Assembly: GCF_014696065.1 (NCBI RefSeq)
Contig: NZ_JACJPL010000019.1
Span: 1 to 38,209 of the forward strand
Direction of reading: 5' to 3'
From: Leptolyngbya sp. FACHB-261
GTDB lineage: Bacteria > Cyanobacteriota > Cyanobacteriia > FACHB-261
Length of the DNA: 38,209 bases
The notes beneath the pieces were generated by a model that did no database searches, was not told the origin of the DNA, and saw nothing but the letters and a program-made list of their open reading frames with translations. Positions 1 to 38,209 of the stretch are shown in pieces (positions within the stretch are counted from its first letter, which is position 1; the number at the start of each line of letters is the position of its first letter). The translations under genes and the position numbers were made by a program.

Positions 1-34
1 TTGGCTTCTAAACTATTCTATTATCCAGGTCCGG

Positions 35-86
35 AGCGGTTAGTTCGGGAGGTGGGGGTCGCTTGCGCTTGCCTTTCCCGACCGCT
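35..86. repeat. Imperfect inverted repeat at window start
   Basis: AGCGGT (35-40) and CGGGA (46-50) can pair with TCCCG (76-80) and ACCGCT (81-86), leaving a five-base bulge on one side and an internal stretch rich in GCTTGC. The rest of 1-234 shows no convincing gene. The short open frames here have no good start or recognisable product, and no tRNA T-arm is visible. It may be the end or leader of something outside the window. Confidence 0.3.
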
Positions 87-234
87 TGACCAATATAGCT
101 ACCTCCACTCCCTCAAGTCAACCCTTTTTCTACTTTTTTTTGAAAATTGCTGAAACGCTCTCCTAGAGAGGATTACGGAGTCTGAAACACAAGAGAGCTT
201 CCGGAAAGGCTGCAAAGAGCCCGAAAATTCTGGG

Positions 235-265
235 CCCCTACCTAGCCTGAACGGCTGGGTAGGGG
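235..265 (-). terminator. Hairpin downstream of leuC
   Basis: A 13-bp stem (CCCCTACCTAGCC, 235-247, with 253-265, including one G-T pair) closes a five-base loop, TGAAC. It lies 28 bp beyond the leuC stop codon. No strong T-run follows on either strand, so this is a terminator-like hairpin rather than a textbook intrinsic terminator. Confidence 0.55.
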
Positions 266-292
266 CTTATTCACGGTCAGTTTAGAGTGCTG

Positions 293-1615
293 CTATTGAA
301 GGAACTCTCTAGGGTCAGTAATGCGCCCTGTTAACGCAGAGGCAGCAACGGTGTAGGGGGAGGCGAGGTAAATCTGTGCTTCCTTGTTACCCATGCGGCC
401 TGGGAAGTTGCGGTTAGTGGTTGAGATACAGACCTCTGGCTCATTTAGGCGACCAAAGGTGTCGCGAGGACCGCCTAAGCAGGCAGCGCAAGAGGGGGCT
501 GCCGGTTCGATACAGCCAGCTTCAAGAAAGATCTCAGAGAGGGTCTGGCCGTCGTGCTTGGTAGAGAACAGGTCTTCGTAGACTTTACGGGTAGCGGGGA
601 CCAAGTAAGTGGGCACTTTGACCTGCTTACCCTTGAGTATTTGGGCAGCGTTGATGAAGTCTGTAATCTTGCCACCGGTGCAAGAGCCGATGTAGGCACG
701 GTCGACTTTGACATCACTGCACTCTCTTGCCAGCGCTCGGTTGTCCGGAGAGTGAGGCTTAGCAACTACGGGCTCTAGGTCAGAAGCGTTGTAGCGACGG
801 TCGCTGTAGAAGCTGGCGTTTGAATCGGTGTAGACGGCTTCGAAAGGTTTATCTGTGCGGGCTCTGACATAGTCAAAGGTGGTTTGGTCGGGCGCAATGA
901 CTCCATTTTTGCCCCCCCCTTCAATCACCATGTTGCAAAGGGTCATCCGCTCTTCCATGGTCAAGCGCTCGATGGCTTCACCAGCAAACTCCATAGCCCG
1001 ATAGGTTCCGCCGGAAACGCTGATATCACCAATGACCCAAAGAATTAAGTCCTTAGCGAGCAGGTAGGGTGGAATCTGGCCGTCAAAGACAAAGCGCATA
1101 GTAGGAGGCACTTTTACCAAAAGCTTGCCGGTGCCCATGATGAAGCCAGCATCTGTGTTGCCAATGCCAGTGGCAAATTGACCAAAGGCACCCGCATTGC
1201 AGGTATGGGAGTCAGTGCCAAATAGAACTTCGCCAGGACGGCAGTGCCCCTCTTGGGCAAGGGCAACGTGACAGACGCCTTTGTAATCGGGGTTCGCTTT
1301 AAAATCGCCGCGGTCGGTAATGTCGTAGAAATACTTGATGCTTTGCTCATGGGCAAAGTCACGCAGGATGTCAACGTTGCGATTAGCTCGCTCGTCAGCA
1401 GTAAAGATGTAGTGATCGGGAATCAGAACAATTTTTTCGCTGTCCCAGACCCGAGCGTCCTCACCAAACTCACGCTTAAATACACCAATCGTGCCTGGGC
1501 CACAGACATCATGGGTCATTAGCAGATCGACGTTAACCCAAATGTTTTCGCCTGGCGTGACAGTATCCCGTTGAGCGGCGCGGGCCAGAATCTTTTCGGT
1601 GAGGGTCATCCCCAT
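293..1615 (-). CDS. leuC: 3-isopropylmalate dehydratase large subunit (LeuC)
   Basis: The 440-residue product is an aconitase-family [4Fe-4S] hydro-lyase. With LeuD it isomerises 2-isopropylmalate to 3-isopropylmalate in leucine synthesis. The three cluster cysteines are visible as YIGSCTGG (C312) and APSCAACLGG (C376, C379), and the substrate-side motifs THDVCGPG, GTDSHTC and NRNFPGRMG are present. The ATG at 1615 is preferred over the one at 1609 because GAGGAAA lies about eight bases upstream of it. The protein is shorter than the roughly 467-residue LeuC I associate with Synechocystis, Nostoc and E. coli. Its text resembles the HacA/plant IIL1 type instead. No leuD or leuB is nearby. Homoaconitase-like specificity is an alternative, but leucine synthesis is the simplest reading. 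Confidence 0.93.
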   Translation of the reverse strand: MGMTLTEKILARAAQRDTVTPGENIWVNVDLLMTHDVCGPGTIGVFKREFGEDARVWDSEKIVLIPDHYIFTADERANRNVDILRDFAHEQSIKYFYDITDRGDFKANPDYKGVCHVALAQEGHCRPGEVLFGTDSHTCNAGAFGQFATGIGNTDAGFIMGTGKLLVKVPPTMRFVFDGQIPPYLLAKDLILWVIGDISVSGGTYRAMEFAGEAIERLTMEERMTLCNMVIEGGGKNGVIAPDQTTFDYVRARTDKPFEAVYTDSNASFYSDRRYNASDLEPVVAKPHSPDNRALARECSDVKVDRAYIGSCTGGKITDFINAAQILKGKQVKVPTYLVPATRKVYEDLFSTKHDGQTLSEIFLEAGCIEPAAPSCAACLGGPRDTFGRLNEPEVCISTTNRNFPGRMGNKEAQIYLASPYTVAASALTGRITDPREFLQ

Positions 1616-1791
1616 AGCGTGTTTCCTCGAGCTGAGACTCGCAACGTTGGTGTGTGATCTTTATCCTAAACCGGTGTTATTGGCTTTAGCGGCGGCGCTA
1701 TTTTGAGACTAATTGGGGGCAGTAGCGGCTGTCGTTGAGACTCGCTAGAGTTGAAGTAGCTCTTACGTGCCCTGTCGCAGGGTTTTAGGGT

Positions 1792-2200
1792 ATGGGAACT
1801 GTCATTGGAGCACTGCTAGCGGGTAGTGTGCTGCTCAGCGCCATTGCAAAGGGAATTAATGTTGAGCGCGGTGTGATCTGCAGAGGCATCGCGCGAAATT
1901 GTTAACAACCCGGTAGCGTTGGAACTCCGACGCTTGCAAATGCTCACCGAAGTTGGGGCTGAGCAAAATACGACAACAGTGATCATGATGCCCTCGGACT
2001 TTATTTCCTTGGCAAAGAACTGGTCTGATGCTTTCCAGAACGCAGCCGAGAAACGAGTGAATCCGGCTGGAGCACCCAGTGATCACAACCCAACCAATCA
2101 CAATCCAGCCAACAGTCTGACTCCCGTGCAGATACCAGTCCAGCAGCTAACCCAGTCAACAGCTCAGCCGACGGCAGTCACTAAGCCACCAGAGAGTTAG
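1792..2200 (+). pseudogene. Slipin/SPFH (band 7) protein remnant with internal deletion
   Basis: An ATG at 1792 opens a frame with a hydrophobic start and the text NVERGVI, like the N-terminal YERGV signature after the membrane anchor of slipins. That frame stops at 1903-1905. From about 1877 another frame (ending 2200) reads SAEASREIVNNPVALELRR and then LQMLTEVGAEQNTTT. This is how slipin C-termini look (AEG..., NP.A..LR.LQ.L.E...E.N.T). About 30 N-terminal and 108 C-terminal residues survive, out of step, and the roughly 170-190 residues of SPFH core between them are missing. I infer a deletion with frameshift near 1870-1880. The tail after residue 60 of the second piece is Asn/Pro/Gln rich. 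An assembly error is the alternative. Confidence 0.6.
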
Positions 2201-2260
2201 TCGAAGTCAGGAAGTAGGGCACTGAAAATGGGAAAATCCTAGCCGTTCCCGTTTCAATGA

Positions 2261-2740
2261 ATGTCCATTACTGCACAAACTCCTATGCTTCAGCCTGGCG
2301 ATCCCGCTCCAGACTTCACGCTGGTTGATTCAACTGGCAACTCGGTGCAATTGGCAAAGTTACGGGGTAAACGGGTGGTCTTGTATTTCTATCCTCGTGA
2401 CAACACCCCTGGCTGCACGAAGGAGGCTTGTGGTTTTCGAGACCGGTACGCAGACTATCAGGGCCAAGACATTGTCGTTCTGGGGATCAGCACTGATGAT
2501 GCCAAGGCCCATCAGAAGTTCACGGACAAGTACAGTCTGCCGTTTCCTCTCTTATGCGATACCGAGGCAGAGGTGGCTACGGCATACGGTGTCTATGGCT
2601 TGAAAAAGTTCATGGGCAAGGAGTTCATGGGTATTCAGCGCACAACCTTTGTGATTGGGGCAGATGGAAGCTTGGAAAAGATTTATCGCAAGGTGAAGCC
2701 AGAGACACATGCCGCTGATATTTTGGCTGATTTAGCCTGA
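2261..2740 (+). CDS. bcp: Thioredoxin-dependent peroxiredoxin, Bcp/PrxQ type
   Basis: This 159-residue thiol peroxidase reduces hydrogen peroxide and organic peroxides using thioredoxin. The PrxQ hallmark is present: the peroxidatic cysteine C52 in the NTPGCTKEAC motif, with the resolving cysteine C57 five residues later. The PGDPAPDFTL start and the GISTDD segment also fit the family. Length is normal. An in-frame TGA directly precedes the ATG, so the start is secure. There is no signal peptide, so it should act in the cytosol. It lies upstream of a Nudix gene in the same direction, and the two could be co-transcribed. Confidence 0.92.
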   Translation: MSITAQTPMLQPGDPAPDFTLVDSTGNSVQLAKLRGKRVVLYFYPRDNTPGCTKEACGFRDRYADYQGQDIVVLGISTDDAKAHQKFTDKYSLPFPLLCDTEAEVATAYGVYGLKKFMGKEFMGIQRTTFVIGADGSLEKIYRKVKPETHAADILADLA

Positions 2741-2841
2741 AGGGCATTCTCAATGACTGAAGGGCTAGAGGGGTGCAAAATACTCTAGACTACAGGCTGG
2801 TCAATCCTCCGGGCTGCCCTCGCTGGAGAGCCTCGAATGCT

Positions 2842-3297
2842 ATGCGCCGCTTGATTCAAATCTTTCAAACTGTTCTCGGCCTGATTCTGCGGCATCCAGT
2901 CACGGGGACCAGTATTATTGCCGTTCTGCCTGATCAACGGATTGTGCTTGTGCGGCGCACAGATAACAAACGCTGGGCTCTACCCGGTGGCATCGTGGAC
3001 TGGGGCGAAACGCTAGAAAGTACGGTAAAACGCGAACTTCAGGAAGAGACAGGCCTGAAAACTTTAGGGTCACCACGTTTGGTAGGTGTCTACTCATCCC
3101 CGCAACGGGATCCCCGAATGCACTCGATTTGTGTGGTTGTTGAAGTCGCAGCTGACGGCGTGATGAGTGTTGGTGACGAGTTGGAAATCAGCGAGGTGAG
3201 AGCCTTTAGTCGGGCTGAACTACCCGTCAGTGGTCTGTCTCATGATCACGATCAGCAGTTGCAGAACTATTTTGAGGGGCTCACTGTTCTCGCGTGA
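2842..3297 (+). CDS. Nudix hydrolase
   Basis: The product (151 residues from the chosen ATG) carries a complete Nudix box, G-x5-E-x7-REL-QEETGL, at residues 50-72, so it should hydrolyse a nucleoside-diphosphate-linked substrate with divalent metal. WALPGG and VDWGE around the box match MutT/ADP-ribose-pyrophosphatase-like members. The substrate cannot be told. The frame extends upstream to a GTG at 2773 (174 residues). The extra 23 residues do not look like family sequence, while MRRLIQIFQTVLGLILRHP resembles the start of cyanobacterial homologues as I remember them. GGAGAG lies 11 bases before the ATG. The gene ends 12 bp before the alpha/beta hydrolase, which suggests an operon. Confidence 0.85.
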   Translation: MRRLIQIFQTVLGLILRHPVTGTSIIAVLPDQRIVLVRRTDNKRWALPGGIVDWGETLESTVKRELQEETGLKTLGSPRLVGVYSSPQRDPRMHSICVVVEVAADGVMSVGDELEISEVRAFSRAELPVSGLSHDHDQQLQNYFEGLTVLA

Positions 3298-3309
3298 GCC
3301 ACAACTTGT

Positions 3310-4269
3310 ATGACCCTTCCTCTGCCTAGAACTTCTCGGTTGAAGCTGGCTTCTGGCGACCTGCTTTTTTGGCGTGAGGGTGGCTCTGGTCCCGCAATGG
3401 TAATGCTCCACGGTTTTTGGAGCGATGGAGGGGACTGGGATCTCTTGATGGCAGAACTCAGTAGTGAGTTTCACTGCTTTGCCCCAGACCTACCAGGCTG
3501 CGGCGACTCTCGCTGGGTTCAGATCGAGACTTTGAAGAATCCAGCGTCACAACAGAGCCCCATAGCTTCTAGACAGCAGTCTTTTAAGGTTGATGCTGCG
3601 GTGGCGGCCCTAGCTGACTATCTAACAACCCTGCGCATTCGTCAGGTTTATTTTGTGGGTCACGCTTTAGGAGGCTGGGTTGCAACCCGTTACGCCCTGA
3701 AGTATCCCGAGCAGGTCGCTGGCTTAGTGCTCTTAGCACCTGCAGGACTAGAGGATCGGCGCTGGTTTGGGCGCTGGTACTCACGCCGCTTTTTAGTCTG
3801 GCAAGGGGCGGGCAAATTATTGGCGATGCTGCGATTTCTCCTAGCTCCATTGGGACTTCGTGGGACCCTGAACAATCTACTTAGGTACCGCAGCCGTTTA
3901 CTGGCCTCCCCCACCGCTAGCTCACTGCTGCTTAAGCCCCGGCGGGAACTCTGGAGTGAAGTCTTGAGCAGCGAAGGGTTGGCCCGACTCAAGGTACCAA
4001 CTCTGCTCCTACAGGGTGAACAGGATCCTGAAATTCCCTTAGCTCATGCTCAAGTCTTTAATCAGCACATTGCCCACTCGCATCTAGTCGTCACTAACGG
4101 TGGGCATAGTCTGCATCAAGAAAAGCCAGCACAGGTTGCTAACTGGATCCGCAAATTTATTGCTGAGCTAGAACCGATCGACGAGCTGCCCGTATCCCCC
4201 AGAAAACCAAATCCGGATCCAGTCGTAGCCCCAGGTGTTGGGCCAGCAGAGGACCATCCCCACCCGTAA
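3310..4269 (+). CDS. Alpha/beta hydrolase fold protein, nucleophile Ser replaced by Ala
   Basis: The 319-residue protein has the standard fold order: oxyanion-region HGFW (34-37), DLPGCGDS after strand 4, nucleophile elbow GHALGG (117-122), a lid region rich in Arg and Leu (150-215), acid D239 in GEQDPEIPL, and histidine H266 in GGHSLHQEKP. The elbow is normally GHSLGG. Here codon GCT gives alanine at position 119, so ordinary serine-hydrolase chemistry should be impossible, although the Asp and His remain. It may be a non-catalytic member, use another mechanism, or be decaying. The last 37 residues are Pro/Asp rich, unlike the family, and are read antisense to the end of coaX. It follows the Nudix gene by 12 bp. 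Confidence 0.85.
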   Translation: MTLPLPRTSRLKLASGDLLFWREGGSGPAMVMLHGFWSDGGDWDLLMAELSSEFHCFAPDLPGCGDSRWVQIETLKNPASQQSPIASRQQSFKVDAAVAALADYLTTLRIRQVYFVGHALGGWVATRYALKYPEQVAGLVLLAPAGLEDRRWFGRWYSRRFLVWQGAGKLLAMLRFLLAPLGLRGTLNNLLRYRSRLLASPTASSLLLKPRRELWSEVLSSEGLARLKVPTLLLQGEQDPEIPLAHAQVFNQHIAHSHLVVTNGGHSLHQEKPAQVANWIRKFIAELEPIDELPVSPRKPNPDPVVAPGVGPAEDHPHP

Positions 4270-4882
4270 CGACTACTTGGCTCTCGGGAAACAGGCGTTG
4301 CCAATCGTCTAGAAAGTCTCGAATACCCGCTAGTACAGTGTAGATCACACCGCTCTGCATGGCAGCTGGTGTGTCAAGCGCCCAACGGGAGGGGAGTGAT
4401 TCAGTTAGAGGAACAGTGGGCAAGGCAGCAGTATGAGCCTGGAGAGACTTTAGTTGTAGACCCAAGCCTGGCAAGATGGCACCGCCTACCAAGGCTCGCT
4501 CTCGGTTGGCACCGGTCAGGGTTAGGGCTGTACCAGCGTCAATCACCAACACTGGCCAACCCAGCAGTTCCCCAGCTCCCAAAAGCGCTAAAGCTCGATC
4601 GATGCCGAAGCTTGGGTACAAATTGTTCAATGGCACTGTACTCAGATCTAGGAGCTTGAGATCCAGTCCTGCCTCTCGCTGCTGTTGCCAGTGCTCTGTT
4701 GCTTGAGGCACAACTGAGGCTAACCAGAGGGGACCGGCCGGTCGAATCAAAGCTTGATGGGGCAGATGTTCGACCTGCTGGAGGTCATTCTCGCTAAACT
4801 GCCCACAGTGCTGGTGTGTATTGCCAATTACCAAGGCAGTCCAGGTTTCAGGGGTAGCTGAGATGGGCTGAGAACCGTTCAT
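4157..4882 (-). CDS. coaX: Type III pantothenate kinase (CoaX)
   Basis: This 241-residue kinase makes 4'-phosphopantothenate, the first step of coenzyme A synthesis. Type III (ASKHA fold) motifs are visible: the phosphate loop VIGNTHQHCG (18-27), YPSFGIDRALALLGA (89-103), the VIDAGTALTLT motif with D115, GGAILPG (133-139) and VVVTGGDG (203-210). As in other cyanobacterial members I remember, the first motif lacks the usual Asp before GNT. The C-terminal segment PDLVFWGIRA still looks family-like, so the coaX frame is genuine across its 113-bp overlap with the convergent hydrolase gene. It is divergent from ureA, 46 bp away. Confidence 0.9.
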   Translation of the reverse strand: MNGSQPISATPETWTALVIGNTHQHCGQFSENDLQQVEHLPHQALIRPAGPLWLASVVPQATEHWQQQREAGLDLKLLDLSTVPLNNLYPSFGIDRALALLGAGELLGWPVLVIDAGTALTLTGANRERALVGGAILPGLGLQLKSLQAHTAALPTVPLTESLPSRWALDTPAAMQSGVIYTVLAGIRDFLDDWQRLFPESQVVVTGGDGPLLAQHLGLRLDPDLVFWGIRAARRSVLAQQ

Positions 4883-4928
4883 TCTAGAATGCTAGTCAGC
4901 AAGCCACGGCTTACTGTATCCTGCTTCC

Positions 4929-5231
4929 ATGCATTTGACTCCCCAGGAAAAAGAAAAGCTATTTGTCTATCTAGCCGCCCAACTGGCTCGGGAGAGACGA
5001 GGGCGGGGGCTGAAGTTGAACTACCCAGAGGCGGTTGCCTTACTCACCAGCGAGGTGATGGAGGGGGCTCGTGAAGGCAAAACGGTCGCTCAGTTGATGA
5101 GCGATGGTCTACACGTTTTGAGCCGGGATGAGGTGATGGAGGGTGTACCGGAAATGATTGCCGAAATTCAGGTGGAGGCAACCTTTCCAGACGGGACTAA
5201 ACTCGTCACTCTACATCAACCCATTCGCTAG
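4929..5231 (+). CDS. ureA: Urease subunit gamma (UreA)
   Basis: The 100-residue product matches the standalone urease gamma chain over its whole length: [20 protein letters not shown] at the start, [20 protein letters not shown] in the middle, [20 protein letters not shown] and the TLHQPIR end. Three copies pack with UreB and UreC to hydrolyse urea to ammonia and carbamate. No ureB, ureC or accessory gene (ureDEFG) is adjacent. This agrees with the scattered urease genes of some cyanobacteria. The other subunits must lie elsewhere for this gene to matter. Confidence 0.95.
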
Positions 5232-5362
5232 GTTCAATTCGCTAAGTTAGTGATTTGCTAAGTTAGAGCCTTGCTAGCTGAAGCTGAGGCAGCAGCAATT
5301 GGGGATCGAAGCGGTATAACCGCAACACCTATCATGAATAACCCCTCTCTTCCCCGTCAGTT

Positions 5363-6544
5363 ATGCCGACGCCTACCGGAGAATCAGGTTCTGTTGCTGG
5401 TCCGGATGTCGCTCCAAGCCAGGCCGATTTGCTGGAGGAAGGATCGCTGCTCAAGATCTTCCGGCTAATCGACAGCATCTTACCGTTTGAAGCTTGTTTG
5501 TACTACCAGTTGGTACCCATCGATCTCGCTGGCAGTCATCTGAAGCTAGCGATGGTAAATCCGGAGGACCAAACCGCCTGGAGCTACGTGCGGAGAACCC
5601 TGGCTTTTTTGAACTGCGTTTTGGTGCCCCAAGAGCTGACTGAGGCCGACCATCGCACCCTGCTAACCCGTTATCTCAACCGGGCGAAGGTGCCTGGTAC
5701 GCCAGCAGCTAATGAGCACCCAGGGTCACCTACTCAGTCCCAGGCCAATGACCTGCAATCAACCCTGGTCCTTCAAGACCGTGAGCAGGATCTGATACAA
5801 CCAGAGGCGCAACCAGAAGCGCAGCCAGAGCCAGCATCAAAGCAAACTCCTGCTCCTCAACCGAAGGAGGCAAATTCACAACTGCCGATCAGCAAAACAA
5901 CGATTCCGCAGAGCTTGAGCTCGGAGGTTGAGGTTTTGCAACTGCAAGTTCGCCATGCAGCTGAATCGCTTCAGAACTTGCTGTATTTGCCCGCCTCTGA
6001 GCTGACCCAGGAATTGCTGGGACGAGTACTCGCGCAAGGCATTGGACGTTTGTATTTTGAGCGGCAGGAAGACAGAGGGCGGATTCTCTGGAGCCAAGAT
6101 GGCGTGCTGCAATCAGTGCTTGACAACATACCTATCAAGACGATTCAAGGGCTGATCAACGAACTCAAGCTGTTGACCGGTCAAGCCCCGAACCCGTCGC
6201 AAAAGTTGCTGCAAACAGAAGTAGAGCGACAGTATGGCAACGAGTATTTGCTATTGCGACTACGGGTGATGCCTCGCTCAAAGGGGGAAGAGGCAACGCT
6301 CCAGGTTTTACGGGGCGCTGCCCTTAAGTTCTACCAACAGCAGCAAATTCTGACCCTTAGCCGCGATGCTTTGGCCGATGCCCACCAGCTTCAACGCAAA
6401 ATTAGTGAAATCCGTAGCCGCTTACGCCATTGCCCCGGTCTCTCGCCTGCCCAAATTGACGCCTTACCTATCCTGGGCAAGCTACTCACGTTGACCACCC
6501 AGCAACTGGAGCACCTCGACCAATCTGAAAGCAGCGAAGCCTAA
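5363..6544 (+). CDS. PilB/GspE-like protein: MshEN and N2 regions, no ATPase domain
   Basis: Residues about 28-106 resemble the MshEN/type II secretion E N-terminal domain: FRLIDSILPFEACLYYQL, then HLKLAMVNPEDQTAWSYVRR and VLVPQELTEADHRTLLTRYL. A Gln/Pro/Glu-rich linker with a QPEAQPEAQPEP repeat follows (about 140-165). Residues about 200-325 echo the N2 domain of PilB/GspE (LAQGIGRLYFE..., GRILWSQDGVL, YLLLRLRVMPRSKGEE..LQVLR). There the protein leaves the family. No Walker A, Asp box, Walker B or tetracysteine follows, only a helical, Gln-rich tail to residue 393. It therefore cannot be a pilus motor by itself. A regulator or partner of PilB, or a c-di-GMP-sensing adaptor, is possible but unproven. 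The ATG at 5363 is the only good start. Confidence 0.6.
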   Translation: MPTPTGESGSVAGPDVAPSQADLLEEGSLLKIFRLIDSILPFEACLYYQLVPIDLAGSHLKLAMVNPEDQTAWSYVRRTLAFLNCVLVPQELTEADHRTLLTRYLNRAKVPGTPAANEHPGSPTQSQANDLQSTLVLQDREQDLIQPEAQPEAQPEPASKQTPAPQPKEANSQLPISKTTIPQSLSSEVEVLQLQVRHAAESLQNLLYLPASELTQELLGRVLAQGIGRLYFERQEDRGRILWSQDGVLQSVLDNIPIKTIQGLINELKLLTGQAPNPSQKLLQTEVERQYGNEYLLLRLRVMPRSKGEEATLQVLRGAALKFYQQQQILTLSRDALADAHQLQRKISEIRSRLRHCPGLSPAQIDALPILGKLLTLTTQQLEHLDQSESSEA

Positions 6545-6578
6545 GGCTAGCCTCAATGCCTAACGAAGCGGCTTAGAT

Positions 6579-7040
6579 TCAGGCCTGCTGCCCTGGAGGC
6601 ATGGGTGTGGGCCGAGAGAATGGGACTACTACCTTGGAACTCCGTTGAGGAGTTGGGGTGTTACGAGTCTTCTGCATCAATGCCATCCAAGCTTTATGAA
6701 CGATAGAGTTCACATGGCGTAAGGCTTGCGGACTGCACTCCAACTGAGCGATCTTGACCTGCTTATAAGGCTTGACTGCCTGCATCCGCTTAAACAAACG
6801 AGCGAGGCTACGAGTTGTGCCAAAGTCAGTGAGATATTTCAACAGGATTTGGTCAGACTCAGCCCCATCCGTAAAGATCCAGGGCCGATAGCTAGGGTAA
6901 TGCGTGAGAACTCTGCGTTCTAGAGTGTAATAATGCGCTCGCTTCTTGAGGTCAGGCGCATATTCAAAGGCATCTAGAACAACCACCCTGAGCAGACAGA
7001 TCAGGCAGAGCGCCTGCTCATCCAGAGTATATTTCTTCAT
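6579..7040 (-). CDS. Conserved-looking hypothetical protein, 153 aa
   Basis: I do not recognise this protein. It is basic, starts MKKYTLDEQALCLICLLRV, has a hydrophobic helix-like stretch at residues 10-22, an aromatic segment around THYPSYRPWIFTDGAESD (50-65), and a helical middle with many Lys and Leu. The end is Pro/Ser/Arg rich and probably disordered. There is no signal peptide and no cysteine pair that suggests metal binding. It converges on the PilB-like gene with a 34-bp gap and lies 131 bp downstream of hslO, on the same strand. Coding is supported by the length, a clean ATG and no better frame on the other strand. Confidence 0.6.
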   Translation of the reverse strand: MKKYTLDEQALCLICLLRVVVLDAFEYAPDLKKRAHYYTLERRVLTHYPSYRPWIFTDGAESDQILLKYLTDFGTTRSLARLFKRMQAVKPYKQVKIAQLECSPQALRHVNSIVHKAWMALMQKTRNTPTPQRSSKVVVPFSRPTPMPPGQQA

Positions 7041-7171
7041 AATTTAGACCGAGGGCTGGGGGGGTAGTCAACTAGAACTTCCAGTTGCCTGTCCCTTCAT
7101 ACAGAGCTTGGTCTGCTGATCCCCACCCTTTATACAAGCTTTAAGGAATTGAGCCTGCAACACCTTAGCGT

Positions 7172-8083
7172 TCAGGATCTTGCCTCCTGTTTCTCTCGAC
7201 GCAGATCGCCAATCAGTTGGGCTAGCTCCTCGCTACTGGCTTGGTAAACCTGGCCACAGAAGTGACAGGTAGCCTCCGCCCCATCGTCCTTTTCAATCAT
7301 GTCTTGGAGTTCATCTTCCCCCAGCATCTTGAGGGCTCCCAGAACTCGCTGAAAGGTGCAACCGCAATGGAACTGCACCATCTGGCTCTCAGGCAGAATC
7401 TGTAGGTCTAGATCACCAAGTAGCTCCTCAAAAATTTGGGGCAGAGTTTTGCCCGCTTGCAGCAGAGGTGTAAAACCTTTGAGCGCCCCTACGCGTGACT
7501 CTAGCAGGCTGATCAAAGCTTCATCTCGCTCAGCTTTGGGCATGACTTGCAAGAGCAAACCACCTGCAGCTGTCACGCCCTCTGCCCCCACAAACACTCC
7601 TAACAGCAGAGCACTAGGGGTTTGCTCAGAGGTAACGAGATAGTGAGAGAGATCATCCCCAACTTCGCCAGAGACAATCTCAACCGTGCTGGAGTAGGGG
7701 TAGCCATAGCCCACATCTCGCACAACATAGAGATAACCTGAGTGGCCGACTGCCCCGCCCACGTCTAACTTGCCTAGGGCATTGGGAGGCAGTTCAATTT
7801 CAGGATGATCAACATAGCCTCGCACGGTACCATCTAGTCCAGCGTCAACGAGAATGCCTCCCAGGGGGCCATCGCCGTTGAAGCGGATATTAACTCGCGA
7901 CTGGGGCTGTTTCATGTTGGACGCCAACAAGAGCCCCCCTGCCATTGTCCGCCCCAGAGCTGCTGTGGCAACGTAGGAAAGACGGTGCCGCATCCGGGCA
8001 GCTTCAGTCAGACGGGTCGTAATCACACCAACGGCGCGGATGCCTCCATCAGCAGCAGTGGCCCGGATGAGTTGGTCGGCCAT
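7172..8083 (-). CDS. hslO: Hsp33 redox-regulated chaperone (HslO)
   Basis: The 303-residue product is the Hsp33 holdase, which is activated when oxidation releases its zinc. The four zinc cysteines are present as CGC (C240, C242) and CHFC (C273, C276) in the C-terminal switch domain. The N-terminal substrate-binding domain is typical: DQLIRATA, RMRHRLSYVATAALGRTMAGG, GDGPLGGILVDAG and GYVDHPE. Length is normal. It is divergently placed 67 bp from the DUF72 gene. It acts in the cytosol on unfolded proteins during oxidative stress. Confidence 0.95.
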   Translation of the reverse strand: MADQLIRATAADGGIRAVGVITTRLTEAARMRHRLSYVATAALGRTMAGGLLLASNMKQPQSRVNIRFNGDGPLGGILVDAGLDGTVRGYVDHPEIELPPNALGKLDVGGAVGHSGYLYVVRDVGYGYPYSSTVEIVSGEVGDDLSHYLVTSEQTPSALLLGVFVGAEGVTAAGGLLLQVMPKAERDEALISLLESRVGALKGFTPLLQAGKTLPQIFEELLGDLDLQILPESQMVQFHCGCTFQRVLGALKMLGEDELQDMIEKDDGAEATCHFCGQVYQASSEELAQLIGDLRREKQEARS

Positions 8084-8150
8084 AGCAAAAATCCTTCAGG
8101 GAACTCTTACGTTTCTTTACATCTATCTGCCTTTATTGTAACGAGTTTGT

Positions 8151-9071
8151 ATGGTTAACGACGCTGATCAGACTTTGATACAGATCTACGTTGGCTGTCA
8201 GGGATGGCGTTACGCAGACTGGCGCAAATCGCCGTCACCGGATGCTTTGGTTGAAGCTGATTTAGCCGTTTACCAACCCGAGATCGGCAAGCTTTGGCAG
8301 GGACCTTTTTATAGCAATAGTCTATTGTCCGATCAAGAGCTCAGCACTTATGCTCAAACTTTTTCTATTGTTGAAGTTGATTCAACGTTTTATGGAATCC
8401 CGCCTCAAGAAACAGTCATTCGTTGGCGGGAGGAAACCCCTGCATCTTTTCGGTTCACGCTTAAGCTGCCACGTAAGTTAACCCACGAATATCGGCTTCG
8501 GCAAGGACGGGGAACTCTCGCTGAGTTTTGTCAACGAGCTTACGATTTAGGGCCTAAATTAGCAGGAGTTTTAATTCAATTACCGCCTTCATTTGGACTC
8601 TCAGAGCTAGACTGTCTGAGCCGATTTCTCACACACTTACCCACTGATATCTGTTTCTTCATTGAGTTCCGCGACCCAGCCTGGTTTAGCCCTGAAATTC
8701 AGGAACGACTCAGTCAGTTTCCAGTGTCTTCAGTTCTCTCAGAAACGCCCTGGATTGCTCAAGACTTAGCCTACGCCAGCATTAACGCTCAAGCAGAGGG
8801 TCCTGTCTATATTCGAGTGATGGGTCCCAAAGAAGGGGAACTTAGCCAGTTCACCCATTTGCAAGTTAACCAGATGCAGAAACTTCAACATCTAGTTAGC
8901 AAGATCAACGCAATAACAGCCCAAAATCGGCAAGTGTATGTTTTGGTTGACAACCATTTTCAAGGATTTTCACCGGGCACAGCTTCCCTGCTCAAAGCCA
9001 TGCTTCAACTTCCGCTTCAACCTTACCCAGCCGAGCGGGGCGTAGTTCAACTGCATCTCCCCTTAATTTAG
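8151..9071 (+). CDS. DUF72 (YecE-like) family protein
   Basis: The 306-residue protein shows the TIM-barrel-like DUF72 pattern: IYVGCQGWRYADW at the start, FSIVEVDSTFYGIPPQETVIRWREETPASFRFTLKLPR across the first strands, GVLIQLPPSF, ICFFIEFRDPAWF, and YIRVMG plus VYVLVDNHFQG toward the end. The biochemical role of DUF72 is not established. The ATG at 8151 is used, close behind the divergent hslO promoter region. The stop at 9069-9071 is followed by an AT-rich spacer and the terminator of the opposing cytochrome operon. Confidence 0.9.
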   Translation: MVNDADQTLIQIYVGCQGWRYADWRKSPSPDALVEADLAVYQPEIGKLWQGPFYSNSLLSDQELSTYAQTFSIVEVDSTFYGIPPQETVIRWREETPASFRFTLKLPRKLTHEYRLRQGRGTLAEFCQRAYDLGPKLAGVLIQLPPSFGLSELDCLSRFLTHLPTDICFFIEFRDPAWFSPEIQERLSQFPVSSVLSETPWIAQDLAYASINAQAEGPVYIRVMGPKEGELSQFTHLQVNQMQKLQHLVSKINAITAQNRQVYVLVDNHFQGFSPGTASLLKAMLQLPLQPYPAERGVVQLHLPLI

Positions 9072-9103
9072 TAACTAACAGTTGCTAATGCGGTTTAAGG
9101 GTC

Positions 9104-9132
9104 AATAAAAAACTCCTCCACTTCTGGAGGAG
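9104..9132 (-). terminator. Intrinsic terminator of the psbV-psbV2-petJ operon
   Basis: An 8-bp perfect stem, CTCCTCCA (9113-9120) with TGGAGGAG (9125-9132), closes a CTTC loop. Read on the minus strand it is followed by TTTTTTATT (9112-9104), the classic Rho-independent layout. It lies 45 bp past the petJ stop. On the plus strand no T-run follows, so it serves the minus-strand operon. Confidence 0.9.
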
Positions 9133-9176
9133 CTTAGTGATTCAATCTAGCTTCTAACCAACTTGATTTAGCTTGG

Positions 9177-9518
9177 CTAGGCACCTACTTGCCAGCCTTT
9201 GGCAGCTTGGCTAAGGACATAGGCGGCTACACTCTCAATCTGGTCTTCGTCTAGCCGATCTTTGAAGGCAGGCATGGCATTTTTGCCATTGCGCACCTGG
9301 TAGGTCACTTGCTCGTGGGTATTCACACCATACTCATCGAGCGCTGACTGCTTGAGCGTCTTGTTTGACAGCAGGACGTTGCCACCACCAATGTGACAGG
9401 CTGCACAATTATTGGCAAAAATCTGAGCGCCCAATTCCAGATCCAACTCGGCCCAAGCGGGACCACTGGGTAGCAGGAGAACTAGAACCAGACAGAACAG
9501 AAATACGTGCCTCAGCAT
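9177..9518 (-). CDS. petJ: Cytochrome c6 (PetJ)
   Basis: This 113-residue precursor is a soluble lumenal electron carrier between cytochrome b6f and photosystem I, or a c6-like paralogue. It has a signal peptide (MLRHVF..., cleavage probably after AWA, residue 23), the haem motif CAACH (C38, C41, H42) near the mature start, and the axial methionine M82 in NAMPAFKDRL. The ending ...VAAYVLSQAAKGW is characteristic of cytochrome c6. The frame is open up to 9665, but the family start and signal peptide fix the ATG at 9518. That ATG lies 4 bp past the psbV2 stop, so the two are probably translated from one mRNA. Confidence 0.93.
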   Translation of the reverse strand: MLRHVFLFCLVLVLLLPSGPAWAELDLELGAQIFANNCAACHIGGGNVLLSNKTLKQSALDEYGVNTHEQVTYQVRNGKNAMPAFKDRLDEDQIESVAAYVLSQAAKGWQVGA

Positions 9519-9522
9519 CGTC

Positions 9523-10038
9523 TCACTTATCCGAAAAGATGGCGTTTCCCCAACCGGGAGCCTCTTGCGCAGCCCGCAAAATAAATGCAGCCAGATTAGT
9601 GACCTGAGCGTCTGAAAGCCAAGACTCAGGCACCTCGCGGCAAGCGTAGCTCTCCTCGGTGCCATCGTAGCTCATGGGTAACCTAATAAAGGTTACGAGG
9701 CTCTTGAGCGTGTCCCGGGGTGGAGTTGCAATCTTAAGGTCTGCCAGAGAAAGAGAGACGATGGGATTGGGTAGAGTGTTGCCACCGACGTGACAGTTCA
9801 GACAGTTTTGTTCGAAGAGCTGCTTACCCTGCACAAAATCAGCAACAGCGAAAGTTTGCTCAGCACCGCTGCCATCTAAAGGCAGGGTGACTGGCTCTTT
9901 CACTTTTAGATACTGAGCTACATAAGGATCAACCCGAGGGGCAGCCGAAGCTTCGGGTAGACCGAGCAGCAGCGCCCCTAAAACAACCCCTAGCAGCAGT
10001 AGCCAGCTAGCGAAACGGTTAGTAATAGATCTTGCCAC
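9523..10038 (-). CDS. psbV2: PsbV2-type cytochrome c-550 paralogue
   Basis: The product (171 residues from a GTG at 10038) has a signal peptide ending near EASA, the PsbV-like start APRVDPYVAQYLKVKEPVTL, and haem motif CLNCH (C79, C82, H83). It then has the PsbV-type helix text TPPRDTLKSLVTFIRLPMSYDG. Where PsbV has its second axial histidine, this protein has YACREVPESW, putting C133 at or next to the ligand position. I recall that PsbV2 of Thermosynechococcus has unusual His/Cys haem ligation. The GTG overlaps the psbV stop by 20 bp. The frame extends to 10188, but that part lies inside psbV and looks non-coding. Gene order psbV-psbV2-petJ is also what I remember for Thermosynechococcus. 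Confidence 0.85.
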   Translation of the reverse strand: MARSITNRFASWLLLLGVVLGALLLGLPEASAAPRVDPYVAQYLKVKEPVTLPLDGSGAEQTFAVADFVQGKQLFEQNCLNCHVGGNTLPNPIVSLSLADLKIATPPRDTLKSLVTFIRLPMSYDGTEESYACREVPESWLSDAQVTNLAAFILRAAQEAPGWGNAIFSDK

Positions 10039-10510
10039 CGCCCCACTTGCTGCCAACGATTTTGGGCTGGAGCAGGATGTGACCAGCAATGGCATAGAGA
10101 TCTGATTCAGAAAGGTTTGCCATCTTGGGATACGCATCGGTGCTCTTAAGGCTGGGGTGGCTGTCAGCAATGGACTCCGCACCATCATAGGTGGTGGGAT
10201 TCTTCATGTAGTCAACCAGCCCTTCGATGTTGTTGCGAGGGGGAAAAGCACCCTCCAGCGCTTCAGGATCCAAACCGACGTTTTGGTTGGTTTTGGTCAC
10301 GCCGCCAGCATGGCAGATAGCGCAGTTGTCATTGAATAGGCGCTTGCCATCTCTGACCTGCTTAGGCGTGAGGACCGTAGTTTGGGTCTCGTTGAGCTGG
10401 ACGGTACGAGTCGCCTCGTCGATACCAGCTGCACTGACTGCTGGCGTGGTTAGCAGGTTGAGGGCAACGCAAACAATGGCTACTACCAGCCATAGGTATC
10501 GCTTTAACAT
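10019..10510 (-). CDS. psbV: Cytochrome c-550, photosystem II extrinsic protein (PsbV)
   Basis: The 163-residue precursor is the lumenal photosystem II subunit that stabilises the oxygen-evolving manganese cluster. Its signal peptide ends near AVSA (residue 27). The mature part has haem motif CAICH (C63, C66, H67), a second axial histidine H118 in ADSHPSLKSTDAYPKM, and the typical C-terminus ending in ...KWGGGKIYY. The ATG at 10510 has a strong AGGAGA ribosome site six bases upstream and is preferred over the two upstream Met codons. It is preceded at 45 bp by a small conserved gene and followed by psbV2 and petJ. Confidence 0.96.
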   Translation of the reverse strand: MLKRYLWLVVAIVCVALNLLTTPAVSAAGIDEATRTVQLNETQTTVLTPKQVRDGKRLFNDNCAICHAGGVTKTNQNVGLDPEALEGAFPPRNNIEGLVDYMKNPTTYDGAESIADSHPSLKSTDAYPKMANLSESDLYAIAGHILLQPKIVGSKWGGGKIYY

Positions 10511-10554
10511 GGTTCTCCTCATGTTCGGACTCAAAAGAAATAACACAGCAAACA

Positions 10555-10761
10555 CTAGGCCGACCCTTCAGCAGGATCGGATGAAGTAGCCTCACGCTTT
10601 CGCAGCACGGTCAGGATGACTTCCTTTGCATCTTCAAGCGCTAAACGAGTTTGAGCGTCGCGATAGGCGATACCCAAGTCGTCGCAGAGGCGAGTTATCT
10701 CCTCGGTGGTGAGGTTGTAGCTCTCTGCTAGCTCCTCGATGGAGAGGTCAGCGAAGCCCAT
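10555..10761 (-). CDS. Small conserved cyanobacterial protein upstream of psbV
   Basis: The 68-residue acidic, helical protein begins MGFADLSIEELAESYNLTTE and continues with ITRLCDDLGIAYRDAQTRLALEDAKEVIL. I remember near-identical small proteins in cyanobacteria, often labelled as related to translation initiation factor because the start resembles a small helical IF2-N-like fold. That label is not evidence of function. It ends 45 bp before psbV on the same strand and is probably the first gene of the cytochrome operon. Confidence 0.75.
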   Translation of the reverse strand: MGFADLSIEELAESYNLTTEEITRLCDDLGIAYRDAQTRLALEDAKEVILTVLRKREATSSDPAEGSA

Positions 10762-10950
10762 GAGGTTTGATGAGAGAACGAAATATTAGTTCACCCCAAT
10801 ATCATGCCACCTCGGGGGACGCTCCACGGATTGCGCCAAAAATCACTCAAATCATTGGCCTTCCTGATTCAGATGCCCCTCAGGGGATAGGCGCTGGAGT
10901 GACAATATTGAGATAGAACCACAGTAAACCCGCAAGAACTGGTTAAGCCT

Positions 10951-11640
10951 ATGGCAGCGCATATTTTGCTAGTCGATGACGAACCGGGTCTCCGGGAGGC
11001 AGTCCAAGCATATCTAGAGGACAGCGGCTTCAGCGTAGCAACTGCCAGTAATGCTAAAGAGGGGCTGCAACTGCTGGAGCAAAGCCCACCAGACCTGGTG
11101 ATCTCAGACATCATGATGCCTCAGGTGGATGGCTACCAGTTCCTCAGGCAGGTGCGGGACATTCCCCGGTTTCGCTCTCTGCCGTTTGTGTTTTTGACAG
11201 CACGGGGCATGACCTCTGATCGCATTCAAGGCTATCAGGCAGGCTGTGATGACTACCTCTCCAAACCTTTTGATCCAGATGAGTTGGTTGCAATAGTTGA
11301 AAATCGCTTGGGTCGAGCAGCAGCGGTCAATGAGACCAACGGTGAAGACAGCCCGGACATCGCCGATCTGGCTAACCAGATTGCTGAGATTAAAGCCTTA
11401 CTGACCCAAAAGCCGGGAATTGTGCAAACCCCTCCGCCGATTCGGGTGGACCTGACGCCTCGGGAGCAAAGCGTGCTGAACCTGGTGTCCGAGGGGCTGA
11501 TGAATAAGGAGATCGCTCGTCGCCTGGAGACGAGTGTGCGCAACGTAGAGAAGTATGTCTCCCGTCTATTCAGCAAGACGGGCACGAACTCGCGTACGGA
11601 GCTAGTTCGATATGCCTTGGAGCATGGGCTAGCCCATTGA
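10951..11640 (+). CDS. NarL/LuxR-type response regulator, Ycf29-like
   Basis: This 229-residue regulator has a receiver domain (1-120) and a C-terminal LuxR helix-turn-helix (about 165-229). Receiver residues are intact: acidic pair D9/D10, phosphoacceptor D53 in LVISDIMMPQVDGYQF, T83 and K105 in SKPFDPDELV. The FLTARGMTSDRIQGYQAGCDDYL stretch and the DNA-binding text LTPREQSVLNLVSEGLMNKE followed by TSVRNVEKYVSRLFSKT are what I recall from plastid Ycf29 and its cyanobacterial homologue Rre1. The match is from memory. No histidine kinase is adjacent. It is divergent from the psbV operon across 189 bp, so shared control is possible. Confidence 0.88.
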   Translation: MAAHILLVDDEPGLREAVQAYLEDSGFSVATASNAKEGLQLLEQSPPDLVISDIMMPQVDGYQFLRQVRDIPRFRSLPFVFLTARGMTSDRIQGYQAGCDDYLSKPFDPDELVAIVENRLGRAAAVNETNGEDSPDIADLANQIAEIKALLTQKPGIVQTPPPIRVDLTPREQSVLNLVSEGLMNKEIARRLETSVRNVEKYVSRLFSKTGTNSRTELVRYALEHGLAH

Positions 11641-11821
11641 TTCCTCTTTTGTTCCTTTGATCTGGTAGCTCTGCTTCAGGAGTTTCACCTTTTAGAAAAG
11701 AACAGGTCTCATTGCTCTCTTGAGAATCTCCAGTAGAGGCCCAAGAAAGCAGACCTTTCTCGAACTCTAGAATGAAGTCATCCTGAAGCTACACAACGCT
11801 ATACCTTCGCCGTTTCCAGGC

Positions 11822-12583
11822 ATGGACCCTTACTTGGAGGGATATCTCTGGCCTGACGTTTATAATGCGTTGGCGAGCAAGATCCGGCAGCAGTTGGCTC
11901 CCAAGCTACGTCCTCGCTATACAGCCCGTCTTGAGATTTACGTGGTTGAGGATAGTTTCCCAGAAAGCGAGGTTGGCATTTTGTACCCGGATGTCGAAGT
12001 CATGCAGATTCGGCAACGGCAAGATGCAAATGCGAACATGCCCGCTGCTAGCGGCGCTGGAGCCGTATCTGTTATGCCCGCTCCATTGACGGTACTCGTT
12101 GTTCGGCCTGTATCTGTACGGCTAACTAATGTCGAGATTCGGGATACGGCTCAAAATGTTCTGGTGACTTGCATCGAAATTCTCTCACCTGTGAACAAGC
12201 GCGGCTCAAGTTTAGCGGGCTACCGGCAGAAACGCCAGCGTCTTTATCAGACAGGAATTCATCTGATTGAGTTGGATTTTCTGCGTCGAGGCACACGACC
12301 TTTTGCGCATGCAAGGTTGCCGGAGGTACCTTATGCTATTGCCCTTACTCGGGCTCAATCGGGTCTGATGAATATCTGGCCATTGAGCCTGCAAGATTCT
12401 CTGCCCACTATTCCAATTCCATTGCGCTCTCCAGAGCCTGATGTCGCGCTAGATCTCTCTATTGCTATGCAAGAAATCTACGATCAGGCGGCCTACGACT
12501 TGTCGATTAACTATAGTGAGCCACCGTTACCAGCATTATCTGAAGCAGATAAACTTTGGCTAGAGTCTCTAATGGCTAAATAG
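11822..12583 (+). CDS. DUF4058 family protein
   Basis: The 253-residue product shows DUF4058 text: MDPYLEG..LWPDVYNALASKIRQQLAPKLRPRY, then ILYPDVEVMQI, VEIRD, EILSPVNKR, YRQKRQRL and LIELDFLRRGTRP. The function of the family is unknown; it is frequent in cyanobacteria and Planctomycetes. Family members normally begin MPSPFPGMDPYLE. Here the seven codons before the ATG read IPSPFPG, with ATA (11801-11803) where the family start ATG would be, and no other start upstream before an in-frame stop at 11768. Translation probably uses the ATG at 11822, losing the short conserved leader. Confidence 0.85.
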   Translation: MDPYLEGYLWPDVYNALASKIRQQLAPKLRPRYTARLEIYVVEDSFPESEVGILYPDVEVMQIRQRQDANANMPAASGAGAVSVMPAPLTVLVVRPVSVRLTNVEIRDTAQNVLVTCIEILSPVNKRGSSLAGYRQKRQRLYQTGIHLIELDFLRRGTRPFAHARLPEVPYAIALTRAQSGLMNIWPLSLQDSLPTIPIPLRSPEPDVALDLSIAMQEIYDQAAYDLSINYSEPPLPALSEADKLWLESLMAK

Positions 12584-12706
12584 TTGAGAGCTAGATAGCA
12601 GATCAGATGGAGTCTCGGTAAAGCTAATCTTTTTTCCCAGAGGCAAGCTTGTTAGAGCAGCCATTAAGCGCTGCAAGAGGAAGCTCTTATATACAGCTTG
12701 AAGACA

Positions 12707-12926
12707 GTGCTGAGTCTATAGGGGAGCTGCATTCAGACGTAAGCTTGGCCCTCTAACAATCGATCTAGATAGCGACCAGTACGCTGCGTGGTAGAAGCGG
12801 TTGAGGACTCATTTCAATAATCAGCCCATCCAGGAGTTCTACCCTGTCATTTGGGCTTAGAATGCCAGTCTCAATCATGCGGTGGTACTCATCCACAGTC
12901 CACAAGCGCATTTTAGTAAGCGTCAT
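12707..12926 (-). pseudogene. Uma2 (DUF820) family gene, frameshifted and truncated
   Basis: From the ATG at 12926 (preceded by GAGGG at a good distance) the frame reads a normal Uma2 start: MTLTKMRLWTVDEYHRMIET, then RVELLDGLIIEMSPQP. It then leaves the family and stops at 12765. In another frame of the same strand the expected continuation appears (TTQRTGRYLDRLLEGQAYV), followed by a TGA at 12733-12735 and MQLPYRL in step. Nothing of the catalytic second half (ExK region) is seen below 12707. An intact Uma2 gene lies directly upstream. I call this a decayed duplicate. The longer TTG-started frame to 12959 overlaps the upstream gene and is less likely. Confidence 0.75.
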
Positions 12927-12955
12927 GGCAAAACCCTCTTTGCCCACTATGGTTA

Positions 12956-13522
12956 TCAAGACAACTGCAACTCAAAACCGGGCAGAACTTCTTCTCCTAA
13001 GAGAGTGGCTGGTAGAGCAATGACCTGTACTGCTTGAGCAGGCCGATAGATTTCGGCTTGCCTGTTCTGAGGATCAATAAGCCAGCCCAGGCGCAAGCCG
13101 TTGTCTAGATATTCCTGCATCTTTTCCTGGAGAGGTTTAAGGCGATCTGTGCGAGACCTCAGCTCAATGACAAAATCTGGGCAGAGGGGAGGGAAGCCCT
13201 GTTGCTCTTTTGGCGTGAGAGCTTGCCAACGTTCTAGGCGCACCCAAGCAACATCAGGGGAGCGGTCTGCCCCATTGGGCAAGCTAAAGATGGTCGAGGA
13301 GCTGAAGACCTTGCCTAAGCGTATCTCACGGTTCCAGATCTCCAAATCAGTAATCAGAGCAGCCTCTTGGTTGCCCCCTTCTCCCCCAACAGGTGACATG
13401 ATCAGCAGTTCCCCTCTTGCTGTCCGTTCAAGTTTCAAATCCCGATTCGCCTGACAGAGCAGGTAGAACTGCTCGCGGGTCAACTGGATAATGGGTTCCA
13501 GATTCAGCACAAATGAACTCAT
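12956..13522 (-). CDS. Uma2 family (DUF820) endonuclease-like protein
   Basis: The 188-residue protein is a full-length member of the Uma2/DUF820 family, a PD-(D/E)XK nuclease-like fold that is greatly expanded in cyanobacteria. Visible family text includes LTREQFYLLCQANRDLKLER, GELLIMSPVGGEGGNQEAAL, RSPDVAWVRLERW, CPDFVIELRSRTDRLKPLQE and MQEYLDNGLRLGWLIDPQNR. The D of SPDVAW and the E of FVIELRS sit where catalytic acids are expected. Cellular function is not established. The stop is 30 bp before the ATG of the broken Uma2 copy, so the pair was probably an operon made by duplication. Confidence 0.87.
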   Translation of the reverse strand: MSSFVLNLEPIIQLTREQFYLLCQANRDLKLERTARGELLIMSPVGGEGGNQEAALITDLEIWNREIRLGKVFSSSTIFSLPNGADRSPDVAWVRLERWQALTPKEQQGFPPLCPDFVIELRSRTDRLKPLQEKMQEYLDNGLRLGWLIDPQNRQAEIYRPAQAVQVIALPATLLGEEVLPGFELQLS

Positions 13523-13801
13523 TCGTTGTTCCCCAATCGGCAGTGACTAAAAATCGTGATTGGTATCTTGCAAAGATGCTCTCTCTAGTTGCAAGCATAG
13601 CCGCAGGTCAGCGCCCTCTTGCATCAATGCTTAGCTACTGAAGTCGCAGCGGCACAAACACAATTCACCGACGCAGGTTCAAGCCGTTGATGTTCGCAAC
13701 TCTAAGCAGGCAGACTTGGCCTATATTGGTGCGGTTTTGACCACCTAAATTTACAAGTATTTTGCAAGAGGTTTCTTCTTGAAACGCTCTAAGTCTAAGC
13801 A
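13523..13801. other. Intergenic stretch between the Uma2 gene and the 21-bp repeats
   Basis: I see no gene here on either strand. The sequence holds several CTTGCA/TTGCAAG words like those at the low-coordinate end of the neighbouring repeat array, and 13781-13801 weakly fits one more repeat unit. The upstream control region of the minus-strand Uma2 gene must lie at its left end, but no convincing promoter is visible. Confidence 0.4.
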
Positions 13802-14032
13802 AGCTTGAGGTGCTCTCTTGCAAGCTCTACTCGGATGGCTACAACCTCTAGCCTTATCTCCACAGGTTGACGCCGCTTGCCTAGAGGTTTGAAGTGGTTC
13901 TCTACAAGTTCACGCTGCTTGCCTACAGGCCCACACCGGATACCTACAAGCTTCTGCCAGACCTCCACGCGTTTACGCCCTAGCCCCACACGTTTACGCC
14001 AAATAGCTACAAGTTTTGTGAATCGCTTGGCC
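13802..14032. repeat. Eleven degenerate 21-bp tandem repeats
   Basis: The stretch splits without gaps into eleven units of exactly 21 bases starting at 13802, 13823, 13844, 13865, 13886, 13907, 13928, 13949, 13970, 13991 and 14012. Most units end in CCTACA, CTACA or CCACA and begin with AG, GG or CG followed by TT and often ACGC. The best pair, at 13970 and 13991, share the opening CGTTTACGCC. Because 21 is a multiple of three, frames stay open on both strands. The minus-strand frame 13795-14091 reads as seven-residue repeats (KRVGLGR, KRVEVWQ, KLVGIRC). There are no spacers, so it is not CRISPR. It ends 110 bp before an unrecognised gene. Confidence 0.8.
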
Positions 14033-14141
14033 GCTTGGGGAACCTTGGCAACAGGTTCAGTTGCAATTCTTACAACCTTAAGTAAGGCCACTGCAATTGC
14101 ACTTGCTCAGCTCTACCCCTGTTTCAAAGAGGTGCATTGTT

Positions 14142-14822
14142 ATGTCTCAACCCAGTTTTGGCACTGCTGAAGAAGTCGTTATCGAAGATGCCAAGCTCAA
14201 ACTGGATTTAGCCCGCCAGCGACTTGCTGACCTTGTCACCTTTGGCATCACCAGGCAGTGGCTTGACCAACTTCATAGCAACATCCAGGCTTACGAAGCC
14301 CTTGCGCCAGATAGCACCTTACTGGCCATGCAAAAAAGCCTTACCGCCGACAAAGACGATACCCTCAAGCAGATTGAGCGTTGGGGCAGTTTCCTGCGCG
14401 ACCGTTGCAAATTTGCCTTTGGTAGTGGTCCCCGCAATCCCTTTCCGCTCAGTAGCTTCCGCAGTGCCATCACCAACGAATCCAAGATGCTGCAAGTGCT
14501 ACCCAGTCTAGTCGCCCTGGCTAACCAGTACGACACAGCCCTCAGCAGCTTCGGCCAACCGAGCGACTATGCTAGCCAAGGCCAACTGCTGCGGGACCGA
14601 CTTGACCAACTCAACCGCCAACAAGAAATGGCTAAACGCGAACGCAAAATTGCCACAAGCAATCGTCGTCAGGCGGCCAAAACTGTCTATGACCAACTGC
14701 GCCATCTCAACGAAGTAGCCCGCGCTGTCTACCGCGACCAGCCCACCCAGCGCGACCTGTTTCGGGGACTGATTCAGCGCACCACTACGACCGTTGCCTT
14801 AGCCAGTGCACCCGCAGATTGA
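14142..14822 (+). CDS. Hypothetical protein with coiled-coil region, 226 aa
   Basis: I do not recognise this family. The protein starts MSQPSFGTAEEVVIEDAKLK, is largely helical, and has a heptad-like Arg/Gln-rich stretch at about residues 145-195 (RDRLDQLNRQQEMAKRERK onward), likely coiled coil. It contains the central motif FLRDRCKFAFGSGPRNPF. There is no signal peptide or membrane span. The ATG at 14142 with AGAGGTG upstream is preferred over 14097. The text is rich in Gln, Thr and Asp, and it has its own strong terminator. The neighbouring 21-bp repeats and decayed genes mark the area as accessory. A structural or nucleic-acid-associated role is possible, but nothing proves it. Confidence 0.65.
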   Translation: MSQPSFGTAEEVVIEDAKLKLDLARQRLADLVTFGITRQWLDQLHSNIQAYEALAPDSTLLAMQKSLTADKDDTLKQIERWGSFLRDRCKFAFGSGPRNPFPLSSFRSAITNESKMLQVLPSLVALANQYDTALSSFGQPSDYASQGQLLRDRLDQLNRQQEMAKRERKIATSNRRQAAKTVYDQLRHLNEVARAVYRDQPTQRDLFRGLIQRTTTTVALASAPAD

Positions 14823-14848
14823 AGCCTATTGAATACAGCGACACAAGC

Positions 14849-14904
14849 AAAGCCCGCCTATGCCGGTTGAGTCACGTTTAGACCATGTAGGCGGGCTTTG
14901 TTTT
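14849..14904 (+). terminator. Intrinsic terminator after the coiled-coil gene
   Basis: A perfect 12-bp stem, AAAGCCCGCCTA (14849-14860) with TAGGCGGGCTTT (14888-14899), encloses 27 bases and is followed by GTTTT on the plus strand. It starts 27 bp after the stop of the hypothetical gene and may also stop photolyase transcripts coming from the right, though the T-run is weaker in that direction. Confidence 0.85.
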
Positions 14905-14941
14905 GAGTAGCCCCAAGTTTTAACCTCACAGTCAAGTCTCG

Positions 14942-16426
14942 CTAAATCACCGGCTGGCTGGTTGAGCGGCCTGCGATTTCCATCGGGTCAGTGGCATCTG
15001 GAGTGCGCACATTCTGATAGTGCGTCTTGAACATCTGCTGTCGCTGTTTGTGATCGACAATGGGCTCTGGATAACCGCAAGCATCCCGTTCACGGCTAGA
15101 AATCTTGCCAGTTACTAGTTGTTCTGCATCCAAATTGCGCAGTTCTGGCACCCAGTGCCGGATGTACTCGGCATCGGGGTCAAACTTCTGGGCCTGCGTG
15201 TTGGGATTGAAGATGCGCAGCGGTTTAGGGTCCATGCCACTGGAAGCACTCCATTGCCAGCCGCCATTGTTAGGAGCCAGGTCGCCATCGATGAGCTTCT
15301 GCATGAAATATTTCTCGCCCAACCGTGGATCAATTAACAAATCCTTGGTGAGAAAGCTGGCAACAATCATGCGACAGCGGTTGTGCATCCAACCCGACCC
15401 GTTCATCTGGCGCATGGCAGCATCGACAATCGGGTAACCAGTGCGCCCCTCACACCAGGACTGGAATTTCTCCGGGTCGTTCTCCCAGGGAAATCCAGCC
15501 ATACCTTTGCGATGGGGTTCTGCCGCCAGTACCGGAAAGTGAAACAGGGCTTGTTGGTAAAACTCGCGCCAGGCTAACTCCTGCTGCCAAGTGCGAATGC
15601 TGTCGTGCTCTTCGTCGCTGCGAGCGATTAGTTTCACTTCTTGCGTGGCCGCCCAGAGAGTGCGCATCCCCAGCGTGCCGAACTTGATGTGAGCGCTGAG
15701 CCGCGAGGTGCCCTCGTTAGCCGGGAAATTCCGCTGTTCCTGGTAGTCACGCAAAGCTTGGTCGCAGAAGCCTTCTAAAATTTGCTGCGCCGCAACTTCA
15801 CCGGGTTCCACCGGCAACTCCTGGTCCCAGTCAAAGCCCAGTTGGGCCGCAGAGGGTAGCTCAATTGCCCCCACAGCCTGACTCAGCGTCTCTAGTTCTT
15901 CGGCAGTGAGCTCACAAACCGAAGGTGCAGCGTAAGGTTCAGGTTTCGGTTGAGCACTCCAGTTGCGCCAGTAGGGTGTGTAAACCGTGTAGGGTGAGCC
16001 TTGGCCGGTAAGGACAGTCTTGGGCGGGTGCAGCATGTCCCAATAGGGCTTCGCCTCAATGCCAACTGCTTCTAGCGCTGTCTTAGCCGCTCGATCTCGC
16101 TCATGGGCATAAGGTTCGACATCGCGATTGAAGAACACGGCTTGAGCCTCAAGCATCTGCGCAGTCTGCACCAGGCTTGGTACCGGATCACCTTGAATAA
16201 TTAAAAGGCGACTGCCCCACTGCCGGTAACGCTCGGCCAACACTGCCAAACTCTCCAGCATGAAGCGCACGCGAACTGGCGCCACTTCCTCTGGATTGAG
16301 TAACGTGGGGTCAAGAATAAATAGCCCTAGCAAGCGCTGCGAATGCTGCCAGGCTGCATGTAAAGCAGTATTGTCTGCCAAACGCAGGTCACGACGATGC
16401 CAGCAGAGAGTCAGAGGGGAACGCAT
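14942..16426 (-). CDS. phrA: Deoxyribodipyrimidine photolyase, class I CPD type
   Basis: The 494-residue flavoprotein splits cyclobutane pyrimidine dimers using blue light. The N-terminal antenna domain begins LCWHRRDLRLADNTAL. The C-terminal FAD domain shows EGTSRLSAHIKFG (238-250), WQQELAWREFYQQ, YPIVDAAMRQMNGSGWMHNR and NNGGWQWSASSGMDPKPLR, with the NNGGWQW motif at 386-392. These are class I CPD photolyase signatures rather than cryptochrome-DASH or (6-4) type. The antenna pigment (deazaflavin or folate) cannot be read with confidence. The frame extends to 16480, but the extra residues are hydrophobic and unlike the family; the ATG at 16426 fits the usual start, although no ribosome site is obvious. 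Confidence 0.93.
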   Translation of the reverse strand: MRSPLTLCWHRRDLRLADNTALHAAWQHSQRLLGLFILDPTLLNPEEVAPVRVRFMLESLAVLAERYRQWGSRLLIIQGDPVPSLVQTAQMLEAQAVFFNRDVEPYAHERDRAAKTALEAVGIEAKPYWDMLHPPKTVLTGQGSPYTVYTPYWRNWSAQPKPEPYAAPSVCELTAEELETLSQAVGAIELPSAAQLGFDWDQELPVEPGEVAAQQILEGFCDQALRDYQEQRNFPANEGTSRLSAHIKFGTLGMRTLWAATQEVKLIARSDEEHDSIRTWQQELAWREFYQQALFHFPVLAAEPHRKGMAGFPWENDPEKFQSWCEGRTGYPIVDAAMRQMNGSGWMHNRCRMIVASFLTKDLLIDPRLGEKYFMQKLIDGDLAPNNGGWQWSASSGMDPKPLRIFNPNTQAQKFDPDAEYIRHWVPELRNLDAEQLVTGKISSRERDACGYPEPIVDHKQRQQMFKTHYQNVRTPDATDPMEIAGRSTSQPVI

Positions 16427-16816
16427 GGACAAGGGCAGCAATAAAAGGCAGAAGTAAAGACAGGCGAAAGCACCCCCCATCTTAGGCTAGATTCCAGCTC
16501 AAACCACGCTCCCAATTGCTGCACAGGAGCTTCGTTCAATCTTCCGGACAACTGCCAAGGTTTTAGGAGTTGTAATACAGAAGACTGAGCACTGATCGCG
16601 CGTAGCAAGGGACGATGCAGTTGCCAGGGTTCTGGTGAATTTGCACCCCAAAGTTTTCTTTGGCTGCAATAACCAAGCTCTGCGCCTTTGGGCATTCACC
16701 AAGCATTTAGCCGCATGAGCGCTCGCCTCTCCTGCGTCCAGCCCCCAGGTCAGGGCGCTGAATGCTCAAGTCAAGCCCCTGTGCCCCGTTCCCTTTCTTA
16801 ATGCAGGTTGTAGCTC
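16427..16816. other. Intergenic region between photolyase and HEAT-repeat gene
   Basis: This 390-bp stretch separates two divergent genes and must contain both promoters. I see no convincing coding frame, RNA gene, repeat or clear -35/-10 pair. The short open frames on both strands have no recognisable content. Confidence 0.5.
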
Positions 16817-17809
16817 ATGTTGTTCTCCGTCAAGGCGATCAACCGCTTCCTTTACGAGTTGCCCAAGCAGCACTCTGCTCAGTCAGCTTTGGCAGTGGAT
16901 TCAGCGATTGACTCAGCAAGCTCACCTGCGTTCTCTCCAGGATTAAAGAGTGAGAGTGATGGGCTCAGCCAATGGCTAGCTGAGTTGCAAACAGGAAACC
17001 GCCAACAGCGCCAGAAGGCAATTTGGCAGTTGGGCTTAGAAGGAGACTCCCGCGCCATTCAACCCCTGACTCAACTCCTACTCAACTCAGACTCTCAGCA
17101 TCGCAGTCTGATTTTGGGAGCTCTCTCGGAGATCGGGGCACGGACGCTCAAGCCTCTCTACAATGCGCTGCTGATCTGTTTGCAGGACGAAAGCCCCGAA
17201 GTTCGCAAAAACGCCTTGCGCGATTTGACTCGGATTTTCGAGTTCTCGCAGCAGGCTAATGGCATCCTGGCTCAGGCCCTGACCGATTCTGATCCAGAGG
17301 TTCAGTCGGTTGCAAATTGGGCAGCTGAGCGCATGCAGTCTAATCAGCCTCGGCTTGCCAGCAACCCACAGGCTAGCAGCACGACGACACTGCCGCAGGC
17401 AGCGCAGCCAGAGCATCCAACAACTCAGCCAGCCTTGCTGCAAGAACCGCAACTGACTGCGGAGAAGCCCACTCAAACCCAAACCAGTTTGCTGGAACAA
17501 GCGCGACAGGGCAACGTGCAGGCATTAGCAGCGCTGATGAATGAAGCCTGGCAACCCAGCGGCATTACAGTGCGGGCCAGTCTTGATCGAGGCTGTTTAC
17601 AGCTGATTCTAGAAGCCGAACCTATGCCTCCCCAACAGGTTGTAGTGCAGGCGATTCAGCGGGGTATTGAGCGTTTGGGCGTCGAGTTCATTTACAGCGT
17701 CAGTATTATTTGCACAGCTGCAAATCGCACCGCGCTAGAACAGGCAACCAACGGCTGGACTCAGCTTGTGGAAGCCAATGCCAGACCGGCTCCAGCTGCA
17801 ATATGTTAA
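16817..17809 (+). CDS. HEAT-repeat protein with cyanobacterial C-terminal domain
   Basis: The 330-residue protein has a short N-terminal segment, HEAT/PBS-lyase-like repeats at about 50-170 (LQTGNRQQRQKAIWQLGLEGDSRAI, DESPEVRKNALRDLTRI, DSDPEVQSVANWAAERM), and a Gln/Pro/Thr-rich linker at 175-225. The C-terminal domain (about 228-320, LEQARQGNVQALAALMNEAW, GITVRASLDRGCLQLILEAE, GIERLGVEFIYSVSI) is one I recall from many cyanobacterial proteins of unknown function. HEAT arrays usually bind other proteins. Some cyanobacterial ones are phycobilisome lyases, but nothing here shows that activity. No signal peptide. Confidence 0.78.
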   Translation: MLFSVKAINRFLYELPKQHSAQSALAVDSAIDSASSPAFSPGLKSESDGLSQWLAELQTGNRQQRQKAIWQLGLEGDSRAIQPLTQLLLNSDSQHRSLILGALSEIGARTLKPLYNALLICLQDESPEVRKNALRDLTRIFEFSQQANGILAQALTDSDPEVQSVANWAAERMQSNQPRLASNPQASSTTTLPQAAQPEHPTTQPALLQEPQLTAEKPTQTQTSLLEQARQGNVQALAALMNEAWQPSGITVRASLDRGCLQLILEAEPMPPQQVVVQAIQRGIERLGVEFIYSVSIICTAANRTALEQATNGWTQLVEANARPAPAAIC

Positions 17810-17854
17810 ATTGAGCGTCTAACCTAGCTGCCCCAGGGGGGGTAAACGTCTCTC

Positions 17855-18058
17855 ATGGCAAAACGCCGTAATCAGAAGAAAGAAAAAGCTCTGCGCAACC
17901 AAGCTTACGCTCGCAAATTCCGCAAGCGCACGACCACCGGACGCATGGGCCGTCGCCGCTTCGGTGAAGGGAACCGCTTCGGCGATTCTGAGGGCGAGGA
18001 TGAAGAGAACCGGGGCAGTAGCAACGTTGGTGCAGCTGGCGACGATGCCGCTACCTAA
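17855..18058 (+). CDS. Small highly basic conserved protein, 67 aa
   Basis: The first half is Lys/Arg rich (MAKRRNQKKEKALRNQAYAR, then KFRKRTTTGRMGRRRF), and the second half is acidic and glycine rich. Such a charge split suggests binding to RNA or to a ribosome, but that is inference. I remember similar short cyanobacterial proteins with no assigned role. A GGGGGG-containing ribosome site lies upstream of the ATG. The stop overlaps the convergent flavoprotein stop by 4 bp. Confidence 0.65.
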   Translation: MAKRRNQKKEKALRNQAYARKFRKRTTTGRMGRRRFGEGNRFGDSEGEDEENRGSSNVGAAGDDAAT

Positions 18059-19113
18059 GCCTGACCAATCCGAACTTTAGTCAGGAGTTGGCCCAGCCGC
18101 TCAGCGGCAGCTAAACCTGACAGATAGGCTGATTCCACGCTGGGTCCAATGCACCAGTCCCCTGCACATACCAGTCTTAGGGGATTCTTTTCTGGTCGCA
18201 GCACAGTTGACAGGCAGGAGACACCTAGGGTTTCACTGGGTAAGGCATAGCGCCAGCGGTGAATTTGCCACCACTCTGGTTCCCGTAGCCAGGGCTCCAG
18301 ATAGCTAGCTGCTTGAGCCAACATCTGTGTTCCTGCTTGGTCTAGATCACCATCGAGATAATGTCGAGCAAAGTCAGCTGTGCTTTGAAGAACAAAGACT
18401 GGCTGACGCTCGGCATCGTCTGGTGTGCGACGACTGCTATCCAGCGCAATCCAACTTAGAACGGCATCTTCAGGGCAACGAATGGCCTGCCAGGCACTAG
18501 GCAGCGGTTCATGATCCATGCGGCGGTAACCGGCCATCACAGCCAAACTTGGGTCAAAGGTTACAGAGCGAACCGTTTTTAGGAAAGCAGGGTCAGCTTT
18601 CAGCAGCGATTCAAACAACGCGAGAAATTGGGGTGCAGGCAGAGTAGACACCAGGTTGGTGCTAGACCACTGTTCTCCAGACTCGCTGCTCAGTTGCCAG
18701 CCCTCTGCATTCGCTTCGATGTTGACGATTCGTTGCTTGAGCTGCACATCTATACCGTTAGCCAAGTATTTAGCAACCGCAGTCATGCCCTCTGAACAGA
18801 CATAGCGCTGGCGCAGGTCATCAAGCGGGGGCTCTTGCAACCCCTGATCAGTGAGGCTGTAGATGGTTCGGGTCCACTCGCGGGCTACGCCTTGCAGGCG
18901 TAGCTCCTGAACAAAGCGCTCGAAACTATTACCACGCACTGAGAGGTACTGGGCACCGTGATCAACCTGGGTGTCTTGAACGCGGCGAGTCGCCAAACGC
19001 CCGCCAACGCCTCTCGCCTTCTCCAAAACTGTCACTGTAAAGCCCGCTCGACGCAGGGCTCTGGCACAGGCTAAACCTGCCATCCCTGCTCCCATGACAA
19101 TCACGTCCTGCAT
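18055..19113 (-). CDS. FAD-dependent amine oxidase/renalase-like oxidoreductase
   Basis: The 352-residue protein opens with a Rossmann dinucleotide motif, GAGMAGLACARAL (8-20). E31 ends the second strand (VTVLEKARGVGGRLATRR), and VDHGAQYLSVR follows, as in renalase-like NAD(P)/FAD flavoproteins. The C-terminal FAD contact is seen as LVCAGDWCIGPSVESAYLSGLAAAERL. Substrate is unknown. Cyanobacterial renalase-like enzymes are thought to handle reduced nicotinamides or amines. The N-terminus is cytosolic, with no signal peptide. It converges with the small basic gene, overlapping by 4 bp, and is divergent from the LapA-domain gene across 120 bp. Confidence 0.85.
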   Translation of the reverse strand: MQDVIVMGAGMAGLACARALRRAGFTVTVLEKARGVGGRLATRRVQDTQVDHGAQYLSVRGNSFERFVQELRLQGVAREWTRTIYSLTDQGLQEPPLDDLRQRYVCSEGMTAVAKYLANGIDVQLKQRIVNIEANAEGWQLSSESGEQWSSTNLVSTLPAPQFLALFESLLKADPAFLKTVRSVTFDPSLAVMAGYRRMDHEPLPSAWQAIRCPEDAVLSWIALDSSRRTPDDAERQPVFVLQSTADFARHYLDGDLDQAGTQMLAQAASYLEPWLREPEWWQIHRWRYALPSETLGVSCLSTVLRPEKNPLRLVCAGDWCIGPSVESAYLSGLAAAERLGQLLTKVRIGQA

Positions 19114-19233
19114 AACCCTCCCGGTTGCGGTCTAGCCTGGCCGCCCAACGCTTTGCCTTCCAGCCTACCGTCTGCAGTCAGCCCCTTCCAGGAGACTCCA
19201 TACTAGAGAAGAGATACCTGCCGGAGTCCTGCT

Positions 19234-19512
19234 GTGGAACAATTTGGCCTGCTTCGTCTGCTTGCCCTACTGATTGTGGCTTCGCTCTTGGCGGCGGCAG
19301 TGATTTTCTCGGTTCAAAACGCAGCGCCAGTCGCTTTACAATTTCTCATTTTTCGCTCAGTGTCGTTACCCGTTGGCGTAGCTCTGGGTTTTGCTGTCGC
19401 TTTAGGCATCGTGGTCACGGCGCTGGTTCAGAGTTTTTGGAGCCTGTTGAGCAGCTCTGCCACAGATGACCGGGCAGGTTTCGAGGCCAGTTTTGAAGAA
19501 GACGATTTCTAA
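19234..19512 (+). CDS. LapA/DUF1049-domain membrane protein
   Basis: The 92-residue protein has two hydrophobic spans (about 7-26 and 44-70) around the motif FSVQNAAPVALQFLIFRSVSLPVGV, which matches the LapA (DUF1049) domain. The tail is acidic (EASFEEDDF). In E. coli LapA takes part in control of lipopolysaccharide synthesis; the cyanobacterial role is untested. The start is a GTG at 19234 with GGAG nine bases upstream. No better ATG exists in frame. Confidence 0.82.
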   Translation: MEQFGLLRLLALLIVASLLAAAVIFSVQNAAPVALQFLIFRSVSLPVGVALGFAVALGIVVTALVQSFWSLLSSSATDDRAGFEASFEEDDF

Positions 19513-19690
19513 CTGAGCCGCTAAAGCTTGCAGTGGAAAGCTTGAAGGAGAGGCTTAACGAGGCAAGCCGAAACCTTGCTTTATAAAGCTCTGTCAACTT
19601 TCTCAAACTCTGATGGGGAGACTGGTTCGGCAACCTGCAAATCGGGTCAGCATGCAAATAACACCCTAAGGTCTGCCGAGGTTTCCATCC

Positions 19691-20002
19691 GTGTTTCTGC
19701 TGTTACGGCCTCTGTTTGAACTGTTAGCTCCCCTGCAAGTACCCATCTGTTTCTGCTTCGTTTGGGGGCTGATTTTGATGCTGTTCTGGAATGCGGGCAC
19801 AGGGATTCGCGCAGGCATTGAAACTCTCAAGCGTCTGCACCAAATTCCTTGCGTTGGCTGTGAGTTTTTTACCGGTGACTATCATCTGAAATGCACGGTT
19901 CGCCCGAGCACTGCACTGAGTGAGGAGGCCATCGATTGCCCGGATTTTGCTCCCTGTAGACGACGCACGGCGCGGGAAGAGCCACCAATCTGGTTACGCT
20001 AA
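19691..20002 (+). CDS. Conserved membrane protein with cysteine cluster, 103 aa
   Basis: A GTG at 19691 starts a protein with one long hydrophobic segment (residues 4-34) followed by a soluble domain with [21 protein letters not shown] and [11 protein letters not shown], containing five cysteines arranged like a small metal or disulfide site. I remember cyanobacterial homologues with the same HQIPC..C.FF pattern and no assigned function. It converges with hisA and overlaps its stop by 4 bp. The spacer after the LapA gene (178 bp) shows no terminator that I trust. Confidence 0.7.
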
Positions 20003-20772
20003 GCCAAGCTGGTTTGGCCTAAGTCTGGCGGCACATCTTGCCAACGGCCAGGACCTACGGCTCGCAAAGCTTCCTTGAGCACGATATCGCCTGTGTAAAG
20101 AGCCCGACCGATAATCGCGCCCTGCACGCCGGGGGCTGGCAGGGCTAGCAAACTAAGCAGATCGCTCACCGAACTCATACCGCCCGAGGCGATCACCGGA
20201 ATTGACACTGCCTGCACCATTTGGCCTAAAGCAGTCAGGTTGGGGCCACTGAGGGTACCGTCGCGTTGAATATCAGTGTAGATAATTGCGGCTACTCCTA
20301 GAGTTGCCATCCGCTGTGCCAGCTCAATGGCTTGTATTTCCGAGGTTTCTAACCAACCACGGGTGGCAACCTTGCCATCACGAGCATCAATGCCCACGGC
20401 AATTTGACCTGGAAATTGCTGAGCTAGTTGCGCAACCAAGTCGGGTTGCTCGACAGCTACCGTGCCCAGAATCGCTCGTTGCACACCCAGATTCAGCAAA
20501 CTGCTCACGCTGTCAGTATTGCGCAGCCCACCGCCGACCTGAACGGGGAGGTCAACGGCACGGACAATGCGCTCAATAACCGGCCAGTTTTGAGCACTGC
20601 CTGCTTTAGCACCGTCGAGGTCAACCAGGTGCAGGCGCGTAGCTCCTTGTTCGGCCCAGCGCTGAGCTACAGCCACCGGATCCTCATCGAAGATCTCGGA
20701 CTGAGCATAGTCCCCTTGATATAACCGGACACAACGGCCCGCCAAAATGTCGATAGCCGGGAGAATTTCCAT
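19999..20772 (-). CDS. hisA: Phosphoribosyl-formimino-AICAR ribotide isomerase (HisA)
   Basis: This 257-residue TIM barrel opens the aminoaldose ring of ProFAR in histidine synthesis. Catalytic aspartates are D8 ([20 protein letters not shown]) and D129 ([14 protein letters not shown]). Phosphate-binding loops QVGGGLRN and VIASGGMSS and the strand YTDIQRDGT are present. Length is normal. The D8 and D129 context and the LYQGDY motif separate it from HisF. No other his gene is adjacent, as is usual in cyanobacteria. Confidence 0.96.
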
Positions 20773-20892
20773 CGCAGGCCCAGACGCGCTAGCCCATTCA
20801 GTTTACCGAAGAGCGCTACCGGATTCTGCCTTCTATGGAGTTGTAGGGGCTTTGTGCAGGGCTTTGTGGGTGGGGCTTTCTCGGGGGCTTGC

Positions 20893-21384
20893 CTAAAAGA
20901 GCTGGAAACCTCTAGAGCCTGAGCTATGGCCTAAACTGCTCTCGTTCTCCACGGCCAAGGCTAACTCAGCTGCCACTCGCGCTGCATACGGGCGCAGAAT
21001 CCACCAAACTAGAGGCGAAAACCAACCACTGAGCGTCACTGAGTAAGAGATCCGAGTTCCACAGATGGTGGATTCGACTCGATAAATCACGCGCTCCTGA
21101 ATACCCGGTAGGGCCAGAATGCGCACGCTGAGCAGTTCACCAGGATTCACCCGTTCAACGAAAATGCGAATGGGAATTGGCGCCAAACGGGTCACAGCCT
21201 GGTAAATTAGCCCTGGACGTACAGTGAGACCTCTGGGAATGTTGGTGTCAGTCAGCAAAGGATGCCAGGATACATCTGCCAAATCCACGACCTTCTGCCA
21301 AATCGTCTCGACCGGGGCAGAGCTGTAGGCTTGATAGGTTCGCACCAAGGAATGGGCAGTGGCGAAGGCGGCCATCAAAATCAT
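20893..21384 (-). CDS. SRPBCC (START-like) family protein
   Basis: The 163-residue protein has the pattern of polyketide-cyclase/START-like ligand-binding domains: an opening strand with SSAPVETIWQKVVDLADVSWHPLL, a central RGLTVRPGLIYQAVTRLAPIPIRIFVERVNPGELLSVRI, then VIYRVESTICGTRISYSVTL and a C-terminal helix. Ligand unknown. The ATG at 21384, with GGAGGG about ten bases upstream, is chosen over an in-frame TTG at 21393. No signal peptide is certain, although the start is hydrophobic. Confidence 0.7.
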   Translation of the reverse strand: MILMAAFATAHSLVRTYQAYSSAPVETIWQKVVDLADVSWHPLLTDTNIPRGLTVRPGLIYQAVTRLAPIPIRIFVERVNPGELLSVRILALPGIQERVIYRVESTICGTRISYSVTLSGWFSPLVWWILRPYAARVAAELALAVENESSLGHSSGSRGFQLF

Positions 21385-21750
21385 GGGGTGCAACCCTCCG
21401 AGGCAAGAGGTAGGGGCCCCTGAACAGGGTTCTATCTAGGGTACGAGTTAGATCGCCAAAATCTCCAGCCCTGTAGGACTGTCTTAAGCATGATTTTGGG
21501 CAGCGGCATTGGCGAACCAACCAAAATCGGAACTGTCGAAGTAATGTCAAGGCACTGATTTTGAGTGCAATTGTCATAGCCAACTGCCATAGTTGGCAAG
21601 CGTGACTATGCCAGTTCATCACTGCATTTTGCAGTTAAAGCAATGTTAATGACGGCACATGAATAAAGGGGGCTGAGTCAAACACAACCTGATGTAATTT
21701 TGCTCACTCCAATTTTCTTTCGTGATGTCATGAGTAAGGATTTGGCAGCT
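21385..21750. other. Intergenic region before the surface-protein operon
   Basis: This is the left part of a 576-bp gap between divergent genes. It has an AGGGGCCCCT palindrome near 21410 and a CTGCATTTTGCAG inverted repeat near 21625. I see no credible coding frame or RNA gene. The right part of the gap carries the listed palindrome, promoter and leader hairpin. Confidence 0.4.
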
Positions 21751-21768
21751 AGCTGTAGGGCTACAGCT
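21751..21768. promoter_or_regulatory. 18-bp palindrome, possible operator
   Basis: AGCTGTAG and CTACAGCT form a perfect 8-bp inverted repeat around GG. It lies 67 bp upstream of the -35 box of the surface-protein operon. The two-base centre favours a dimeric DNA-binding site over an RNA hairpin. No regulator is identified. Confidence 0.4.
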
Positions 21769-21834
21769 GATCGAGCTCTCAAACCTTGAGTTAAGCCTCC
21801 GTAAAAGCTGCTTAGACGCTGCGTTAACAATTAC

Positions 21835-21862
21835 TTGCCATTGTCCCTTAGTTTGCTATACT
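21835..21862 (+). promoter_or_regulatory. Predicted sigma70-type promoter of the DUF11/barrel operon
   Basis: TTGCCA (21835-21840) and TATACT (21857-21862) are separated by 16 bases. Both match the housekeeping consensus well. Transcription would begin near 21869, leaving a leader of about 90 bases before the ATG at 21961. Confidence 0.6.
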
Positions 21863-21874
21863 CTCCGTAAATTT

Positions 21875-21899
21875 CCTGATTTAATTTTTCAGGTTTTTT
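21875..21899 (+). promoter_or_regulatory. Leader hairpin followed by six T (possible attenuator)
   Basis: CCTGA (21875-21879) pairs with TCAGG (21889-21893), and TTTTTT follows at 21894-21899. This places a terminator-like element just behind the predicted start site and about 60 bases before the first gene. The stem is only 5 bp, so efficiency alone would be low; AAA/TTT pairing could extend it. Confidence 0.35.
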
Positions 21900-21960
21900 A
21901 GTATCGGCACAACCGATGGCTTCAGCATTGCTGGGGGCATTTCCTGGGGCTTATTAGGGT

Positions 21961-22923
21961 ATGAGAGTTCGAGCGGACTTCCTGGAACGATTTTGTTGGC
22001 TTCTAGCTGCGTTGGTGATCGGTTATGCAATTGAACCAACTATTCCGGCCACCGCTCAAGACGCCATTCGCAACTCAGCTCGGGCTGGGTTCACGGGCAC
22101 CAATATCCCGCCCGTTGACTCCAACGAGGTGACAACTCCGATTAGAGTTAGCAACGCATCTCTAGAAATCGTCAAGGTGGGCGACCGGGCGGCGGCAGAG
22201 CCAGGGGATACCGTTCTTTACCGGCTCGCCATTCGCAATACGGGTCTAGTTGCGCTGCGCGATTTTACAATTACTGATGTTTTGCCTCTGGGCTTAAGTT
22301 TTGTCTCTCGGTCTCTACAAGGTTCTGTCACTAGAGGCAATACAACAACCCCAGTTAATCAGCTTCAAGCCAATGCCTCAGGACGCACAGTCAGAATTAC
22401 CTACGCTGATAGTCTGGAACCGCAGCAAATTCTGAACGTGGTATATGCCGCTGTAGTCACTCCAGATGCCATTCGAGGGACAGGACGGAACGCCGCTTCA
22501 GTGGTAGGCAAAACTCCTAATGGGAGAGAAGTTCCAACCGGTCCTGTAAGCCATTTATTGCGCATTCGTTCAGGAATTTTGTCAGAGTGTGGCACCTTAA
22601 TTGGTCGAGTTTTTGTTGATAAAAACTTTGATGGCGAACAGCAACCCGGTGAAGCGGGCGTACCTAACGCTGTGATTTTTATGGATGACGGAAATCGCAT
22701 TACTACCGATCCCAACGGGCTATTTTCTCTAGCCAATGTCATCGCCGGTAGCCGCACAGGGACACTGGACCTGAGCAGCCTACCGGGTTATACCTTGGCA
22801 CCCAATTTGTATCGCATCGAGCGTAATAGCCAATCTCGGCTGGTCCGTCTGTCACCAGGAGGCTTGGCTCGCATGAATTTTGCCGTTACGCCCACCTTTG
22901 GGGAAGGTCAACGTCCTCAATGA
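21961..22923 (+). CDS. Exported DUF11 plus SdrD-B-like protein
   Basis: The 320-residue protein has a hydrophobic signal (about 10-32, ending PATAQ). A DUF11 repeat domain follows at about 60-185 (LEIVKVGDRAAAEPGDTVLY, then RLAIRNTGLVALRDFTITDV). A C-terminal SdrD-B/carboxypeptidase-regulatory-like domain spans about 205-310 (LIGRVFVDKNFDGEQQPGEA, GVPNAVIFMDDGNRITTDPN, GLFSLANV). Both domains are beta sandwiches found on bacterial surfaces. It is the first gene of a four-gene set, and its TGA overlaps the next ATG by 4 bp. It may cap, chaperone or connect the larger surface protein encoded last. That role is inferred from position only. Confidence 0.8.
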   Translation: MRVRADFLERFCWLLAALVIGYAIEPTIPATAQDAIRNSARAGFTGTNIPPVDSNEVTTPIRVSNASLEIVKVGDRAAAEPGDTVLYRLAIRNTGLVALRDFTITDVLPLGLSFVSRSLQGSVTRGNTTTPVNQLQANASGRTVRITYADSLEPQQILNVVYAAVVTPDAIRGTGRNAASVVGKTPNGREVPTGPVSHLLRIRSGILSECGTLIGRVFVDKNFDGEQQPGEAGVPNAVIFMDDGNRITTDPNGLFSLANVIAGSRTGTLDLSSLPGYTLAPNLYRIERNSQSRLVRLSPGGLARMNFAVTPTFGEGQRPQ

Positions 22924-25900
22924 AATTTCCCCCAGCATCGCCAACTTTTATTTTCTATCTGCTGTTTTTTGCATCCACACCATTGGCACTTTTAGGCACT
23001 GTTCCAGCAGTGTGGGCCAATGAAACTAAAGCGAGTGAAGTCGGGATCAATGAACCCGAAACGAGTGAAACCAGAACGGTTGTGGCGCAAGCTGGTGGGG
23101 TGAGCATTCTCAGCCCCCAAACCTCCGAAGTTAGCGAAGCCGCAACGAATCTGGTGATTCGCTATCCTGCCGCCACACAGGTAGAAGTCACTGTTAATCA
23201 AAAGCCTTTGGATCCATCCCTGCCTAACCAAGTAGTGCAGGACGAAGCTCAAGATGACGCTCAGAATCTGGTCATTCAAAGCTGGCCCCGCATTCCATTA
23301 GAGACTGGCGAGAATGTATTGCGGGTTCGGGCATTGCCGGATGGTCCAGCCACTAATGTGACGGTAACGGTCAAAAATACGGCGCCGCGCTTAGAACTTT
23401 TTGCCGCCAATGCCCCCCAAATCCCTGCCGATGGCCGCTCGACGCTTACACTTCAGGGTCAGCTCAGTGACGCCAGTGGCGCCCGGATTTTACAAGATAC
23501 GCTGGTCACACTCACAACCAGCGCTGGCAAATTCATAGGAGCGGATCAGGATACAGACCGACCTGGTTTTCAAGTCATAGCAAGGCAGGGCGAGTTCACC
23601 GCCCAGTTGCAATCCACTTTAGAAGCCCAGAAAGTCCGAGTTCGTGCCAGCTTAGATCCCAAGCAGGGGCAAGAACAGCGAAGGCAAGAACAGCAAAACC
23701 AAAACCAAAACCAAGACCAAATCGAAGCCGAAACTCAGGTAGAGTTCGTCACCAACTTACGTACGTCATTGGTCAGCGGCTCGCTCAGTTTGCGCATTGG
23801 TAACTCGGGCAGCGATTTCTACCGGGGTTTCCGCGATTTCTTAAATCCTGAGCTACTAGATGACGGCACTCAGGTTGACTTTAATGCGGCAGTTTTCGCC
23901 ACCGGTCGTCTTGGTGAATGGTTATTCACAGGGGCTTGGAACAACCAGCGTCCGCTGAATCAAACTTGCGATAACGAAACACGGCTGTTTCGCGATCTGC
24001 AGTTTTGCGATCAGCAATACCCTGTTTATGGCGATAGCTCGACAGTCGATTATTTAACGCCTTCGATTGACAGTGTTTATGTCCGTTTAGAACGAACTTC
24101 GCCTGTGCCTGGTGCCGAACCAGACTATGCGATGTGGGGAGACTACAACACGGAGGAGTTTGCTAGAGCCTCGCAACTGTTTAGTGCCACCACGCGTCAA
24201 CTGCACGGGTTCAAACTCAATTACAATCTGGGCAACTTTCAAGCCTCGGTTCTCTACGGCAATAACGTTGAGGGGTTCCAGCGCGACACGATCGCGCCCG
24301 ATGGCACGAGTGGCTATTACTTTCTCTCGCGTCGGCTGCTAGTTGAAGGCAGTGAAAATGTTTTCCTAGAGATTGAAGAAATCAATCGTCCCGGCACGGT
24401 CCTTGAGCGCAAAACCTTCAGCCGCGGCGTTGACTACGATATTGACTATGACCGAGGCACTATCCTGTTCCGCCGTCCGATTCTAGCCACTGAATTTGAC
24501 CCATTCGGAACGACTTTAGTCCGTCGGATCGTTGCCACCTATCAATACGAAGGACGGGGCAATACCGGTACTGATCTCTATGCAGGTCGCCTGCAATACA
24601 ACTTCTCTCAAGAGTTTAATCGCGAAAGTTGGGCCGGCATTAGCTATCTGCGCGATAACCAAGGGGACCGCAACTTTGAGCTGTACGGCTTCGATACGTT
24701 GATTCCTTTGGGTGAGAACTCGCAGTTTATTGCTGAAGTGGCTCGTTCTCGCAATGACTCAGTTTATCGAGGCGATATTACGGGTACGGCCTATCGGTTT
24801 GAACTGAATGCAGCCCTCAGTCAAGACCTGCGGGGTCGGCTGTATTACCGGGATGTCGACGAAGACTTTAGCAACAACGCGACTATCAGTTTTACGCCAG
24901 GTCAAACTCGTTACGGAGCCTCTGTTAATGCTCGGATCGGCCCGAGTACAACCTTCGAAGCTCTCTATGACCGCGAAAGTAATTACGGTATTTCCTCACT
25001 AGAGCGCACGACCTTTAATGATCTGTTCAATCCAGGTATAGAGCCTCGACCTGGCAGCCGGGTTGACAATACTCTAACCACGATTAGTGCTGGCATTCAG
25101 CAAAGATTCGGCGCTGCTGAATTGAGCTTGAACTGGGTGAATCGCGACCGGGAAGATCGCATCGGAGATGACGATCTAGATGGCAACGCCAGCCAGTTAG
25201 TTTCTCGCTTAACCATTCCCATTCTTCAAAATCTCAGCTTCAGAGCTCAGAACGAATTGAACTTGGGCGAGAGCGATCCGCTCTATCCTGACCGCACTGT
25301 AGTGGGCCTGAACTGGGCGGTAATGCCCGGTGTGAGTGTGCAGCTCAATCACCAGTTTTATACGGAGGGTCGCTTCGCCCGTTACTCAGTTACTAGCCTG
25401 GATACGATTCTGGAACACAGCTTTTCAGAAGACACCAAAATGACTGGGCGTTACTCGCTGTTGGGAGGGGCCAATGGCACAACTATGCAGGGGGCGGTTG
25501 GCTTAAATCACCGCTGGACGATTGCACCAGGCCTGAGGATTAACTTGACCTATGAGCGCTTGTTTGGCGATGTCTTTGGCCGCACTGCCGCTGGTGATCG
25601 TTACCCTCAACCTTATGCAGTCAGCCAAAGTGCTGCCTCGTTGGGTTTGCGTTCTGGCCATAGCTATAGCGTCGGCTTTGAATACACCGATAACCCTGCC
25701 CTTCAAGCCAGTGCCCGCTATGAGCATCGCTCCGATGGTGATGACGATAATACGGTGATTTCGGCAGCGGTCACTGGCAAGGTTTCACCGTCCTTAACCG
25801 CGCTACTGCGCTATCAGCAAGCTAATTCATCGAACCAACTGCTCACTGGCTTGGGTGACACAAGTAGTGTGCGCTTGGGCTTAGCTTATCGTGATCTTCA

Positions 25901-26462
25901 AAGCGACCGCTTTAACGCCTTGTTGCGCTACGAATATCGCAAGAATCCTTCAGTCATTCCTGACACTCTACTGTTTGGTAATGGCACAGGTTCTCAAGAC
26001 CATACCTTCGCCTTAGAAGCCATCTATGCCCCTAATTGGCAGTGGGAATTTTATGGCAAGTATGCTTTGCGCAGTAGCACTACTGATTTTGCCCGCAACT
26101 TCAGCAACAACGGCTTTGTCTCTCTGGCTCAATTCCGAACTGCTTATCAATTGAGTTACAACATGGACTTAGCGGGTGAAGTGCGCTGGATTAGTCAGAA
26201 CTCCACTGACTATAACGAGTTAGGCTTTGTGCTGGAAACAGGCTACTATCTCACGCCCAATTTAAGGTTGGCAGCAGGTTATAGTTTCGGTCGGGTAAGC
26301 GACCGCGAGTTCGATTCCCGTTCCGATTCGGGTCCTTACGTCACGCTCACCGTTAAGCTCAACGAACTGTTCAATGGCTTTGGTCTGCAACGAGTTGCCC
26401 CTCGACAGCAACAGGAATCGCAGGTTACTCAGGTCAGCGCCCCTACGGGTGAAACACCATGA
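22920..26462 (+). CDS. Predicted outer-membrane beta-barrel with N-terminal Ig-like domains
   Basis: The 1180-residue protein has a signal peptide (1-33, ending AVWA) and a first Ig-like region at about 60-152. An invasin-like (Big_1) domain lies at about 157-245 (ADGRSTLTLQGQLSDASGAR), then a Gln/Asn-rich linker (249-268). From about 280 to 1160 there is a long series of short amphipathic strands with aromatic residues and repeated turns, as expected for a large barrel. Residues 503-517 read GVDYDIDYDRGTILF, a pattern I recall from big surface or secretion barrels such as SprA-type proteins. The tail after 1160 is polar. No TonB box or plug is recognised. It is translationally coupled to its neighbours by ATGA overlaps on both sides. 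Transport or anchoring of the DUF11 proteins is the likely role. Confidence 0.72.
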   Translation: MKFPPASPTFIFYLLFFASTPLALLGTVPAVWANETKASEVGINEPETSETRTVVAQAGGVSILSPQTSEVSEAATNLVIRYPAATQVEVTVNQKPLDPSLPNQVVQDEAQDDAQNLVIQSWPRIPLETGENVLRVRALPDGPATNVTVTVKNTAPRLELFAANAPQIPADGRSTLTLQGQLSDASGARILQDTLVTLTTSAGKFIGADQDTDRPGFQVIARQGEFTAQLQSTLEAQKVRVRASLDPKQGQEQRRQEQQNQNQNQDQIEAETQVEFVTNLRTSLVSGSLSLRIGNSGSDFYRGFRDFLNPELLDDGTQVDFNAAVFATGRLGEWLFTGAWNNQRPLNQTCDNETRLFRDLQFCDQQYPVYGDSSTVDYLTPSIDSVYVRLERTSPVPGAEPDYAMWGDYNTEEFARASQLFSATTRQLHGFKLNYNLGNFQASVLYGNNVEGFQRDTIAPDGTSGYYFLSRRLLVEGSENVFLEIEEINRPGTVLERKTFSRGVDYDIDYDRGTILFRRPILATEFDPFGTTLVRRIVATYQYEGRGNTGTDLYAGRLQYNFSQEFNRESWAGISYLRDNQGDRNFELYGFDTLIPLGENSQFIAEVARSRNDSVYRGDITGTAYRFELNAALSQDLRGRLYYRDVDEDFSNNATISFTPGQTRYGASVNARIGPSTTFEALYDRESNYGISSLERTTFNDLFNPGIEPRPGSRVDNTLTTISAGIQQRFGAAELSLNWVNRDREDRIGDDDLDGNASQLVSRLTIPILQNLSFRAQNELNLGESDPLYPDRTVVGLNWAVMPGVSVQLNHQFYTEGRFARYSVTSLDTILEHSFSEDTKMTGRYSLLGGANGTTMQGAVGLNHRWTIAPGLRINLTYERLFGDVFGRTAAGDRYPQPYAVSQSAASLGLRSGHSYSVGFEYTDNPALQASARYEHRSDGDDDNTVISAAVTGKVSPSLTALLRYQQANSSNQLLTGLGDTSSVRLGLAYRDLQSDRFNALLRYEYRKNPSVIPDTLLFGNGTGSQDHTFALEAIYAPNWQWEFYGKYALRSSTTDFARNFSNNGFVSLAQFRTAYQLSYNMDLAGEVRWISQNSTDYNELGFVLETGYYLTPNLRLAAGYSFGRVSDREFDSRSDSGPYVTLTVKLNELFNGFGLQRVAPRQQQESQVTQVSAPTGETP

Positions 26463-28612
26463 AGCGCATCTACTTTCCCCTCGCGGTTGCCTGCATTGGC
26501 TCGGCTTTAACGCTTGCAGCCTGGGCAGATTCTCCACCGTCGCAGCCACCCTTACGAGTCGTTGTCAATAGCAATCAGGATGGCCCAGTCCAAGCTAATG
26601 ATGCACTCACCTTGCGTGAAGCGATCGAGATTGTGAATGGCACCCTGGCCGTAGAACAATTAAGTGCAGCAGAAAAAACGCAGGTCCAACCGCTCGAATC
26701 GGGTGTCAATTTCAATGGCAATTCCAATGGCAATTCGGGTGAGGTGGGCGGGCGTATCGAATTCAGCTTGCCACCCGACCAAACCACAATCCAGCTCACC
26801 GAGGTTTTGCCTGAGCTTGACCAACCCGGACTCGTAGTTGATGGCACCACCCAACCGGGCTACGACGCTACAAAGTCTGCCACGGCTGAAATCGCCATTC
26901 CCATTCCAGTCGTCGCTCTGACTCCCGCAGCAGAAGCCGAAGTGTTTCGAGGGCTCAGCGTTGTCGCTGATAACATCACGATTCGCGGCTTGAGTCTGTA
27001 CGGATTTACTTCTCGCCACCGCGACACCGAGAGCACGCCACCCGCTGATATTTTTATTGCCCATCGCCTGCCACCGCCCAACACAAGCCAACAGCAACCG
27101 CCCAATGACGACGCTCCCTTTTATGAGCGCGACCGTCCGCCACAGAATGTGTTGATTGAGAATAACTGGCTGGGTATTCGTCCAGATGGCAGCATGCCGG
27201 AGAAAACTTCGGCCTTCGGCGTTTCGGTGTTCAATAGCTCGGGCACCCAAATCCGCCGCAATCGCATCGCTGACCATGAGGGCAGCGCCATTATTACCTC
27301 GGTGCGCGCTGATAACTTACGGGTTAGCGAAAACATCATCGTCGGCAATGGCATCGCTGGCATGCCTGATGCTATTCGCTTAGAAGGTGTGGTTGATGGC
27401 TCCCAGCTGACTGGCAATTTGATTTGCGGCAACGATGGCAGCGGCGTGTTTCTGTTCAAACCGCAGGGCTCGGTGCAGATCCGTGAGAACCGCATCACCT
27501 TCAATGGCAGACGCTTGCGCCGAGCCGCAGTTTATCTAATGGGCAACGATCATCAAGTTGTCAATAACCAGATCAGTGACCAAGTCGGTCCGGGGGTTGT
27601 TGTAGCCGCCTATCCCCAGAGCGAACGCAATCTCATTCAAGCCAACCGTTTTTCGGCCTTGGAAGGGCTCAGCATTGACTTGGTCGCGCAATTCAATACC
27701 GAGGTGCAGGCTTACCAACGCGGGGATGGTCCCAATCCACGCCGCAATAGCCCTAATCGACGCAAGGACACAGGTAATGCCGCGATCAACGCGCCGCAGT
27801 TTCTGGCCCGCGAATTCCTGAAGATCGGATCTGCCCCCCTCCAAGTGCAGGGGACTGCCGATCCAGGCTCTCAAGTCGAGCTTTACCGGGTGCTTGAGTC
27901 GGCCAATTCCTATGCGCCTCTGAGCGAACCTCTAGCAACCGCAGTTGCCGATGCCCAAGGGCGCTTTAGTGCCACGCTGCCACTGCAGGCCGGGGACCGC
28001 TTCAGCGCTGTGGCTACCGATCCTCGCTATGGCACCTCTGAACCTGCCCCCTATTCCTCAGTTGGTGCCATTGGTACAGCAGGTAGCGCAGAAGCCAATG
28101 TCAATGTGGCCCCTGCTCAGCCAAGCCAGTCCAGGCCGGTTCTCCCGCAGTGCACAACCCCGCCAGCCCCACCAACAGCGGCTCCTCCTGAGCTACCGCC
28201 CGCGCCCGTAGAGATCCGTGTGCCCCGCAATGTCCACTTCGCGCTTGATCAGGCCACGATCAGTCCTGTTACAGCCCAGGTGCTCGACCGGATTGCTGCT
28301 GTTCTGCGCGATAACCCCACCATCCTGGTTGAGTTGCAAGGCCATACCGATCCTAGAGCCAGCTATGCCTACAACCTTGATTTGTCTAACCGTCGAGCCT
28401 TAGCTGTGAGAAACTATCTGCTGCGTCAGGGCATCACCCCAGAACGCATGACCATCCGGGCGTTGGGCGAATCGCAATTGCTCAACCGAGGGACCAACCG
28501 GGTGGACTATGCCCGTAACCGACGCGTCGAATTCTTATTCCGAGACTTTAGGGGCATCGAGCCCATTGTTCAAGAAGAAGATTTGCAGATAGAACCAGCG
28601 GGCTCTCGCTAG
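26459..28612 (+). CDS. Exported beta-helix protein with OmpA C-terminal domain
   Basis: The 717-residue protein has a signal peptide ending LAAWA (23). A TLREAIEIVN motif (51-60) typical of extracellular parallel beta-helix proteins follows. The right-handed beta-helix spans about 165-410, with repeated N-I-I/N-R-I rungs (IENNWLGI, IRRNRIADHEGSAI, VSENIIVGNGIAG, IRENRITFNG). An Ig-like domain lies at about 455-530, then a Pro/Ala linker (555-585) and an OmpA domain (588-697). The OmpA domain carries the peptidoglycan contacts HTDPR (D631) and NRRA (R645/R646). It should be fixed to the cell wall from the periplasm. The gene overlaps the barrel gene by 4 bp. Confidence 0.85.
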   Translation: MKRIYFPLAVACIGSALTLAAWADSPPSQPPLRVVVNSNQDGPVQANDALTLREAIEIVNGTLAVEQLSAAEKTQVQPLESGVNFNGNSNGNSGEVGGRIEFSLPPDQTTIQLTEVLPELDQPGLVVDGTTQPGYDATKSATAEIAIPIPVVALTPAAEAEVFRGLSVVADNITIRGLSLYGFTSRHRDTESTPPADIFIAHRLPPPNTSQQQPPNDDAPFYERDRPPQNVLIENNWLGIRPDGSMPEKTSAFGVSVFNSSGTQIRRNRIADHEGSAIITSVRADNLRVSENIIVGNGIAGMPDAIRLEGVVDGSQLTGNLICGNDGSGVFLFKPQGSVQIRENRITFNGRRLRRAAVYLMGNDHQVVNNQISDQVGPGVVVAAYPQSERNLIQANRFSALEGLSIDLVAQFNTEVQAYQRGDGPNPRRNSPNRRKDTGNAAINAPQFLAREFLKIGSAPLQVQGTADPGSQVELYRVLESANSYAPLSEPLATAVADAQGRFSATLPLQAGDRFSAVATDPRYGTSEPAPYSSVGAIGTAGSAEANVNVAPAQPSQSRPVLPQCTTPPAPPTAAPPELPPAPVEIRVPRNVHFALDQATISPVTAQVLDRIAAVLRDNPTILVELQGHTDPRASYAYNLDLSNRRALAVRNYLLRQGITPERMTIRALGESQLLNRGTNRVDYARNRRVEFLFRDFRGIEPIVQEEDLQIEPAGSR

Positions 28613-28673
28613 GCCAGTCCTGACGCTCCGCTTTGTGTCCACTGTGCATCCTTAATTTAGTAACAGGCAAGCT

Positions 28674-31600
28674 GTGAACTCGTTTCTCCAACCTTTCTTC
28701 ATCGTCGCTGGCTTTCGGCTTCGCCATCTGAGCTGGATAGGCAGTCTGCTGCTGGTGGCGTGGGCTTGGAGCCAATGGGCTCAACCCGCCCAGGCCGAAG
28801 GCAGTCGGGAAATTGTTTCGGGAGGAGGGGCTAGGCCTTTGACCGAATGGCGTCCTAGAGAACCGACGTCTGGTGTGCCCCGGCGGACGATTCTGCAAGT
28901 TTTTGCGCAAGCTGGAGAAGTCATCAATCTAGGTTCCAGTGCCGTGGGCATTGGCAATGGTGGCAACGCGGTCGTATTTGCCCCCAGTACCAGCTTCGAT
29001 AACGCTCAAGTGGTTCTAGACTGCCGACGTCAGCAGCCGGGACAGGGCCTGATCACCAGTCGCGCTCAAGAACTGGCCGGTCCCCTACCCGCAGCTGGCG
29101 GCTATACTCCCTGCACTTACACGGCTCCGACGGCTGGCATCTACCAGGTTGCCTTTTATGGTCCTGCCGGACCGAATGCGGTCGGCAATGGGACTCCTAC
29201 TCGGCAAATCAATGACGTTCCTGGCAACTTCAACACCAGCCAGCGCAATGGCGTTGCTTTATGGGACATCACAGTTTTTAGTAATGGCACGCCTCGGCCA
29301 GGCCGTGTCTTCTCTAACTACCTGGCGCTTTACACCGGTGCCAACGGACCAGGGGCTCAGATTAACTCCAACCTGTTCATTCAAACCAGGGATGGCTTTA
29401 CTTACCGGGTCAATACCAATAACCTCGACCCGGATGGGGCCATTTTCTTCTCAAACAACCGGGGCTTCATTGATGCCAATAACAACGGTTTGTACCGCTC
29501 GATCAATTTAGATGCTCCAGCTGGGGCAACTTTCCAAAGCCCAGCAGCCCCGGATCAGCCGGGCAACGCGACGAACAAAATTTTCTTTAATCAACCCGAT
29601 CCACTAGCTGTTGCCGCGATCAACGGGTTTTCAACTTTTCCAATCCTCCCTTTAGCCCCTACAAACTTTTTGTTTAGAGGCATTGAGGGCACCCCAGGAC
29701 AGACTGGTAGTGTGCCACTACGGGGCACCTTTAGCTTCCTGAACCCCAACCCCACACCGGGAAGCTACACGATCAGCATCGATATCAATCGCAATGGTTC
29801 CTATCGCGATCCAATTGATCGAATTTTGACTGGCACCGCCCAACCAGGCAACATCTTAGTGGAATGGGATGGGCGAGATGGACAGGGCAACCCAGTCCCA
29901 GCAGGCACAGCAGGTTTCGGTGCCCAGGTCACGATCAATGCTGGGGAAGCCCACTTTCCCCTCCTCGACTCTGAGGGGTCTGGAGGCCTGATTATTCAGC
30001 GGACCAGCCCTCTAGGAGCGGATGCCGACCGGGTTTACTACAATGACGCGGGGTTGGCAACCGGAGGTGGCCCGCCCAATCCGCTAAGCCTATTGCAGGG
30101 CGGCAACAGTTCAAGCGGCAATGTTCACGCCTATGGCAATGGCACAGGGGAGGGCTTTGGCGATCGTAAAGGCATTGACACCTGGACTTACCTACCTTCT
30201 ACGCCAATTCCTTTACAGGGCAACTTGGTAATTGCAGCGGCTGACTTGGTTATCAGCAAGACTCACAGTCCAAACCCAGTGACCGTTGGCACCAATATCA
30301 CCTACACGATCACGGTTAGGAACAATGGCCCCAGTAATGTCAATGGCGTGACCGTTACTGACACCATTCCACCGGAAGTGACAGGGGTGCGCCTAGTATC
30401 TTGCACACCCCAAGGTCCTCAGGGCAGCGCCGCCTGTTTGAACGCCACGATTAATGGCAATACGCTTAATTCCACAGTCCGACTCAACAACGGCAGTGCT
30501 GTTGTTTACACAATTACCGGCTTGGTCTCTGCTATTCCCAGTTCTGGCCGCCTTATCAACACGGCCACTGTGCAGCGCCCTAACGACGTAGCTGACCCAG
30601 TGGATCAGGACAACAGCGGCGGCACTAACCGCACAGAAAGTGCAATTGACGAGGCGGTGGTTATTGCCAGCCCAGTGTCACCAACCGGGCTCAAATCAGT
30701 ACGCTTGTTTACTGATGTTGATAACAGTGGCTCTCTGACCACTGGCGACATCGTGGAGTACACCGTCGTCTACATCAACACCACCAACACCGCAGTCAAC
30801 AATGTCCTGATCACTGATCCCTTAAACACGAATCTCTTGCAGTTTGTGGCTGGAAGCTACAGCTATGAGGCCTTTGGCACGGGTACCACAGTGCAGGCGA
30901 ATGCCAACTACAACGGCACTAGCGACCCCAACCTCACCAGTCCAAGCACACGTGGCACTTTGGCGGCAGGTGGCGGACGGGTGGTGATTCGCTTCCGGGC
31001 AGTGGTCACCGCTGGCTCAGGTGTCCAAGTGATCAACCAGGCCAGCGCGACTTCCGATGGACCGGTTAGCCCCTCCTTAACTGATGCTTTAACCAACACG
31101 GGTGACATTGCTCAGCTCTTGGATGACGGTATTAACCAGGGCAACTTGCCCGGCACCGGCGATGATGACCCCACGTTGCTAGTGGTGGCTGCACCTGGGC
31201 CGCCCCGTTTCCGCCTGGTGAAGCGGGTGACTGCTGTCTTTCGTGAGAATCGTCGGATTGCTTTTAACGGGCTCAACGAGGATGCCTCTGACCCTGATGA
31301 CAACGCGCCAGGCTGGTCGCAACTGCCAACCCCAGGTTTAGCCGGAGCATTCTCGGTCGGAGATGCTAATTCCCTCAGCTCTGGCGATCAGATTGAGTAC
31401 ACAATCTATTTCCTCTCAGATGGGGCTAGCCCATCGCCAGGGGTGAATCTATGCGATCCCATTCCTACAGGCACGACCTATCTCACCAATGGACCTGCCG
31501 GTGGTGAAATTCAATTGAATCGAGCTGGGACCAATACAGTACTGACCAGCAATGCTGACAGCGACGCAGGCCGCTTTGTGCCTCGTCTCAACCCGGTAGG

Positions 31601-31718
31601 ATCCCCCTGTCCCAACAGCAACAACCCCAACGGCGCAATTTTAGTAAACCTGGGTGATGTTCCTAACCAGGGTGGAGCAAACTTCGGCTTTATTCGCTTC
31701 CGCGTCAGAGTTGATTAA
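28674..31718 (+). CDS. Large exported DUF11-repeat surface protein, 1014 aa
   Basis: A GTG at 28674 starts a signal peptide (1-41, ending QPAQA). The mature part has an N-terminal domain of about 300 residues with repeated NG/GN turns, a FlgD-like Ig region (355-420, YTISIDINRNGSYRDPID, ILVEWDGRDGQGNPVPAG), and DUF11 domains at 523-665 (ADLVISKTHSPNPVTVGTNI) and 672-840. A related C-terminal domain covers 845-1014 (RFRLVKRVTAVF). There is no LPXTG, PEP-CTERM anchor or clear membrane end. DUF11 repeats are typical of fibrous or S-layer-like surface proteins. It follows the OmpA gene by 61 bp and is probably the exposed product of the gene set. Confidence 0.82.
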   Translation: MNSFLQPFFIVAGFRLRHLSWIGSLLLVAWAWSQWAQPAQAEGSREIVSGGGARPLTEWRPREPTSGVPRRTILQVFAQAGEVINLGSSAVGIGNGGNAVVFAPSTSFDNAQVVLDCRRQQPGQGLITSRAQELAGPLPAAGGYTPCTYTAPTAGIYQVAFYGPAGPNAVGNGTPTRQINDVPGNFNTSQRNGVALWDITVFSNGTPRPGRVFSNYLALYTGANGPGAQINSNLFIQTRDGFTYRVNTNNLDPDGAIFFSNNRGFIDANNNGLYRSINLDAPAGATFQSPAAPDQPGNATNKIFFNQPDPLAVAAINGFSTFPILPLAPTNFLFRGIEGTPGQTGSVPLRGTFSFLNPNPTPGSYTISIDINRNGSYRDPIDRILTGTAQPGNILVEWDGRDGQGNPVPAGTAGFGAQVTINAGEAHFPLLDSEGSGGLIIQRTSPLGADADRVYYNDAGLATGGGPPNPLSLLQGGNSSSGNVHAYGNGTGEGFGDRKGIDTWTYLPSTPIPLQGNLVIAAADLVISKTHSPNPVTVGTNITYTITVRNNGPSNVNGVTVTDTIPPEVTGVRLVSCTPQGPQGSAACLNATINGNTLNSTVRLNNGSAVVYTITGLVSAIPSSGRLINTATVQRPNDVADPVDQDNSGGTNRTESAIDEAVVIASPVSPTGLKSVRLFTDVDNSGSLTTGDIVEYTVVYINTTNTAVNNVLITDPLNTNLLQFVAGSYSYEAFGTGTTVQANANYNGTSDPNLTSPSTRGTLAAGGGRVVIRFRAVVTAGSGVQVINQASATSDGPVSPSLTDALTNTGDIAQLLDDGINQGNLPGTGDDDPTLLVVAAPGPPRFRLVKRVTAVFRENRRIAFNGLNEDASDPDDNAPGWSQLPTPGLAGAFSVGDANSLSSGDQIEYTIYFLSDGASPSPGVNLCDPIPTGTTYLTNGPAGGEIQLNRAGTNTVLTSNADSDAGRFVPRLNPVGSPCPNSNNPNGAILVNLGDVPNQGGANFGFIRFRVRVD

Positions 31719-31723
31719 GGGAC

Positions 31724-31768
31724 CAACCGGCCTGCTTGCTAGCCAATGGTTAGCAAGCAGGCCGGTTG
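31724..31768. terminator. 18-bp perfect hairpin between convergent genes
   Basis: CAACCGGCCTGCTTGCTA (31724-31741) pairs without mismatch with 31751-31768 around a nine-base loop. It begins 6 bp after the stop of the DUF11 gene and lies just before the stop of the convergent PPIase gene. No T-run follows on either side, so it may act as a bidirectional stop or as a 3'-end stabiliser. Confidence 0.65.
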
Positions 31769-31771
31769 CTA

Positions 31772-32533
31772 TCACTCATCGATTTGAAATTTGACTGCCA
31801 GATTTTGTAGTTTCTCAGCCAACCATTGCTCAAACAATTCATTTTCTAGAGCCTGTTGCAGTTGAGGATCGGCTAAGGAGGCAGGCAAAAAGCGCTCGAC
31901 TCGAAACAATCCCCAATCTCCTTCAAGCTCTATAGGACCAAGGATTGTTCCGGGTTCAGCCGCATCTACTAAAGCTCGAAACTCATCCGGTAAAGCCCCT
32001 CGGCTGACCGGTCCCATCATGCCATTGGTCACTGCGTCATCGCTAAGCGAATGGTCTAGAGCGAGCTGTTCAAATCGAGCTCCTGCCTCAAGTTGGCGAC
32101 GTAATTCTTCAGCCAATTCGCGATTATTGACGATAATGCGCGAAAGCACGACCTGATCTAAAAACAGCTGGCGAGCCACAAAATACTCTGGCAATAAGTC
32201 TGCGGTGACCTGCACTTTGAGTTGGTCGAGTTGGAGGTCAAAAGCAATTTGCTGACGAAACTCTGCTTCTTCCAGGCCATTATCCGTTAGCCAAGCCTGG
32301 AAGCGATCTGGTTCGTTCAGGTCTTGCTCCAGCCGGAAGTCAATCACCGCCTGCTCTAGACTGGTATCGCTGGGTGCTAAATCTGCTCGCGCTTTCAGTT
32401 CCTGCTCCAGAACATGTTGACGCAGAATGTCACCAATGACAGGACCTAATTTGCCAGCTGCTTGCAAATACTTGAGGGCCTGTCTCAAGCTGATAGCCTG
32501 CTCATCAACGATCAGAGATGGTTGAGTCTCCAT
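31772..32533 (-). CDS. Parvulin-type peptidylprolyl isomerase (PpiC/SurA-like)
   Basis: The 253-residue protein has an N-terminal helical chaperone-like part (residues 1-115) and a parvulin domain at about 125-230: VVLSRIIVNNRELAEELRRQ, then GARFEQLALDHSLSDDAVTN, GGMMGPVSRGALPDEFRALV-like text, and GTILGPIELEGDWGLFRVER. It has no signal peptide, unlike SurA or PrsA. Such cytosolic parvulins in cyanobacteria are, as I recall, often found beside ABC-type peptide or protein exporters, but no exporter is adjacent here. It lies next to the surface-protein operon, on the opposite strand. Confidence 0.82.
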   Translation of the reverse strand: METQPSLIVDEQAISLRQALKYLQAAGKLGPVIGDILRQHVLEQELKARADLAPSDTSLEQAVIDFRLEQDLNEPDRFQAWLTDNGLEEAEFRQQIAFDLQLDQLKVQVTADLLPEYFVARQLFLDQVVLSRIIVNNRELAEELRRQLEAGARFEQLALDHSLSDDAVTNGMMGPVSRGALPDEFRALVDAAEPGTILGPIELEGDWGLFRVERFLPASLADPQLQQALENELFEQWLAEKLQNLAVKFQIDE

Positions 32534-32654
32534 GCCGACATTGTATTGAATTTTCGGTATTGAATCTCTAGGACCAACAACCGCGATTCAACTGTCGGAA
32601 TGCAGCTCATGGGGTTGAGTTTGCAAAATTCAACTAAAAAAAGACACCTGTATC

Positions 32655-33488
32655 CTAGCGAACCTGACTGACGACCGAGGTAGTTAGGCGGGGCTGAAAC
32701 CAGTCCTCTGGGAAGACGGAGTAGTCGCTCGTTGACTCCGTTGTTGACTCCGTTGTTGACTCCGTTGCAGGGCTGATTGCAGTACGACTAGTTCCACCTA
32801 GAGCGATGGGAGATTGAATTTGCTTGACGGGTCTGGCTGTGGGCGTAACGGGTGCCGTGGTTGCGGGCTGTTGCTGTAAATTGTGCAGTCGAGCTTCGGT
32901 CTCAGCAAGTTGGCTTTCCAGCAGCCTTAATTCCGCTAAACGCACTTGACGGTTGGCCTCCAGGTAGCTAGTCTCCTGGCGAATGCGCTGCATTCTGGCT
33001 TGATGGTCAGCCGTACGTCCAGGTTGATAAACAACACCAAAGTACAGCATTGTATTTTCTGCATTGACTGGGTTAATTGCCGCCGAAAGATTCAAACCAA
33101 AGTCATTTTCTGTATTGGGGTAAGCCGGAGAGGGAGCAGCGATGGGTAAATGAATGTTGTTGGACACGGCTGTACTATTTGTCTGATTACCCACTCGCAC
33201 TGTTTGGCTGTTGGCCTGGCTATTCGTTTGCTGATTGGTTTGATGATTAGTTTGCTGGTTGGTTTGATGGTTTAGCTGGTTGTTGAGCTGCATATTCTGG
33301 TTGCTAAGCTGCTGTTGCATGTTGTTGTGGGAGTTCGGTCCCACGTTCATCAACTGGCCGCTAGTTTGCGTTTGTGCCTGCGCCTTAGGCATGGACATTT
33401 CTACTGCAACCAAGAGCAAGAGGGCCGCAGTTCCAGTCTTTGCAACTGTCTTAACAAGGCTAATAGAACCAATTTTGTGCTGACTCAT
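32655..33488 (-). CDS. Exported Asn/Gln-rich protein, unknown family
   Basis: From the ATG at 33488 the product is 277 residues. A signal peptide covers about 1-37 (TGTAALLLLVAVEMSMP, ending AQA). An Asn/Gln-rich low-complexity region follows (about 45-100, with NQQTNHQTNQQTN repeats). A compact segment reads FGLNLSAAINPVNAENTMLY and FGVVYQPGRTADHQARMQRI, then a coiled-coil helix (about 165-200) and a Thr/Ser/Pro tail. The tail repeat TTESTTEST is encoded by three perfect 12-bp repeats, GTTGACTCCGTT on the plus strand at 32731-32766. I do not know the family. Secretion or a cell-surface site is likely from the signal peptide. The frame extends to 33536, but the chosen Met gives a proper signal peptide. 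Confidence 0.65.
   Translation of the reverse strand: MSQHKIGSISLVKTVAKTGTAALLLLVAVEMSMPKAQAQTQTSGQLMNVGPNSHNNMQQQLSNQNMQLNNQLNHQTNQQTNHQTNQQTNSQANSQTVRVGNQTNSTAVSNNIHLPIAAPSPAYPNTENDFGLNLSAAINPVNAENTMLYFGVVYQPGRTADHQARMQRIRQETSYLEANRQVRLAELRLLESQLAETEARLHNLQQQPATTAPVTPTARPVKQIQSPIALGGTSRTAISPATESTTESTTESTSDYSVFPEDWFQPRLTTSVVSQVR
32731..32766. repeat. Three perfect 12-bp tandem repeats inside a coding region
   Basis: GTTGACTCCGTT occurs three times in a row without mismatch (32731, 32743, 32755). It lies in frame inside the Asn/Gln-rich exported gene and adds TEST-type residues. Length variation between strains would keep the frame. Confidence 0.9.
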
Positions 33489-33837
33489 GATCAAAGATTC
33501 CCATAGCGGTTTCAGAGGCATCGGCGGTTCTACCAACTCACTTTTTAATCGCTACACATCGACCCCTCCCAACCTCTCCTTGCCAAGGGGAGGTGCCGTA
33601 GGCGGTGGGGTTCTGATTTGTCACTCTCGTTTAGGGAATTGGTATTATTGGCTGCCTGTTGATAACTGTCTGTTAGTTGCAGGTAGTTACAAGCGTCTCC
33701 AGAAGCTCTTGCCCCATTACGCCTTATTCTAGAAAAGCTAACAACCAGCAGCAGTACCCTGTAATGTACTCTTTGCGCACTCTTCAAGCCCTTCAGAAGG
33801 AGTTGGAGATTAGAGCCAGCTAGGGTATGGGTTAGGA
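33489..33837. other. Intergenic region upstream of the Asn/Gln-rich gene
   Basis: This stretch separates the start of the Asn/Gln-rich gene from the end of the SDR gene on the same strand. It contains the nested hairpin repeat listed separately. The remainder shows short open frames without recognisable content and no clear promoter. Confidence 0.5.
33562..33611. repeat. Nested hairpin repeat of a widespread cyanobacterial type
   Basis: ACCCC (33562-33566) pairs with GGGGT (33607-33611). Inside, CCTCTCCTTG pairs with CAAGGGGAGG with one mismatch and almost no loop. The words CCCTCCC, TTGCCAAGGGGAGG and GGTGGGGT resemble dispersed intergenic hairpin elements that I remember from filamentous cyanobacteria. 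Copy number cannot be judged from this window; it occurs once here. Confidence 0.6.
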
Positions 33838-34836
33838 CTAATGCAGGCGACGAGCAGGTGGAATTCGGTGAATCTTCAGTAAGTCAGTGATGGAGCCACA
33901 GTAGGTGGGTAAGCCAAAACTAGCCGGACTGACCACCTTATAAGTAAAGTGGCGATAGTCCAAACAGAAACGTTCCCAGGGACCAACCTGAATCCGAAAC
34001 AGAACGATAATTAGATTGATCAAAGCGGGTGTGAGATCTACGCGTAAATAAACCCGTTTGCCCAAATAGGCACAGATCTCTTCAATACAGCCATTGAGAG
34101 AAGTACGGTCGCTGCCTAAGGTAAGCCATTGCTCGTGCTCTGTCTGCGGCAGACTCAACAAATGAGTCACGATGCGGGCAACATCCTGAGCATGCACAAA
34201 GTGAAAGCTCGCATCCATTTTAAGGAAGCGAATCAACCCGATCCAGCGCAACACTTCGGGGATACCAGCAGAAATGTGGGAATAAGGTTTGTTGCCCTCA
34301 CCCCCAAATAGCATCGTGGGAAATACTGTGGTGATTCGTGAGGCGATCGGCAGCGACGACAAACGGCTCAAACAGGTGTATTTGGTGCGCATGTAATCGT
34401 TGCCAATCTGCCCTGCTGCCGGGAGCAGTTTGTTGTTGCGATCCAATAGGCTCGCCGTCGAGAAATAGATAATTTTCTCGCAGCGTTGAGGGTCGAGTAG
34501 CTCGAACAGGCGCAAGGTTTTGACCACATTGATGTCGAAAACTTCTTGCGCCCCTCCCCAAGCTGTGGCTGTATGAATCACATAATCTATCGTCTTCAGG
34601 AAAGAGCCGAACTGCTCAATCTGATGCAGATCGCCCTCCAGCACCGTGATCCCCGGACGGGCGTTGCAATCTACTCGCAACTTAGCCGGATTACGAACCA
34701 GGAAGAACAGATCGTAATCAGTCTCCTGGATCAGGCACTCCGCCAAGTAGTGGCCGACACAGCCACTGGCTCCAGTCACAAAAACGCGCTTGGGCTCGTC
34801 AGCTATTCGAGTCGGGGTTGTGTCGCGCTCTGGCAT
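33838..34836 (-). CDS. NAD-dependent epimerase/dehydratase (extended SDR)
   Basis: The 332-residue protein has the Rossmann motif VTGASGCVG (20-28), the acidic GDL after the third strand (68-70), VIHTATAWGG, the catalytic serine region IYFSTASLLD and YMRTK (Y148, K152), so the active site is complete. The second half varies, as usual for extended SDRs, and the substrate is unknown; sugar nucleotides or isoprenoid alcohols are possible. The ATG directly abuts the hemE stop (TAGATG), so translation is probably coupled to hemE. This suggests, without proof, a link to tetrapyrrole or chlorophyll metabolism. Confidence 0.86.
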   Translation of the reverse strand: MPERDTTPTRIADEPKRVFVTGASGCVGHYLAECLIQETDYDLFFLVRNPAKLRVDCNARPGITVLEGDLHQIEQFGSFLKTIDYVIHTATAWGGAQEVFDINVVKTLRLFELLDPQRCEKIIYFSTASLLDRNNKLLPAAGQIGNDYMRTKYTCLSRLSSLPIASRITTVFPTMLFGGEGNKPYSHISAGIPEVLRWIGLIRFLKMDASFHFVHAQDVARIVTHLLSLPQTEHEQWLTLGSDRTSLNGCIEEICAYLGKRVYLRVDLTPALINLIIVLFRIQVGPWERFCLDYRHFTYKVVSPASFGLPTYCGSITDLLKIHRIPPARRLH

Positions 34837-35886
34837 CTAAGGGTGGGCAGCTAGCAAGTGATCGGCCTGCTTCACAGTTTCAAAGAAGAAGGCAGCATTC
34901 TCTTCGGGCGTGGTCGGCAGAATGCCATGCCCCAAATTCATGATGTGGCCCCGGTTGCCAGCTTTGCGAATGACATCTAGAGTGCGTTCGCGAATTAGCT
35001 CTTTGGTTCCATACAACACACAGGGATCGAGGTTGCCTTGAACTGCAACCTTGCCTAAGCGCTGACGAGCTTCTGCCATGTCTAGGGTCCAGTCTACGCT
35101 GATGATGTCCACACCGGATTTAGGCATGCGGTCCAAAATACCAGCACTGTCGTTGATATAGAGAATCAACGGCGTATCCGGGTGAGTTGCCTTCACCTGA
35201 CGGACAATCTGCTGCTCGTAGGGCAGCGCGAAGGTTTCATAGTCAATCGGGTTGAGACGGCCCGCCCAGCTATCAAACAGCTGCACCACTTGAGCACCAC
35301 AGTCGATCTGGTACTTGACGTAAGTGGCAATCGCGTCAGCCAGCTTGCTGAGCAACTGATGCAGCAGTTCAGGCTCACGGAACGCCATGCCCTTGACAAT
35401 GCTGTAATCCTTGGAGCTTTTGCCCTCAACGGCGTAGGCAGCCAGGGTCCAGGGAGCACCAACAAAGCCCAACACAGTAGCCTGACCATCCACTTCCTGA
35501 CGCAGCGTGCTCAGAATTTTGCGCACGAAGGGGAGTGAGGCTTCAGGATCTAGCGGTGTCAATGCCTCGATCTGGGCTCGAGTCCGGATCGGGTCTTCAA
35601 ACATGGGCCCCTTGCTCTCGACGATGTCGAAGGGAATACCCATGCCTGGTAATGGCGTGAGGATATCGGAGAACATGATCACGCCATCGGGCTTGAAGGC
35701 GCGAAAGGGTTGCAACGAGATTTCAACCGCCAGGTCAGGATTCTCCGAGCGTTCCCGGAAAGACGGATACTTCTGCCGTAGTTCTCGATAGACCTTCATG
35801 AAGCGACCTGCCTGCCGCATCATCCACACAGGGGGCCGATCGAGGGCCTCCCCCCGTGCTGCTCGCAATAGCCGGTCGTTCACCAT
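34837..35886 (-). CDS. hemE: Uroporphyrinogen decarboxylase (HemE)
   Basis: The 349-residue enzyme converts uroporphyrinogen III to coproporphyrinogen III, on the path to haem and chlorophyll. Signatures are intact: [20 protein letters not shown] (the RQAGR arginines bind substrate carboxylates), [12 protein letters not shown] with D74 as the essential aspartate, [16 protein letters not shown], and [12 protein letters not shown] near the end. Length is normal. It is followed with no gap by the SDR gene. Confidence 0.97.
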
Positions 35887-36071
35887 ACAGCCTCTACTTG
35901 TTTTAGAAATCCTGTTAAAAACCGTTCCTGATTATAAGGTTTCGTTGGCCTCCCTGTAGCAGAGACAACCAGCGGAGCCAATCTTCAGTCTGGAAGAATC
36001 GACAGGAGTTGGGTCTAAGGAGGGATTCCGGGGGCATAGGTCTAGTGACCTACACTAGGGGTATTGCTGAC

Positions 36072-36347
36072 ATGACGTTGCCCATGCCCCCCCGCTGGCC
36101 CCGAGAACCTGACATTAACGACCCAGCTTACCGTAAGCTGGCAGACCGAATTAACTTTGCTGTACATGTAGCCCTTTTTGCAGCCTGCAATTCTGGGGCC
36201 TGGTTTTTCCGCATCTTGGGACAAGAGGATTGGGCCTGGACCCCCTGGCTCACAGGTACATGGGCAGTAGTGTTGCTGGGACATGCCGTGTGGCTCTTCT
36301 TCCTAGTACGCTACAACACCTCGGATCCATCTTCCCTGCCTGATTGA
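36072..36347 (+). CDS. 2TM-domain membrane protein
   Basis: The 91-residue protein matches the 2TM domain pattern: a short charged start with AYRKLADRINFAVHVALFAA as the first span, a polar turn GQEDWAWTPW, and a second span LTGTWAVVLLGHAVWLFFLV. The function of the domain is unknown. The frame reaches a TTG at 36009, but the ATG at 36072 has AGGGG at a suitable distance and fits the family start. It ends 11 bp before the next gene. Confidence 0.75.
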   Translation: MTLPMPPRWPREPDINDPAYRKLADRINFAVHVALFAACNSGAWFFRILGQEDWAWTPWLTGTWAVVLLGHAVWLFFLVRYNTSDPSSLPD

Positions 36348-36358
36348 GGTGTGCTTTT

Positions 36359-36676
36359 ATGGCTAGTTCAAACCTTGCCCCCCGAATCGAGCTATTGGCG
36401 GCAGAAATTGGCGACCGTGTTTACATGGATATCGCTAAATGGCATTTGCAGCTCAACAATGCTCATTTACACAAGCCATTAGCCGAGCGGCTCTACCCAC
36501 TGATCGCCGACGGCAAAGTGCCCACTGAGGATCAAGTCAACCGCATCCTCGGCGAGATACCCGTGAAAATTGGCGGCGGTCGCCACGAAGTCCCTCTCCT
36601 GAACCTACTGCCCATGCAGGGACTGGTTAGCCTGATGGACGTTCTAGAGGAATTCGCTCGCCGCAAGGACTGGTAG
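36359..36676 (+). CDS. DUF3181-type conserved cyanobacterial protein
   Basis: The 105-residue protein (IELLAAEIGDRVYMDIAKWH, then LHKPLAERLYPLIADGKVPT, IGGGRHEVPLLNLLP) matches the small cyanobacterial family I remember as DUF3181. It looks soluble and helical with no catalytic motif. The ATG at 36359 has GAGGTG upstream; the in-frame ATG at 36344 lies inside the preceding gene. It is likely co-transcribed with the 2TM gene. Function unknown. Confidence 0.75.
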   Translation: MASSNLAPRIELLAAEIGDRVYMDIAKWHLQLNNAHLHKPLAERLYPLIADGKVPTEDQVNRILGEIPVKIGGGRHEVPLLNLLPMQGLVSLMDVLEEFARRKDW

Positions 36677-36876
36677 GACTGGGACGGGTTAGGACTGGGG
36701 CTTGCAACTTTCGGGTATTAGTTCGGGTATTTAATCAAGACTGATACTACTCAATGCTGGGGCTGGCCCAGGCTGCAAGACCAGCTTGGGCTGCTAATCT
36801 CTGCTCAACCTTTCAACCTTGCTGGGGCAATTACTGGAGCAAGATTTTTAAGGCGAGAGGTTAGCTGCGCTGTAGG

Positions 36877-37584
36877 ATGAATGGTCCAAGGCAAGCCTCT
36901 ACAGACCGCCCTATGAATCAGGAACTCCCTCCACTTCCTAGCTGGCCAGAGCGTTGGCAGGCAACCTTAGGTTGGCAACCTGATGCTGGTCAGCAATTGC
37001 AGTTTGAGCAGATTTACGCTGAGGTACTCACAGCCAATCAGCACCTGAACTTAACCCGCATCACTGCACCGGAGGACTTTTGGGAAAAGCACCTTTGGGA
37101 CTCTTTGCGGGGCATTGCGCCCTTGCAGGAACTAGGGGCACAGCGGGTAATTGACATTGGGACTGGAGCTGGCTTTCCCGGTCTGCCAGTTGCTGTGGCC
37201 CATCCCGACTGGCTGGTCACGCTCCTTGATGCGACTCAAAAGAAGATTGCTTTTCTGGAAACTCTGCTGCAGCAAGTTGGCCTTGCCAATTGCCACACTT
37301 TGGTAGGCCGGGCTGAGGCGATTGGTAAACAGAAGCAAGGTGCCTATGACCTGGCACTGGTTCGCGCTGTGGGTCCTGCCGATCGCTGCGCCCGATATGC
37401 CCTGCCCTTGTTACGGCCTGGTGGCCTAGCCATTCTTTACCGCGGTCAATGGACTGCCGAAGAAGCTGATGTACTGCAAATTGCCTTGCAAGAATTCGAT
37501 GGGGTTTTGGAGCAGATTGATGCTTTTACCACTCCACTCACACAAGGGGTGAGACACTGTATTCACATTAAGCGATCTAGCTGA
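36877..37584 (+). CDS. rsmG: 16S rRNA m7G527 methyltransferase (RsmG/GidB)
   Basis: The 235-residue protein transfers a methyl group from S-adenosylmethionine to N7 of G527 in 16S rRNA. It shows the N-terminal family motif NLTRITAPEDFWEKHLWDSL (58-77), SAM motif I as DIGTGAGFPG (93-102), LLDATQKKIAFLE, and LVRAVGPADRCARYALPLLRPGG. Met1 at 36877 is used; a Met at 36913 is an alternative, and neither has a strong ribosome site. The 200-bp spacer before it contains only short TAGGACTGGG duplications. Confidence 0.94.
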   Translation: MNGPRQASTDRPMNQELPPLPSWPERWQATLGWQPDAGQQLQFEQIYAEVLTANQHLNLTRITAPEDFWEKHLWDSLRGIAPLQELGAQRVIDIGTGAGFPGLPVAVAHPDWLVTLLDATQKKIAFLETLLQQVGLANCHTLVGRAEAIGKQKQGAYDLALVRAVGPADRCARYALPLLRPGGLAILYRGQWTAEEADVLQIALQEFDGVLEQIDAFTTPLTQGVRHCIHIKRSS

Positions 37585-37742
37585 TAATCTCTCAAGAGCA
37601 GTAAGTTAGGATTCTCTCCTTGACCATTCTTTTTTCACTCTTTTTTACAAGAGATCAGCTAAATCAGCCTGGTTTTTAACAGATTTTCGATTTGCATTTA
37701 GAGGTGAACATTTGGTTAATCTTCAATGCGAATTGAACTCAG

Positions 37743-37760
37743 AAAAGGGGTCTGACCCCC
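37743..37760 (+). repeat. REP-like palindrome, left copy
   Basis: AAAAGGGGTCTGACCCCC forms a short hairpin of GGGGTC with GACCCC around a central T. It has the form of REP palindromes associated with REP-type tyrosine transposases (Y1_Tnp). It pairs with an opposite-orientation copy at 37931. Confidence 0.7.
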
Positions 37761-37930
37761 TAGGGACTGAACGCCCGAATGCCCAGAAATTCCGAAACTT
37801 GTGATCGAGCTAACTGTACTCAAGAGGCGGTAGCGGTAGTCAACTAAAGAAGAGCTTCTGGGGGGAAGTACGATTTTATGTTTAAGCAAGGCGCGGCGAC
37901 CGATCTAAATCTGCTACAGACATTCATAAA

Positions 37931-37952
37931 AAAGGGGTCAGACCCCCTTTTG
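37931..37952 (-). repeat. REP-like palindrome, right copy
   Basis: AAAGGGGTCAGACCCCCTTT is the same palindrome with central A, that is, the reverse orientation of the left copy, about 175 bp away. The two together resemble a REPIN or small non-autonomous element. No transposase frame lies between or beside them. Confidence 0.7.
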
Positions 37953-38086
37953 CAAATGCCCCTAAACCCATTTCTATCCGACATTGTGCCCTTAAAAACG
38001 AGAGGCTACCTCCCTTTGCCAAGGCTTTAATCGCCGGCGTAGGCTTCTATTTGTCCAGGGTGAGTATCTACTAACAATGACTGCCA

Positions 38087-38209
38087 ATGGCTGCTGATGA
38101 TCTCTCGCTAGTTTCGCTGCTGAGTCCAAGTGCAATGGACCGCATCTTGCTCCATCTCGCCTTTAGTGCCTTGAGGACCGGCGGACATCGTCATGGCACT
38201 TTCCTCAAT
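38087..38209 (+). CDS. Conserved cyanobacterial protein, 5' part only
   Basis: An ATG at 38087 opens a frame of 41 codons to the window end: MAADDLSLVSLLSPSAMDRI, then LLHLAFSALRTGGHRHGTFL. The stretch AFSA.RTGGHRHG..L is one that I remember from conserved cyanobacterial proteins of unknown function starting MDRILLYLAF. An internal Met (MDRILL, codon 17, 38135) could be the true start. The gene is cut by the window edge. Confidence 0.55.
   Translation, partial: MAADDLSLVSLLSPSAMDRILLHLAFSALRTGGHRHGTFLN

Follow-up and report, generated by a model that had tools for sequence, protein, structure and literature searches.

The window analysed here is the whole of a 38,209-bp contig from the 6.95-Mb genome of Leptolyngbya sp. 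FACHB-261, a genome for which no close relative was present among those compared. It harbors a tandem array which separates a Uma2-encoding gene from a gene for a small helical protein, designated F1 (Table 1). Because the Uma2 gene reads away from the array, the latter lies in the upstream region common to both genes. The initial annotation had placed a pair of Uma2 genes beside the array; one of these was retained, whereas the open reading frame (ORF) at positions 11822 to 12583 was found to specify a DUF4058 protein. Genes encoding a ParA-, ParM- or TubZ-type NTPase were not observed to adjoin the array, the neighbors being Uma2, DUF4058 and photolyase genes. Further along the window, at positions 9177 to 10555, three successive and partly overlapping minus-strand ORFs all match cytochrome c-550 or cytochrome c domains.

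Table 1. Features of the array locus, with positions given in window coordinates
Feature	Position	Strand	Basis or remark
Uma2 gene (PF05685, putative restriction endonuclease)	12956-13522	-	Pfam E 6e-45
98-codon open frame across the array, GTG start	13795-14091	-	Judged not to be a gene (tests on 57 arrays)
21-bp array, 14 consecutive positions, ~13 recognisable units	13802-14095		Self-match peak and unit scores
Drifted unit within the array, register kept	14012-14032		Score of 0.29 versus background of 0.25
Leader, from array to start codon	14096-14141	+	Sequence, motif scan
F1 gene (226 aa, pI 9.4, predicted all-helical)	14142-14822	+	Distant relative of NF052641

Eleven 21-bp units had originally been described at positions 13802 to 14032, and this description was upheld. 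The lag-21 self-match across this interval is 0.514, with values of 0.487 and 0.506 at lags of 42 and 63, respectively, and background values at lags of 7 and 14, repetition thus being confined to 21 and its multiples. The top lag-21 stretch of the window begins at position 13786 (0.529, against a window mean of 0.267 and a standard deviation of 0.037) and represents the highest value in the window across all periods from 15 to 39. When scored against a leave-one-out consensus (background mean of 0.25, 99.9th percentile of 0.43), ten of the eleven units (13802 to 14011) attained 0.41 to 0.54, the remaining one, at 14012, having drifted. Three further weak units in register (0.39, 0.43 and 0.42) remain recognisable up to position 14095, which leaves 46 bp between the end of the array and the start codon at 14142. 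The rough consensus of the units on the plus strand is AGTTNNNGCNNNNTNCCTACA, and the intervening leader carries a Shine-Dalgarno-like GAGGTG at positions 14129 to 14134. A repeat finder reporting no significant 21-bp period had been put forward as grounds for dismissing the array; TRF is indeed silent on it at a minimum score of 30, because its units are too diverged, yet the period is real by self-match. Elsewhere in the window, TRF reports 12-bp and 24-bp tandem repeats at positions 32731 to 32767 and 33222 to 33282.

The F1 protein matches the NCBIfam model NF052641 (PQLLE family protein) with 42.5 bits (E 5.5e-11), through its C-terminal part only and below the curated cut-off of 80 bits. 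Four paralogs, with 53 to 58% identity, are encoded in the same genome, and hhalign comparison of the five proteins with 11 NF052641 members covered 195 columns (E 5e-5, probability 67%). Like the F1 protein itself, the paralogs match this family (best E of 5.5e-11). Its confident members possess upstream arrays, and the window branch is devoid of the C-terminal PQLLE motif. Upstream of the paralogs, a 21-bp period is obvious in three cases and weak in one or two, and the unit sequence is private to each array; one array repeats at 85 bp (4 x 21 + 1), a length which is incompatible with a reading frame. Of the 388 genomes in the class, 14 gave matches to NF052641 (one of these being weak and discounted), as did one further genome. 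In other cyanobacterial genera, most F1 genes are directly preceded by a 21-bp array, with differing unit sequences. Using a cut of 0.495 for period 21 within 650 bp upstream (the 98th percentile of control windows being ~0.50), 14 of 19 F1 loci scored at or above this value, among them a nearly perfect array (0.94, locus L022); another locus (L034) displays a repeat length of 41 bp, and the relatives L025, L026 and L042 have no clear array upstream. The suggested link between the array and the gene at 14142 is consequently strengthened by the recurrence of same-period arrays beside relatives of this gene. Many of the contigs carrying F1 loci end near the gene, as would be expected from repeats. 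Searches of plasmids, phages and viral contigs, and of genome contigs by peptide pattern, yielded no F1 relatives; neither a PDB relative nor a recognisable DNA-binding fold was found, and single-sequence structure prediction was poor (pLDDT of 47) and not usable. One genome contains fragmented copies of the PQLLE family (L120 to L122, L029, L035 and L038), among which a truncated gene keeps a clear upstream 21-bp array.

The notion that such arrays are tied exclusively to the PQLLE-like family was rejected, as many more of them came to light when 1.2 Mb of the FACHB-261 genome were scanned: 21 is the dominant period among non-coding arrays, with 14 such arrays having this period. These additional arrays led to the detection of two further small helical families, F2 (~120 aa) and F3 (~155 aa), whose genes several of the arrays directly adjoin. 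In two genomes without F1 to F3 (400 kb each, 800 kb in total), no true 21-bp array was detected, two non-coding hits of period 21 being discounted once confirmed as 6- to 7-bp simple repeats. No Pfam or NCBIfam model was found for F2 or F3, and no similarity was detected among the three families, which are all basic (pI of 9.4 for F1, with 9.9 and 8.6 for the other two). F2 is present in 86 and F3 in 81 of the 388 genomes, often in multiple copies, and 60 genomes contain both (Fisher p of 8e-32, uncorrected for phylogeny). The 0.495 threshold for period 21 upstream is reached by 18 of 30 F2 loci; higher-order repeats of 42, 63, 84 or 105 bp occur at other F2 loci, a 42-bp array beside F2 on plasmid pA of Kovacikia minuta CCNUW1 included, and some F2 relatives are without a clear array. 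Among 30 F3 loci from 30 genomes, the best period between 16 and 30 is exactly 21 in 28, with the array being located downstream of the gene in 26 and upstream in two (one of these having an array on either side), whereas F1 and F2 arrays lie upstream of their gene. The same period was thus recovered beside F1 relatives as well as F2 and F3 genes, and absence of the array from all relatives, which the initial annotation had named as a possible refutation, does not apply; its suggestion of selection on spacing is likewise favored by arrays of equal period accompanying three small-protein families.

The window's genome also contains arrays beside which no F1 to F3 gene was recognised, four on contig C31 (at 201872, 507623, 631198 and 647261) and three on contig C26 (at 539141, 555500 and 831970). 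Several F2 and orphan arrays of this genome adjoin TIR or STAND genes, and further partner families may therefore exist. A non-cyanobacterial F3 relative, with 40% identity over 76%, is located on the Candidatus Thiodictyon syntrophicum plasmid NZ_CP020371.1 (L166), where no clear array was apparent. Putative viral relatives of F2 (L163 to L165) were discarded, since the similarity is short and lies within phage tape-measure proteins, where the stretch GVASKFGKNSYQYQ is almost the same as the C-terminal motif of F2.

Comparison of orthologs indicates that the units turn over around a kept core. In the F2 orthologs L134, L135 and L136, TTGAATT is retained in nearly every unit and other positions are variable, the leader being conserved; turnover within the array is rapid between close relatives with near-identical leaders. 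Unit-number variation, for which a search of relatives had been suggested, was encountered in L155, which carries exactly one extra 21-bp unit compared to its orthologs. Motifs of F2 and F3 arrays are family specific across genera, in that the sharing of recurring 6-mers between genera amounts to 0.064 within F2 and 0.050 within F3, which is five to eight times the between-family level of 0.0075 to 0.0125 (permutation p of 0.002); such sharing was not found within F1 (0.0096). A leader motif, GGG[AC]A[CT]NCT, is located at -43 to -72 from the start codon in 7 of 19 F1, 5 of 30 F2 and 15 of 30 F3 loci, against a chance expectation of 0.0065 per 160 bp; the F1 and F2 counts are post hoc, as the motif was noticed in these loci, whereas the F3 loci were retrieved after its definition. 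This motif, commonly in the form GGGCAYTCT among relatives, is absent from the window leader and from those of the paralogs.

The genes located across the array from F3 are mostly defence-like. This far-side gene is codirectional in 23 of the 26 downstream cases, and Pfam assignments for 28 such neighbors comprise AAA_16 (7), NB-ARC (3), NACHT (2), MmeI (2), NNH1 (2) and NNH3 (2), in addition to SMEK, ResIII, ThiF, TIR and HSDR_N (1 each), with PADLOC recognising type IIG and type I restriction enzymes and a ThsB-like TIR protein. The list of the 25 commonest Pfam families of 28 random control genes includes none of these domains, and PADLOC hits to the same genes are only scattered. The neighbors of F1 and F2 are mixed and include three Uma2 genes, among them that of the window, whose product is a putative nuclease of uncertain role as regards classification as a defence neighbor.

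Taken together, these arrays constitute a recurring cyanobacterial module in which approximately 10 to 15 tandem sites, spaced two DNA turns apart, are located beside the gene of a small helical protein of basic pI and, in the most thoroughly sampled branch, next to antiviral-type genes as well; the window array, with its period of 21 and its distance of 46 bp from the F1 gene (within the limit of ~700 bp applied to such modules), is one example. The array probably functions as a protein-binding control region, which is the best supported of the three options originally offered, albeit still a putative role. More specifically, we propose, with roughly even confidence, that it represents a helically phased set of binding sites which is read by the adjacent protein and controls the neighboring genes. 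The array would be the cis-acting DNA half of the module, and the small basic protein, here F1, the other half. As 21 bp corresponds to two turns of B-DNA, all sites would face the same side of the helix, and the adjacent protein would most likely bind many units cooperatively, with the resulting nucleoprotein complex controlling the gene of the protein itself as well as the gene across the array. The latter is Uma2 in the window and, for F3 modules, usually a defence or conflict gene. Unit sequences which differ per locus would keep the modules separate. Binding, cooperativity and regulation of the neighbors are features that we infer, and several observations weigh against them: family-specific motifs could stem from a shared ancestry of the arrays; those of F3 are situated mostly downstream, those of F1 and F2 upstream; F1 displays no within-family motif sharing; the shared leader motif is missing at the window; three F1 and some F2 relatives are without a clear array, as several arrays of the window's genome are without a partner gene; and the protein has no recognised DNA-binding fold.

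It had also been suggested that the array constitutes a small repeat-protein gene, with the minus strand encoding heptapeptide repeats. The minus-strand frame of 98 codons does exist and is open, but the 57 arrays tested show no surplus of open frames (mean of 1.35 open frames per array versus 1.50, with a standard deviation of 0.13, following column permutation), and the proposed codon-level selection is not borne out, the contrast in codon-phase conservation being 0.236 versus an expected 0.269 (standard deviation of 0.017). Moreover, the arrays of some relatives have repeat lengths of 41, 43, 62 and 85 bp, which lie near multiples of 21 and suggest that what is preserved is the helical phase and not a reading frame. 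The coding explanation was ruled out by the open-frame and codon-phase tests, the window array is non-coding, and the likelihood of a heptapeptide protein is considered negligible. Activity as RNA, be it a transcribed leader or an intergenic transcript in which hairpins or protein-binding sites recur, appears very unlikely: although some F2 and F3 arrays (L123, L146, L154, L142 and L153) fold better than shuffled sequences (z of about -5 to -8), the window array does not (z of -0.05 and -1.14), most F1 arrays are likewise without a fold signal, no Rfam model exceeds its gathering score in the window, and double-stranded DNA offers a simpler account of a 21.0-bp spacing. RNA structure was thus rejected as a common feature, as were palindromic units, which were found in just 6 of 32 arrays. 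Long inverted repeats (CATTCATAAG ... CTTATGAATG) occur in some F2 arrays (L142, L146 and L153 to L155), whose folding is far stronger than that of shuffled sequences.

Foremost among the alternatives is a neutral one, namely that the arrays are functionless minisatellites which arise by replication slippage or unequal exchange and ride on mobile small-gene cassettes, their period of 21 having been set by a founder. Homogenisation of units inside a locus and their difference between loci would be explained in this manner, as would the higher-order repeats of 42, 63, 84 and 105 bp, the unit indel between orthologs, the existence of orphan arrays and the patchy distribution of the genes. A neutral repeat would, however, be expected to drift in length, and the survival of an exact 21-bp period through deep sequence drift, both in the window and across genera, therefore counts against this explanation, as do the pairing of arrays with three families without detected mutual similarity, the core kept in ortholog units and the family-specific motifs shared across genera; on balance, we regard it as unlikely, though deserving of serious consideration. 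A contingency (phase-variation) element, in which unit number would tune the adjacent conflict gene and thereby diversify the cells of a filament, is more improbable still. It is consistent with the unit-number difference between orthologs, with the fast within-array turnover in close relatives whose leaders are near-identical and with the position of F3 arrays between F3 and a defence-like gene, but the window units are far too diverged for frequent slippage at present, and a dedicated protein gene would be unnecessary.

The proposed protein-binding module bears comparison with several known systems. In the ParR-parC and omega-heptad systems, the gene for a small DNA-binding protein lies beside phased direct repeats, onto which the protein loads cooperatively and through which it regulates its own expression. 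The modules described here share with such plasmid partition centromeres the pairing of a small-protein gene with a helically phased direct-repeat array, but they are chromosomal and occur in many copies per genome, neither a partition NTPase nor a sequence relative was found, and binding is a property that we infer. Cyanobacterial STRR repeats are near-perfect 7-bp tandem units and, like the window array, are found in intergenic DNA, whereas lags of 7 and 14 are at background in the window. The BrickBuilt element of Porphyromonas gingivalis, as described in its abstract, is a minisatellite/MITE with 23-nt units and reported bidirectional promoter activity, and likewise a multicopy tandem array in intergenic DNA, made of short units without spacers; it consists of one unit family inside MITE ends in one species, and the abstract describes neither a partner protein family nor defence neighbors (PMC4596501). 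The arrays reported here, in contrast, have 21-bp units which differ at every locus and are paired with protein genes. The conflict systems of Kaur et al. (2020), involving STAND NTPases and effector-associated domains, feature the same kinds of neighboring genes in a filamentous-cyanobacterium setting, and a search of the text of that article for tandem repeats, direct repeats and intergenic arrays was negative (PMC7159879). Searches of the open-access literature covering the repeat itself, the name PQLLE and the combination of repeats with defence genes retrieved no match; on the scope of that literature, novelty is provisional.

It is possible, though we advance this only tentatively, that these loci represent an undescribed and widespread class of cyanobacterial module whose small helical protein reads the phased array belonging to it and thereby controls, silences or arms the neighboring defence genes, with private units permitting dozens of modules to coexist. 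If so, approximately one in five cyanobacterial genomes of the sample would hold a partnership between a DNA array and a protein, often in many copies, and the F3 modules, which front diverse antiviral-type genes, could represent a common control layer of immunity in filamentous cyanobacteria. Repeat finders would miss these arrays because drift affects their units but leaves the spacing intact.
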